The notes beneath the pieces were generated by a model, which did no database searches, was not told where the DNA came from, and saw only the letters and a list, made by a program, of their open reading frames with translations. Source: a virus. From it: a DNA stretch of 44,645 nt. Both the position numbers and the translations under genes were made by a program. The stretch covers positions 1 to 44,645 of the IMG/VR virus record IMGVR_UViG_3300021440_000044; one strand, given 5' to 3'. Shown here in pieces: positions 1-44,645 of this stretch. Every line of letters starts with the position of its first letter. Positions within the stretch are counted from its first letter, which is position 1.

Positions 1-141
1 GGCCGGTTAAGGGTCTAAATACTTTGGTCGGCATTATTCAAATTCTACAATGGAAACAGACGCCCCAATATCGTGGACAACGTTAATTGCCGCGTCCGCC
101 GCTTTTTCCCGGCTTGAAAATAACGCTTTGTGTTTTTTGGA
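1..141. repeat. Left copy of the terminal direct repeat (circular closure)
   Basis: These bases recur at 44505-44645. The match is exact from 16 to 141 (126 bases). Within 1-15 there are four mismatches, at 10, 13, 14 and 15. Joining the ends gives a circle of about 44504 bases. The stop codon of the gene at 34-222 then overlaps the ATG of the gene at 44266-44538 (TAATG), as expected for a real junction. Read as circular assembly overlap or circularly permuted DNA; it is not an integration site. Confidence 0.93.
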
Positions 142-222
142 CGACGCCCAATAATACAAAATCAATCGTCCGGTCGCGTTATTTCTTAAACCGTACAATT
201 TTGTGTATTCGCTTGTACGCAT
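34..222 (-). CDS. Small hypothetical phage protein (62 aa)
   Basis: An ATG-started ORF one base downstream of the RuvC-like gene. On the circular molecule its TAA overlaps the ATG of the next gene (44538), so the two are probably translationally coupled. The protein is basic and mixed alpha/beta in appearance, with a GLRNN stretch near residue 12 and a hydrophobic acidic C-terminus. No family recognised. Its tight packing in the early operon is the main evidence that it is real. Confidence 0.7.
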   Translation of the reverse strand: MRTSEYTKLYGLRNNATGRLILYYWASSKKHKALFSSREKAADAAINVVHDIGASVSIVEFE

Positions 223-223
223 A

Positions 224-784
224 TTAAAACAACTTTTGGTATTCGCGTTCGGGCAAATTGGCCTTTACCCATTTCGGTTCATTGACCAACGCCCAACGCC
301 CGAAATGCAACAACAACAGGGCGTCCGCGTTCCACAACGTCACATTGACGCCCGGGTACAATTGCGCGGCCGTTTCCCTGTACCGGCGTTTCCGGTCGGC
401 CTTTTCTTCGTGTTGGCCACGAACCCGCAATTTCAATTTGGTTTGCCAACTCAATGGATGAACCAATACATACGGAATCCCGGCGGTTTCGATTAGGGCT
501 TTCAAGTGTTCGAAATTGGCCATCATCTTTTGAACCCGGTACAACTTTCCCATCGCGGCCCGGTCGCCCTGTACAACCACGTCGTCCGGGCGGACCGACA
601 ATTTTTCCAAAAAGACAATCGGTTTGAAATTGTCTTTGTAATACGTGAAGAAATCCCGCAAATCGGTAATGTCTTTCGGCATCTTCAACGCCTTTGTATT
701 GTGGCCGGGAACAAACACGGCGATTCCGCCGCCGCTTCCCGGGTCCACGCCAATAACACAATTGATTTTAATTTTCTGTTCCAT
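224..784 (-). CDS. ruvC-like: RuvC-like Holliday junction resolvase
   Basis: A 186-aa protein with the RuvC/RNase H-fold layout. GVDPGSGGG at residues 12-20 supplies the first acidic residue (D14), FLEKL gives E60, and NADALLLLHFG near residue 152 gives the C-terminal acidic cluster (D154). Length and spacing fit phage RuvC homologues. The role is to resolve branched DNA made during recombination and replication before packaging. It belongs to a recombination set with the exonuclease at 4613, the ATPase at 41065 and SSB at 36239. It starts at an ATG four bases downstream of the methyltransferase stop. Confidence 0.9.
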   Translation of the reverse strand: MEQKIKINCVIGVDPGSGGGIAVFVPGHNTKALKMPKDITDLRDFFTYYKDNFKPIVFLEKLSVRPDDVVVQGDRAAMGKLYRVQKMMANFEHLKALIETAGIPYVLVHPLSWQTKLKLRVRGQHEEKADRKRRYRETAAQLYPGVNVTLWNADALLLLHFGRWALVNEPKWVKANLPEREYQKLF

Positions 785-787
785 CTT

Positions 788-1514
788 TTAATCAAATAAT
801 GTCGGGTTTATTTCCGGTTGTGATTTACCAATTAGGAAATCGCAAATGAAATTTCTTGCATAATCGGGGCTTATCATAGAACGTTCTTCCGAACAAACAC
901 CGGCTTTTCCGGACGGTTTCGCGTATTCAACCCGTTTGTGTTCTTTATCGTCTTGTTCCGTAAATCCGTTTTCCGGTTTACAATTGAAAAACCAATATCC
1001 GGTCGGTTTTTTATAATAATCCCCGCGTAAACGCCTGTTGTTGTCCCTTATATCCGGTTCTTTTATGAAAAATGTTGAAAGAAAAGACATTGTTAACGGG
1101 TTTTCAAATATCATCCTTATATTCCGCCGCAAACAAACGCCAATGAATTTCAATAATCGCGTAAAGTATTCGTCCCGCCTTTTTTCCCTATCTATAATTT
1201 TATCAATCTTTTCTGCATCGGAAAGTTTTTTATAATTTGTATATGAAAACCCAAACGCGGTTTGTGACATAAAACAGAAATAGACACAAGGATAAAAAGC
1301 AATAATTAAATCGTCGCTAGTAATTGAATCAAAGACACTTGCCCCCCCCCTCATACGCTTTTTCAATTTCGGCGAAAAGGTCCATAACGTGGTCGGTTTC
1401 GCCAAAATTGTTTTGTATATCATAATCTTTGGCTTGGATTCCAAGTTTGATAAATTCATTTTTGAACGTCCCGGATTGCTCAAAAAAGCAATGCACCATT
1501 CCATTTATTTCCAT
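788..1514 (-). CDS. DNA (cytosine) methyltransferase-like protein, split by a G9 tract
   Basis: Reading starts at the ATG at 1512-1514. The frame breaks at a run of nine G on the coding strand (1342-1350) and would stop soon after at TGA (1329-1331). If the tract had 8 G (or 11), the two frames join into one protein of about 241 aa ending at 788. The joined protein resembles a phage/prophage DNA methylase family: FFEQSGTFKNEF at residues 10-21 as the SAM-binding region, AFYPC with a Cys near residue 76 like the PC motif of C5-cytosine methylases, and later ENP, GDYYKKPTGYWF and ERSMISPDYA motifs. Likely role: methylating phage DNA against host restriction. As given in this window it is out of frame. 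Phase variation, frameshifting or a sequencing error are all possible. Confidence 0.8.
1342..1350 (-). repeat. G9 homopolymer (possible phase-variation tract)
   Basis: Nine consecutive C on the plus strand read as nine G in the methyltransferase gene. It lies at about codon 56, between well-conserved coding on both sides in two different frames. I noticed no other G or C run of this length in the window. Confidence 0.85.
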
Positions 1515-1517
1515 TGC

Positions 1518-1763
1518 TTAAACTTTCAAAAAACGAACGTCATAATGCGAAACACGGGTAATATGAATTTTTCGCCCGGATTCGTTTGTTGTCTTGATAC
1601 CATAACCACGGAACGATTGCCAAATTTCGACAATTTCCCCGGCTTTTATAACATCGCCCGCGTTGTTTATCAAATCGCATAAAACAACCGCTTTTGCCCC
1701 AATTATCCGTTTTGGTTTTTTTAGAACCGGCAAACAAATTTCGTTTATTTTTGACCAATCCAT
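1518..1763 (-). CDS. Hypothetical protein, possible SH3-like beta barrel (81 aa)
   Basis: An ATG-started ORF between the 295-aa protein and the methyltransferase, with short gaps on both sides. The middle, from about residue 22 (GAKAVVLCD, then GDVIKAGEIVEI), alternates beta strands and glycine turns like small SH3/KOW-type barrels. That is inference from composition only. No family recognised. Confidence 0.65.
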   Translation of the reverse strand: MDWSKINEICLPVLKKPKRIIGAKAVVLCDLINNAGDVIKAGEIVEIWQSFRGYGIKTTNESGRKIHITRVSHYDVRFLKV

Positions 1764-1768
1764 TTCTA

Positions 1769-2656
1769 TTATTCGAATTTGATGTAATCAGTAATGTTTA
1801 TTCCCTGTTCGGCCATCCGGCGGAATGTCGCGGCCAATGCCTTGCGCCGGGCCAATACGAACGAACCGTGTTCCAATTCCGGGTCGTCGGTTCCCGATTC
1901 CTTTAACCGGCGGACGTCGGCGACATATCCGCGCCGGGCGTAATCGTTGATGGTCCGTTGCCATATTTCTTTTTGGTCGTCCAACGTAATTTCGATTTTG
2001 TCCGCAAGCCCCACGGCGGCCAATTCGTCGTAATATAACATTTCGGCAATTGGCGACATTTCGGGCAACCGGCCGTTTTCCTTGAACGATTCGAACGCGT
2101 TGATACATCCTTTCCGGGTTTCGTTCCGGTAATACCTATCTTTGGCCGGGTCCCGCTTGGGTTCCTCTTTCGGGACCGCTTCGTTTGCTTTCCTCAATAC
2201 CCACGCCCGGCGGCCTTTGTACGCGTTCAAAATCTTGCATACGTATTCGGCATTGAATTGTTGGTAATGGTTCCGGTCGGGTTGGCCATCGCGCCCACGC
2301 GGCAAGAAATCGTCCAATTCGCCGGTCAACGACATTTCAAAGGCCATTTTGAAATCGCGCATTGTCAACCCATCGTAATACCGTTTCAGTATTTCGGCGA
2401 CGCGGACGACCAAATAACCACGTTCGGATTCATCGGTTGCACGGTATCCCACATCCTTGGCAATCCATTTCAACGCCTTGGCCAACTCAATGGACAATTC
2501 GTTGGCGTCGTATTCGGCAATGGTTTTATCCGTGGATGCAAGAAACACGGAACGTTCGACCGGTCCCAACGCATCCATTACGGCGGGAATCTTGGCCATT
2601 TCACGGCGGACAACAACCGCCGATTTGGGCTTGTATATTGTTACGCCTGTTTCCAT
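1769..2656 (-). CDS. Hypothetical protein, probably replication-associated (295 aa)
   Basis: A 295-aa, mostly helical, charged protein. Its ATG at 2656 follows the stop of the winged-helix initiator (2658) at once, so the pair is co-translated. The C-terminal half contains KRDPAKDRYYRNETRKG and a long charged helical region. Phages that lack their own helicase often place a helicase-loader or accessory replication gene here. I see no Walker A motif, so a loader ATPase is unlikely. Function left open. Confidence 0.72.
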   Translation of the reverse strand: METGVTIYKPKSAVVVRREMAKIPAVMDALGPVERSVFLASTDKTIAEYDANELSIELAKALKWIAKDVGYRATDESERGYLVVRVAEILKRYYDGLTMRDFKMAFEMSLTGELDDFLPRGRDGQPDRNHYQQFNAEYVCKILNAYKGRRAWVLRKANEAVPKEEPKRDPAKDRYYRNETRKGCINAFESFKENGRLPEMSPIAEMLYYDELAAVGLADKIEITLDDQKEIWQRTINDYARRGYVADVRRLKESGTDDPELEHGSFVLARRKALAATFRRMAEQGINITDYIKFE

Positions 2657-2657
2657 A

Positions 2658-3419
2658 TTATCGTGCCATATCTTTCAAATATTCGATTGCATCCGGGGAC
2701 AATGCGCCGCCGGGGTTCAACCGGTGCAATTTCTTGTTTTCCATATCGCGCCGCATAAAATTCCGGGCCGTCGCAATCCAATCTTTCATCTTTTTTCCAC
2801 CTTGCGCGGACCAATCCTTTACGGCGTGGTAATAATACGCAATATCCACGTCGGCAAATTCCGGGGCCGTAAATTCGGCGGCAAACGCGTTGTATTCGGA
2901 GAACCGGGAATTTTCGAACAGACACGCGGCCGGTTCGGCGGTCCGGCGCGGCCGGGTAACTGTAACCGTTTCAAACGCGGGTTCGGTCGGGAACAAACCG
3001 CCGTCGGCGGCTTTATTTGGGTTATTATCGGGTTTTATATCTGTTACGTTATTTATAACGGATTTGCCCGATTGGTCGTTACCATTTGACGTTTCGGTAA
3101 AATGCTTTTGCCCTTTCTGTAAAAAGGAATCGCCGAAAGCGTACCACGTTGTACGGTCGTATGCCGACGTGTTAAAATTGCCTGTCACGATAACGCCTTT
3201 TTCTTCCAAAGATTTGAGAACACGCCGGATTTGCCGGGCCGTCCAAAACGGAAACAATTTCGTAAACGCTTCGATACTGTTGTACGTCCAAAAACGGCCA
3301 TCGTGAAAATGTTTGCCGTTCGCTTCATTCTTCCGAATCCAAAATTGCAAATTGGCAATCATTATGGATTCGTCCACGCCATACAGGGCGGCAATATCTG
3401 TATCAAATTGGTATGTCAT
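2658..3419 (-). CDS. Winged-helix replication initiator / DnaD-like protein
   Basis: A 253-aa protein. Its N-terminus (residues 5-95) is typical of phage replication initiators: an opening helix, IANLQFWIRKNEANG, then FWTYNSIEAFTKLFPFW, then a winged helix around TARQIRRVLKSLEEKGVI. The C-terminal third has a KDWSAQGGKKMKDWIATARN stretch resembling DnaD-like tails. It probably binds the phage origin and recruits host replication proteins, since I see no phage polymerase, helicase or primase. The ATG at 3417-3419 overlaps the stop of the HNH gene by 4 bases. The origin may lie within or beside this gene, but I cannot place it. Confidence 0.82.
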   Translation of the reverse strand: MTYQFDTDIAALYGVDESIMIANLQFWIRKNEANGKHFHDGRFWTYNSIEAFTKLFPFWTARQIRRVLKSLEEKGVIVTGNFNTSAYDRTTWYAFGDSFLQKGQKHFTETSNGNDQSGKSVINNVTDIKPDNNPNKAADGGLFPTEPAFETVTVTRPRRTAEPAACLFENSRFSEYNAFAAEFTAPEFADVDIAYYYHAVKDWSAQGGKKMKDWIATARNFMRRDMENKKLHRLNPGGALSPDAIEYLKDMAR

Positions 3420-3781
3420 TTTCGGAATCTGTTATAAGAAAAATACATTGGTCCATTATTGTTTTTTAATCGCAACAATTCCATTTCACGACACGATGCC
3501 CAATATTGCAAATCATTATAAATTTCGGCCGCTTCAATCAATGCATCGCGTAATAAAGAACACCAAAGTTGATTTGAACATACCGAAAAATGAAACAAAT
3601 CGTTTGTGTTAATCCCGCCATTTTGCAAAAAACAATGATGTAATCGTTGGTGCAAATCTTTCGGTAACAACAAAAGATTTTCAATGTTGTTATTGTCCCT
3701 GTTGAAATCTATATGGTGTATGTCATATTCCGGCGGAATTGTAATGCCATAAAGATTTTCGTATAGTCGCCTGTAATCCAT
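3416..3781 (-). CDS. HNH homing endonuclease (121 aa)
   Basis: The HNH motif is visible in DIHHIDFNRDNNNIENLLLL (about residues 20-39), followed by PKDLHQRLHHCF, so the paired His, Asp and Asn of HNH_3-type nucleases are present. A longer reading frame begins at a TTG at 3808, but the first ATG (3779-3781) gives a family-like N-terminus and follows a T-rich leader. The gene has its own promoter and a structured leader, unlike its neighbours. It sits between the gp3-like and initiator genes, as a selfish freestanding endonuclease often does. Its stop overlaps the initiator ATG. Confidence 0.88.
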   Translation of the reverse strand: MDYRRLYENLYGITIPPEYDIHHIDFNRDNNNIENLLLLPKDLHQRLHHCFLQNGGINTNDLFHFSVCSNQLWCSLLRDALIEAAEIYNDLQYWASCREMELLRLKNNNGPMYFSYNRFRK

Positions 3782-3793
3782 AAAAATAAAAAC

Positions 3794-3874
3794 GCCCGGG
3801 GCTTTCAAATGGTTGTGGCGGAAACCAAATTACTTGCACCCGGGCATTATCTTTCCCGTATAACGTTCCGCCAC
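3794..3874 (-). promoter_or_regulatory. Structured leader of the HNH gene, possible pseudoknot
   Basis: Two interleaved inverted repeats: GCCCGGG at 3794-3800 pairs with 3839-3845, and GTGGCGGAAAC at 3815-3825 pairs with 3865-3874 (one bulge). Because each stem encloses one arm of the other, the transcript could form an H-type pseudoknot. The proximal arm ends 12 bases before the ATG, followed by a T-rich tract. It may be a translational control element or an attenuator. Confidence 0.6.
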
Positions 3875-3888
3875 GAACGTTGTTGATG

Positions 3889-3919
3889 CAAATATACGGA
3901 TTATCCCGGTAAAAGCAAA
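3889..3919 (-). promoter_or_regulatory. Bacteroidota-type promoter for the HNH gene
   Basis: On the minus strand, TTTG (3916-3919), a 19-base spacer and TATATTTG (3889-3896) match the -33/-7 consensus of Bacteroidota primary sigma promoters. It overlaps the 3' end of the gp3-like gene and drives leftward transcription. Confidence 0.8.
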
Positions 3920-4611
3920 TTTTTCGTGGAATTTTCGGGTTTCAGTAATTCCCGGATTTCGCCAATACGATTATCGTTGCATACCAATTCCAATACAGGA
4001 TAACGGGAATTTTGGTTGGGCTTGTTTGATTTTTGGAAATGTACCGACAAATCGAAAACGGACGTTGTAACAGTTCCCCGCATTGCCTGTACTGAATCGA
4101 ACGAATCCCGCAAATTTTTGACACTTGACGCCCGGCCCTTGGTATTCAAAACCCAAACGCCAACAACGCCACGAATCGCCGGAACAATAAACCGCAATGT
4201 CAATTCGACGTCCCAATTATCCGCGCCGCGTTTCGTGGGATTGTTCCGTATGATTTGGTCCCAAATATCCGGGTAATTTTCGACGGAATACGGCGCATAT
4301 TTCTTGCCATCCCATATTTCGAAAATCCGGCCGTCGCCCCGGGCAACCAATGCGCCCTTATCGTCACGGTAAACGAACCGTTCGTTGCACGATATTTCGG
4401 CATTGTCCGACGGGAAAACAACTTGAATTGTGTTTGGCCGTTCCCCGAACGCCTTTGCGAAAAGTTCCGCATATTTCCCGGTTGGCCGGAACCAATCAAT
4501 TGATTGCGGCAACCCGCGTTCGTTTTTCATCCCAATATGTAACCGGCCAATTTCGGGCAATCCCAAAATGTCGGTCGCCGGTTGTTCATTTCTGTATATT
4601 CTTCCGCCCAT
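3901..4611 (-). CDS. gp3-like recombination directionality factor family protein
   Basis: A 236-aa protein similar to the phage family related to phiC31 gp3, the recombination directionality factor of serine integrases. Supporting segments are LPEIGRLHIGMKNERGLP near residue 20, IDWFRPTGKYAELFAKAFGE, TIQVVFPSDNAEISCNER and DGRIFEIWDGKKY. Many homologues lie in phage replication or recombination clusters and are not proven RDFs. I found no serine or tyrosine integrase, so a role in general recombination or replication is as likely. It lies directly downstream of the exonuclease gene. Confidence 0.72.
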   Translation of the reverse strand: MGGRIYRNEQPATDILGLPEIGRLHIGMKNERGLPQSIDWFRPTGKYAELFAKAFGERPNTIQVVFPSDNAEISCNERFVYRDDKGALVARGDGRIFEIWDGKKYAPYSVENYPDIWDQIIRNNPTKRGADNWDVELTLRFIVPAIRGVVGVWVLNTKGRASSVKNLRDSFDSVQAMRGTVTTSVFDLSVHFQKSNKPNQNSRYPVLELVCNDNRIGEIRELLKPENSTKNLLLPG

Positions 4612-4612
4612 C

Positions 4613-5863
4613 TTACAATTCGATTTCGTCGTTTAACAAATTATCCTTGGCCATCTGTTCCGGCGTCGGTCCGGCGGGCTTGGCCGGTTCGGGTTCCTGT
4701 TCCCACGGTAATTTTTCGTCAATTTCCGTTTTAACGGGCTTTCCCGGTTCGGACGGGGAATTTATCGGTTCGGGTTCTTTCGTCGCTTTTACGGCCCTTT
4801 TACGGCCTTTCTTGGGCGGTTCCGGTTCATCCGTCGTTTCCGGGGCTTTTGCCGCCTGTTCCGGGGCGTCCTTTTCGGCCGCTTTCGTCTTGATAAGGTC
4901 GGCCAACGACAAATTCAAGATGTTGTCGGCAATCTTGCCGTTGTCAAGGTCCAAAACGCCGCGTACAATCGTCAACGTGTTATCCCGCTTTTCGTCCTCA
5001 ATGGATGCAAGGGCCAACAGGTACGGCAATTTCCGCGCGTTCACGGAATCGGTTTGGTCTTTCAAATTGTACGTGGGTTTCGTCCGCCAATCCTTGGGCG
5101 AAAAGTTGAACACGCGTGCAACCGGGGTTTCCGGGTAATTGACGTTCCACATTTCCAGGTACAAATGCAATTGCAATTCGTGTTCTTCGTAAAACCCTTT
5201 CCGGCCGCTTTTGAAATCCACGATTGCGGTAAACTGTTTTCCGCTTTTCGGGTCGGTCATTAGGCACGGCAAATCAATGCAACCGGCGTAATGGTATTCG
5301 GGATGGACCAACCCGATTTCGATTGCCAAGGGCTTTACGTTGTAATCCCGGACGAATTGGGCGAACGCCAACACATCCTTGCGGATTTTCGGCAACCATT
5401 CGGCAAATACCTTTTCGGGCAAATTTTCCCGTTCAATATAGCCCAACAGGACCGCCGGGACGTTATCAAAGTCGTAACGCCGGTTGATTACCAACGTTTC
5501 AAATTGGATGTGCATAAACGTTCCGTATGCGGCGGCCAAATCCCGCTTTTCCGTCGCGCCATCCTTGCCGTTCGCAATCATCCATTCCAATAGGGCGGGC
5601 GGCGTCGGCATAACCTGTTTTAACAACGTCGTGACGGACGGGAAAAATTCGGGTTCCCCGGCTTCGTTGAATCGGTAATAATACCGGTGTCCGTCGGAAT
5701 TGAGTTGGAACACACGGTACGCGGGTTCTTTCAATGCGTCGGCGTTGAAATATACGGCGCGGATTTCCTCAACGGTCATTCCGGGCGCGATTTCCTTTGC
5801 CTGTTCCTGTTCCGGTTCGGCCAATGCGGCCAACGCCGGGTCAATTGTCTTTTCTTCTTTCAT
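4613..5863 (-). CDS. PD-(D/E)XK exonuclease (RecB/Cas4-like)
   Basis: A 416-aa protein with the RecB-family nuclease core: GTFMH at 114-118, an acidic residue near E182, GCIDLP with D197, VDFKSG with D216 and K218, and a downstream Q231 in ELQLHLYLEMW. These match H, E, D, DxK and QxxxY of phage exonucleases such as lambda Exo relatives and Cas4. The last 120 residues are Pro/Lys/Glu-rich low complexity and probably disordered. Probably resects DNA ends for single-strand annealing with SSB. The ATG follows the AGGCGATAC element. Confidence 0.88.
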   Translation of the reverse strand: MKEEKTIDPALAALAEPEQEQAKEIAPGMTVEEIRAVYFNADALKEPAYRVFQLNSDGHRYYYRFNEAGEPEFFPSVTTLLKQVMPTPPALLEWMIANGKDGATEKRDLAAAYGTFMHIQFETLVINRRYDFDNVPAVLLGYIERENLPEKVFAEWLPKIRKDVLAFAQFVRDYNVKPLAIEIGLVHPEYHYAGCIDLPCLMTDPKSGKQFTAIVDFKSGRKGFYEEHELQLHLYLEMWNVNYPETPVARVFNFSPKDWRTKPTYNLKDQTDSVNARKLPYLLALASIEDEKRDNTLTIVRGVLDLDNGKIADNILNLSLADLIKTKAAEKDAPEQAAKAPETTDEPEPPKKGRKRAVKATKEPEPINSPSEPGKPVKTEIDEKLPWEQEPEPAKPAGPTPEQMAKDNLLNDEIEL

Positions 5864-5876
5864 TGTATCGCCTTTT
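5864..5876 (-). promoter_or_regulatory. AGGCGATAC element before the exonuclease ATG
   Basis: On the minus strand AAAAAGGCGATACA runs straight into the ATG. The same AGGCGATAC string precedes the ATPase gene (42475-42485) and the DnaQ-like gene (about 39756-39765), so it is probably a ribosome-binding or translational control element. Confidence 0.5.
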
Positions 5877-5881
5877 TAATG

Positions 5882-6055
5882 TTACATTCCTTTGGTTTTA
5901 CGGTAATCGTGCCAAAACATCGCGGCAATGATTGCCGCAATACCGGCCGCAATATAGTTGGCGGGACGCCACCAAATACCCCCAATGCAAAGGGCAAGCA
6001 CAACGGACCAAACAACGGCCCAAAATAAATTGATTTTTCCCATAATCTTATTCAT
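5882..6055 (-). CDS. Small inner-membrane protein (57 aa)
   Basis: Two hydrophobic helices, around LFWAVVWSVVLALCIGGIWW and YIAAGIAAIIAAMFW, with a short basic tail. An upstream TTG would lengthen it. The ATG at 6055 overlaps the stop of the Cro-like gene; a second ATG lies at 6043. Its position among early genes suggests host modification or superinfection functions, but nothing in the sequence fixes this. Confidence 0.68.
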   Translation of the reverse strand: MNKIMGKINLFWAVVWSVVLALCIGGIWWRPANYIAAGIAAIIAAMFWHDYRKTKGM

Positions 6056-6278
6056 TTGAAAGTCCAAAAAGAAAATCGGCCGTGCATCCGGTCATTTCGC
6101 AAATGATTTTAACCCATTCTTCGCAAATGCGCGGGGTTTTCCCGGCGCAAAGACGGGTAAAATTAACCTGTTGTGCAACCAGCGTGGAATCGGGCCACAA
6201 CCGGGCGGCAATGTCTTTTTTCAACACTTTGTTGCCCTGTTCCTTTGCGCGGGCAATCGCTTGTTCAATTCGCATCAT
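6048..6278 (-). CDS. Cro-like helix-turn-helix regulator (76 aa)
   Basis: Starts at the MMRIEQ ATG pair (6278/6275), overlapping the stop of the zinc-ribbon gene; an upstream in-frame extension lies inside that gene and is not expected to be translated. KKDIAARLWPD, then QQVNFTRLCAGKTPRI, then EEWVKIICEMTGCTADFLFG form a helical XRE/Cro-type domain ending in the common DFLFGLS signature. Probably a DNA-binding regulator of early genes. No partner repressor or integrase is seen. Confidence 0.8.
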   Translation of the reverse strand: MMRIEQAIARAKEQGNKVLKKDIAARLWPDSTLVAQQVNFTRLCAGKTPRICEEWVKIICEMTGCTADFLFGLSNE

Positions 6279-6711
6279 ATTCGTTTGGTGTTTTAATGAT
6301 TTCGCCACATTCAACGCAACGATAAACGTAATTATCAATGACGTATGAATTGGGCGTGTTATAATCGCCATCTTTCAGTTCGTGGCCCTCTGTTTCGACA
6401 AATTCCAATTCTCCGCCGCAATTCGGGCAATCGCCATCGCCCACGATTATAAGGGCGCAAAACGCGTCGAACACGTCGGCGGGGATGGAACGGATTTCGT
6501 CGTTGTACAGGTATTCGGCCAAAACGGCGCAAATATAGGAAACGTATTGCGGGCCGGTCGCAATCAACACGGATTCGCCACAATTGTCGTTCGGGTCCCC
6601 AATCATTCCCGCGTAAACCAACGCGGCCAAAAGTTCGACCGCCACGGTTTCCGGGCGGTCCCCCTTGGCGGCCGCAACCCGGGTCAAATTTTTGTCAATC
6701 TTGAATCGCAT
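6265..6711 (-). CDS. Hypothetical protein with a C-terminal zinc ribbon (148 aa)
   Basis: The N-terminal 90 residues are helical and of unknown family. The C-terminus holds CPNCGG and, about 40 residues later, CVECGE, a four-Cys zinc ribbon. Transcribed from the promoter at 6764-6794, with a GGGTTG/CAACCC hairpin leader. It overlaps the downstream Cro-like gene by 14 bases. Confidence 0.75.
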   Translation of the reverse strand: MRFKIDKNLTRVAAAKGDRPETVAVELLAALVYAGMIGDPNDNCGESVLIATGPQYVSYICAVLAEYLYNDEIRSIPADVFDAFCALIIVGDGDCPNCGGELEFVETEGHELKDGDYNTPNSYVIDNYVYRCVECGEIIKTPNEYDAN

Positions 6712-6794
6712 AACAGTTCCGGGAATCCGCCGGGTCGGTTGGGTTGGTTCCTCAACCCGGGTACAAAGATAGGCATTATTTCCTAATTACCAAA
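6712..6794 (-). promoter_or_regulatory. Promoter-leader module 1
   Basis: TTTG at 6791-6794, a 19-base spacer, TATCTTTG at 6764-6771, then a hairpin GGGTTG/CAACCC at 6741-6758 (six-base stem) and a weak CCGG/CCGG stem just before the ATG. The promoter and 5' leader closely match modules at 8324-8398, 10609-10684 and 43585-43659. Confidence 0.82.
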
Positions 6795-7106
6795 AAAAAG
6801 TTGATAATTTTTGTAAATTTCTTTTTCGGCCATTAAGAAACCGTTTTTGGCCGACCGGGACCGGGCCGGACCGGCCAACACTTATTTTTCCCGGATTTTC
6901 GTTTTACGGGCCTTTCGGCCGCCGGACGGTCCGTTGGTCCATTTTGACGGGAAAACGCGCCAAATCGCCCGAAATGGGCCAATACGGGCCGGAACGGAAA
7001 ACGGCCGACGTTTCGCAACGTTGGCCGTTCCTCAACCTATCAATATTAACCCAAAAACTTAACGTGACAAAGATACAAAAAACCGGGATGATTCCGGGGC
7101 CAATCG
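6795..7106. other. Gene-free interval with GC-rich repeats
   Basis: With the module at 6712-6794 this makes a 395-base gap. It holds a GC-rich stretch of GGCC/CCGG inverted repeats (about 6848-6880 and 6907-6935) and a TATCTTTG element (7068-7075) with no good -33 partner. No convincing ORF: the only frame here begins at TTG and is Pro/Arg-rich. A leader or non-coding RNA of up to about 270 bases is possible. Confidence 0.5.
7079..7099 (-). terminator. Candidate intrinsic terminator after the 138-aa gene
   Basis: On the minus strand a short CCGGA/TCCCGG stem with one mismatch is followed by six T, just beyond the stop of the gene at 7107. The stem is short, so efficiency is uncertain. Confidence 0.45.
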
Positions 7107-7523
7107 TTATTTGTAAATTTCGTTGTTGATGTGTTTATGGATTAGCGAATAAACCGCGATGATTGCCGATTTGTTTTCGTTGTATTCCTGTTGCGGGCAA
7201 TCGGCCACGAAAATTTCGAATTGCTTGTATAGGGCTTGCAACTGTTCCAACGTCATTGTGTACCGTTGGCATCCCGTTTCGTCAATGATTCCGCGTTGGA
7301 TTACGTCTTTGCGGTCCGGCCGCGTTCCCATCTTGTAATGAATGAACGCACGTTGGGCCAAATCCTTGGGCGTGTCGTCCGGGAACATCAACACGGAATA
7401 CACGGACGCATATTTGGCGTTGGGCCTTTCCGATTTAATCGTAACGGTTGCTTTGACGCCCGGCCGGTACGCTTCGTTGATTTCAACGTTGACAACGTAA
7501 TGTTCGATTCTGTACGTTTCCAT
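7107..7523 (-). CDS. Hypothetical protein (138 aa)
   Basis: An ATG-started early gene whose start lies four bases beyond the stop of the 59-aa gene. The N-terminal 60 residues look like beta strands (YRIEHYVVNVEIN, VKATVTIKSE); the rest is helical. No catalytic or metal-binding motif seen and no family recognised. It is followed by a weak terminator and a gene-free interval, so it probably ends this transcription unit. Confidence 0.7.
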   Translation of the reverse strand: METYRIEHYVVNVEINEAYRPGVKATVTIKSERPNAKYASVYSVLMFPDDTPKDLAQRAFIHYKMGTRPDRKDVIQRGIIDETGCQRYTMTLEQLQALYKQFEIFVADCPQQEYNENKSAIIAVYSLIHKHINNEIYK

Positions 7524-7526
7524 TGC

Positions 7527-7706
7527 TTATTCGGATTTGTGAGATAAAACATTGACCATATAAAAGGCACGGCCGTTTCCGTTAAAACCGTTCCGGATTT
7601 CGAAGAAATAACCGGCGTTGGAAAATTCCCGGATAACGCGGAAAAGTTCGGTTTTCGTCTTGATTTCGCCCGGGATGTAAATATTGCGTTTGATTCCGTA
7701 TTTCAT
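7527..7706 (-). CDS. Small hypothetical protein (59 aa)
   Basis: An intact ORF from ATG at 7704-7706 to TAA at 7527-7529 that fills the gap between neighbours. It begins MKYGIKRNIYIPGEIKT and ends with NVLSHKSE. Composition is basic and aromatic with TTG/CAA-type codons like its neighbours. A GNRA-capped hairpin ends 17 bases before its ATG. Function unknown. Confidence 0.72.
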   Translation of the reverse strand: MKYGIKRNIYIPGEIKTKTELFRVIREFSNAGYFFEIRNGFNGNGRAFYMVNVLSHKSE

Positions 7707-7723
7707 ATTGCTTTTGGATTATT

Positions 7724-7743
7724 GGGGCCGGTCGCCCGGCCCC
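7724..7743 (-). promoter_or_regulatory. GNRA-capped CCGG hairpin leader
   Basis: A perfect eight-base stem GGGGCCGG/CCGGCCCC with loop GCGA on the coding strand, 17 bases upstream of the ATG at 7706. There is no T run, so it is not a standard terminator. One of nine similar leader hairpins in the genome. Confidence 0.75.
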
Positions 7744-7749
7744 GGGGTT

Positions 7750-8070
7750 TTACATATCAACCACAACGGTTTTCGTGGATTCGGCCAAACGGCGGCGGAT
7801 TTCGCGGTAACAGACCGGGCCAACACTATACCATCCCATTGGTTCGATGTGTTCGGTTTCGGTTACGCGTTCGGGAATGGTCCCAACGGTCGTATCAACG
7901 AAATAACCGGGTGCAAGCCCTTGAACCTCTTTCATCGTCGCGGGATTCAGTTTGCGGCCGCAACAAATGCACGTCGTATCGAAATTCGCGCCACGGTCAA
8001 TTGCGCGGTCGTAATTCTGTTCATAATTGTCGGTCCGAAACATCGGGATAACCTTTATTGCCTGTTTCAT
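7750..8070 (-). CDS. Hypothetical protein with CxxC motif (106 aa)
   Basis: ATG-started. Contains CICCGRKLN near residue 35 and GPVCYREIRRRLAES near residue 85, so three to four cysteines could bind zinc. Family not recognised. It follows the module-2 gene in the same direction and precedes the hairpin at 7724-7743. Confidence 0.7.
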   Translation of the reverse strand: MKQAIKVIPMFRTDNYEQNYDRAIDRGANFDTTCICCGRKLNPATMKEVQGLAPGYFVDTTVGTIPERVTETEHIEPMGWYSVGPVCYREIRRRLAESTKTVVVDM

Positions 8071-8081
8071 ATCTTAATGGA

Positions 8082-8309
8082 TTAAAGATGATATTTGCGA
8101 ACAATTTTAACCGAACCATCGGTGTATTCGATTCGCTTGTTAAGATAGCAATAAATGACATTGTGACGATTAGAAACCAAAATATACTTGGAATATGCGT
8201 CGTTGTACTGAAATTCCCCGAAATAATTTGTGGTTCTGCGAACGTGGGTGTTTGCCTGTTTGGTTGACCAACCAACAACCCATTCGATTTTTGCAATTGT
8301 CTTTTCCAT
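8082..8309 (-). CDS. Hypothetical protein behind promoter module 2 (75 aa)
   Basis: The ATG at 8309 lies 14 bases after the CCGGG hairpin of the leader; an in-frame extension would run back through that hairpin and the promoter and is rejected. Begins MEKTIAKIEWVVGWSTKQ and has a beta-rich aromatic middle (YSKYILVSNRHNVIYCYL). Unknown function. Confidence 0.72.
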   Translation of the reverse strand: MEKTIAKIEWVVGWSTKQANTHVRRTTNYFGEFQYNDAYSKYILVSNRHNVIYCYLNKRIEYTDGSVKIVRKYHL

Positions 8310-8323
8310 TGTCTGTTTCTTTA

Positions 8324-8398
8324 CCGGGAACCGGCCCGGGCCGTGGTGTTCTATCTTGAACCCGGTACAAAGGTACAACAAATTTTTATATTACCAAA
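8324..8398 (-). promoter_or_regulatory. Promoter-leader module 2
   Basis: TTTG at 8395-8398, a 19-base spacer, TACCTTTG at 8368-8375, a small GTTC/GAAC hairpin at 8348-8361, then CCGGG-ccggtt-CCCGG at 8324-8339. The last hairpin is nearly identical to that at 43585-43600. It drives the gene starting at 8309. Confidence 0.82.
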
Positions 8399-8470
8399 CA
8401 TTTTTTCTATATTTTTTCTATTTTTTGCAAAAAATTGTGGTTTTCGTGCAAGATTCCGGCCCGAACCGGG

Positions 8471-8478
8471 TATATTTG
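8471..8478 (+). promoter_or_regulatory. TATATTTG -7 element for the plus-strand gene
   Basis: Lies 28 bases before the ATG of the only plus-strand gene. No clear TTTG at the expected -33 distance, so the promoter is weak or uses an activator. Confidence 0.45.
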
Positions 8479-8506
8479 CATACGATAACCCATTAAATCG
8501 TTTGTT

Positions 8507-8650
8507 ATGCCTGTTCAAAAAGTCCCCGGCGGTTATCGTTGGGGCCAATCCGGGAAAGTTTACCCGACGAAAGCCCAAGCGGAAGCCCAAGGCCGCGCCG
8601 CATACGCGGCCGGGTATCGTGAAAAGCCCACGCAAAGCAAAAAGAAATAG
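8507..8650 (+). CDS. Conserved phage microprotein, 47 aa, the only plus-strand gene
   Basis: ATG at 8507-8509 to TAG at 8648-8650. The protein starts MPVQKVPGGYRWGQSGKVYP, then has TKAQAEAQGRAAYAAGYREK and a Lys-rich tail. The pattern GGYRWG, GK-YPT, QGRAAYA-GY is a short module I know from many unrelated tailed phages, often unannotated; its function is unknown to me. It is transcribed against all other genes from a -7 element at 8471 and ends at an intrinsic terminator (8732-8761). Confidence 0.85.
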   Translation: MPVQKVPGGYRWGQSGKVYPTKAQAEAQGRAAYAAGYREKPTQSKKK

Positions 8651-8679
8651 GGAACCGCCGGATTATCCCGGAAATTCCC

Positions 8680-8687
8680 TATCTTTG
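8680..8687 (+). promoter_or_regulatory. Second plus-strand TATCTTTG element
   Basis: A perfect -7 consensus about 45 bases before the terminator hairpin and beyond the microprotein stop. If active it would make a non-coding RNA of roughly 70 bases. No -33 TTTG at the expected distance. Confidence 0.35.
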
Positions 8688-8731
8688 CCGTGTCTTTTTA
8701 CCAACGTATCGCCCACACGGTATTTTGACCG

Positions 8732-8761
8732 CCGCGCCCGGGAAACCGGGTGCGGTTTTTT
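8732..8761 (+). terminator. Intrinsic terminator of the plus-strand unit
   Basis: A ten-base-pair stem (8732-8741 with 8746-8755, one G-U), loop GAAA, then six T at 8756-8761. The T run works only on the plus strand and overlaps the stop codon of the converging minus-strand gene. Confidence 0.88.
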
Positions 8762-9323
8762 ATCGCCGGTTGTGCGGATTCCGCGCCCGGATTTTGGCGG
8801 CCAATTCCGGCCGATTCTTGCACATATAATCGTACACGTACAATTCGCCGTAATAGCCGGTTTCCAATTGGTAATGTCGCATTGTTGCACAATCCATTTC
8901 GATACAAGAAACGTACAATTCATTCCGGACGTCACGATGTAACGCGCGTTCAAACGTCGGGTCAACATACAGGTCGCCAACCTTTACAAACGCGTGTTCG
9001 ATGGGTAACAGGCCGTAACAATACGCGAAGCCCTCAACGTATTTTGTTTCGGGCACGTCCGGGTCGAAATGCCCGGCCATCCACGCCAAACGTTCGACCA
9101 ATTCCGCCGCGTTCCTGTAACACATTTTTTGTTGTGTCTTATACCCGACAATCTTGAACAGGAATTGCAATTGTTCCGGCGTGAACGCGTCGCGCATCCG
9201 GACGCATTGGACCGGCCGGGCGTCGTTCGCCTGTTGTTCAAACCACGCCTTTTGTTCCGGGTTCCAATCCAACGACGCCTTGGCTCGTAATTCTTCGATG
9301 ATTCGGTTTGTTTCCATATTCAT
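8760..9323 (-). CDS. Hypothetical protein, papain/transglutaminase-like fold suspected (187 aa)
   Basis: Starts at the ATG at 9323, which overlaps the previous stop (ATGA); a longer frame upstream only shadows the neighbouring gene. The ordered motifs CYRNAAELVE, YVEGFAYCYG, IEHAFVKVGD and YVDPTF give a Cys, His, Asp series like cysteine-peptidase or transglutaminase-like phage proteins. That assignment is inference. The plus-strand terminator overlaps its last codon. Confidence 0.65.
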   Translation of the reverse strand: MNMETNRIIEELRAKASLDWNPEQKAWFEQQANDARPVQCVRMRDAFTPEQLQFLFKIVGYKTQQKMCYRNAAELVERLAWMAGHFDPDVPETKYVEGFAYCYGLLPIEHAFVKVGDLYVDPTFERALHRDVRNELYVSCIEMDCATMRHYQLETGYYGELYVYDYMCKNRPELAAKIRARNPHNRR

Positions 9324-9490
9324 TTCCTTTTTGGTCGTTTCAAAATCTTTCCCGGCAATGCGTATGGCGGCGTGGCCCAACCGCAAAACACGGTTTCGGA
9401 TATTGGCCGCCCTTTTAATTTGCGGTCCGCATAACAACGGCCATCCCTGTACGAATGGCGGCCGCAATGTTCGCATTGTTCCGGGGTCAT
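9320..9490 (-). CDS. Small Cys-rich protein (56 aa)
   Basis: The first sensible ATG is at 9490, one base after the upstream stop. CEHCGRHSY, a later Cys in GRCYAD and FCGW suggest a small zinc-binding fold. Lys/Arg-rich C-terminus. The stop overlaps the next ATG. Confidence 0.68.
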   Translation of the reverse strand: MTPEQCEHCGRHSYRDGRCYADRKLKGRPISETVFCGWATPPYALPGKILKRPKRK

Positions 9491-9491
9491 A

Positions 9492-9779
9492 TTATCGCAA
9501 ATTTGGGGTTGTCTTTGAACCGCCGCAAGATTCGGCCAACTGTATGCACATCCGTTCGTTTTCCGGGTCCTTGGGAACGACAATGTACGCAACGTTCCCG
9601 GAACAGTCGAATAAATGGTAAACAGGACGCAACGGGAACATCAATTCGTAATGGAAGATTTCGGGACCGCCGGGGCCGTCGAACTCGAACGCCAATACCT
9701 TATAATCCCGGACGCCCTCTTTTTCCATAATGGCCGCGTATTGGTCGCCCCGGGTCGCTTTACCTGTGTTCTTTGCCAT
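9492..9779 (-). CDS. Hypothetical protein (95 aa)
   Basis: Starts MAKNTGKATRGDQYAAIMEK at 9779, overlapping the previous gene by 20 bases; a longer upstream reading is rejected as it lies in that gene. The middle is beta-rich (YKVLAFEFDG, FHYELMFPLRPVYHLFD). Unknown function. Confidence 0.68.
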   Translation of the reverse strand: MAKNTGKATRGDQYAAIMEKEGVRDYKVLAFEFDGPGGPEIFHYELMFPLRPVYHLFDCSGNVAYIVVPKDPENERMCIQLAESCGGSKTTPNLR

Positions 9780-9987
9780 ATTCGTCTTTGTACCTTTGCA
9801 AAGCGTTTCGGGACGCCTTGGCGTTCGTTTCCGCATCAACAATGTATATTTCACGCGGGGCCGTGTTACCGTGACCATACCCACGAACCAAACATTGGAA
9901 CCGCCCAACGTATAGCGACACGTCGGAAATACGCCACACCTCAACGATTAAATCCCCGTATCTGTATTTTTGTGTATTCCGTCCCAT
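9760..9987 (-). CDS. Hypothetical protein (75 aa)
   Basis: An ATG-started ORF. Sequence such as YGDLIVEVWRISDVSLYVG suggests a small beta sheet followed by a charged helix (KASRNALQRYKDEYGKEHR). Overlaps the next gene. No family recognised. Confidence 0.65.
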   Translation of the reverse strand: MGRNTQKYRYGDLIVEVWRISDVSLYVGRFQCLVRGYGHGNTAPREIYIVDAETNAKASRNALQRYKDEYGKEHR

Positions 9988-9988
9988 A

Positions 9989-10081
9989 TTACCAATTGAT
10001 TAAAACCCAAAGAATAACGAACAACGCGCCCAATACGGCCATTGGCCAACGTTCTTTAACGTCTTTCCAAATCTGTTTCAT
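9989..10081 (-). CDS. Single-pass membrane peptide (30 aa)
   Basis: ATG at 10079-10081 to TAA at 9989-9991. MKQIWKDVKERWPM is followed by one hydrophobic helix (AVLGALFVILWVLINW). The frame fills the gap between neighbours and follows a GNRA-capped hairpin 16 bases upstream. Likely an inner-membrane micropeptide of unknown role. Confidence 0.62.
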   Translation of the reverse strand: MKQIWKDVKERWPMAVLGALFVILWVLINW

Positions 10082-10097
10082 AATGATTGCTATTTAT

Positions 10098-10115
10098 GGG
10101 CCGGTTTCCCGGCCC
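10098..10115 (-). promoter_or_regulatory. GNRA-capped CCGG hairpin leader
   Basis: GGGCCGG/CCGGCCC seven-base stem with loop GAAA on the coding strand, ending 16 bases before the ATG of the membrane peptide. No T run follows. Confidence 0.75.
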
Positions 10116-10120
10116 GAATC

Positions 10121-10324
10121 CTACCTAAACCAATGGCGAACGTCAACCGGCAAATACTTTAATTCTTTGCCATTGATTGCGCGTTTTGCATCCGCGATGG
10201 ACCAATACGCGTGTTCCCGGTCGCCATCAACCACGAAAACAATTTGCATCGTGGATTCCGTGGTTTCAATCCGATGCCCTTTGTACGCCATTTCGGCGGT
10301 AACTGTACCAAATGAATACGCCAT
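10121..10324 (-). CDS. Small hypothetical protein (67 aa)
   Basis: ATG-started. The order AYKGHRIETTEST, IVFVVDGD, then SIADAKRAINGK resembles small beta-beta-alpha phage proteins. No defined function. It follows the module-3 gene by about 30 bases. Confidence 0.7.
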   Translation of the reverse strand: MAYSFGTVTAEMAYKGHRIETTESTMQIVFVVDGDREHAYWSIADAKRAINGKELKYLPVDVRHWFR

Positions 10325-10355
10325 AATGTGAAAAGAAAATAACAGTTAATGACAA

Positions 10356-10589
10356 TTAAGCGACATAAAATGTAATGCGAATCCCACGACGTAATTTGCA
10401 ACAAACTTTGTCGTCCATCGTCGCAAACGCACGGTCCAAAAGACGGTTGGTTAATTCAATGTCGTTAACCATCTTGATAAGGCCGGAAACGCCAACAAGC
10501 GTATTAACCTTTTTGCCATCGAACAGGCCGGAAACCTTGATTTTGTAATTGCCGTTGATTTCGCGGGTGGTGTATTTTAACGTTGCCAT
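10356..10589 (-). CDS. Hypothetical protein behind promoter module 3 (77 aa)
   Basis: An ATG-started protein beginning MATLKYTTREINGNYKIKVS. I recall similar short proteins from Bacteroidales phages but know no function. It is the first gene after the late-operon terminator and a strong promoter, so it probably opens the early block. Confidence 0.75.
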   Translation of the reverse strand: MATLKYTTREINGNYKIKVSGLFDGKKVNTLVGVSGLIKMVNDIELTNRLLDRAFATMDDKVCCKLRRGIRITFYVA

Positions 10590-10608
10590 AACTGTTGTTA
10601 TTTTTGTT

Positions 10609-10684
10609 CGGGGAACCGGCCCCGGCCGTCGGGTTATTTCCTCAACCCGGGTACAAAGATAGGCATTATTTTTATATTTCCAAA
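10609..10684 (-). promoter_or_regulatory. Promoter-leader module 3
   Basis: TTTG at 10681-10684, a 19-base spacer, TATCTTTG at 10654-10661, a GGGTT/AACCC hairpin at 10631-10648, then a CGGGG-aaccgg-CCCCG hairpin at 10609-10624. The ATG follows 19 bases later. Confidence 0.85.
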
Positions 10685-10845
10685 AAAAAGTTGATAATTT
10701 TTCAAACTTTCGTGCAAAATAAGTTATTTTTTGCGTTTCTTCGATTTAAGACACTTTTACGGCCCGGACGATAACTTGTACCACCCAACACACGAAAGGC
10801 CCTAAAAACGCCTAAAAACGGCCAAATCCGGGACGGCACGAAAAA
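10685..10845. other. Gene-free interval with a tandem 10-base repeat
   Basis: Part of a 334-base gap without genes. 10801-10820 is two exact copies of CCTAAAAACG, placing A5 tracts one helical turn apart, which predicts bent DNA upstream of module 3. No ORF seen. Confidence 0.6.
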
Positions 10846-10873
10846 ACCGGGCGGATTTCGCAACCGGCCCGGT
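10846..10873 (-). terminator. Intrinsic terminator of the late operon
   Basis: On the minus strand the stem ACCGGGC/GCCCGGT, extended by an inner GGTT/AACC helix capped by GCGA, is followed by six T. It sits about 50 bases beyond the stop of the last late gene. Confidence 0.85.
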
Positions 10874-10923
10874 AAAACAAAATCGGTTATGAGTAGTTTA
10901 AAAAACCAATGGCAAAGATAGAA

Positions 10924-11538
10924 TTATTTTCGTTCAATTATAACGTATTCTAATCCAATTATTGAATTATGCGGCGATTTTGAAACACAATCCAATTGTC
11001 GGTCTTTTATCCTTTTCGTTTTCCACCAAAGGAACCGTTTGTAACGGACGGATTCAACCAACAACAGGGAATCCCGGTGTTCCATCTTTCCCGTAAATTC
11101 GTCTTTGGTCAATATCCCATCGAAATTATACCACGCATCGCCGCAATGGACCGCGACCGCCGGGACCTGTATTGAATCCCGGACCAACACGACCGTATCA
11201 ACCGGCGTTGCCCGCAAATCAATGATGGTTTGGGATTGCGTCTTATTGACCGCCGCCAAATCCCGGTTGCTTTGCTTCAACTGTTTTATCAATTCCGCAT
11301 CGTCGGCCCGGAACCGTTCGTATTCCTTTACGGTCAATTCAAGCGATTGCACCCGGGCGGCGTTCAAAGAATCCCGAACCCGGTACGTTTCCACGTCGGA
11401 CAACAACGTTTCAGTGTTGTTCCGGTATTTGTCCCGTTCGGCGGTCAACCTGTTAATGGTCCGGTCCGCCCATATAACCGAAATGGCCGCCGCAATAACA
11501 ACGACGGCCAAGACGGCAAATTTAACCCACGTTTTCAT
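10924..11538 (-). CDS. Rz-like / spanin candidate, membrane-anchored coiled coil (204 aa)
   Basis: The ATG at 11538 overlaps the preceding stop (TAATG). One N-terminal transmembrane helix (KFAVLAVVVIAAAISVIW, about residues 5-22) is followed by about 90 residues of heptad-rich coiled coil and a C-terminal domain that should lie in the periplasm. Position after holin and amidase genes, anchor and coiled coil fit an inner-membrane spanin or a phage protein of similar layout. No outer-membrane partner lipoprotein is visible, so the call is tentative. Confidence 0.62.
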   Translation of the reverse strand: MKTWVKFAVLAVVVIAAAISVIWADRTINRLTAERDKYRNNTETLLSDVETYRVRDSLNAARVQSLELTVKEYERFRADDAELIKQLKQSNRDLAAVNKTQSQTIIDLRATPVDTVVLVRDSIQVPAVAVHCGDAWYNFDGILTKDEFTGKMEHRDSLLLVESVRYKRFLWWKTKRIKDRQLDCVSKSPHNSIIGLEYVIIERK

Positions 11539-11906
11539 TATTGGGCGGGCGGGATGGAACCTTTGTCGGTCGAATTGTATGCCCAACCGCTTTCCGTATG
11601 GTCATACGAAACGGTTTCGACCGTGGACGCATCGGTGTACGTCAAACACAAACCGCCATTTTCGGCGTCTTTGTACGAAACGACGTACAGGTGTTGCGCG
11701 GTTCCGGTTTTCTTGGCGACCTTATCGCCGACGTTCAACGAATCCAATTGTTCGTCGGTTAAACCGGTAATGTCGGCAACCTCAATTGGAACGGCCGCGC
11801 TTGCAAGGCCCAATAGGATTTCGGCCAAAGCCCCGCCAAGGTCAATTTGGTTTCCTTGACCGGCGATTTTCGCGTTGATTAACGCAATAAGTTGTTGTTT
11901 GTCCAT
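11538..11906 (-). CDS. Tail-fibre-like small protein (122 aa)
   Basis: The N-terminus (LIALINAKIAGQGNQID, then LGGALAEILLGLA) resembles that of the receptor-binding protein at 12757 (IQEVIKTNGNNEITGALLQQ, then SLLAMINSLG), suggesting a shared anchor or oligomerisation module. The rest looks beta-rich (LYVVSYKDAENGGLCLTY). It lies among lysis genes but is probably a virion or fibre accessory protein. Confidence 0.62.
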   Translation of the reverse strand: MDKQQLIALINAKIAGQGNQIDLGGALAEILLGLASAAVPIEVADITGLTDEQLDSLNVGDKVAKKTGTAQHLYVVSYKDAENGGLCLTYTDASTVETVSYDHTESGWAYNSTDKGSIPPAQ

Positions 11907-11936
11907 AATACTTTAACGTTAAAGGTTTATGCAAAG

Positions 11937-12458
11937 TTATTGTTTTTTCTTTGCCACACAAACCGCCATTGGAAATTCCGCCCGGACATCGAAACACGGA
12001 CATTGTTTTATCCATTCGTTCCGTTCGATTTTCCCGTTGCCGTTCTTATCCGGGGACGCGTCCCGATGCCCGATAACCTCAACAATCGGGTATTCGTTGA
12101 TAAGACGGTAAACCAAATCGGCCAATGCCTGTTTCTGTTCCGGCGTCCGCGTGTCGGCCGGTTTCCCGTTTTCGTCAAGGCCGCCAACGTACACGATTCC
12201 GATTGAATGTTTGTTGTACGATTTCCCGGACAATCCGGCCGTGTTACAATGCGCCCCGTCACGCGTCAATGGCCGCCCGTACTCAACCGTCCCGTCAAGG
12301 TCCACGACGTAATTGTAACCAATCATCGCAAACCCGCGTTCTTGGTGCATTTTGTCAATATCGGCGGCGCGTAAATCTTGACCGGCCCGGGATGCCGTGC
12401 AATGAATAACGATTGCATCAATTTGTTCCGGTTTCATCTGTTTTGTCTTTTGGTTCAT
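11937..12458 (-). CDS. N-acetylmuramoyl-L-alanine amidase (endolysin)
   Basis: Amidase_2 family. IVIHCTAS near residue 19 gives the first zinc His, RDGAH the second near residue 70, and KQCPCFD near residue 153 the zinc Cys, with VIGHRD as the usual last strand. It cleaves the stem peptide from MurNAc at lysis. A loop DKNGNGKIERNE before the Cys looks like an EF-hand calcium site. Start uncertain: ATGs at 12473, 12458 and 12437 all overlap the holin-like gene; a TTG further upstream is unlikely. No signal peptide, consistent with release through a holin. Confidence 0.9.
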   Translation of the reverse strand: MNQKTKQMKPEQIDAIVIHCTASRAGQDLRAADIDKMHQERGFAMIGYNYVVDLDGTVEYGRPLTRDGAHCNTAGLSGKSYNKHSIGIVYVGGLDENGKPADTRTPEQKQALADLVYRLINEYPIVEVIGHRDASPDKNGNGKIERNEWIKQCPCFDVRAEFPMAVCVAKKKQ

Positions 12459-12753
12459 CCGATGGTTGCCCATCCATATCGTGTATTTCAACGGTTGTTT
12501 CTCCGTGCGTTAATTTAACGCCCAAACCCTCCCGGATTGCTTCGCGCACCTCAAATAAAGTTGCAAAACCAAACAAATATCCGGCGGCCTTAAATATGGA
12601 TTGGTCAATAACCCATTTTGGCGGCGTAACAAATGACGCGATAAACAACGCGATTGTCATTGATAAGCACACCCACAACGCGATGGTCGTAGATACACTC
12701 ACCCGCTTTGTCATGGCCCGGAAGTCCCGGACGGATTGTCTTACCTGGTCCAT
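12418..12753 (-). CDS. Holin candidate (111 aa)
   Basis: Two hydrophobic segments, TIALWVCLSMTIALFIASFV and a weaker FKAAGYLFGFATLF, with a basic N-terminus and an acidic soluble C-terminus. It directly precedes and overlaps the amidase. Membrane topology and place fit a small class II-type holin. No sequence family recognised. Confidence 0.68.
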   Translation of the reverse strand: MDQVRQSVRDFRAMTKRVSVSTTIALWVCLSMTIALFIASFVTPPKWVIDQSIFKAAGYLFGFATLFEVREAIREGLGVKLTHGETTVEIHDMDGQPSDEPKDKTDETGTN

Positions 12754-12756
12754 AGG

Positions 12757-14961
12757 TCAAAATTGTTCTTCGTATCTTCTCCAAAAGTTCAATATCTCCA
12801 CAAATACGACCGGCACATCTTCGATTTGTTCGTTATATGTGTTTGTTACAGTTGTAACAAATCCCTCCGTTTGGCTTTCGATATGGTGCCCGCCGGTTGT
12901 GAATAGTCTTAATTCTACGATACAACTTCCCCTGCGTAACATATCAAACATGAACTCCGCATTTCTTTTTGTGGGTACGGTAGAATCGTCCCGGGCGGCG
13001 AAAATTTTAACCGGGCATTTTGCCTTTGCTATTCGGCTGGACCAAAGGGCGACCTCGTTTTCAGTGGGTTCCAAAGTAGAAGCGGGAATATTCATGTTGG
13101 CAAACAATTCCGTTTTGGATGGCGGGTTTGTAATTAGCCTTGTAAATGGCGCATAAGGGATAAATCGTTCATAGTTATCTTGAAGGAATTGCCATTCCGC
13201 CGATGACATTGGACTCCCGGTTGTCCATGTTGGCGCCGTTCCCAAAAAGCCAAGTTTTTGAGCGACAAACGACCTCCTTGTGGCATTCATATACGTCCAC
13301 CACCATATATAGTTACAGACCGGGGAAATGGCGCATGAGGCGATAATCGGAATAGTTGAGGACAACAAATCAAATGTTTCGCCACCCCCCATAGACTTTC
13401 CGGCAAGTAGTATTTCGGGATAGATGTTATAGTGTTCTATAATCCATCTATATGCCGCGGTGTATGATTCCATCGCCGCAGGGATGAATCCATGTTCGTT
13501 GGTATTATCATACGGATTCCCCTCAATATCGCAGACCGCATAGCCCTCCGATAACCAATATCTTGCATCAAAAGCAAATCCCGAAGATGTTAATGTATAA
13601 TTAGCCCCGGCCCCGTGGCAATAAATAATTAGCCTTGTCGGTTTCCCTATGTTTGAATACTGTTTCGGGAATGCGATTACTCCATAATCAAAACGCAAGT
13701 TTTCTGTGTCTTGAACCTCTGTTGTCTGAGAGTCGCAACAATACGGATTGGTTGGATTAACAAGAACCGCCAAGTGCATATAATATCCATATCCATCACT
13801 TGATACAGTGCTACGGATATTCTTCACAAAGCATTGAGAATCCAAATCGCCAATAATATAAAAATCAAACTGTGGTATAGGCGAAAGACTCGTTGTCCCG
13901 GCTTTCGAACGGAATGTAAATTTAACATAACACGCGCCTTCCGGCAAATTACCTATTTCTTTTTCGGTGTCCGCAGTTAATTGTGTATAACTTGGGGAAG
14001 AAGAAACCGGGGGAACTCCCGACGCTATAAAATTACAATCCGCATCATAATAGCACGGCAAGACAAAAACACCGATAGATGATTTAATCTTATATTTGTC
14101 TAAACCTTTAATTTTTATAAAATTAGGCGTCCTCCAATATGTTCTGTCGGAGTAAACAACCGGACTTGTAATATGTTCAGTCATAATGCCGGAATTGGAT
14201 AACCTACCAATCTCTAACCTCACATATTGCGTCCTCGTTCCTGTTGCGGGGACATAAAAGATGCCCCGCACAAGTCTATCCGGATTACTTGTATTAACGA
14301 TTCGCCCATTTATCCGTATATACCCGTCATTTGAAAATGTGTGTTTCAACAAAGATGTCGGAGAAGAAGCGATTGGCCCCCCGGACAAGAATGTGCCATC
14401 CGAATTGCAATAATTGTAATAAGGAATATCTGTTCCCACGTATTGCATTTGCAGGACATCCCCAGCACTTACCGCTATGACATCCGTATATCCGAAATTT
14501 GAGTTTGTTATAAGAGTCCCAAGTTGATTGATGTATCCGTTGTTGACAAACTTATCATGGGTAACTACTTGCTTTATAGATAAGCCAAGTTCATCGTTAT
14601 ATGCGAAACTTAATGCGTTGATTAACTCGTTAAGGACCAACATCTGCACTTCCGTTGCCGCGCCCGTCACCTGCTTACTCCATGAGCCGTTATATACCAA
14701 TGCCACCACCTCGCCATCGTTCACGACAAGGGAGCCGAAATTAGTATAAGTCCCGCCCACAGATGCAAGATAAAACACGTTTTGGTCCGGGGTTCCGGGA
14801 TTTGTCGTTGGCGTTGCAATTCCCACATATTGGTATCCACCGCCCAACGAATTTATCATTGCCAACAATGATTGTTGCAATAACGCGCCGGTAATTTCAT
14901 TGTTTCCGTTAGTTTTGATAACCTCTTGTATCGCCGCCTTTAATGTTGCATAATTTGCCAT
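12757..14961 (-). CDS. Receptor-binding tail protein with C-terminal alpha/beta-hydrolase domain
   Basis: A 734-aa protein. Residues 1-70 are an anchor module typical of Bacteroidales phage tail or baseplate proteins. The middle is beta-rich. The C-terminus from about residue 440 is an alpha/beta-hydrolase: LIIYCHGAG oxyanion strand, GKSMGGGE nucleophile elbow (S523), AARDDST acid (D658/D659) and GGHHIES histidine (H692/H693). Probably an esterase or deacetylase acting on capsular polysaccharide during adsorption. Codons in the middle and C-terminus (AGG, AGA, TTA, CTA) differ from the TTG- and CGN-rich N-terminus and neighbours, as expected for a swapped receptor-binding module. Confidence 0.82.
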   Translation of the reverse strand: MANYATLKAAIQEVIKTNGNNEITGALLQQSLLAMINSLGGGYQYVGIATPTTNPGTPDQNVFYLASVGGTYTNFGSLVVNDGEVVALVYNGSWSKQVTGAATEVQMLVLNELINALSFAYNDELGLSIKQVVTHDKFVNNGYINQLGTLITNSNFGYTDVIAVSAGDVLQMQYVGTDIPYYNYCNSDGTFLSGGPIASSPTSLLKHTFSNDGYIRINGRIVNTSNPDRLVRGIFYVPATGTRTQYVRLEIGRLSNSGIMTEHITSPVVYSDRTYWRTPNFIKIKGLDKYKIKSSIGVFVLPCYYDADCNFIASGVPPVSSSPSYTQLTADTEKEIGNLPEGACYVKFTFRSKAGTTSLSPIPQFDFYIIGDLDSQCFVKNIRSTVSSDGYGYYMHLAVLVNPTNPYCCDSQTTEVQDTENLRFDYGVIAFPKQYSNIGKPTRLIIYCHGAGANYTLTSSGFAFDARYWLSEGYAVCDIEGNPYDNTNEHGFIPAAMESYTAAYRWIIEHYNIYPEILLAGKSMGGGETFDLLSSTIPIIASCAISPVCNYIWWWTYMNATRRSFVAQKLGFLGTAPTWTTGSPMSSAEWQFLQDNYERFIPYAPFTRLITNPPSKTELFANMNIPASTLEPTENEVALWSSRIAKAKCPVKIFAARDDSTVPTKRNAEFMFDMLRRGSCIVELRLFTTGGHHIESQTEGFVTTVTNTYNEQIEDVPVVFVEILNFWRRYEEQF

Positions 14962-14972
14962 AATTCAACGTA

Positions 14973-15851
14973 TTAGTCGTTACTATAATCGTTATTAAAA
15001 TCGTCGTTAAAATCGCCGCGTTGGGCCTTTATATATCCCAAACCGATTTTCTTTGCAACGGTTGCCGTATCAAAAACCGCTTCAACAGTCGCAACGTCGC
15101 CGTTATCCTCCCACTCCGGGGAAATTAAGAACGTGTCCAAACTGTAACGTTGTCCGTGATATTCGATTTCGGCGAAATCAGCCATTCGAATAAAACGCAT
15201 AACGTCCAACAGGTATTCGGACGCAAGAAAATTGAAACGGTATCGTTTTTCGGAAATCTGTTTTGTCGGGAAAAAGTAACCATCCCGGGTTTCGCCCTCT
15301 TCCTCAAACTGATATTCGGGTTTTGCTAAATCGCTTTGAAGATATAAAACGTTTTTGAACGTCGGGTTTTTATATACAATCGTTCCGGCGTCCATCGTGA
15401 AATCTTCAACGTCCCACCAAGTAATTTTCAAATATGGTTGAATGTCATTTACAACCGTGAAAATTTCCGAAACGCGTGTTATTGTTGTTGAACCATACCC
15501 GATTTGCAAACGAATATAATAACGGCCGTTCAGCAATGAATTGATAACCGGCAATTGTCCCGGGAAAACCCAAACATCGTAACCAAGGGACGTAAATTGC
15601 TTTTTGGTCGCGCCATTCCGAATATTTGTCGTTAAGTTGGCAACCGGGTTCGTGTCATTATTGGCGTCAAATAGATAAGCAACTTGAATTGTCGCATTTG
15701 CGATATGTTCCGTAATCACTTGAAACGGCAACAGAAATCCGGCCGGGCAAAACAACGGATATATGCGCCCATACATCCACCATTTCCGGGCGTTTTGGTA
15801 TTGCGACGATTCATAAAACGGTAATACAGACAAATTGTTATTCGGTATCAT
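14973..15851 (-). CDS. Distal tail / baseplate protein (292 aa)
   Basis: Beta-rich throughout, ATG-started and overlapping the stop of the preceding 845-aa gene by 14 bases. The C-terminus ends with repeated acidic Phe/Asn units (FNDDFNNDYSND). A similar FNQDFNNDF occurs in the 452-aa structural protein at 24825. Place between the large tail protein and the receptor-binding protein suggests a baseplate or fibre-attachment role. Confidence 0.7.
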   Translation of the reverse strand: MIPNNNLSVLPFYESSQYQNARKWWMYGRIYPLFCPAGFLLPFQVITEHIANATIQVAYLFDANNDTNPVANLTTNIRNGATKKQFTSLGYDVWVFPGQLPVINSLLNGRYYIRLQIGYGSTTITRVSEIFTVVNDIQPYLKITWWDVEDFTMDAGTIVYKNPTFKNVLYLQSDLAKPEYQFEEEGETRDGYFFPTKQISEKRYRFNFLASEYLLDVMRFIRMADFAEIEYHGQRYSLDTFLISPEWEDNGDVATVEAVFDTATVAKKIGLGYIKAQRGDFNDDFNNDYSND

Positions 15852-18375
15852 AATGTAACGTTGCGTTTGCGTTCCTCGACGACAAATTTACGGACAATTT
15901 TTCAATCATACCGTTGCCCAAATTTGTTTTGACTAATTGCACCAAATTCGGGTCAGTCAACAAAGGAAATTTCAATGATTGTGTTTTTAACCTTTTAACG
16001 CCCTGTGCGGACATTTGTACGCTGTTAATGGCGTAAAGCCGGGCGGGCATATCATACGCGTAATAACTTTGTAAAATACAAAAAGCGACATACGCATTTT
16101 GCAAATAATGGTCATTCGTCCCAACAATATAATTCAAATACGGTAATTCGTATTTTTCGGGTTCGGAAAGAGAAACCACAGATTGCGGCTTATAATTATA
16201 TGGCGAATTACCGAAATATATGAACATATAATTTGCGCCATTCGGTACAAGTAAATCGGCTTGTTGTGTTAATACGATTAAGGATGTTCCGGGAACATAC
16301 GGCGGCGTTCCGCCGGACGTCGGTGTTGCGTTTGATGTAAACCAAGCGATACGCGCATCCGTTGCGTTTTCCGATGGGACAACACGAATTGTTCGACCCG
16401 GCGTTACGGGGATTATGATATGTTTATATGTTGTGTTCGTCCCATATAATCCGGTGGATTGGACAATATTATAATTTCTTTTTGTATATGAATCTAAATT
16501 ATAAACCAATTCGGATTCTGCCGAAATATGTTCGGCCGACAACAAAACAAAACCATCCTTTGAAATTTCACTCGGATTCAATAAAACATAATCAATGTCT
16601 GATGTGAATTTGGACACCTCTATTTGTTCTATATTGTCCGGGTTAACATACTTTGAAATAATGTCAATAGGGAACCCCTCAAACAATTGCGTAACATCAT
16701 CCATCCATCCGAATTGATACCGTGCCGCCATTTCCGGTTTGTCGAATTTGAATTGGTCACGAGCGAACGACCACGCCTTACCGTTGCGCGTTACCTTTTG
16801 CGCGGTCAAGTCTATACCAACAACCGGCGAACCGGAATAAGAACCGCCGTTGCGGAAATATTGGATATGTTCAACACGGAAACGGTTTTGGTCGTCCACG
16901 AACCAATAACAACGGAAACAATCGCGCAACATATCCAAAACGTTCTTTAACGTTATCGGGGCTTTTTGCGCGGGTTGGTCATATCCGGACGAAATAATGT
17001 TTGATTTCGGCGTAATCAACAATGTTTGCGTTATGCCAATAAGGTTTGTTCCATATAGAAATTGCGAATAATCAGTTGTCGCCGCGTGTGTTATCCCGGG
17101 CGCAATTTGGCCCAACAGAACCGATATAACGGACCAAATTGGATACGCATCTTTCAACGTAAATCCTTTTCTCCAATATGGTTCAATCAAAGGGTCCAAC
17201 AATGAAAACGTAAACCAAATTGAAATACGGCCCCAAGCGGAACGCGCAACGGGGAACGCTTCGCCAATGCCTAAACTCGGGACGTCGGCCGGGTTATAAT
17301 AATATTGGCCCGGTTGATAAATTCCCCATTTTGTTGGGGTTTCTACCAACAAAGACGAAAATAAAATACAATCCGGAAATTCATAACCGATTACATAATT
17401 ATAATTTCGGTTATTTTCCACAATATCATTGTCCGGTATTCTATGCGCCATCTTAATTTGTCCACCAATTTCTGCGGTTTCAACATCTGTAACATATCGC
17501 GCATATACTGCCATGTCGTGAACATATAACGTTACACTACCCGTTGCGCCGGAACCCTCAACGGCGGCCAGCGTAACAGAGTATGGCACGTTCGGTTCAA
17601 CCGCATACGATTTGTAACGGAACAATGTAACGCCGTCCGAAATTCTTGTAATTTCCCAAACATTAAACGGGTTTTCCGGGTCGGTTGTTTCGTCATATCG
17701 TGCGGAAAAAGAAAAACCACCCGCCGTAATTGTATAATATGCACCTGAACCCGGTGTACCCATTGCAAAATCCGGCAATGTTGGTGTTCCTGTTTGGGTA
17801 ATTTCCAAAATCCTTTGACGTTTATTCAACGTAAAATAAAAGTCATTAACCAATTTTGTTTCGTTGCTTTCCGCTTCACATTCTTGTTCCCACCACATAC
17901 CGGAGAGGAAACAACCGATAACGGATTGCCCGGGAACGTAAACTTGAATCATCGGCCGTTTGTCAGCCTTTACGGGTACGATTTCCGGGGCTAATTCGAT
18001 AAGGTTATATTCCTTATCCATCCCGGCCAAAACGTCGTTGTATTGGTCCCAAACGGTCGGTTGTACAACAACTGTTTCCGCGTCGCCGTCAAATTCGCAA
18101 TCGGTTTTCCAAAAGGTCCCACGCCAATACGACGTCCACGATTGACCGGCATTGTATGAAATGAAGATTTCCAACACAAATTGCGTTTCAAACGCTTGTG
18201 AAACGATAAACGTATAATCGTCGCTTTCAAACGTCAATTTTCCGGACAATTTGGCCCGGAAAAACTCTTGGTTGGATTCCTTTTCGAAATCCTTTTCCAA
18301 ATCATCCTTATAAATCGGAAACGCCCGTTGCGTCGTGTTCCCGGCGGTCAATTCAAACTTGTATATCGGGTTCAT
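15838..18375 (-). CDS. Large distal tail / baseplate hub-like protein (845 aa)
   Basis: Follows the tape measure with a TAATG overlap, the usual place of distal tail and tail-associated proteins. The N-terminal 150 residues (strand-rich, with WRGTFWKTDCEFDGD) look like a distal-tail or hub domain. About residues 620-740 carry a beta-sandwich insertion (ITVTPGR-type strand, then IAWFTSN) like carbohydrate-binding modules of tail fibres; a comparable stretch occurs in the receptor-binding protein. No lysozyme or peptidase motif seen. Confidence 0.75.
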   Translation of the reverse strand: MNPIYKFELTAGNTTQRAFPIYKDDLEKDFEKESNQEFFRAKLSGKLTFESDDYTFIVSQAFETQFVLEIFISYNAGQSWTSYWRGTFWKTDCEFDGDAETVVVQPTVWDQYNDVLAGMDKEYNLIELAPEIVPVKADKRPMIQVYVPGQSVIGCFLSGMWWEQECEAESNETKLVNDFYFTLNKRQRILEITQTGTPTLPDFAMGTPGSGAYYTITAGGFSFSARYDETTDPENPFNVWEITRISDGVTLFRYKSYAVEPNVPYSVTLAAVEGSGATGSVTLYVHDMAVYARYVTDVETAEIGGQIKMAHRIPDNDIVENNRNYNYVIGYEFPDCILFSSLLVETPTKWGIYQPGQYYYNPADVPSLGIGEAFPVARSAWGRISIWFTFSLLDPLIEPYWRKGFTLKDAYPIWSVISVLLGQIAPGITHAATTDYSQFLYGTNLIGITQTLLITPKSNIISSGYDQPAQKAPITLKNVLDMLRDCFRCYWFVDDQNRFRVEHIQYFRNGGSYSGSPVVGIDLTAQKVTRNGKAWSFARDQFKFDKPEMAARYQFGWMDDVTQLFEGFPIDIISKYVNPDNIEQIEVSKFTSDIDYVLLNPSEISKDGFVLLSAEHISAESELVYNLDSYTKRNYNIVQSTGLYGTNTTYKHIIIPVTPGRTIRVVPSENATDARIAWFTSNATPTSGGTPPYVPGTSLIVLTQQADLLVPNGANYMFIYFGNSPYNYKPQSVVSLSEPEKYELPYLNYIVGTNDHYLQNAYVAFCILQSYYAYDMPARLYAINSVQMSAQGVKRLKTQSLKFPLLTDPNLVQLVKTNLGNGMIEKLSVNLSSRNANATLHYDTE

Positions 18376-21300
18376 TACGATTTGATTTTACGCGTTAAAT
18401 TCTTGTACCGGATAATCGTATTTCCTTGGCCGTCCACATACCGGGTTTCGTCGCCCTGTTGGCGGATTGCGGCAACATCCTTTTCAAGCCCGGAAACGTC
18501 CGTTTTGCCGCCGCCAATAAGTTGTACGGCATAACCGGCCATCGCCGCATTCGCACGTTGGTAACGGTCCGCAAATGTGCCATCGTTAAACGAATTGATT
18601 ACGTCCGGGATAACGTCACGATACCGGCGCGAATTGCGCTTGTTGATAACGGCGAAAAATTCGCCGCCCTCTGCACGTCGCCGGGTCCCGTCGCGCTTGG
18701 TTCCCAAATCAATGTCGTGGCCGCTTGCGTGGCTTCCGCCCTGTAACAATTCAACCGTACCATCGCCGTACTGTTCCGTTTGTTTGGAAACCTGTACGGC
18801 CCGAACCTTGGCAATCGCAAACGACGCCCACATTGTTGCCAATGCCGCAATTGCCAAACCGGGACCGACAACAGGAATACCGGACAACGACGACCAAATG
18901 TTGGCCGACGCGGTTATTAAACTTGACGCTTGCGTAATTGAATCGGCGGCCAATTGGGCCTTTTGGGCCTTTTCCCGTTCTTTGTTGGCCTTTTCTTGGT
19001 TTTTCTTGGCCAATTCCAATTCCTTTTGCGCCGTTTCGACCTCGTTGGCGTAACCGGCGTTCCGGGCTTCAATTTCGGCATCCAACGTGCGTTGTGCGGC
19101 ATCCACTTGGGCGTTGGCCGCATTAACGGCCGCTTCCGCCGCCGCATTCCAAGAATCAACCAATGAACCGATGGAATCTTTAATGGAATCAATCGCCGTG
19201 TTCAATGCGCTTTGTTGGTCGGAATCCAACCAGATACCCAACAATTCGTAAAGATTGTTATAACCTAATTTCTTGGTTTCCTTTTCAATCCCGGCAATGG
19301 TCGCTTTAATGGCGGCGATTTCGTCGGCCGTCATTTTCTTTGTGGCCGTTTCATTCAACTTTAATATCGCTTCCAACCGGGCCTTTTCCTGTTGCAACTT
19401 GAACAACGTTTTTTGCCGTTCGTTCCGGTCCAACAAATCAAATTCCGCTTGGGCCAAATCTTGGGCGGCGGCCAAATCCCGTTGCGCCAACTTATTGTTG
19501 AAATCGGCGGATTCTCTCAACCGCAACGCGTCGTATTTGGCGTTAATGGCCGTTTCCGCTTGGCGTACCTTTGCATCCTTTTGGCGGTTTTGCTCAATTT
19601 CGATTTCCCGTTGTTTTTCGATGTTGGCCAAGCGCAATTCCAACATTCGTTCGGTTCCATCTTCCGTTATGGCGATTTCCAATTGGATTGCTTGTTGTTC
19701 GGCCTGTAACCGTTGGACGTTCAATTTGGAAATTTCCGTGTTAAACGCCTTGACCGCATCCAAGCGTTGTTTGTCATATTTGGCGTTAATTGCGGCTTCG
19801 TCTTGACGTTCGGACGCGGTTTTTTGCCTGTTCTGTTCCAATTCCAATTGCCGTTGCGCTTCGATTTTGTCTTGGCGCAATTGCAACATCTTTTCCGTTC
19901 CGGCTTCCGTTATGGATATTTCCAAATCAATGGATTCGATAACCGCCCGACGGTCGGCAATGCGTTGTTTCTTTGCGGCTTCTGCCGCCTTTTTCTGTTC
20001 TTTTGTTAGTTCCTTTTGCCGTTTTACTTCCGCATCGGCCGCACGTTGTTGTTGGCGTTGCCGTTCTTCCGCATCATTTTTCAACTGTTCATTCAACAAA
20101 GATTGCGCACGTAACGCACCCGACAGTTGCCCCTCGGCTTCCTCAACGGCCCGTGCCCTTTTTGCAACAGTAATGGCAAGGAATGACGGCGTATTTGCTA
20201 ATTTCTGTTCGGCTTCTGCCAATTTTTGTTCCAAATCCTTAACAACGTTTGCCGATTCTTCCTTGGCGGCTTCTGCGGATTTTTTCGCCAATGCTTGGAA
20301 TTGTTTTGTGTATGTGTCGGCCCATTGTTGCGTTGCCGTTTCTGTCGGAAATAGCAACGCTTGTACGGTTCCAATTAACGCGGTCAAATCATCAATGGTT
20401 TCTTTAATTGTACCATTGGAATTTTCGAACGCAAGGGTTAACCCCTCCCACGCGGATTTCAATAATTTGGTGGACCCCTCAACGGTATTTAAGCGTTGTT
20501 CCGAAATTCGTTCCAATTCTCCGCTGACATCTTCCAAAGACACCCGCAATTCCCGGGCCGAATCCGCGCCGGACAATAAGGCCGAAAACGCCGCGACGCT
20601 TCGCTTGTCTGTCAATTCCAACGCCGCGTTCAAATCTGTTCCGGCATTGCGCAATTTTATCAGCCCATCAATAATTTCGTCAAATGTCTTGACCGGTCCG
20701 CCCATTTCCTTTGCCAATTTCCCGTTGGCATCGGCCAATTTCAAAATTATATTTCGGGTTGCGGTCGCCGCGCTTGAAGCATCGAAACCGGCGTTGGCCA
20801 ATGCACCCAATAACGCGGTCGTATCTTTGACGGTCAAACCGAACGCGTTTGCAACAGGGAAAACCGTACCGATTGAATTTTGGATGCGGTCAAAAGACAA
20901 TGCGGAATTATTTGTGGCAACCGCCAACGTCGCCAACGTTTCTTCCGTGTCCGCGCTTGTAAGATTAAACGCCCGTAAGGTCGCACCCGCCGCCGCCGCC
21001 GCGTCGGAAAGATTTGCACCAACCGCCGTTGCAAATTGCAATATCGGTTTTTGCATCGCAATAATTGACCCTTGGCCAAAACCAAGTTTTGCCAATTCGG
21101 TTTGCAATTCCACAACTTGGCGGGCCGTGTATTCGGTCGTGCGTCCCAAAGACAACGCCGAATCCGTTAACGCTTTCATCCCGTCCACGGTCGTTCCTAA
21201 TATTGTGGACAAATTGGCGTTGGCCTGTTCAAATTCTCGCATCGTCTTTGCGGCACCCGTCAAATAACGAACAAACGTTAAAACAATGCCAATTGTTCCC

Positions 21301-21983
21301 GTTAACACGGTTGTGAATCCTTGCAATGCCTTTGCGCCCAACGGCAACCCGGACGTTCCTATATTGTGCAATTGGGTGCGCATATTGGTAAACCCTGTTA
21401 CAACTTGGCCAATCGGCCCGGGCAAACCCTTTAATGCGTTTTGATAATGGCCAACTTCCAACGTGTATTTTCCGGTCGCCTGTTGTAACCGGCTCATTTC
21501 CTCATAAATCAACCGCGTTTCGGTTTCCAATTCCTTGCCAACCCCGGCCGTGCGCCTTTCTTCCGCCGTCATTTCGTTAAGACGAATTTTGTTCAAACGG
21601 TATTGGGCCGAAAGTCTTTTATATGAACCCTCTTTTGAATTTTCGATTTCTACCAACAGTTTATCCACGCGTTGTTGTTCCTTGACGGCCGAAATAACCT
21701 GTTGCCGACGCCTGTACGTTTCACTTTCCGCGTCGTTGCTTTTCTTGTACGCGGCGGTCAATTTATCGGATTCGGTCGTTAACAACGCGATTTGTTGGCG
21801 TTGTTCTTCCGTGGCCCCGGACAAATTGCCCATCGTCTTGGCGGCTTCCGTGGCCGCGCCCTTGATTTTTTCTTGGGCGGCTTCGTATTTTGCAATCAAC
21901 GCATCCAATTCCGCAATCAAATTCGTAATCGAATTGTCCGGCGTAATCAAATCGCGGTAATAAATCGGGTTCGGGTTGTCCAT
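18375..21983 (-). CDS. Tail tape measure protein (1202 aa)
   Basis: The length predicts a tail of roughly 180 nm at about 1.5 angstrom per residue, hence a siphovirus. The N-terminal coiled coil is followed by a TP901-type core (EQANANLSTILGTTVDGMKA to LNAALELTDKRSVAAFSALL) and hydrophobic segments near residues 205-235 and in the C-terminal quarter. A Lys/Glu/Gln-rich coiled coil at about 650-850 has two copies of an 80-residue repeat. The ATG at 21981-21983 follows a hairpin leader by 20 bases. Confidence 0.93.
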   Translation of the reverse strand: MDNPNPIYYRDLITPDNSITNLIAELDALIAKYEAAQEKIKGAATEAAKTMGNLSGATEEQRQQIALLTTESDKLTAAYKKSNDAESETYRRRQQVISAVKEQQRVDKLLVEIENSKEGSYKRLSAQYRLNKIRLNEMTAEERRTAGVGKELETETRLIYEEMSRLQQATGKYTLEVGHYQNALKGLPGPIGQVVTGFTNMRTQLHNIGTSGLPLGAKALQGFTTVLTGTIGIVLTFVRYLTGAAKTMREFEQANANLSTILGTTVDGMKALTDSALSLGRTTEYTARQVVELQTELAKLGFGQGSIIAMQKPILQFATAVGANLSDAAAAAGATLRAFNLTSADTEETLATLAVATNNSALSFDRIQNSIGTVFPVANAFGLTVKDTTALLGALANAGFDASSAATATRNIILKLADANGKLAKEMGGPVKTFDEIIDGLIKLRNAGTDLNAALELTDKRSVAAFSALLSGADSARELRVSLEDVSGELERISEQRLNTVEGSTKLLKSAWEGLTLAFENSNGTIKETIDDLTALIGTVQALLFPTETATQQWADTYTKQFQALAKKSAEAAKEESANVVKDLEQKLAEAEQKLANTPSFLAITVAKRARAVEEAEGQLSGALRAQSLLNEQLKNDAEERQRQQQRAADAEVKRQKELTKEQKKAAEAAKKQRIADRRAVIESIDLEISITEAGTEKMLQLRQDKIEAQRQLELEQNRQKTASERQDEAAINAKYDKQRLDAVKAFNTEISKLNVQRLQAEQQAIQLEIAITEDGTERMLELRLANIEKQREIEIEQNRQKDAKVRQAETAINAKYDALRLRESADFNNKLAQRDLAAAQDLAQAEFDLLDRNERQKTLFKLQQEKARLEAILKLNETATKKMTADEIAAIKATIAGIEKETKKLGYNNLYELLGIWLDSDQQSALNTAIDSIKDSIGSLVDSWNAAAEAAVNAANAQVDAAQRTLDAEIEARNAGYANEVETAQKELELAKKNQEKANKEREKAQKAQLAADSITQASSLITASANIWSSLSGIPVVGPGLAIAALATMWASFAIAKVRAVQVSKQTEQYGDGTVELLQGGSHASGHDIDLGTKRDGTRRRAEGGEFFAVINKRNSRRYRDVIPDVINSFNDGTFADRYQRANAAMAGYAVQLIGGGKTDVSGLEKDVAAIRQQGDETRYVDGQGNTIIRYKNLTRKIKS
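19620..19925 (-). repeat. Tandem ~80-residue repeat inside the tape measure
   Basis: EISITEAGTEKMLQLR with later EQNRQK and AINAKYD, then EIAITEDGTERMLELR with EQNRQK and AINAKYD again, about 240 bases apart. Coding-level duplication that would lengthen the tail in fixed steps. Confidence 0.75.
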
Positions 21984-22003
21984 AATAGTTATTTTTTCAA
22001 AAA

Positions 22004-22034
22004 GTCCCGAATTTCGGCGTTTCTCTTTCGGGAC
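22004..22034 (-). promoter_or_regulatory. Hairpin before the tape measure (attenuator or leader)
   Basis: An eight-base stem GTCCCGAA/TTCGGGAC with a 15-base loop, followed on the minus strand by TTTTTG and 20 bases before the ATG. It could be a weak terminator lowering tape-measure expression or one of the genome's leader hairpins. Confidence 0.65.
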
Positions 22035-22056
22035 GATAAATTACTTATCTTTTCTG

Positions 22057-22842
22057 TTATCGTGTCTTATTTGCCCGTTTTTGGGCCTTTTCGGCCTGTT
22101 TCGCCCGTTCCTTGACAAAATCGAACGCGTTGTAAAATTCCAAAACGGAATATTCCTTTGGTTTGACGTGCAATTGTTCGGACAATACCAAACAAAGGTT
22201 TTCAAATTGGCGGTCAAACTGTATTTCCACGCCATCCGAACCGGCAAACGATTTCGGGTTGGAATACGTTATTAACGCCGTCGTCAACTTTTCGATTTCC
22301 GTGGTTGCATCCGGGTTTTTCACGCCCGCAATGATGTTCGCCAAAACCGCCATCGTCCGTTTCTTCAAAAGGTCGTAATACTCTTTAATTTCGGAATCGG
22401 CGAACAGGCCCGGGAAATACAACCTTAATTCCCCGTCAATTTTTTTTTTGACCGCTTCCAATTGGGCGGTCAACTCTTTTTCGGGGACGTCTTGCAAGGT
22501 TTCCAACAATTCAGTCAAGGCCACGTCGGAAAGGTCGTTGCAATCCCGGCCGTCAATCTTCGTTACCAACGCGGCAAACGCCCGGTGTTTTGGGTTGATT
22601 TCCGATTGGATAAGAAACACGGTTTGGCGCAAATTTTCCAATTCCTGTTGCGCCTTTTCGGTCTTTCCGTCCATAAGGAACCGGCGCGTTTTCTCAATGC
22701 GTTGGTCGAACGCCACAATATCGGCCCCAATCCCCGCATCAATCAACAACAACTTTTGGTATTTGTGAAACCGCACAATCGGCAATTCTTCGATTGTGTC
22801 GTACATTTCGACCGTGTGTTTTCCAATCTTGACCGTTACCAT
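22057..22842 (-). CDS. Tail assembly chaperone candidate (261 aa)
   Basis: Immediately upstream of the tape measure, the standard place for tail assembly chaperones. The ATG at 22842 gives the N-terminus MVTVKIGKHTVEMYDTIEEL; the longer frame upstream overlaps the membrane-protein gene. Helical and highly charged, with a Lys/Arg-rich C-terminus. It contains A10 (22440-22449) at the Val-Lys-Lys-Lys codons, a potential slippage site, but I see no long overlapping frame of the gpG/gpGT kind. Confidence 0.62.
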   Translation of the reverse strand: MVTVKIGKHTVEMYDTIEELPIVRFHKYQKLLLIDAGIGADIVAFDQRIEKTRRFLMDGKTEKAQQELENLRQTVFLIQSEINPKHRAFAALVTKIDGRDCNDLSDVALTELLETLQDVPEKELTAQLEAVKKKIDGELRLYFPGLFADSEIKEYYDLLKKRTMAVLANIIAGVKNPDATTEIEKLTTALITYSNPKSFAGSDGVEIQFDRQFENLCLVLSEQLHVKPKEYSVLEFYNAFDFVKERAKQAEKAQKRANKTR

Positions 22843-23099
22843 AATTCCCGGGCGATTACTGTTGAACAAACCGGCACGGCCAACAACCACCATTGGCCCG
22901 TTGCCACGCACAAAGTTAGTGAAATAACGACGGAAACCCACCACGAACAACAGAATTTACAATTGAACAGTTGTCCGAAAAATTCGTTGGGCGCGTGGAT
23001 TTGCAACCATTCCATCCAATGCCATTTGACGGCAAGCCCCAACAGGAACGCGGCCGCCAAAGCAACGACCGCGACCCAACACACAAATTCAATTATCAT
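22836..23099 (-). CDS. Small membrane protein with CxxC motif (87 aa)
   Basis: Starts at ATG 23099, overlapping the HNH stop by 11 bases. Two to three hydrophobic helices around a NCKFCCSWW loop, which recalls DUF1360-type membrane proteins (CPxC-x-W). Lies between tail genes; role unknown. Confidence 0.65.
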   Translation of the reverse strand: MIIEFVCWVAVVALAAAFLLGLAVKWHWMEWLQIHAPNEFFGQLFNCKFCCSWWVSVVISLTLCVATGQWWLLAVPVCSTVIARELW

Positions 23100-23622
23100 A
23101 TTTCCAAATATAATTTCCGGCGGTTTTTCTCTTGCCACGACAACACGCGCCAATATCGCCTTTGTTTATTCCGGTTTCCCGGCTTGCTTCGTGTACGCCA
23201 TTATAACATTTGACTAAATCGCCATTTCGCGTATAACACAAAACACGTTTTGACAAAGGATTATTCCGGCCAAAACGTCCGCGCATCGAATTACCGTGCG
23301 CCAATCCTTTTGTCGTTATTGGATTCCTGTTGTTTTCGGAATATGTTACCCAACGCAAGTTTTCAACGGCGCAATTTTCGCGGTTACAATCCAAATGGTC
23401 CACGCACGGTTTATTTTCCGGATTCGGGATAAATGCCGTTGCAATTAGACGGTGCAACAAATAAAATTTGTGTCCGCCCTTTCCATCAAACAAAGAAACA
23501 ATTGGATAACCTTTGTTGGTTTTCCACGGTTTCAAGAATTTACCGGAAATCTTACTAAAAATTCGACCGTCCGAAAATACGGTGTAATTGGGATTGATTG
23601 CCAAAACTTTTTCCATAATCAT
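23089..23622 (-). CDS. HNH homing endonuclease with NUMOD-like domains (177 aa)
   Basis: The N-terminal INPNYTVFSDGRIFSK is a NUMOD4-like motif. The HNH_3 nuclease core is LLHRLIATAFIPNPENKP, then VDHLDCNRENCAVENLRW. The C-terminal KRVLCYTRNGDLVKCYNG, then ASRETGINKGDIGACCRGK is a NUMOD1/IENR1-type DNA-binding repeat. Its start overlaps the previous stop (ATGA) and its stop overlaps the next gene, so it entered the tail operon without breaking coupling. Freestanding; I see no intron around it. Confidence 0.92.
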   Translation of the reverse strand: MIMEKVLAINPNYTVFSDGRIFSKISGKFLKPWKTNKGYPIVSLFDGKGGHKFYLLHRLIATAFIPNPENKPCVDHLDCNRENCAVENLRWVTYSENNRNPITTKGLAHGNSMRGRFGRNNPLSKRVLCYTRNGDLVKCYNGVHEASRETGINKGDIGACCRGKRKTAGNYIWKYDN

Positions 23623-24209
23623 TCAAAACAAAGTTCATCAAATTCCAATATCCCATCAAATCGCATACCATAATACGGGTGCATCAAAAATTGATTGTCA
23701 ATTTCCGAAAGCGTATAACCACGGTAAATATTTTCGGCCCGTTCGTATATCCTGTTCAAGATGATACGCCCGCCGGTCAAATGCCAACCGGCCCGGCCGT
23801 TCAACACGCGCAAGATTTGGGCTTTGATGTATTCGGTATTCCTGTTGGCCGGTTCGTCGTAAACCCGCGTCAAGTCGAACCAAACAATAAGGCCGAACGG
23901 GGCTTTGATTTGCCGCGCCCACGGTCCGGCGTCAATGGTTTGCGGGTCCTCAATTTCGAAAAATGCGAAATTGCCAATCTTGGAATCCGGGGACGTTTCG
24001 ATGTAATCGTTTTCGCCGTGTCCGTTCCATCCGCCACAATACACGTTGGGCGTAATTATCTTTTTGCCGTTCATCATCTTTGTAAGACGTTGGGACCGGC
24101 CAAAGGCCACGTCCAACCACGACAAATTGTTAACCAATCCGGTTTGTATTTCCCCAATTACCCGGTCCAACATAACCGGGTTTTTGATTACGGGTGCATT
24201 GTTAGACAT
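23619..24209 (-). CDS. Tail completion / terminator-like protein (196 aa)
   Basis: ATG-started, overlapping the 170-aa gene upstream by eight bases. A mixed alpha/beta protein with FGLIVWFDLTRVYDE and a C-terminal LMHPYYGMRFDGILEF, as in minor tail-completion proteins of Bacteroidales phages. Assigned mainly by position between head-tail connector and tail genes. Confidence 0.62.
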   Translation of the reverse strand: MSNNAPVIKNPVMLDRVIGEIQTGLVNNLSWLDVAFGRSQRLTKMMNGKKIITPNVYCGGWNGHGENDYIETSPDSKIGNFAFFEIEDPQTIDAGPWARQIKAPFGLIVWFDLTRVYDEPANRNTEYIKAQILRVLNGRAGWHLTGGRIILNRIYERAENIYRGYTLSEIDNQFLMHPYYGMRFDGILEFDELCFE

Positions 24210-24714
24210 AAAGACGTTGTTTTAATTGTTGCATCAATTCGGCGTATGCGCCGCGTTGGACAAATACGACCATCCAATTTTCCATCATCAAACCGAATGT
24301 CGTAATTCCGTATTTCGCCATAATACCGGCCGAATACGGCGTTGTCGGGACGATTCCCACGGTATCGGCGGCAAACTGTACGCCCAATTCGTCGTGGAAC
24401 CGGCCGTTGATGTACAGGTTTGGCGCATCCGGGTTCCTGTTTGCTTTGTATGGGTAATTGATACCGTCTTTTTTCCAAGCCGCGTACCGGCCCGCCGATT
24501 CGACCGAATGAAAAAACCCGGATGGTTTCAAATCTTCCGAATAATACGGCCGTATATCTTGGCCGTTGGCCGCCAACCCTTGGAACAATTGCATTTTTTG
24601 CAAATCCAAAATGTCGTCGGGATGTTGGACAATGACGTTACGGACCAATTCGCCGGTTTCCATACCGTCGTTTACCGATTGAACGCGGGTGAGCAAGTCG
24701 TTTAATATTCCCAT
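24202..24714 (-). CDS. Head-tail connector / minor structural protein (170 aa)
   Basis: An ATG-started gene following a gene-free gap. Helical N-terminus (ILNDLLTRVQSVNDGMETG), then a beta-rich region and VVFVQRGAYAELMQQLKQ. Position after the 452-aa structural protein and before tail-completion fits an HK97 gp10-like connector component. Low sequence support. Confidence 0.58.
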   Translation of the reverse strand: MGILNDLLTRVQSVNDGMETGELVRNVIVQHPDDILDLQKMQLFQGLAANGQDIRPYYSEDLKPSGFFHSVESAGRYAAWKKDGINYPYKANRNPDAPNLYINGRFHDELGVQFAADTVGIVPTTPYSAGIMAKYGITTFGLMMENWMVVFVQRGAYAELMQQLKQRLYV

Positions 24715-24720
24715 ATCCCT

Positions 24721-24795
24721 GTTTTGGCCATTTTCGGGCGTTTTCCGGGCCTTTCGTCAAAAAGACGGGTAATTTATCATCTTTCCGGCGAAAGC
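24721..24795. promoter_or_regulatory. Phased A-tract region and repeated TCATCTTT element
   Basis: On the minus strand GGAAAACGCC-CGAAAATGGCC-AAAAC places A4 tracts every 10 bases (24722-24750). It is joined to GGGTAATTTATCATCTTT (about 24766-24783, plus strand), which recurs at 31914 and 38996. Candidate regulatory site between structural genes. Confidence 0.45.
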
Positions 24796-24824
24796 CCGTT
24801 ATACGCCATTTCTTGGAAAATTAA

Positions 24825-26183
24825 CTATACCGTGCGATATTTCACGCCGTGGTTGTTGCATTGCAAACAAATGCGGTCCAATCCCCGCGTGTCAAGTTCC
24901 AAAGCCCGGTACGCCTGTTTCAGTTCGTACCCAAGCCCGGACGCCCGGCCCGTGGGTGCGCCGTCAAGTTCATACAACAGTTCGTCGCGCGTGACGTTTA
25001 CTTGGTTGCGGTTAACCCGAACATCCGGATTCATTGCGATTGTGCGCAACACGTTTGCCGCGACCTGTTTTTGGATTACCGTTGCGAATATGGCCCGTTG
25101 GGAAATGATGAAATCGGAAATGTCGCAACCCACGGATATTTCGACGTTCATTCCGTAATTCATCGTGTTCGTGTAACCGATTTGTCCAATATCGAACATT
25201 TCCGGGTATTCTTCGAAATCCAACGGTGCGTGAATCCCGAACGGGGAAACCTGTAAATACTTGGTCATTTGCCGCCAAGATTCAATCGAACCGCCAAGGC
25301 ACGTTTGGCACGGTTCAACGGACCAATCCTTGGAAACGTTCAACGCCCTCATACCGGCGGGCAATTCGTTTTGGTTGTAGCAAAGGAACCACGCGCCGCC
25401 CGCATCGTTGCCGTTACCATCGCCGCCGGGAATATACGGTAAATATATGGGTTCGGTCGGGTTAAACCATTGGAACCCGCCGTGGGTGTTGGTAAAGGCC
25501 AAGTCAATAACACGCATCGGCGCAATTTGGGACGAATGGAACAGGTACAACCGAACCGTTCCGGTCGCGCCGACCATTTGCAACCCGATTCGTTCGATTT
25601 TGGTTGTTACGCCCATCGCCCGAACCGGCACGATTTCGAAACCGACAATCTTTCCGGTCGGGTCTATTGTCGCGGCCAACCGGGCGGCCCCGTCGAAGAA
25701 TGTACGACGTTCCAACAAATTCTTGGTTTCCTGTTGCAATTGCTTTTCTTGGATGAAATTTTGGACGGCCGTATTGATTCCGTTAATAGTCAAGTTCCGC
25801 ACAAAGTCCGAAACCATATCATATTTTACCCACGCGCCCGCCAATTCCGAACCAAAGTCGTTGTTAAAGTCTTGGTTGAAATCGGTTGCGGCCGGGACGA
25901 TTCCGGTATTGTCATAATTGGCAATCCAAACAATCCCGTCGTGGCGTACCTTAAACCCGCGTTTGTACGTCATTAGTTGATTCCACGCGGGATAACTGTA
26001 CAAATAATCGTCCGGCATAATCGCCCGGACGTTCGCCAACGTGCAAAGCGGGTGCGCACCTTGGAACGTCAAGCCGCTTTCCGATTGGGTTAACGCATCG
26101 TCAATTTGATTTTCCGGGTTGTAATCCTGTTGCCAACCAACGACGGGCAACAATGCGTTTTGAATGTCTTGCAATCGTATCAT
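24825..26183 (-). CDS. Virion structural protein (452 aa)
   Basis: Lies directly downstream of the major capsid gene. Contains FNQDFNNDFGSE near residue 103, shared in style with the baseplate protein at 14973, plus several Cys near CQTCLGG and GCDISDF. Typical of Bacteroidales phages in this position but without an assigned function; a head-completion, adaptor or neck role is likely. Confidence 0.65.
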   Translation of the reverse strand: MIRLQDIQNALLPVVGWQQDYNPENQIDDALTQSESGLTFQGAHPLCTLANVRAIMPDDYLYSYPAWNQLMTYKRGFKVRHDGIVWIANYDNTGIVPAATDFNQDFNNDFGSELAGAWVKYDMVSDFVRNLTINGINTAVQNFIQEKQLQQETKNLLERRTFFDGAARLAATIDPTGKIVGFEIVPVRAMGVTTKIERIGLQMVGATGTVRLYLFHSSQIAPMRVIDLAFTNTHGGFQWFNPTEPIYLPYIPGGDGNGNDAGGAWFLCYNQNELPAGMRALNVSKDWSVEPCQTCLGGSIESWRQMTKYLQVSPFGIHAPLDFEEYPEMFDIGQIGYTNTMNYGMNVEISVGCDISDFIISQRAIFATVIQKQVAANVLRTIAMNPDVRVNRNQVNVTRDELLYELDGAPTGRASGLGYELKQAYRALELDTRGLDRICLQCNNHGVKYRTV

Positions 26184-26244
26184 AAAAGTTCGATTTTCTT
26201 TACAGGTTTTCCGGACGTGTCAAAATCCTTTACAAATGGAAAAC

Positions 26245-26272
26245 GGGGACGGGGTTTGTTATGCCCGTCCCC
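26245..26272 (-). terminator. Strong hairpin after the major capsid gene
   Basis: A perfect nine-base stem GGGGACGGG/CCCGTCCCC with a ten-base loop, then GTTTTCC on the minus strand. It lies about 27 bases beyond the capsid stop. It could partly terminate or protect the capsid message from 3' decay, giving excess capsid over downstream genes. Confidence 0.65.
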
Positions 26273-26298
26273 GCGAAATAATGGTTTAGGATGTGCCG

Positions 26299-27414
26299 TT
26301 ACGAAATGGCCTTGGTGTTAACCGGGTTATCTTCGCCGTTCACGACCTCAACGGGCGTTGCGAACGGATTGGCGTTGCCCGGGCTTGCGACCTCAACTTT
26401 GATAATCGGGTTGGCGACGGTTTCGGGCGCGGAATTGTACGCAACCAAAAACGCGATGTCAACGGAAAAACCAAAGTATTCTTTGACGTTGCAAACCATA
26501 TCGGCGGACGCGGCCCCGGCAATTTGGGATTGGTCGCCGACGGCGGTGTAATAGTGGGAACCAACGGGCAAATCAATGTACGGCAAGCGCACAACGTCCC
26601 ATTCGTGGAAATTGGCGCGGGTGCGGCTCAACGCTTCGCGGTCCACGCGGGTAAGGACGCCCACGTTACCATCGGCCACAATGTAACCGGTTGCGAACAC
26701 GCCGGAACCGTTCACAATGTTGTTGGTATAGTGGAATACCTTGTTGTCGTATTCCAACCGCTTGTTGACGTCGTTATAAATGTCGTGTTCGGCCATCTTG
26801 CGCACAAGAGAATCGAACCCGGCCCCGCCAATGACGTGCAACATTTCCGGATATGCGTTGGCCCGCATCATCGCGTTCATATCGGCCAAAAATTCCATAC
26901 GGGCGTTCCAAGGAATTTGGACGGAATTGGACGTGACGGTGTAATACAACGCATCCTTGAACACTTGGGTTTTGTTCGCTTCAAGGGCGGCAATTGCTTG
27001 GACGTCCATTGCGGTTGCAAGGGCGCGGCAAACCTTTTCCATCTTGCGGGCAAAGTCGTGTTCGTAGGAAATTTCGTTGTTCCTGTACAGTTGGGGAACC
27101 ATCGTGAAGCCGACGGCCAACGTTACCCAATTCACGGTGTACAACGCGGACGTGTTTTCGTCGTCGGCAATGACGCACGAACGGACGTTGGAAACAGTCA
27201 CGTCGCCATCGTAATTGATAACGGGAATTTGCACGGTGTTGCCGATGGATTCAAAGGCACGGTCGCGCAAGTTGGGGTTGATAATGGAATTTGCGGCGTT
27301 GGTTTGCTCAATGAAGAAATCCAATGCGCCGTATTCCAACGGGCGGGCCATATTCCGGTCAAATTCGGGGTTTTCGACACGCCAATTTTGCAAACGGGTT
27401 GCTACAAGTGACAT
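26299..27414 (-). CDS. Major capsid protein (371 aa)
   Basis: Size, place between the scaffold-like gene and connector genes, and an alternating fold with an N-terminal arm followed by an E-loop-like region support an HK97-fold major capsid protein. Segments such as NTVQIPVINYDGDVTVS, AMDVQAIAALEANKT, and EMLHVIGGAGFDSLVRKM are like capsids of Bacteroidales siphoviruses. A large plus-strand frame on the same bases is a codon-bias shadow. The gene is flanked by hairpins, consistent with high expression. Confidence 0.85.
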   Translation of the reverse strand: MSLVATRLQNWRVENPEFDRNMARPLEYGALDFFIEQTNAANSIINPNLRDRAFESIGNTVQIPVINYDGDVTVSNVRSCVIADDENTSALYTVNWVTLAVGFTMVPQLYRNNEISYEHDFARKMEKVCRALATAMDVQAIAALEANKTQVFKDALYYTVTSNSVQIPWNARMEFLADMNAMMRANAYPEMLHVIGGAGFDSLVRKMAEHDIYNDVNKRLEYDNKVFHYTNNIVNGSGVFATGYIVADGNVGVLTRVDREALSRTRANFHEWDVVRLPYIDLPVGSHYYTAVGDQSQIAGAASADMVCNVKEYFGFSVDIAFLVAYNSAPETVANPIIKVEVASPGNANPFATPVEVVNGEDNPVNTKAIS

Positions 27415-27477
27415 AATTGTTTTGTGTTAAATTGTTAATGTTTGCCGGATTGACCCTTTACCCGGTTGTTACTGTTC

Positions 27478-28434
27478 TTATTGGATGGGTAACGCCTTGA
27501 TTGCGTCGCGGTTGTCTTTCCACGCTTGCGCCATCGCATCCGTAAATTCTTTGGAACCGTTGATTTTCCCTTGCGCCATCAATTGTTTTGCAATGATTTC
27601 GTGGGCTTCGTTTTGGGTACGCGCCCCGGAAATATCAACCGTTCCGCCGTTGCCGCCTTGGCCGCCGGTATGGCCGCCCGTGGAACCGGCCCCGGTCTGT
27701 TTGCGCCCGGTTTCCAACACGCCCATCGCGGAAAGTTCCTTGGCCACAAGTTCGGCGGCCGTGAATGGACGCAAATTGTTTTCCGGGTTGCGCTTGACCG
27801 CGCCGTTTTCCATAAATGCCAAAGTCTTGCCGCCGTTCCCGTCATCAATGTATTCCGGGTTCATCGCCTTAACCTTGGCAATCGCCTGTTCCGTCAAAAC
27901 GGACGTCACGGACGCGGGCAAATCGGCCTTAAATTTCAATCCGGCGGTCGCCTTGGCAAATTCGCCGTCAATCTTCATTCCGAACAACGCTTTTTCGTGT
28001 TCCGATTGTGCGTTGTCGTACTTGTTTTTAAGGTCGGTAAATTCCTTGGTTACGTTGGCCAAATCCGCCTTGGCTTGGTCCAATTGGCGTTTGGTTTCCG
28101 CATCCCCGCCGCCCTTTGCAATTACGGATTCCAAACGGGTTTTCTCTTTTTCCAATTCGGAAACCTTGGTTTGCAATTCGGCGGCGTTACCCGCTTGGCC
28201 TTTGATTTCGCCAATAACACGTTTGGCGTAATCGTAGGTCTTTTCGGCCCCATTCTTGGCGATTCCGGACGCCGCCAAAATGTCAGCATCCAATCCGCCG
28301 TAAATTTCGCCGGTCTTTTGACCGATAACCGCCGTTTCGTCGTTCTTCGACATTTCGACGATTGCCGATTTCTGTTCGTCCGTCAATCCGGCGGTCGCGC
28401 CGTTGGCGTTCAATAATTCGGTTGTTAGTGCCAT
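27478..28434 (-). CDS. Scaffold-like protein (318 aa)
   Basis: Directly upstream of the capsid gene. The centre (residues about 75-150) is a long charged coiled coil; the C-terminal third has a Gly/Thr-rich linker (GSTGGHTGGQGGNGGTV) and a helical tail. This is the layout of phage scaffolds that fill procapsids. No protease motif seen. Ends MAQAWKDNRDAIKALPIQ. Confidence 0.78.
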   Translation of the reverse strand: MALTTELLNANGATAGLTDEQKSAIVEMSKNDETAVIGQKTGEIYGGLDADILAASGIAKNGAEKTYDYAKRVIGEIKGQAGNAAELQTKVSELEKEKTRLESVIAKGGGDAETKRQLDQAKADLANVTKEFTDLKNKYDNAQSEHEKALFGMKIDGEFAKATAGLKFKADLPASVTSVLTEQAIAKVKAMNPEYIDDGNGGKTLAFMENGAVKRNPENNLRPFTAAELVAKELSAMGVLETGRKQTGAGSTGGHTGGQGGNGGTVDISGARTQNEAHEIIAKQLMAQGKINGSKEFTDAMAQAWKDNRDAIKALPIQ

Positions 28435-28491
28435 AATTCTTTCCCTTTGAATTTTTGGTAATGTCTTGTTACGGTATCGCCCAACCGGCCG

Positions 28492-28749
28492 TTACGCTTC
28501 GATGGTTTCGGTTGCGGTCACGCTTTGAAGCGATGCGCCGCCAAAAACGAACGTGTACGTGCGGGTCGTGCTTACATCCGCATACGACGCGGAAATACAC
28601 TTGGAAACCCCGGCGGCGGAACGTTGCACGACGTCAAGGATGGTTCCGGCCTTGAACGCTTCGACCAACTTGGCCTTTTGGTCTGCCGTAAAGGTCCCCA
28701 ACGCGGAAACCTCAATAAACAAATTGTCCTGTTGTGCGATTTGTGCCAT
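28492..28749 (-). CDS. Small structural protein (85 aa)
   Basis: ATG-started. N-terminal helix then TILDVVQRSAAGVSKCIS and a C-terminal strand pattern (TRTYTFVFGGASLQSV). Sits between the 149-aa protein and scaffold. May be a head decoration or connector component; no family recognised. Confidence 0.65.
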   Translation of the reverse strand: MAQIAQQDNLFIEVSALGTFTADQKAKLVEAFKAGTILDVVQRSAAGVSKCISASYADVSTTRTYTFVFGGASLQSVTATETIEA

Positions 28750-28769
28750 AACGGTAAAATGTTAAAATG

Positions 28770-29219
28770 TTATTCTTTGGTTTCTTTGGCGGGACGTCCC
28801 GGTTTCTTGGCCGGTTCCTGTTGGGCGTCAGCGTCGGCATTTTCCTTGGCCGCAAGGGCCTTGGCAACGGCGGCGGCAACGGCCGCATCAAAACGTTCTT
28901 GTTCGGCCTTGGCCTTTGCTTCCGCATCCGCTTTCGCTTTGGCGGCCGCCTTGGCCTGTTGTTCCTTAATCCACACGTTCGGGTCGTGCAAAATGGTTAC
29001 GGTGTAACCCTGTTTGCGCAAGGAATCCGCAACGTGGGCTTCAAAAATCTTTTTGCCAAACTTTTGCACACGGGGTTTCGAAAGTCTGTTGCCGGTTTTG
29101 GAATCGAATTGCCGAACCTCAATTACGGCGTGGTAGTCCTTTTCTTCGCCCTTTGGAACAATGTAGTTGTCCGGGGTCAATTTCTCAATCGGGGTGTCGC
29201 GCCCGTCTTTTGTAATCAT
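28770..29219 (-). CDS. Hypothetical head-region protein with Ala/Lys-rich tail (149 aa)
   Basis: A compact N-terminal domain (residues 1-85, beta-rich with KKIFEAHVADSLRKQGYTV) is followed by a long Ala/Lys/Glu helix and a KKPGRPAKE AT-hook-like end. Small phage head proteins of this kind often follow the portal. Function not known. Confidence 0.68.
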   Translation of the reverse strand: MITKDGRDTPIEKLTPDNYIVPKGEEKDYHAVIEVRQFDSKTGNRLSKPRVQKFGKKIFEAHVADSLRKQGYTVTILHDPNVWIKEQQAKAAAKAKADAEAKAKAEQERFDAAVAAAVAKALAAKENADADAQQEPAKKPGRPAKETKE

Positions 29220-29242
29220 CGCTTTACACGGTTTTTTATTGG

Positions 29243-30982
29243 TTAAACTTGGTCGGCCGGTTTCTGTTCGTCGGCATATCGCCGTAATTCGGCCGTTATC
29301 TTTTCAATCTTGCGTTGGTACGGTATTTCCGAACCGAAATCCAAAATGTTGGTGTTTTCACGTTCGAACCGGCGTACAAAATTAGGAAAGTTCAATTTAA
29401 TACGCAAATCCGTTTCGGAAACCAACCTTTTGTCGAACAGTTCGGAAACCTCAACGCGTGACAAATGGCGGAACGGTTCAAGTTCGGCCAATATCAACAT
29501 ACGGCGTAATTGCGTCGGGTCGTTACGGTATTCGGTTTCCAAGATTTGGTTTTGCATCATATCCAATTCGGATTCCGACGCGCCCGCATCCTTGGCGGCC
29601 TTATACCGTTTACGCAATTCATCCGGGGAATACAAGTAAAATTCCGTTCCGTAATTGATTTTCGCCGAAATGAAATACCGTCCATAACGCAACCGGCAAA
29701 CGGTTTCGTCAACCCATTGTTGGGCGGCTTCGAAACCCTTTTTTACCCGGTTCAAAACGGTTGTAACGTTTTCGAAATTCGCTTGTACCTGTTGTTCGTT
29801 GAACGCATCGCGGTTCGTAATGATTTCTTCTTGACCAACGACGGCCGTAATGATTTCTTCGCGCAACCGCTTTTGTTCCTCAACGTTGTAATCAAGGGCG
29901 TTTCGGTCCACGTTCAAGATTTGCACGGGGTTACGCAAATCGGGTTGGTTTTCGTCCGGGTTCGGTACGGGGATTTCCACGAACGAACCGGCCCCGATTA
30001 TACGTTTGTTTCCGCATTTCGGGCAACGCAACAGTAATCCGGCCATATCTAACCGGTAACGGCCTTGTTTGTCGCGCAAAAACCCGCCGTCGCAATAATC
30101 CCCGTTTTCCGCGTTCGTGAAATCGCAACTTTGTTCGTACCCGGACAAAATGGGATATGCGCCCATAAGGTCCAATTGGCGTTTGGAAATGTGGAAAAAT
30201 TCGAACCAATCCAAACTTTCCAATTCGGCGGACAACGGGGACGCCTTTACGTCCGGTTCATCCAACGAAATGGGTTCATTCCAAAAGAACCGGGCCGGGC
30301 AATAACCCAAATCGTGGGTCGCTTCAACTTTCGGCATACCGACCAATTGTCCCGTGTGCTTCCGGTCGTCCCAAACGCGGTACGTTTCATCGTCCAACAC
30401 AACGATTTCGTCACGGCGACGGAACACGATAAAATCCATTTGGCCCGTTGTCGGGTCGGCCTTATACGTAATTACGTCGTCAATCGGCAACCAATAAAAA
30501 TACGGTTCGGGTAATTCTGTTGTCTGTTCCCGGGCGACGTCAACGACCAAAACGGAATTGATTTCGGATTTGAAAAATTCCCATCCCTTGGTCGCCCATA
30601 CGTCGGGTTCGTTCAACTTGGTTTGCCTGTATTGTTCCCAATCGTCGCGTTGGGCGGTGTTTGCGAATTGATAATTGAACGCCGGGTTGCGCCCGTCGAA
30701 AATGCGGCTTAATTTGTCAAAGCAAATTTCCGTTATTTCATTGGTTTTAATGGGATAACGGAAAAGTGCTTTGAACAAAACAAACTTATCGTGCGGCAAG
30801 ATATTTTCCGCCATCGCAAGGAATTGCGTCAACGGAATGGAAATGTACGGCGAATTGAAAGACGTAACCCGCTTTACCGTGTGAAATTTGATGCGCATTT
30901 GGTGCAATTTCGCACGGGAAAGAACGGCGGAACGCTTATTTTCCGCTATTTCCTTTTTTATCTTGGCGACGTCGTAGCCCAT
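29243..30982 (-). CDS. Portal protein (579 aa)
   Basis: Right size and place for a portal, after terminase. The long helical C-terminal domain and the FRRRDEIVVLDDETYRVWDD wing region fit the fold. Unusually, residues about 280-330 carry cysteine pairs (SCDF, YCDGGF and CPKCGNK), a zinc-ribbon-like insertion that I know from portals of Bacteroidales phages. It forms the dodecameric DNA channel at the capsid vertex. Confidence 0.85.
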   Translation of the reverse strand: MGYDVAKIKKEIAENKRSAVLSRAKLHQMRIKFHTVKRVTSFNSPYISIPLTQFLAMAENILPHDKFVLFKALFRYPIKTNEITEICFDKLSRIFDGRNPAFNYQFANTAQRDDWEQYRQTKLNEPDVWATKGWEFFKSEINSVLVVDVAREQTTELPEPYFYWLPIDDVITYKADPTTGQMDFIVFRRRDEIVVLDDETYRVWDDRKHTGQLVGMPKVEATHDLGYCPARFFWNEPISLDEPDVKASPLSAELESLDWFEFFHISKRQLDLMGAYPILSGYEQSCDFTNAENGDYCDGGFLRDKQGRYRLDMAGLLLRCPKCGNKRIIGAGSFVEIPVPNPDENQPDLRNPVQILNVDRNALDYNVEEQKRLREEIITAVVGQEEIITNRDAFNEQQVQANFENVTTVLNRVKKGFEAAQQWVDETVCRLRYGRYFISAKINYGTEFYLYSPDELRKRYKAAKDAGASESELDMMQNQILETEYRNDPTQLRRMLILAELEPFRHLSRVEVSELFDKRLVSETDLRIKLNFPNFVRRFERENTNILDFGSEIPYQRKIEKITAELRRYADEQKPADQV

Positions 30983-31130
30983 AATCCACGTTAAATTCGA
31001 ATTTCGATTTTTCCGGCAATTGCCAACCGCCGTTGTTCGGCATCCTCAACAACCGTTCCGCGTGGGAAAATTCAAATTCCCGGGTAACGCCGTTGGCGAT
31101 TAACGTTACCGTGGTTGTCTTGGCGTTCAT
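30936..31130 (-). CDS. Small conserved phage protein (64 aa)
   Basis: ATG-started, overlapping the portal start by 47 bases. EFEFSHAERLLRMPNNGGW, then LPEKSKFEF is a short motif I recognise from small proteins beside portals of Bacteroidales phages. Function unknown; the conserved motif supports reality despite the overlap. Confidence 0.75.
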   Translation of the reverse strand: MNAKTTTVTLIANGVTREFEFSHAERLLRMPNNGGWQLPEKSKFEFNVDYGLRRRQDKKGNSGK

Positions 31131-31131
31131 A

Positions 31132-31797
31132 TTACGCAGATGCGGGGACCAAATCGGTCAACGGGTTAAAGTCCGTTGGCGCGACAATAACCAAATCGTC
31201 GGAATAATTGTCGGGATATTGCCAAGAAATGGCGTTGGAATCCTTGGCGTCGAAATTCCCGTGAATCTTGGAACCGATGAACAATGCACGAATGGGAATC
31301 GGCAAATAATTGACGGTCGGGGTGGTTCCGGGGATGGTTTCTTGCAAACACTCAATTTTCCCGTTTTCGTCAAACAGGAAAACGCCAAGATTTCCCGCGT
31401 TGGCTTCGCATTGCAATTCTTTCATCGTCTTAATGACGGATTGAGGGATTGAACGCAAGGAACCATCAAATTGAACAGGATTGCCGCCCAATACGGTGGG
31501 AATACCGCCTAAATCGTCGTTTCCGCCGGACGTCATACGGGCATCGCCGCCTGAATCAGCGGGTGCATTGATGTACGGGGATACCACAATTTTGCTCCCG
31601 TTGGCGGCGGCCAACAATGCTGTCCAAGACGCTTTCAACAGGATGGATGCGGCGGTGGTAAACTTGTTTACGGTTCCGTCGGCTTGACGCAAGCGTTGGA
31701 ACGCAACTTTTTGAATTTGGCCGAAATTTTCCGGGCAAGTGACGTTCGGAATGGTTTCAATTGCGGCGGCGGCCGGGCATTGACAAATTAGTGACAT
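31132..31797 (-). CDS. Virion structural protein, possible major tail or decoration protein (221 aa)
   Basis: Starts MSLICQCPAAAAIETIPNV. Ala/Gly/Thr-rich and strand-forming like tail-tube or capsid-decoration proteins. Its place between large terminase and portal is odd for a tail tube. TACATTTG at 31858-31865 about 60 bases upstream may be its own promoter. Confidence 0.6.
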   Translation of the reverse strand: MSLICQCPAAAAIETIPNVTCPENFGQIQKVAFQRLRQADGTVNKFTTAASILLKASWTALLAAANGSKIVVSPYINAPADSGGDARMTSGGNDDLGGIPTVLGGNPVQFDGSLRSIPQSVIKTMKELQCEANAGNLGVFLFDENGKIECLQETIPGTTPTVNYLPIPIRALFIGSKIHGNFDAKDSNAISWQYPDNYSDDLVIVAPTDFNPLTDLVPASA

Positions 31798-31857
31798 AAT
31801 GCAAAATGTTTAATTGTTTATGGATTGTTACGGCTTACCCTTGGCCGCTTTCGATTG

Positions 31858-31972
31858 CAAATGTAGTTATTTTTTGTAAAAATCGCGTTAAATCGCTTTT
31901 CTTTTCAAAAATGGGTAATTCCTCATCTTTTCGCCAAAAGTCGCTTAAATCGCCCGAAATCGCGTTTAATGG
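31858..31972 (-). promoter_or_regulatory. Intergenic control region: -7 element and two AAATCGC pairs
   Basis: Minus-strand TACATTTG at 31858-31865 (no clear -33). Plus-strand AAATCGC occurs at 31880, 31890, 31947 and 31957, so each pair is spaced exactly 10 bases. Between the pairs lies GGGTAATTCCTCATCTTT (31914-31931). Looks like an operator or binding region. Confidence 0.5.
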
Positions 31973-33510
31973 ACCCGGACGCCACGATTAGCCGCGCCGT
32001 ATGGCTTCGTGTTCCCGTCGGCAATTTCCTTTTCGTATATGCCGGTCAATCCGTCGGCGTCGTCGTCGTGGTCGTTGGCGTCAAACTTGCGCAAGAATCC
32101 AACAATATGGTCGTGGAATTTCTTGTACCGCGTTTCCCATCCGAACGGCATAATGATATGTTGATTTACAAACGGCGCATCCGTGACAATACGGGATTCT
32201 TTGTTTTCGCCTTGGTAAAACGGAACGGTCAACGCCCGAACCTTTTTTTTCACGGTCTTTTCGAATTGGGAACCGCCGTTGTTCGATTCAATCCACGCTT
32301 TTTGAACGCCATTGTTGTTTATCATCCGGGGAACGGTTACGGCCGTAACGTCGGTTGATTCGTCGGTAAATTCAATGTCGGTTATCAACGCAAACAATAA
32401 CGGTTCATACCGGCGTTTGTTCTCATTCCAAATTTGGTTTTCCGATTTGTAAATGTCATAAGACGCGGCAAACAAAAAGTCGTCGCCTTGGTCTGCAACA
32501 TCCACGTAACAACCCGAACGGATATATTGGCCCCAATCCGATTTTTCCACCCACGTTTTGAACGGTTGGTAAAGAAACGCGGTTGCTTCGCCCGGGTTCC
32601 CTTGGTACAGGCATTGGAAACCCAACGGGTCCAATTGTTTTTGCGCCAAAAGTCGTTCCAACGAATGGCGTTGCGCCCACAACGGTTGCCCGGCTTCGCG
32701 TTGGTCAATTTCCGTTGGTTTTCCCGTTTTGATTGCTTCGAAATTGACCAATACCCACGCCCCGGCCGGGATGTTTTCAAGGTCCGCCCACGATTCGACG
32801 AACACGACCTTTTCCGAATCAATGATTTTGCCAATAATGTCGTCGGGATGCCATCGCGTAAACACGATAAGTTGTTGGGAATCGTTGTGCAAACGGGTTT
32901 GTGCGACCTTTGTAAACCAATCCCACGCGGCCGCCCGGATTATCGGGCTATTCGCTTCCGCCGAATCCTTGTACAAATCATCGTAAATCATAACGTCAAC
33001 CGTCTTTGACGTCAACGAACCGCCACGGCCGACGACACGCAACGAACCGGTATGATTCACGATTTCGAACACATCCGAATTGCGCAAATAATTGTTGGCA
33101 ACCGTTACCACGTTGGACCCGTTCAATTGCGTATCGGGGAATATGGCCCGGTATTTATCCGAATCAATCAACCGTTGAACGTCCCGGTTGAAATCCTTTG
33201 CAATGGTCGCCGCGTATGAACAAATGCATATCTTCAAATCCGGAAAATTGCCCAACATATCGGACGGAAGAAAGCGGCTTGAACCTTGCGATTTGCCGTG
33301 TTGCGGCGGGGCCTGTACAATTAGTTTTTTGATTTGCCGTTTGGCGAACCGGTCTAATACGGCATAATAAGCACGATGAAACGGCGTTGGTTGAAAGTTC
33401 GGTTCCATATATTGCGCATACCACAACAGGTTGCGCCGTGCGCCCTCTTGCAAAAACATTTCCGGGTGTTCGGTCAACAACCGGGTTATTTGCATCGTAT
33501 CAACGTCCAT
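31966..33510 (-). CDS. terL: Terminase large subunit
   Basis: A 514-aa packaging motor. ATPase: Walker A-like QAPPQHGKSQ at 66-75 and Walker B VMIYDD at 173-178. The RNase H-like nuclease domain shows YVDVADQGDD (D337/D340) and a late acidic DDDADG near residue 485. Complete, with a normal C-terminus. The circularly permuted look of the assembly fits headful packaging, but type cannot be fixed from sequence alone. A CCGGCGGA hairpin precedes the ATG by 22 bases. Confidence 0.95.
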   Translation of the reverse strand: MDVDTMQITRLLTEHPEMFLQEGARRNLLWYAQYMEPNFQPTPFHRAYYAVLDRFAKRQIKKLIVQAPPQHGKSQGSSRFLPSDMLGNFPDLKICICSYAATIAKDFNRDVQRLIDSDKYRAIFPDTQLNGSNVVTVANNYLRNSDVFEIVNHTGSLRVVGRGGSLTSKTVDVMIYDDLYKDSAEANSPIIRAAAWDWFTKVAQTRLHNDSQQLIVFTRWHPDDIIGKIIDSEKVVFVESWADLENIPAGAWVLVNFEAIKTGKPTEIDQREAGQPLWAQRHSLERLLAQKQLDPLGFQCLYQGNPGEATAFLYQPFKTWVEKSDWGQYIRSGCYVDVADQGDDFLFAASYDIYKSENQIWNENKRRYEPLLFALITDIEFTDESTDVTAVTVPRMINNNGVQKAWIESNNGGSQFEKTVKKKVRALTVPFYQGENKESRIVTDAPFVNQHIIMPFGWETRYKKFHDHIVGFLRKFDANDHDDDADGLTGIYEKEIADGNTKPYGAANRGVRVH

Positions 33511-33532
33511 CGTTAAATTCTGTTAAAATGGT

Positions 33533-33567
33533 CCGGCGGATAACGGGCCGGGTATCGCTTCCGCCGG
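33533..33567 (-). promoter_or_regulatory. CCGGCGGA hairpin leader of terL
   Basis: An eight-base stem CCGGCGGA/TCCGCCGG with an interior CGGGCCGGG, 22 bases before the terminase ATG. No T run. Confidence 0.65.
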
Positions 33568-33608
33568 GCCGTGGAAAATGGAAAGGTACAACTATTCAAT
33601 ATTGTTTG

Positions 33609-33959
33609 TTATTCCGGCCTTTTTTCCAAATCAAAAGTCAATCCAACCATCCCATCATCATACAAGATTTGTTGTTTGAATCCGTTACGTTTGTACCAAT
33701 CAACCACCCATTGTTCCGGGTCCGCCCACAAACACAACATTTTTGCACCCATTTCCCGGGCGTGTTCCTTTGCCGCGCTTAACAAATCGTTTCCAAGCCC
33801 ATAACCCCGGGCCGATTCCCACACAATAACCTCGGACAAATACGCCACGGCCGGGTTTTCGTCCTCAATGGATAATTGGCACAATGCACGGCCGTCTGCA
33901 ATTACGATTGTGTCTTTACGGCCCCAACGCCAAGTGTTCCGATGAATATATTTTGCCAT
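33609..33959 (-). CDS. GNAT-family acetyltransferase (116 aa)
   Basis: Starts MAKYIHRNTWRWGRKD at ATG 33959; an upstream TTG is rejected. Central YLSEVIVWESARGYGLGNDLL is the acetyl-CoA pyrophosphate loop (motif A, RGxGxG/A-like), then AREMGAKMLCLWADPE and VDWYKRNGFKQQ. Inserted between the terminase subunits, a common place for accessory genes. Substrate unknown; may modify a host or toxin target. Confidence 0.85.
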   Translation of the reverse strand: MAKYIHRNTWRWGRKDTIVIADGRALCQLSIEDENPAVAYLSEVIVWESARGYGLGNDLLSAAKEHAREMGAKMLCLWADPEQWVVDWYKRNGFKQQILYDDGMVGLTFDLEKRPE

Positions 33960-33961
33960 AA

Positions 33962-34132
33962 TCAATTATCAATTCCAATGTTTGCCACATTCGGCCACCG
34001 TGCGTTCATAAACGCAATAATGGAACGTTGCACCCGTTCAAACTGTTCGTCGGTCAACGACCGGCCCAAATGGATAATAATAACATCTTCGTTCGGGTCG
34101 TCCGGTCCATCCGTCTTACTGAATCCCGCCAT
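33962..34132 (-). CDS. Small hypothetical protein (56 aa)
   Basis: ATG at 34130-34132 (overlapping the terS stop, TAATG) to TGA at 33962-33964, just ahead of the acetyltransferase ATG. Begins MAGFSKTDGPDDPNEDV and contains SLTDEQFERVQRSIIAFM. The perfect coupling on both sides is the evidence. Function unknown. Confidence 0.72.
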   Translation of the reverse strand: MAGFSKTDGPDDPNEDVIIIHLGRSLTDEQFERVQRSIIAFMNARWPNVANIGIDN

Positions 34133-34686
34133 TATTTCCCGTTTATCGCGTCAATAACTTGCGCCAACAGGTTATCCGGAACGTTGGCCAAGGTAATGCC
34201 CGGTTTGGTTTCCGTTTCAATCTTTCCGGTCAATTCTTGGATGTGCTTATTGGACCATTCGCCCGGTGCGCGGTTGCACAACGCAAAGATAATCGCGGTT
34301 GGATTCGGCGCGGCCTTTTTGTGGACAATCTTTTTTTTGACCTCAACCATTTTTCCGTTTTTGTCCAACGCCGATTCGGTCGTGGTTTCGTCCCATTCGT
34401 ACCCACGTATCAATTCCAACAACGAACGCTTGGAATCAACGACCAATTGGGAATCGTACCATTCTTGGTATTCCTGTTCGGCCTTTTTAACCTTTGCCGA
34501 AAATTCCGAATCGTCGCGCAAATGCCGGTAAAACGAATCGTGGCCAACACGGGCGGACGTGTACGCATCTTTGTACGATTTACCGGCGGCAATGGCCTTG
34601 CACATAATATCCACTTTGGCGTCCGTCCATTGCGGTTTCCGCCCGGGCTTTTTCTTTGTTTCGGTCTGTTCTTTCGGGGTTGGCAT
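34132..34686 (-). CDS. terS: Terminase small subunit
   Basis: A 184-aa protein. The N-terminal helix-turn-helix (DAKVDIMCKAIAAGKSYKDA, then RVGHDSFYRHLRD) recognises the packaging site; the central helices (AEQEYQEWYDSQLVVDSKRS) oligomerise. Place directly upstream of terL supports the call. A TATCTTTG element lies at 34703-34710, 16 bases before the ATG, so it likely opens the late operon. Confidence 0.87.
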   Translation of the reverse strand: MPTPKEQTETKKKPGRKPQWTDAKVDIMCKAIAAGKSYKDAYTSARVGHDSFYRHLRDDSEFSAKVKKAEQEYQEWYDSQLVVDSKRSLLELIRGYEWDETTTESALDKNGKMVEVKKKIVHKKAAPNPTAIIFALCNRAPGEWSNKHIQELTGKIETETKPGITLANVPDNLLAQVIDAINGK

Positions 34687-34702
34687 AACGAATCGGTTTT
34701 TG

Positions 34703-34710
34703 CAAAGATA
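34703..34710 (-). promoter_or_regulatory. TATCTTTG -7 element before terS
   Basis: A perfect -7 consensus close to the terS ATG. TTTG lies only 10 bases further upstream, not the usual 19, so this may be an activator-dependent late promoter. Confidence 0.5.
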
Positions 34711-34743
34711 AGAATAATTCCAAATATGACGATTCCCCGGGCG

Positions 34744-34911
34744 TCAATGCGTCCGTGGTTTCGGGCTTACTGAAATACACGCGGGGTTGTCCGGGTCCAC
34801 GCAAGTTTGAGCAATAGGACACCAACGGCCAATAAACCACCATCCGGATTTGGCACAATGTTCGCAATCGCGGCATTTCAAATCGGTTAATCGTTCGGTT
34901 TCTGTTGCCAT
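34744..34911 (-). CDS. Cys-rich small protein (55 aa)
   Basis: Starts MATETERLTDLKC at ATG 34911, overlapping the upstream stop by 25 bases. CRDCEHC, WCPIAQTC and PAC could bind one or two zinc ions. Last gene of the early block before the late promoter. Unknown function. Confidence 0.7.
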   Translation of the reverse strand: MATETERLTDLKCRDCEHCAKSGWWFIGRWCPIAQTCVDPDNPACISVSPKPRTH

Positions 34912-35237
34912 TGCTTCAAACGTTCCTTTATTTGTTTCAATGTCCAACAATCCGGGTTGGCTTTACAGAAATGCAAGAATCCATCCCGGCCCAATTTCCG
35001 GTAAATCGGTAACACGTCGGTACGTACCAAATCGGCCGGTTCCCCGGGTTCAATCGCCTTTTCGCGTCCGGCCTTTTGTGCTTCCATCGAACATTCAAAA
35101 ATGTCTTTGCCATCTTTGTTACAAATGACATAATCGTATTTCCCAAAATGGATGCGGCCGGTATACCGGGCAATGGACAAATGGGAATTGGCCCAAAACG
35201 ATTCCGCCATTGCCAACGGTAATTTTTCATTGTTCAT
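34887..35237 (-). CDS. Hypothetical protein (116 aa)
   Basis: ATG-started, overlapping the 103-aa gene by 4 bases. FWANSHLSIARYTGRIHFGK, DYVICNKDGKDIFECSMEA and a helical C-terminus are like small proteins of Bacteroidales phages that I cannot assign. No enzyme motif. Confidence 0.72.
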   Translation of the reverse strand: MNNEKLPLAMAESFWANSHLSIARYTGRIHFGKYDYVICNKDGKDIFECSMEAQKAGREKAIEPGEPADLVRTDVLPIYRKLGRDGFLHFCKANPDCWTLKQIKERLKQWQQKPND

Positions 35238-35545
35238 TCCTGTTCGATTTTAGGGATAAATGCCGCATCCGGGCAACCGTCGTTGTAAAACTTGACGCGG
35301 ACCAAAAGGGCGTGGCGGTCGGCGTCGTCCTTAATGGAAATAAGACGTTTTCCCGTCCGGCCCTCTATTGCGTCCCAAATGGCCAAAATATATTGCGGGT
35401 CGTTGTGCTTTTCGTAATCCGCTTCGAAAAAATAATGGCTTCCGCCGTTCCTTGGTTCGCACGGTTTACCGGTCAACGATTCGACCATTTTACACAATTC
35501 GGCATCAAAGGCCGTTAATTTGGTTTGCCAATACTGTTGCATCAT
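35234..35545 (-). CDS. Hypothetical protein (103 aa)
   Basis: Starts with tandem ATGs (35545/35542) overlapping the previous stop. Helical N-terminus (KLTAFDAELCKMVESL) and a mixed C-terminus. No family recognised. Confidence 0.68.
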   Translation of the reverse strand: MMQQYWQTKLTAFDAELCKMVESLTGKPCEPRNGGSHYFFEADYEKHNDPQYILAIWDAIEGRTGKRLISIKDDADRHALLVRVKFYNDGCPDAAFIPKIEQE

Positions 35546-35718
35546 TCGCCGATTTCGTTAAACAACTTTTGTACGTTTTCATCTTCGCCGGTAACGGTCA
35601 CTTTGGCCGAATTGTTCCCGGCCACGGCGATTTCGGACAATTGGCAACCGTATTCGTCGCAATGGTCCTGTACGAACCGGGCCTTTTCAACAGGCAATAA
35701 CGTGGTTTTGATTGTCAT
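35542..35718 (-). CDS. Small hypothetical protein (58 aa)
   Basis: ATG at 35716-35718 (overlapping the ASCH gene stop) to TGA at 35542-35544. Begins MTIKTTLLPVEKARFVQDH and ends QKLFNEIGE, with a beta strand SAKVTVTGED. Stop and start overlaps on both sides support it. Unknown function. Confidence 0.72.
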   Translation of the reverse strand: MTIKTTLLPVEKARFVQDHCDEYGCQLSEIAVAGNNSAKVTVTGEDENVQKLFNEIGE

Positions 35719-36227
35719 TTTGCGTTTCTGTTAATTCTCTTTTTCAACATATCCCATCCGTCCGGCCCCAACGCCATTTCCCGGGGATATTCCGTAATGT
35801 CGTCTTTCGGAACGATAAGATTGTAAACGCCCAATTGTCCGCGTATCGGCATTTCCACGACGCGGCGCGGGTTGCGCATCATCCATCCGTAACCCTTGCG
35901 CGGGCGTTCCTGTTCCGGAATACAGGTTGCGGCCCAATCTTCCGGCGTGAAATCTTCGATTGGTTTAACGTCATACAATTCCACGAATCCGCAAGTGACG
36001 CCGGACAACCGGCCCGGGATTTCGGGTTTTGAGGACGAACAAACCAACAGGTCGCCCCGGTAATTGGTGTTCCGGGTGCGGACCTCAATTGTTTTGGCGG
36101 CGTGGTATTCGCCGGATTCATCCCGGAACACAACACGGGTTAAAAAATCCGCGTATGGTTGTTTGACCGACAACGCCTTGAAAACGTCGTGTTGGTCCGG
36201 GTTGTAATCTTTACGGTCAATTTGCAT
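35715..36227 (-). CDS. ASCH-domain protein (170 aa)
   Basis: The N-terminal ALSVKQPYADFL, then KTIEVRTRNTNYRGDLLVCS is the ASCH signature (QP-A--I, K--E-R, RG). ASCH proteins bind RNA and are found near translation and mobile elements; some act as N4-acetylcytidine hydrolases. The C-terminal half is less typical. Part of the early operon with SSB upstream. Confidence 0.85.
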   Translation of the reverse strand: MQIDRKDYNPDQHDVFKALSVKQPYADFLTRVVFRDESGEYHAAKTIEVRTRNTNYRGDLLVCSSSKPEIPGRLSGVTCGFVELYDVKPIEDFTPEDWAATCIPEQERPRKGYGWMMRNPRRVVEMPIRGQLGVYNLIVPKDDITEYPREMALGPDGWDMLKKRINRNAK

Positions 36228-36238
36228 AATCGTTCGGT

Positions 36239-36664
36239 TTAGAATCCGGCGGGTAAATCATCATCGCCGCCCATCGGTTGATAACCGCCGGTCGGCCGGT
36301 ATTCGGGTTCCGGGGCCGGTGCCTGTTCGCGCTTTTGGCCGCCCAACAATTCCATTTCTTCCACGACAATTTCGGTAACGTAACGGGTTTGCCCGGCGTT
36401 GTCTTGGTATTGACGGGTTTGTATCTTTCCCTCAATCAAAAGCGGGGTTCCCTTTTTCACGTACTGTTCGCACACGCCCGCAAGGCCGGTGCGCTTGACA
36501 ACGATATTGTGCCAATCTGTTACGTCGGGAATCTGTTTGCCGTCCCGGGTCGTAAAGCCGCGTTCGGTCGTTGCCAACGTAAATTGCGCGACCTTTCCGC
36601 CATCTTGGAACGTGGTAATTCGCGGGTCTTGGCCAACGTTCCCTTTCAAAAATACTTTGTTCAT
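36239..36664 (-). CDS. ssb: Single-stranded DNA-binding protein
   Basis: Starts MNKVFLKGNVGQDP at ATG 36664; an upstream TTG extension is rejected. The OB fold spans residues 1-110 with the SSB pattern of strands (TLATTERGF, TDWHNIVVKRTGLA, KKGTPLLIEGKIQTRQY). A short Pro/Gly linker leads to the acidic tip DDDLPAGF, comparable to the DDDIPF tail that binds host repair proteins. Protects ssDNA for replication and annealing. Confidence 0.93.
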   Translation of the reverse strand: MNKVFLKGNVGQDPRITTFQDGGKVAQFTLATTERGFTTRDGKQIPDVTDWHNIVVKRTGLAGVCEQYVKKGTPLLIEGKIQTRQYQDNAGQTRYVTEIVVEEMELLGGQKREQAPAPEPEYRPTGGYQPMGGDDDLPAGF

Positions 36665-36699
36665 TTTGTAAACTGTTTCGCCAAATTTAACAATAATTT

Positions 36700-37020
36700 T
36701 CAATCATCGAATTTTACGCCATCCAACAGGAACCGGCGTTTGTCCTTTGACCAACCGGCCGCCGCGTTTAGGGCGTCCCGGTCCGCATCCCGGACAAATT
36801 CGACCCAATACCCGCCGTTGTGGCCGCTTTCGACAATCCGGACCAACCGGCCGACGATATAACGCCGGAATTGCTTGTATGCGCTTGCGTCGTTCAAGTC
36901 AACAACGCGCCGGGTGTGTTTCGGGTGCGGCGTCTTTGGTACGCGGCCGTTCCTTTTGAAATTCGCCTTGGCAAAATCTTTCCGGATTGACCGGAGCACC
37001 AATTCGTTGTAATCTTTCAT
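36700..37020 (-). CDS. Hypothetical basic protein (106 aa)
   Basis: Starts MKDYNELVLRSIRKDFAKAN at ATG 37020, overlapping the upstream stop (ATGA). Basic N-terminal half with PKTPHPKHTRR and a C-terminal GRLVRIVESGHNGGYWVEF strand region. May bind nucleic acid. Family unknown. Confidence 0.68.
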   Translation of the reverse strand: MKDYNELVLRSIRKDFAKANFKRNGRVPKTPHPKHTRRVVDLNDASAYKQFRRYIVGRLVRIVESGHNGGYWVEFVRDADRDALNAAAGWSKDKRRFLLDGVKFDD

Positions 37021-37268
37021 TCCGGATTGTATATGCCGGGTTTGTCGGCCGTTAACAATACGGGTTGCACCGGTTGGCCGAAAGTCAATACAGATAACCA
37101 AATTTTCCCGGTTTCCTGTACCCGTTTGATTTCTTCCGGGGAAAGTTCCCAACACGTATTTATTTGGCCCGTTTCGGGATTTCCGACAAGTTCGGCCGGT
37201 AACGGTGTATATTCGGGTTGATTCGCACCGAAAACGGCGTTTACGCCATCAAATATAATCGGTTCCAT
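37017..37268 (-). CDS. Small hypothetical protein (83 aa)
   Basis: ATG-started. Contains ELSPEEIKRVQETGKIWLSV, then TFGQPVQPVLLT, a motif I recall in small proteins from varied phages without known function. Confidence 0.72.
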   Translation of the reverse strand: MEPIIFDGVNAVFGANQPEYTPLPAELVGNPETGQINTCWELSPEEIKRVQETGKIWLSVLTFGQPVQPVLLTADKPGIYNPE

Positions 37269-37446
37269 ATTGAATTGTTATTGTTATCGGTTTCTTTGCT
37301 TTCAATGCCGGTGCAATCAACGGCCAAATCATTTCTTCCAATTCCTCGCCCACGTCGTTTGCATTGTGGCAAATTTTGATTACGCGGCTATTGTCGAACG
37401 CAAACGTTCCATCCGGTTCCGGGTAAATTTCCGCCTTACTTTGCAT
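37249..37446 (-). CDS. Small hypothetical protein (65 aa)
   Basis: ATG-started and overlapping both neighbours. Acidic middle (ANDVGEELEEMIWPLIAPAL) and a terminal strand KKPITITIQYG. No family recognised. Confidence 0.68.
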   Translation of the reverse strand: MQSKAEIYPEPDGTFAFDNSRVIKICHNANDVGEELEEMIWPLIAPALKAKKPITITIQYGTDYI

Positions 37447-37861
37447 TTCTGTATTCGTTTTTCAACTGTTCGATGGTCAACAGGTTTGCCCGGTATATTC
37501 TCATATTGCGCCGGTCGCCATTTTCCCAACGGTTGTGCATTTCGAACGAAAGGATATTAACGTTTCGCGGGTCGTGGGCCATTTCCGGGTGTGCGCCACG
37601 CGTCAAGATGTGGGAAATATACGTTGCCGAATATTGACGCAACGGGCGCATCGTTTCCGCGCAAATGTGCGGGTAATGGTCCCAACAAAACCGGTAAAAC
37701 CGTTCGTTTTCAGCCGGGGTGTGGCCGGTCCCGAACAATTCCCGTTGGATTGAAACCCGCAAACGGATTTCCATTGTAAAGCGCCGGTCAATCAACGGTT
37801 CGATTCCGTGCGCTTTGCAAAGGTCGTATTGTTCGCGGGTATCAATCAAAAACGGTTCCAT
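37436..37861 (-). CDS. HNH/NinG-like nuclease candidate (141 aa)
   Basis: The segment YSATYISHILTRGAHPEMAH, then DPRNVNILSFEMHNRWE has the His, paired residues and terminal Asn/His of HNH nucleases resembling phage NinG/Rap-type recombination proteins. It lies in the recombination cluster between SSB and ATPase. Unlike the two homing endonucleases it has no NUMOD domain. Activity inferred. Confidence 0.7.
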   Translation of the reverse strand: MEPFLIDTREQYDLCKAHGIEPLIDRRFTMEIRLRVSIQRELFGTGHTPAENERFYRFCWDHYPHICAETMRPLRQYSATYISHILTRGAHPEMAHDPRNVNILSFEMHNRWENGDRRNMRIYRANLLTIEQLKNEYRNAK

Positions 37862-37864
37862 CTG

Positions 37865-38485
37865 TTACGCTTCGGGCATATCGTCGGCACCATCCAACGG
37901 GTCCGGTTCATCATCGGCCGCGCCATTGTCGCCGAACAAAGACATTTGCGCCTGTTTGCCCTTGAACAAATACGCGTAAACCTCTTTTTTGATGGATTCC
38001 ACAATGGTTTCAAGTTCTTCTTCGAACCCGAACGAAATTGTGGCCATCTTAATGCGCGGGGTATTGATGCACGTTTTTAGGCCGTTGGGCGTTTCGAACA
38101 CGGACGTAATGACGACGCCCGTATTGTCGCCGGTCCCGGACCAAGCGACGCCGCGAACCTCAATTTTGCCCAACAGTTCGTCGGCGAAATTGCGGGCCAA
38201 CATCTTTTTAGATTCGGGCAATTTCATTTCGTCGGATTCCAATAAAGTAAGAAACGACGTAATGTTGAACACGCGGGCCACGATTGTACGCAAGTCCGTG
38301 AACATTGCCAACAAATCCGGGTGTACGTCGCGGGTACACGTTTCGTTCCGGTCAATCAACGACGTTTCGCCGTCAACGATTTGCGTTACTTGGTATTCCG
38401 CTTGGATTCCGCCTTTCGGCAACAACTTGACCTTGGACAAATTAAAGTCCTTTTCGGTCGGGATGGTCTGTAATTCTTTTTCCAT
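37865..38485 (-). CDS. Hypothetical protein, conserved in Bacteroidales phages (206 aa)
   Basis: ATG-started. GGIQAEYQVTQIVDGETSLI near residue 25 and an acidic, probably disordered C-terminus (ADDEPDPLDGADDMPEA). I recall it as a common early-region protein beside SSB and exonuclease genes without assigned role; a recombination accessory is a guess. Confidence 0.7.
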   Translation of the reverse strand: MEKELQTIPTEKDFNLSKVKLLPKGGIQAEYQVTQIVDGETSLIDRNETCTRDVHPDLLAMFTDLRTIVARVFNITSFLTLLESDEMKLPESKKMLARNFADELLGKIEVRGVAWSGTGDNTGVVITSVFETPNGLKTCINTPRIKMATISFGFEEELETIVESIKKEVYAYLFKGKQAQMSLFGDNGAADDEPDPLDGADDMPEA

Positions 38486-38498
38486 ATCGCTTTTTGTA

Positions 38499-38693
38499 TT
38501 AGGATTGTTTCGTGTTATCCGGGGCCGGTCCGGGTTCCAATACGGTTAACGCCACGTCAATAAGTTTAACCACATCTTCCAAAACGGCGACGTGTGCCGG
38601 GGAATGGTTGTGTTTCTTGGTGTGCGTCAACCAATTGTTGACAAATTCCCGCGTGAACGACGGGGTGTTGTGAAATTCAATTGTCTTTGGCAT
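38499..38693 (-). CDS. Small hypothetical protein (64 aa)
   Basis: Starts MPKTIEFHNTPSFTREFVN at ATG 38693. Helical, His-rich centre (THTKKHNHSPAH). The longer frame upstream shadows the neighbouring gene. Unknown. Confidence 0.66.
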   Translation of the reverse strand: MPKTIEFHNTPSFTREFVNNWLTHTKKHNHSPAHVAVLEDVVKLIDVALTVLEPGPAPDNTKQS

Positions 38694-38697
38694 ATTA

Positions 38698-38871
38698 TCA
38701 AACGTTAATGTGAATATCGCACATATTTTCGTGGTCGCAGTCTGTTTCGATTTGTATTTTAACCGAATACGCGCCAAATCTTAATCTTAAATCTTCCGTC
38801 ATCTTCAAAAACGTTGTCTTTAATGCGCGGATTTCCTTTGCCGCATCAACGGCCGCTTTCAATTCGGGCAT
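38698..38871 (-). CDS. Small hypothetical protein (57 aa)
   Basis: Starts MPELKAAVDAAKEIRALKT at ATG 38871, 35 bases after the DnaQ-like stop; an upstream TTG is possible. Helix followed by YSVKIQIETDCDHENMCDIH. Unknown. Confidence 0.62.
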   Translation of the reverse strand: MPELKAAVDAAKEIRALKTTFLKMTEDLRLRFGAYSVKIQIETDCDHENMCDIHINV

Positions 38872-38906
38872 ACAATCCAATATGCTGGGTTCGGGCTTTT
38901 CAATCG

Positions 38907-39749
38907 TTAAAAATCGTTTTGTTCCAACAGTTCGGCCGCCGCATCGCTTATTTTTGTGAAATTTTCGATTTCCGGGGCTTTCGCCGGTTGAATGGGTAAT
39001 TTATCATCTTTTTCGTTTGCGTCCAAAATAGGGCCATTTCCGGCCGTTTTCGGGGACGCGCCGAATTTCTTTGCCGAATCGGCCGCAATCTTGGCGGCGG
39101 AATCCGTCGGTTTGGCCTGTTCGGCCGTTTCTTCCGGGTATTCCTTAACCTTTAATTCGACCAATCCCAATTCAAGGATTACAGGCAAGCAACGGGCGAC
39201 CGCCTTTGTATCGTCCAACGCATCGTGTGCGTGGAACGTTTCTCCCGGGAAACAACGGGCGTACAGTTCGCCAAGATTCGGGAATTTCAGTTTTCCCCAA
39301 CTTGTGCGGGCGTCAACCCATTTCATTGTCGAACGCATCGTGTCAATTCGCTTTCCCTTGAACAACGCTTGTTCAACGTCGTTGGCGTCGTAATATTCCC
39401 GGCCAAGGTCGCGCAAGATGTTTGCTTTTACAATTCCGGTATCGAAATGGATGTTGTGGCCGCAAATCAACCCGGCGTCGTGGCAATCCTGTATAAACAT
39501 ATCCACGACGGCGGCGAACGGTTCGCCGTGTTCCATCGCGTATTCGGTCGTAATGCCGTGGATTTCCACGGTTTCGTCCGGGATTGTCCAACCATCCGGC
39601 CGGATAATGTGGTTTTCTACCTTGCAACCGTGAATCCACGCCATTTGCACGACGTGCGGGTATTCCATAAAGTCAACGTCCCATTTGGCGGCGCGGTCCG
39701 GAATCCCGGTCGTTTCAGTATCGAAAAATAAAACGTCGTTAATCGTCAT
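38907..39749 (-). CDS. DnaQ-like 3'-5' exonuclease (DEDDh)
   Basis: A 280-aa protein. DTETTG (D10, E12), HNIHFD (D103) and HDALDD (H175, D180) complete the DEDDh active site. The last 80 residues are an Ala/Glu/Lys-rich linker, and a short C-terminal helix may bind a host partner. No phage polymerase is present, so it may process ends or degrade host DNA or RNA. Confidence 0.9.
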   Translation of the reverse strand: MTINDVLFFDTETTGIPDRAAKWDVDFMEYPHVVQMAWIHGCKVENHIIRPDGWTIPDETVEIHGITTEYAMEHGEPFAAVVDMFIQDCHDAGLICGHNIHFDTGIVKANILRDLGREYYDANDVEQALFKGKRIDTMRSTMKWVDARTSWGKLKFPNLGELYARCFPGETFHAHDALDDTKAVARCLPVILELGLVELKVKEYPEETAEQAKPTDSAAKIAADSAKKFGASPKTAGNGPILDANEKDDKLPIQPAKAPEIENFTKISDAAAELLEQNDF

Positions 39750-39770
39750 AATGTCGTATCGCCTGTTGTG

Positions 39771-39941
39771 TTATTTGGTATCAAGAATCGCACGGGAACC
39801 GTCGGGTTTGTTGCCATAAAGCGTCCCGAATTTCATACCGTCCCATTCGCGCATTGCATCGGCCAATTTGTGTACGGTAAACGACCATCCGGAACCGGCA
39901 ATGGTAAAATTCACGTAATCTTTTTCGTTAATCTTTCGCAT
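39771..39941 (-). CDS. Small hypothetical protein (56 aa)
   Basis: ATG at 39939-39941 to TAA at 39771-39773. Begins MRKINEKDYVNFTIAGSGW and contains TVHKLADAMREW, an alpha/beta microprotein filling an otherwise empty gap. Codon use matches neighbours. Unknown. Confidence 0.72.
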   Translation of the reverse strand: MRKINEKDYVNFTIAGSGWSFTVHKLADAMREWDGMKFGTLYGNKPDGSRAILDTK

Positions 39942-39952
39942 ATCGGTAATTG

Positions 39953-40357
39953 TTAAAGTGTTCGCGGGTCCTCAATGTAAACGTACAGGTTTTCGGCGGC
40001 AAACTGTTTCAACCATTCGATGAAATCGGAAAAATCCGGTTTGGATATTTGCCGGGCTTCCAACAATCCGCCATAATCATTGTAACAACTTGCGCATTGT
40101 TGACGCAACCACAAATCAACCTGTTTTTCCGTTCGGCGGTCGCCGTTATCCCAAAGGGCCGTTTGTATCGTCGGAACAATGTAATTGAAATAATACGCCA
40201 ATTGCAATTCCGTTGAACCGGGCGCGGCGGCTTCGAACCGGACGACAACCCGTTTGCCCTTATTGGCCGCAAAAAACGCCTTTAACCGGTCCATCGGAAT
40301 ACGCAACGCGCCGTCCGTCGTAATAATCCCCGATTCGCTAATTTTGTCCGCTTTCAT
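39953..40357 (-). CDS. Hypothetical protein, NinB/Orf-like suspected (134 aa)
   Basis: Starts MKADKISESGIITTDG at ATG 40357, overlapping the next gene. GKRVVVRFEAAAPGSTELQL, a YYFNYIVPTIQTALWDNG middle and EKQVDLWLR have the order seen in recombination accessory proteins such as NinB. Support is weak; alternative is a family of unknown function. Confidence 0.6.
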   Translation of the reverse strand: MKADKISESGIITTDGALRIPMDRLKAFFAANKGKRVVVRFEAAAPGSTELQLAYYFNYIVPTIQTALWDNGDRRTEKQVDLWLRQQCASCYNDYGGLLEARQISKPDFSDFIEWLKQFAAENLYVYIEDPRTL

Positions 40358-40598
40358 TCTCAAACCAATATTCTTTGTAACGTATGCCGTTTTCGTTGGT
40401 ACGCCAACGGTCTTTCATAACGTAACCGGAAATCTTGCCATCCCGGATTTTTTGGCGCACGTTGCAAAAACACGTGTGCATTTCGGAAACCTCAAATTCC
40501 GCATCGTCATACAATGATAAGTGACGGCCGCCAATCAATGCGCCAATGATTTTACGGATTGCGGCTTGTCTTTTGTTTGCCTGTTTCGGTGTGTCCAT
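40338..40598 (-). CDS. Small winged-helix-like protein (86 aa)
   Basis: ATG-started. KRQAAIRKIIGALIGG, then VRQKIRDGKISGYVMKDRW suggests a DNA-binding winged helix, of a type common in Bacteroidales phages. Overlaps the next gene by 20 bases. Regulator or replication accessory. Confidence 0.68.
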   Translation of the reverse strand: MDTPKQANKRQAAIRKIIGALIGGRHLSLYDDAEFEVSEMHTCFCNVRQKIRDGKISGYVMKDRWRTNENGIRYKEYWFENESGQN

Positions 40599-40602
40599 AA
40601 CG

Positions 40603-41019
40603 TTAATTTGCTTTTGATTTCGGTATTAGTTCATCGGCCAATTCCGGGTATTCCTCAACGACCATTTGGGCGACGGTCAAATTGTACGCCTGTTGTCCAA
40701 TTTGGCGAATGTATTTGCGTTGGGCGTGGCCCAGGGTCGAACCGCCCGCAACGACCTTGGCATATTCAATCGCCAATTCTTCCGTTGTCAAGATTTCCAA
40801 CGCGTCCAATGGATGCGCGGGCAATTTGTAACCCTTTGCGCCGCCAACCTTGCGCATCGCTTGGTATGATTTCCGTATGGCGTCCCGGTCGGTTTTTTGG
40901 GCCGTCCAATACGCCGCCAAATTTTCGATGAATCGCGGCATAACCACGACGTCGAAAATGGTTTTGCCCTGTAACGCTTTGCAAGATGCAATCTTTTGTT
41001 GTGTTTCTTTGTCGTACAT
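40603..41019 (-). CDS. Hypothetical helical protein (138 aa)
   Basis: ATG-started, mostly helical: QQKIASCKALQGKTIF, IRKSYQAMRKVGGAKGY, EELAIEYAKVVAGG. Lies downstream of the SMC-like ATPase and is likely co-transcribed. No family recognised. Confidence 0.68.
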   Translation of the reverse strand: MYDKETQQKIASCKALQGKTIFDVVVMPRFIENLAAYWTAQKTDRDAIRKSYQAMRKVGGAKGYKLPAHPLDALEILTTEELAIEYAKVVAGGSTLGHAQRKYIRQIGQQAYNLTVAQMVVEEYPELADELIPKSKAN

Positions 41020-41064
41020 ATCAGTATAGCCGGGACGGCATCGGGACCGACCCGGCGATTTGGT

Positions 41065-42474
41065 TTAACGTTCGGTGTATTCCTCAATTCTCATTTCTTC
41101 CTGTCCACGCACGACGTTTTCGATAAAACCTTGATAACCGTTGCGTTTGGCAATGTCAATAATTGTTTCAAGCCGCTTTTGGCCCAACGATTCGCCACGG
41201 GCGATTCGGAAAACCTTTACTTTCGGATTGGACGCGATAACCAATTTGGCCGCAATTTCCATCGTTTGCGAATCGGAAACCTTGCCCGGGACGAACGGAA
41301 TTTCGTTTAACGTCAACCCATCATCAGTAAAGGACAACCCGGCAATCGGCAATTCGGCGTTGGCAATCAATGTGGCGCGTTCGTCGGACAATTTGGCAAT
41401 GTCGGCGTCCATCTGTTCGGATTTGGCCTTAAACGCGTCGTATTGGGCTTTCTTTTCCCTGTATTGGCAAACGACGTGGTAACGCTTGTTATGGGCTTCC
41501 GCTTCCGCCAACAGGGCCGGAACGTTGGTGTTTTCCGGGTTGTTCGCTTCGTACCGTTTAATCCAATCTTCGCCGTTGGCCTTGCGGCTTTCGTAATCGA
41601 CGCGTTCCGCTTCAATGGCGGCCACGTTGGCGTTGTAAACGGCGGTAATCTTTTCTTCCGCTTCCTTTTGTTCGGCAATGGCCTTTTCGTACAGGATGCG
41701 GGCGGATTCGACGCGTTGGGCGTACACGGCGCGGGTTTCGTCGGCCTTGGCCTTTTCCGCTTCGATGCGGCCGGGAATGGCGGCAATCTGTTGTTTGCGT
41801 TGCTCAATCGCGGCGCGTACCGTCTTGGCCTTTTCAATCAACTTTGCGTTGGTTTCTTGGCGTTCCATCAATTCGGTAACGTCCACGGGTTCGGCGTATT
41901 TCTCAACGTCGCCCGGGGCCAACTGTTTGGCCATCGTGTCAACGAATCCGGCAAACGTCTTGACGTCGCGGTTTACGCCGGTGCGTTCCTCTTTCAATGT
42001 CTTTACCGATTCGTCAATTTCGGCAATCCGGTTCCGGACCTTTTCGGGCAACAGGGCCTTAACCACGGCAATTTGTTTGCGGCGGCCGTCGGCGGTTTCG
42101 GACCAACGGGAAAATTCCACGGCGTCGAAATCTTGATACCCGAAAATGCGTTGCAACATCGAAACGTTGTTGGTCGCCATACCGGTTGTTTTCTGTTTGA
42201 TGGTAAGCGTTCCGCGTGGGTTCGATTCCGTGAACGACAATTGTACGTCGTATTCTTCGCCGTCGTCGCCAACAACCATTTTGGCAAAACCCTTGGATGC
42301 GCCGTTGCGCAACACGTCGTCGCGTTGGCCGGTCAACAATGCTCCGATTGCTTTTAACAACGTGGATTTACCCAATTCGTTGTCGCCGGTCACGAAATAA
42401 ACCGTTCCGTCAAAGTCGGCGGAAAACTTTTCGATAACTTGGAAATTCAGTAATTCCAATCTTTTAATGTACAT
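41065..42474 (-). CDS. SMC/RecF/Rad50-like ATPase (469 aa)
   Basis: Walker A GDNELGKST at 30-38, a coiled-coil middle (about 155-360), and a C-terminal half with FVPGKVSDSQTMEIAAKLV in place of the ABC signature region. N- and C-terminal halves form one ATPase head around an arm, as in AAA_23/RecF-like phage proteins. Probably a recombination nuclease partner (with the exonuclease at 4613) or an anti-restriction factor. A CCGG hairpin and the AGGCGATAC element precede its ATG. Confidence 0.88.
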   Translation of the reverse strand: MYIKRLELLNFQVIEKFSADFDGTVYFVTGDNELGKSTLLKAIGALLTGQRDDVLRNGASKGFAKMVVGDDGEEYDVQLSFTESNPRGTLTIKQKTTGMATNNVSMLQRIFGYQDFDAVEFSRWSETADGRRKQIAVVKALLPEKVRNRIAEIDESVKTLKEERTGVNRDVKTFAGFVDTMAKQLAPGDVEKYAEPVDVTELMERQETNAKLIEKAKTVRAAIEQRKQQIAAIPGRIEAEKAKADETRAVYAQRVESARILYEKAIAEQKEAEEKITAVYNANVAAIEAERVDYESRKANGEDWIKRYEANNPENTNVPALLAEAEAHNKRYHVVCQYREKKAQYDAFKAKSEQMDADIAKLSDERATLIANAELPIAGLSFTDDGLTLNEIPFVPGKVSDSQTMEIAAKLVIASNPKVKVFRIARGESLGQKRLETIIDIAKRNGYQGFIENVVRGQEEMRIEEYTER

Positions 42475-42511
42475 CGTATCGCCTGTTTTATGGGGCCGGG
42501 TAACCGGCCCC
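42475..42511 (-). promoter_or_regulatory. CCGG hairpin and AGGCGATAC leader of the ATPase gene
   Basis: An eight-base stem GGGGCCGG/CCGGCCCC (42492-42511, four-base loop) is followed by ATAAAACAGGCGATACG and then the ATG. The hairpin-to-ATG distance is 17 bases, as at 7724. Confidence 0.7.
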
Positions 42512-42522
42512 GGGTTAATGGA

Positions 42523-42978
42523 TTACAACTTGAAATTCGACATATCGAAATAACCGACAACCGCTTTTTCGCCGCAATTCCACGCGTCCAAAATAACGCC
42601 ATCAACACACGCGGTTTCGTGGGATGCGATAGTAATAACATAACGGCCGGTCGGGTGCGTTTCCGCAAACTGTTTCGCGGTCATTCGGGATTTACCCTTG
42701 ACGGCCGGGCAATGGGTCCAAACCGCGCCGCCCTCAATCAACCAACGGCGGAATCCGGGGCCATCGTTCGGTACGTTGAAATCCCGGCGTGCCTTGGTCG
42801 CCAAGTAATCGAACGATTCGACCCACGAACAGGAAATGGCGTTGGCCAACGCACGTATAGCACAATCGCCACGGTCCCATTTGAAACCGCGTTTGTCGGC
42901 CCAACACGGGTTTGGGTTCTCAATCCGGAAATGCGGCCCGGATTGGTAATACTTTTGAAATTTTTTCGTGTCCATCAT
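42523..42978 (-). CDS. Papain-like cysteine-peptidase-fold phage protein (151 aa)
   Basis: Starts at paired ATGs (42978/42975); a longer frame upstream runs over non-coding sequence. WDRGDCAIRALANAI provides the Cys, then ASHETACVDGVIL the His, and AWNCGEKAVVGYF the Asn/Trp region. This is a phage family of papain/C39-like layout with unknown substrate. It follows the tRNA genes. Confidence 0.72.
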   Translation of the reverse strand: MMDTKKFQKYYQSGPHFRIENPNPCWADKRGFKWDRGDCAIRALANAISCSWVESFDYLATKARRDFNVPNDGPGFRRWLIEGGAVWTHCPAVKGKSRMTAKQFAETHPTGRYVITIASHETACVDGVILDAWNCGEKAVVGYFDMSNFKL

Positions 42979-43140
42979 AAGACATTTGGTTTTAAGTTCC
43001 CGGGAATAGGCCCGGTCCGTAAAATCGTTGGCGGCCCGGCAATGGGTTTTTGTGTCAATGCGTCCGTTCGCTTGCAATCCTGTTGCACGTCCCCGGTTGG
43101 CACACTCTTACATTGTCGTTTGTGGCCGCCGCCGATTTTG

Positions 43141-43222
43141 TACCCCCGGCCGGAATCGAACCGGCACCCCGGAATGGGAACGGATTTTGAGTCCGTCGCG
43201 GCTACCATTACGCCACGGGGGT
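43141..43222 (-). tRNA. tRNA-Leu (CAA)
   Basis: 82 bases. Acceptor stem ACCCCCG/CGGGGGT, D arm starting TGGCG, anticodon stem ACGGA/TCCGT with loop CTCAAAA (anticodon CAA), a long variable arm with CCC/GGG, and a T arm with GGTTCGATTCC. No CCA encoded. It reads TTG, a very frequent Leu codon here. Confidence 0.93.
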
Positions 43223-43303
43223 ATGTTTGGGCGTTTCGCATTTCATAACGTTAATCCGCCCGCGTGAAAGTTGCTCTTTTGTTTTTAGCCGGTTTCCCGG
43301 TTG

Positions 43304-43374
43304 TTGCGCCGCCCCGATTCGAACGGGGATTACCGGAACCAAAATCCGGGGTGTTGCCGTTACACCACGGCGCA
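43304..43374 (-). tRNA. tRNA-Gln (TTG)
   Basis: 71 bases. Acceptor TGCGCCG/CGGCGCA with discriminator A, D arm GTG/CAC, anticodon stem CCGGA/TCCGG with loop TTTTGGT (anticodon TTG), four-base variable loop, T stem CCCCG/CGGGG. No CCA encoded. It reads CAA, frequent here. Confidence 0.92.
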
Positions 43375-43381
43375 ATTCCTG

Positions 43382-43570
43382 TTATAAATCCATCGGGACC
43401 GTCTTTTGATAAACCGTGTAATTTTCGCCATCCTCAACCCATCCGTTGTTTACCATTCTATACCCGTCCGCTTCCAACGAACAACATTCCATAAAGTAAT
43501 CCGTATCGTTGTGGTTAACCATCGTTTCGAAATAGTAAAAATTCGAATCGTAAGTAATCGTTGTTTTCAT
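43382..43570 (-). CDS. Hypothetical protein behind promoter module 4 (62 aa)
   Basis: ATG-started, 14 bases after the leader hairpin. MKTTITYDSNFYYFETMV, then CCSLEADGYRMVNNGWVEDG is a beta-rich small protein. The tRNA genes follow directly, so they are likely co-transcribed from the same promoter. Confidence 0.72.
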   Translation of the reverse strand: MKTTITYDSNFYYFETMVNHNDTDYFMECCSLEADGYRMVNNGWVEDGENYTVYQKTVPMDL

Positions 43571-43584
43571 CGCCTTGTCATTTA

Positions 43585-43659
43585 CCGGGAACCGGCCCGG
43601 GCCGTTGGGTTATTTCTTTAACCCGATACAAAGATAAGGACAATTTTTATATTTCCAAA
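43585..43659 (-). promoter_or_regulatory. Promoter-leader module 4
   Basis: TTTG at 43656-43659, 19-base spacer, TATCTTTG at 43629-43636, GGGTTA/TAACCC six-base hairpin at 43607-43624, CCGGG-ccggtt-CCCGG hairpin at 43585-43600. Confidence 0.85.
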
Positions 43660-43668
43660 CATTTTTCA

Positions 43669-43872
43669 CTAAATTTTGCGAAAAAGTTTTGTTTTGTCCT
43701 CAATCGCCGGATTCCATCGTACCGTTCCGGCCGCCAACGCCTGTTCAAACGCGGCGTCGGTTGGCCCGTGTTGGCCCAATTCGAACCAATGTTTGAATTT
43801 GGCCCGCTTGACCATAACCCGGCAAATCCCGTTCGGGTCCCGGGCAATATACGCGTCAACCTTTGTTTCCAT
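43669..43872 (-). CDS. Small hypothetical protein (67 aa)
   Basis: ATG-started, overlapping the 61-aa gene by 17 bases. Contains YIARDPNGICRVMVKRAKFK, then a helical C-terminus. Ends just before module 4. Unknown. Confidence 0.68.
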   Translation of the reverse strand: METKVDAYIARDPNGICRVMVKRAKFKHWFELGQHGPTDAAFEQALAAGTVRWNPAIEDKTKLFRKI

Positions 43873-44041
43873 TCTTTGTTATCCGTGGTTCAACCAAAAT
43901 ACCATACCCGTATTGAGTTTGTTTGCACACGACGTTTTCCAACGCTTCCGGCGGATAAAAGTAACGGCAACAGTCTTTCCGGCCGGTCCGTGTATTCATC
44001 CAATCCAACATTTTGCAACGGCCGCATTGTTCTTTCGTCAT
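43856..44041 (-). CDS. Cys-rich small protein (61 aa)
   Basis: CGRCKMLDW, a CC pair in GRKDCCRYF and a later Cys suggest zinc binding. ATG start one base after the upstream stop. Unknown. Confidence 0.68.
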   Translation of the reverse strand: MTKEQCGRCKMLDWMNTRTGRKDCCRYFYPPEALENVVCKQTQYGYGILVEPRITKNGNKG

Positions 44042-44042
44042 A

Positions 44043-44273
44043 TCAAAACAATTTCGGCGTCGGGTTCAACAAATGCGCGTTAAGGGCGTCCAACTCTTTT
44101 TCCAACCGCCGGGATTCTTCCAAGATTTCCGGTTTCCGGAACGTAAAGAATCGGCGTTGTGTGTGCCGGACGTATGCGACGAACCGCACGTATTCCGCCG
44201 CCTGTTCGGGCGTTATTTTTTCCAAATTTTCGATTTGCGGGCATTTCGTCCCGTCTTGGTACAACTTATCCAT
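44043..44273 (-). CDS. Small helical protein (76 aa)
   Basis: Helix-rich: EKITPEQAAEYVRFVAYVRH and EILEESRRLEKELDALNAHL. Overlaps the upstream gene by eight bases. Unknown. Confidence 0.66.
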   Translation of the reverse strand: MDKLYQDGTKCPQIENLEKITPEQAAEYVRFVAYVRHTQRRFFTFRKPEILEESRRLEKELDALNAHLLNPTPKLF

Positions 44274-44538
44274 TTTTCTTTTTGCGTGTCTTTACGGGCT
44301 TCTTTTTGGCCTTTGCGGGGACGTCGGTTTTTCGGGGCCGTCCACGCTTGGGTTTCGGGTGCAAAATTTCCTGTACCATATTCGGGACGGGTTCGGACGG
44401 TCCGGCGTTGCACCAAAAGAACGTTCCCGTTCCGGTCCTGTAAAAGTGTTCGCACGACCGGCAACCCGGGGAATCAATCGTTACGTTCTTTCCGAACGGA
44501 CACGGGCCGGTTATGGTCGTAAATACTTTGGTCGGCAT
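44266..44538 (-). CDS. Small protein with Cys cluster and AT-hook-like tail (90 aa)
   Basis: N-terminus MPTKVFTTITGPCPFGKN, a Cys cluster (PGCRSCEHF, FFWCNAG) and a Lys/Arg-rich KRGRPRK AT-hook-like tail. Its ATG overlaps the stop of the gene repeated at 34-222, which joins the circle. The left terminal copy encodes RPL in place of TTI at residues 7-9. Confidence 0.72.
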   Translation of the reverse strand: MPTKVFTTITGPCPFGKNVTIDSPGCRSCEHFYRTGTGTFFWCNAGPSEPVPNMVQEILHPKPKRGRPRKTDVPAKAKKKPVKTRKKKNG

Positions 44539-44645
44539 TATTCAAATTCTACAATGGAAACAGACGCCCCAATATCGTGGACAACGTTAATTGCCGCGTC
44601 CGCCGCTTTTTCCCGGCTTGAAAATAACGCTTTGTGTTTTTTGGA
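44505..44645. repeat. Right copy of the terminal direct repeat
   Basis: Identical to 16-141 over 126 bases, with four mismatches in the 15 bases before that. See the left copy. Confidence 0.93.

Follow-up and report, generated by a model that had tools for sequence, protein, structure and literature searches.

In Fletchervirus phages of Campylobacter, receptor-binding proteins have been described as phase-variable through poly-G tracts (Sorensen et al. 2021, doi 10.1016/j.celrep.2021.109214, via the reviews PMC11868660 and PMC11959909). In bacteria, phase-variable DNA methyltransferases and phasevarions (type III mod, type IIG) are well known, one example of such an enzyme being M.Hpy300X of H. 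pylori with its G-tract (PMC12003011). Phage orphan DNA methyltransferases are thought to protect phage DNA from restriction (review by Murphy et al. 2013, cited in PMC9311878), and prophages of the Bacteroides fragilis group have been found to exchange methyltransferase genes (PMC10333322). Here, we describe a G9 tract within a phage orphan DNA methyltransferase gene and propose that it is a simple-sequence contingency locus, captured in the OFF state. We put the probability of this reading at about 0.85; no reads were available, and switching is inferred from sequence comparison.

The proposed switch resembles that of Fletchervirus in being a hypermutable phage poly-G tract with frame-based ON/OFF expression, generating diversity within a phage population. 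The Fletchervirus switch acts on a gene for host-surface recognition, whereas the gene studied here encodes a DNA-modifying enzyme and lies in a replication module; and, unlike Fletchervirus, the phages considered here are mainly associated with Bacteroidales and carry di- and pentanucleotide versions of the repeat as well. Bacterial phase-variable methyltransferases likewise have a simple-sequence repeat within the methyltransferase coding region and frame-dependent expression, but they usually belong to restriction-modification systems, whereas this one is a phage gene without an adjoining restriction enzyme. With phage orphan methyltransferases (PHROG 757; Pfam Dam, PF05869) the locus shares a stand-alone methyltransferase in a phage genome, and phase variability of such enzymes is undescribed in the literature we searched. 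The B. fragilis group prophages occupy the same host group and have many varied methyltransferases, but they vary by gene swapping, and the passages of PMC10333322 consulted describe no repeat-length switch. No report of a phage-encoded phase-variable methyltransferase was found in the open-licence literature searched, which is not proof of priority. Phage switching of this sort has been reported in that literature for host-recognition proteins only.

The window, that is, the whole stretch of DNA analysed (44,645 nucleotides), is a virus contig from IMG/VR (IMGVR_UViG_3300021440_000044) with the genes of a tailed phage, including a terminase, a portal and a long tape measure protein. The methyltransferase gene occupies positions 788 to 1514 on the minus strand, and the G9 tract (C9 on the plus strand) lies at 1342 to 1350, spanning codons 55–58. 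The first reading frame (1329–1514, minus strand) starts with ATG and yields a 61-aa product in the present, OFF state. This product begins MEINGMVHCFFEQSGTFKNEF and ends EIEKAYEGGGKCL before the stop; 56 of its residues are homologous to PHROG 757 and comprise the SAM-binding start (FEQSGTFKNEF), and the last five are out of frame. The remainder of the enzyme, in a different frame, is encoded by 788–1341 (minus strand) and reads SVFDS...FYPC...ENP...ERSMISPDYARNFICDF to the stop. The open reading frame that contains it overlaps the first, extending over 788–1504; this second frame carries on as SVFDSITSDDLIIAFYPCVYF...ENP...ERSMISPDYARNFICDF and ends at 788. A first-pass annotation had claimed that the N-terminal 56 residues and the rest of the enzyme lie in different frames at a nine-G run, and the open reading frames, the run itself and the profile alignment all agree with this. 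Its second claim, that eight Gs would restore a single protein of 241 aa, also holds: the gene is 727 nt long, and removal of one base leaves 242 codons including the stop.

Both parts match phrog_757 consecutively, the N-terminal part at 14–62 of 247 positions (E 2.7e-5) and the C-terminal part at 69–219 of 247 (E 1.4e-13), which rules out two separate genes. An internal restart producing a functional short enzyme can be ruled out as well, for the product would be without the SAM-binding start. In a frameshift-aware alignment to a profile of relatives, positions 1–241 are covered; the frame shifts once, at codon 55, and is not interrupted by any stop. The tract is the only G or C run of seven or more in all 44,645 bases, the next longest being C6. 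If bases are taken as independent, the chance expectation for G/C runs of nine or more is about 0.0005 in the gene (37% G+C), and about 0.3 in the window (48% G+C). Because a window-wide expectation of 0.3 is not negligible, the lone G9 is not decisive; what is decisive is its recurrence among relatives. The assembly as recorded is that of an OFF genome, although the exact count of nine may be a consensus error. The difference in base composition between the methyltransferase gene and the genome suggests that the gene was recently acquired. Elsewhere in the window, T10 (A10 on the minus strand) is found at 22440–22449, within a 297-aa open reading frame directly upstream of the tape measure gene; it may serve tail-chaperone frameshifting as a slippery site, or be there by chance.

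The match of both parts along the profile places the gene in PHROG 757, annotated as DNA methyltransferase. P75, C76, E138, N139 and P140 are invariant among 29 relatives, and the window has the corresponding FYPC and ENP. We take Pro-Cys to be the catalytic motif IV, and Glu-Asn to be motif VI, of C5-cytosine methyltransferases, an assignment for which we also cite the match in fold. That match was obtained with an AlphaFold2 model of an intact homologue (L005; pLDDT 86.6): of the 50 matches listed, all are C5 methyltransferases of the DNMT3 type, with E down to 1e-5 and TM-scores of only 0.33–0.44. Pfam PF00145, the C5 family, is not matched in the window, and among 29 relatives just one matches it (E 0.01). 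A search of PDB sequences with the methyltransferase protein gave a chance match only, and weak Pfam matches of the protein to DUF402 and DarT were disregarded as weak. We regard the gene as encoding an orphan phage enzyme with a C5-methyltransferase-like fold, whose activity and target site are putative.

Downstream of the gene lies a Holliday junction resolvase (224–784, minus strand; phrog_1770, E 1.3e-24), and upstream an 81-aa protein of unknown function, without a profile match (1518–1763, minus strand), followed at 2658–3419 (minus strand) by a replication initiation or DnaD-like protein (phrog_11233, E 4.2e-37). The proximity of the resolvase and the DnaD-like gene places the methyltransferase in the replication/recombination module of the phage. 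No restriction enzyme adjoins it in the window, the matched neighbors being the Holliday junction resolvase and replication proteins, with others unmatched, and the gene thus does not qualify as part of a restriction-modification system. In cultured B. fragilis phages, the methyltransferase is flanked by an Erf-type annealing protein and an exonuclease.

Homologues were drawn from viral contigs, one genome per prokaryote species and phage records, giving 295 loci and 162 distinct genes. As the product of searches, this set is not random. One search kept 80 of its 212 hits, those with the highest full-length scores, and is biased toward open frames; to reduce this bias, additional searches started from the two gene parts that the tract separates. 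Close relatives of the window itself may lie outside the set searched: megablast of its first 6 kb against phage records gave no match, and neither of two exact DNA patterns taken from it occurred in viral contigs. The nearest rows on the family tree have no repeat.

Simple sequence repeats are present in 86 of the 162 distinct homologues, and comprise 68 G tracts, 4 C tracts, 5 (AG)n, 8 (GACAA)n and one 6-mer. Most of these (72 of 86; 59 G tracts, all five (AG)n and all eight (GACAA)n) fall at codons 51–60, where the G9 of the window sits. Other tracts occur at codons 62–67 (G8–9), 152 (C8–9) and 198–206 (G7–10). In the predicted structure of L005, codons 55–59 make up a loop that connects two helices, and the remaining main tract sites are loops as well. 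The (AG)n carriers are L030, L034, L039, L066 and L191, and (GACAA)n, of up to 11 units, is found at codons 54–56 in L078, L199, L087, L094, L103, L150, L259 and L265. Long G tracts are also seen next to these methyltransferases, in other genes or close to gene ends, namely in L205 at about 2219 (G12), L231 at about 2197 (G10), L257 at about 2775 (G10) and L123 at about 2634 (G10). In Bacteroides phage B40-8 (L023), T8 rather than T7 at position 1052, near the methyltransferase start, puts the usual start out of frame, and the start annotated in the record is a later one. A second slippery site or a sequencing error is possible.

Repeat number differs between viruses that are otherwise nearly identical. 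L164 (IMGVR 3300028886_000176) and L166 (3300028048_000179), from separate metagenomes, have no mismatches over 721 nt and carry G7 and G9, respectively; L154 and L158 differ at one position outside a tract of G8 in one and G10 in the other. In these two pairs, the cleanest for G tracts, both members are OFF. Pairs that include an ON and an OFF member come from the pentanucleotide repeat, from cultured phages and from the Dam family considered below. L078 and L199 have no mismatches, and differ in having 8 versus 6 GACAA units and an open versus a broken frame. Among cultured B. fragilis phages, BF10P2 (G7) is open, whereas BF10P1, BF10P3 and BF8P1 (G10) are broken, at 98.3% identity; similarly, BF766P1 (G8) is broken and vB_BfrS_23 (G5) open, at 98.5% identity. 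The recorded host strain of BF10P1, BF10P2 and BF10P3 is CSC10 in each case. Since open and broken copies share this host, we infer that the enzyme is not essential there. A contingency locus should vary in repeat number among genomes that are otherwise nearly identical, some of them with the frame open and others with it broken; the relatives show this, whereas for the window itself it is an inference.

These comparisons bear on whether the tract is simply miscounted, the true length being in the open class and the enzyme always made. Indel errors typically arise in homopolymers, and the window rests on one metagenome assembly without reads, so a wrong count of G9 in this record cannot be excluded. 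Error, however, cannot give dozens of phages G8–11 tracts in intact frames, or (AG)n and (GACAA)n repeats that share a loop with such tracts. Nor does it account for relatives from separate metagenomes that differ solely by two nucleotides in the tract, or for finished genomes of cultured phages that behave alike. Were the count wrong here alone, the gene would still be a contingency locus, sampled in the ON state. While we therefore consider it unlikely that error explains the observation, and error cannot explain the tracts across the family, some doubt about this one record remains.

It is also possible that the tracts are neutral, G runs accumulating in a glycine-tolerant loop without any use in switching. 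The main tracts do lie in loops, and G tracts encode Gly-Gly. Yet their abundance is hard to reconcile with such a by-product. G or C tracts of eight or more number 62 in 114 kb of gene sequence and 17 in 493 kb of non-redundant flanking sequence, a density ratio of 15.8; and under a synonymous-codon null for 119 open genes, 0.7 G tracts of eight or more are expected (maximum 4 in 200 simulations), against 31 observed. One property expected of a simple-sequence contingency locus, an unstable in-frame repeat beyond chance, is thus present. In addition, the AG and GACAA repeats encode other residues and nonetheless converge on the same loop, and purifying selection for an enzyme that is always ON should purge hypermutable runs. 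On the tree, repeat presence changes at least 45 times (49.6 with shuffled labels), so that it is almost as dispersed as under shuffling, at least 20 of these changes being forced by well-supported branches. The tree was quickly built, and the exact number is soft. As many homologues have no repeat, switching is evidently not required by every phage.

The pattern is repeated in a phage methyltransferase unrelated to the C5-like one (Pfam Dam, PF05869; motif nWGGxxvFCNPPYG), which we count in favor of a contingency locus. Some tracts in the flanks of C5-like loci (L050, L041 and L108) lie in this gene, and a pattern scan recovered 92 stretches of viral contigs with G8 or longer at the WGG-NPPY site. 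In the 80 Dam loci examined (L296–L375), tracts of G8 to G15 lie at the WGG codons before NPPY, and the frame is open in 46 and broken in 34. Three comparisons (L325 with L367, L333 with L306, and L338 or L347 with L340) reveal no mismatches over about 528 nt, a difference of one G, and an open versus a broken frame. Because the scan took only copies with a tract, it does not measure how frequent tracts are in the family. The window itself contains no Dam gene. The G run naturally present in the WGG motif may have favored tracts at this site, and could be claimed on the neutral side as well; we find a purely neutral origin of the tracts quite unlikely.

The state of the reading frame points in the same direction as the repeats themselves. 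Of 85 repeat-bearing genes, 47 have an open frame and 38 a broken one, whereas only 4 of 76 repeat-free genes are broken (Fisher p 3e-9). All but one of the 38 breaks lie within eight codons of the repeat; L114 is the sole broken repeat-bearing gene with its shift elsewhere (codon 13). At one and the same site, the frame is open, +1 or −1, depending on the relative. It has to be asked whether the G run instead serves programmed recoding, with ribosomal frameshifting or transcriptional slippage yielding a fixed fraction of full-length enzyme. G runs can slip, and leaky expression in the OFF state is possible. Programmed sites, however, hold one shift, whereas here about half of the genes are open unshifted and the broken ones need +1 or −1. 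The 2- and 5-nt repeats are not recoding signals, and repeat length differs among near-identical viruses. The gene fails as a programmed frameshift gene on these grounds, the shift not being constant and other repeat units occupying the site. Slippage as the main purpose of the tract, an option left by the first-pass annotation, is accordingly disfavored, and we rate it very unlikely. Hardest of all to credit is a pseudogene in decay, whose enzyme is no longer needed and whose first lesion is the tract. The frame in the window is broken and its nearest relatives are without a tract, but the 241 codons of the gene hold no further stop or shift and every motif residue is retained. Decay would scatter lesions in the family; the breaks observed are almost all at the repeat, repeat-free genes are seldom broken, and tract homologues are open about half the time. 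The pseudogene reading is thereby refuted for the family.

We return to the contingency locus as the preferred reading. Possible phase variation had been proposed from the window alone, and comparison with homologues now supports it: many unrelated phages carry repeats, of three unit lengths in all, in one and the same loop, near-identical viruses vary in repeat number, and breaks are nearly confined to repeat-bearing genes. Mechanistically, slipped-strand mispairing during replication of the phage DNA would add or remove Gs, although replication slippage is itself inferred. In about one-third of length classes, the frame would be open and full-length enzyme produced (ON); in the others, a stop would be reached shortly past the tract (OFF). 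As the tract is predicted to lie in a surface loop that tolerates added glycines, several ON lengths may give active enzyme, activity again being an inference. The genotype of the phage would set the DNA state of its progeny, such that the population is always a mixture of methylated and unmethylated members, provided that switching is reversible, as we infer. A phasevarion, in which the switching enzyme would alter the expression of a set of genes, could come into play only in a lysogen. Whether the benefit lies in hedging between restriction of unmodified DNA and type IV defenses against modified DNA, or in sparing a cost, is likewise inferential, and we give a hedging or cost benefit about even odds.

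Finally, the two families together make it probable that at least two unrelated types of phage methyltransferase, C5-like and Dam, have independently gained hypermutable repeats many times, amounting to a phage-borne form of epigenetic bet-hedging that is heritable and reversible, and that such phages commonly place DNA-modifying enzymes of their own under switches of repeat length. The phages concerned come largely from gut and rumen samples and are often linked to Bacteroidales. "Frameshifted" phage methyltransferases would then not simply be pseudogenes or errors. If the proposal is true, the shielding of a phage genome from restriction is a rapidly mutable and reversible trait, which would go some way to explain why orphan methyltransferases persist in phages and yet are often found broken. 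It would also offer a test of whether bacterial defenses against modified DNA select for phages that cease methylation. Because B. fragilis phages of both kinds, with the gene open or broken, are already in culture, the idea is directly testable.
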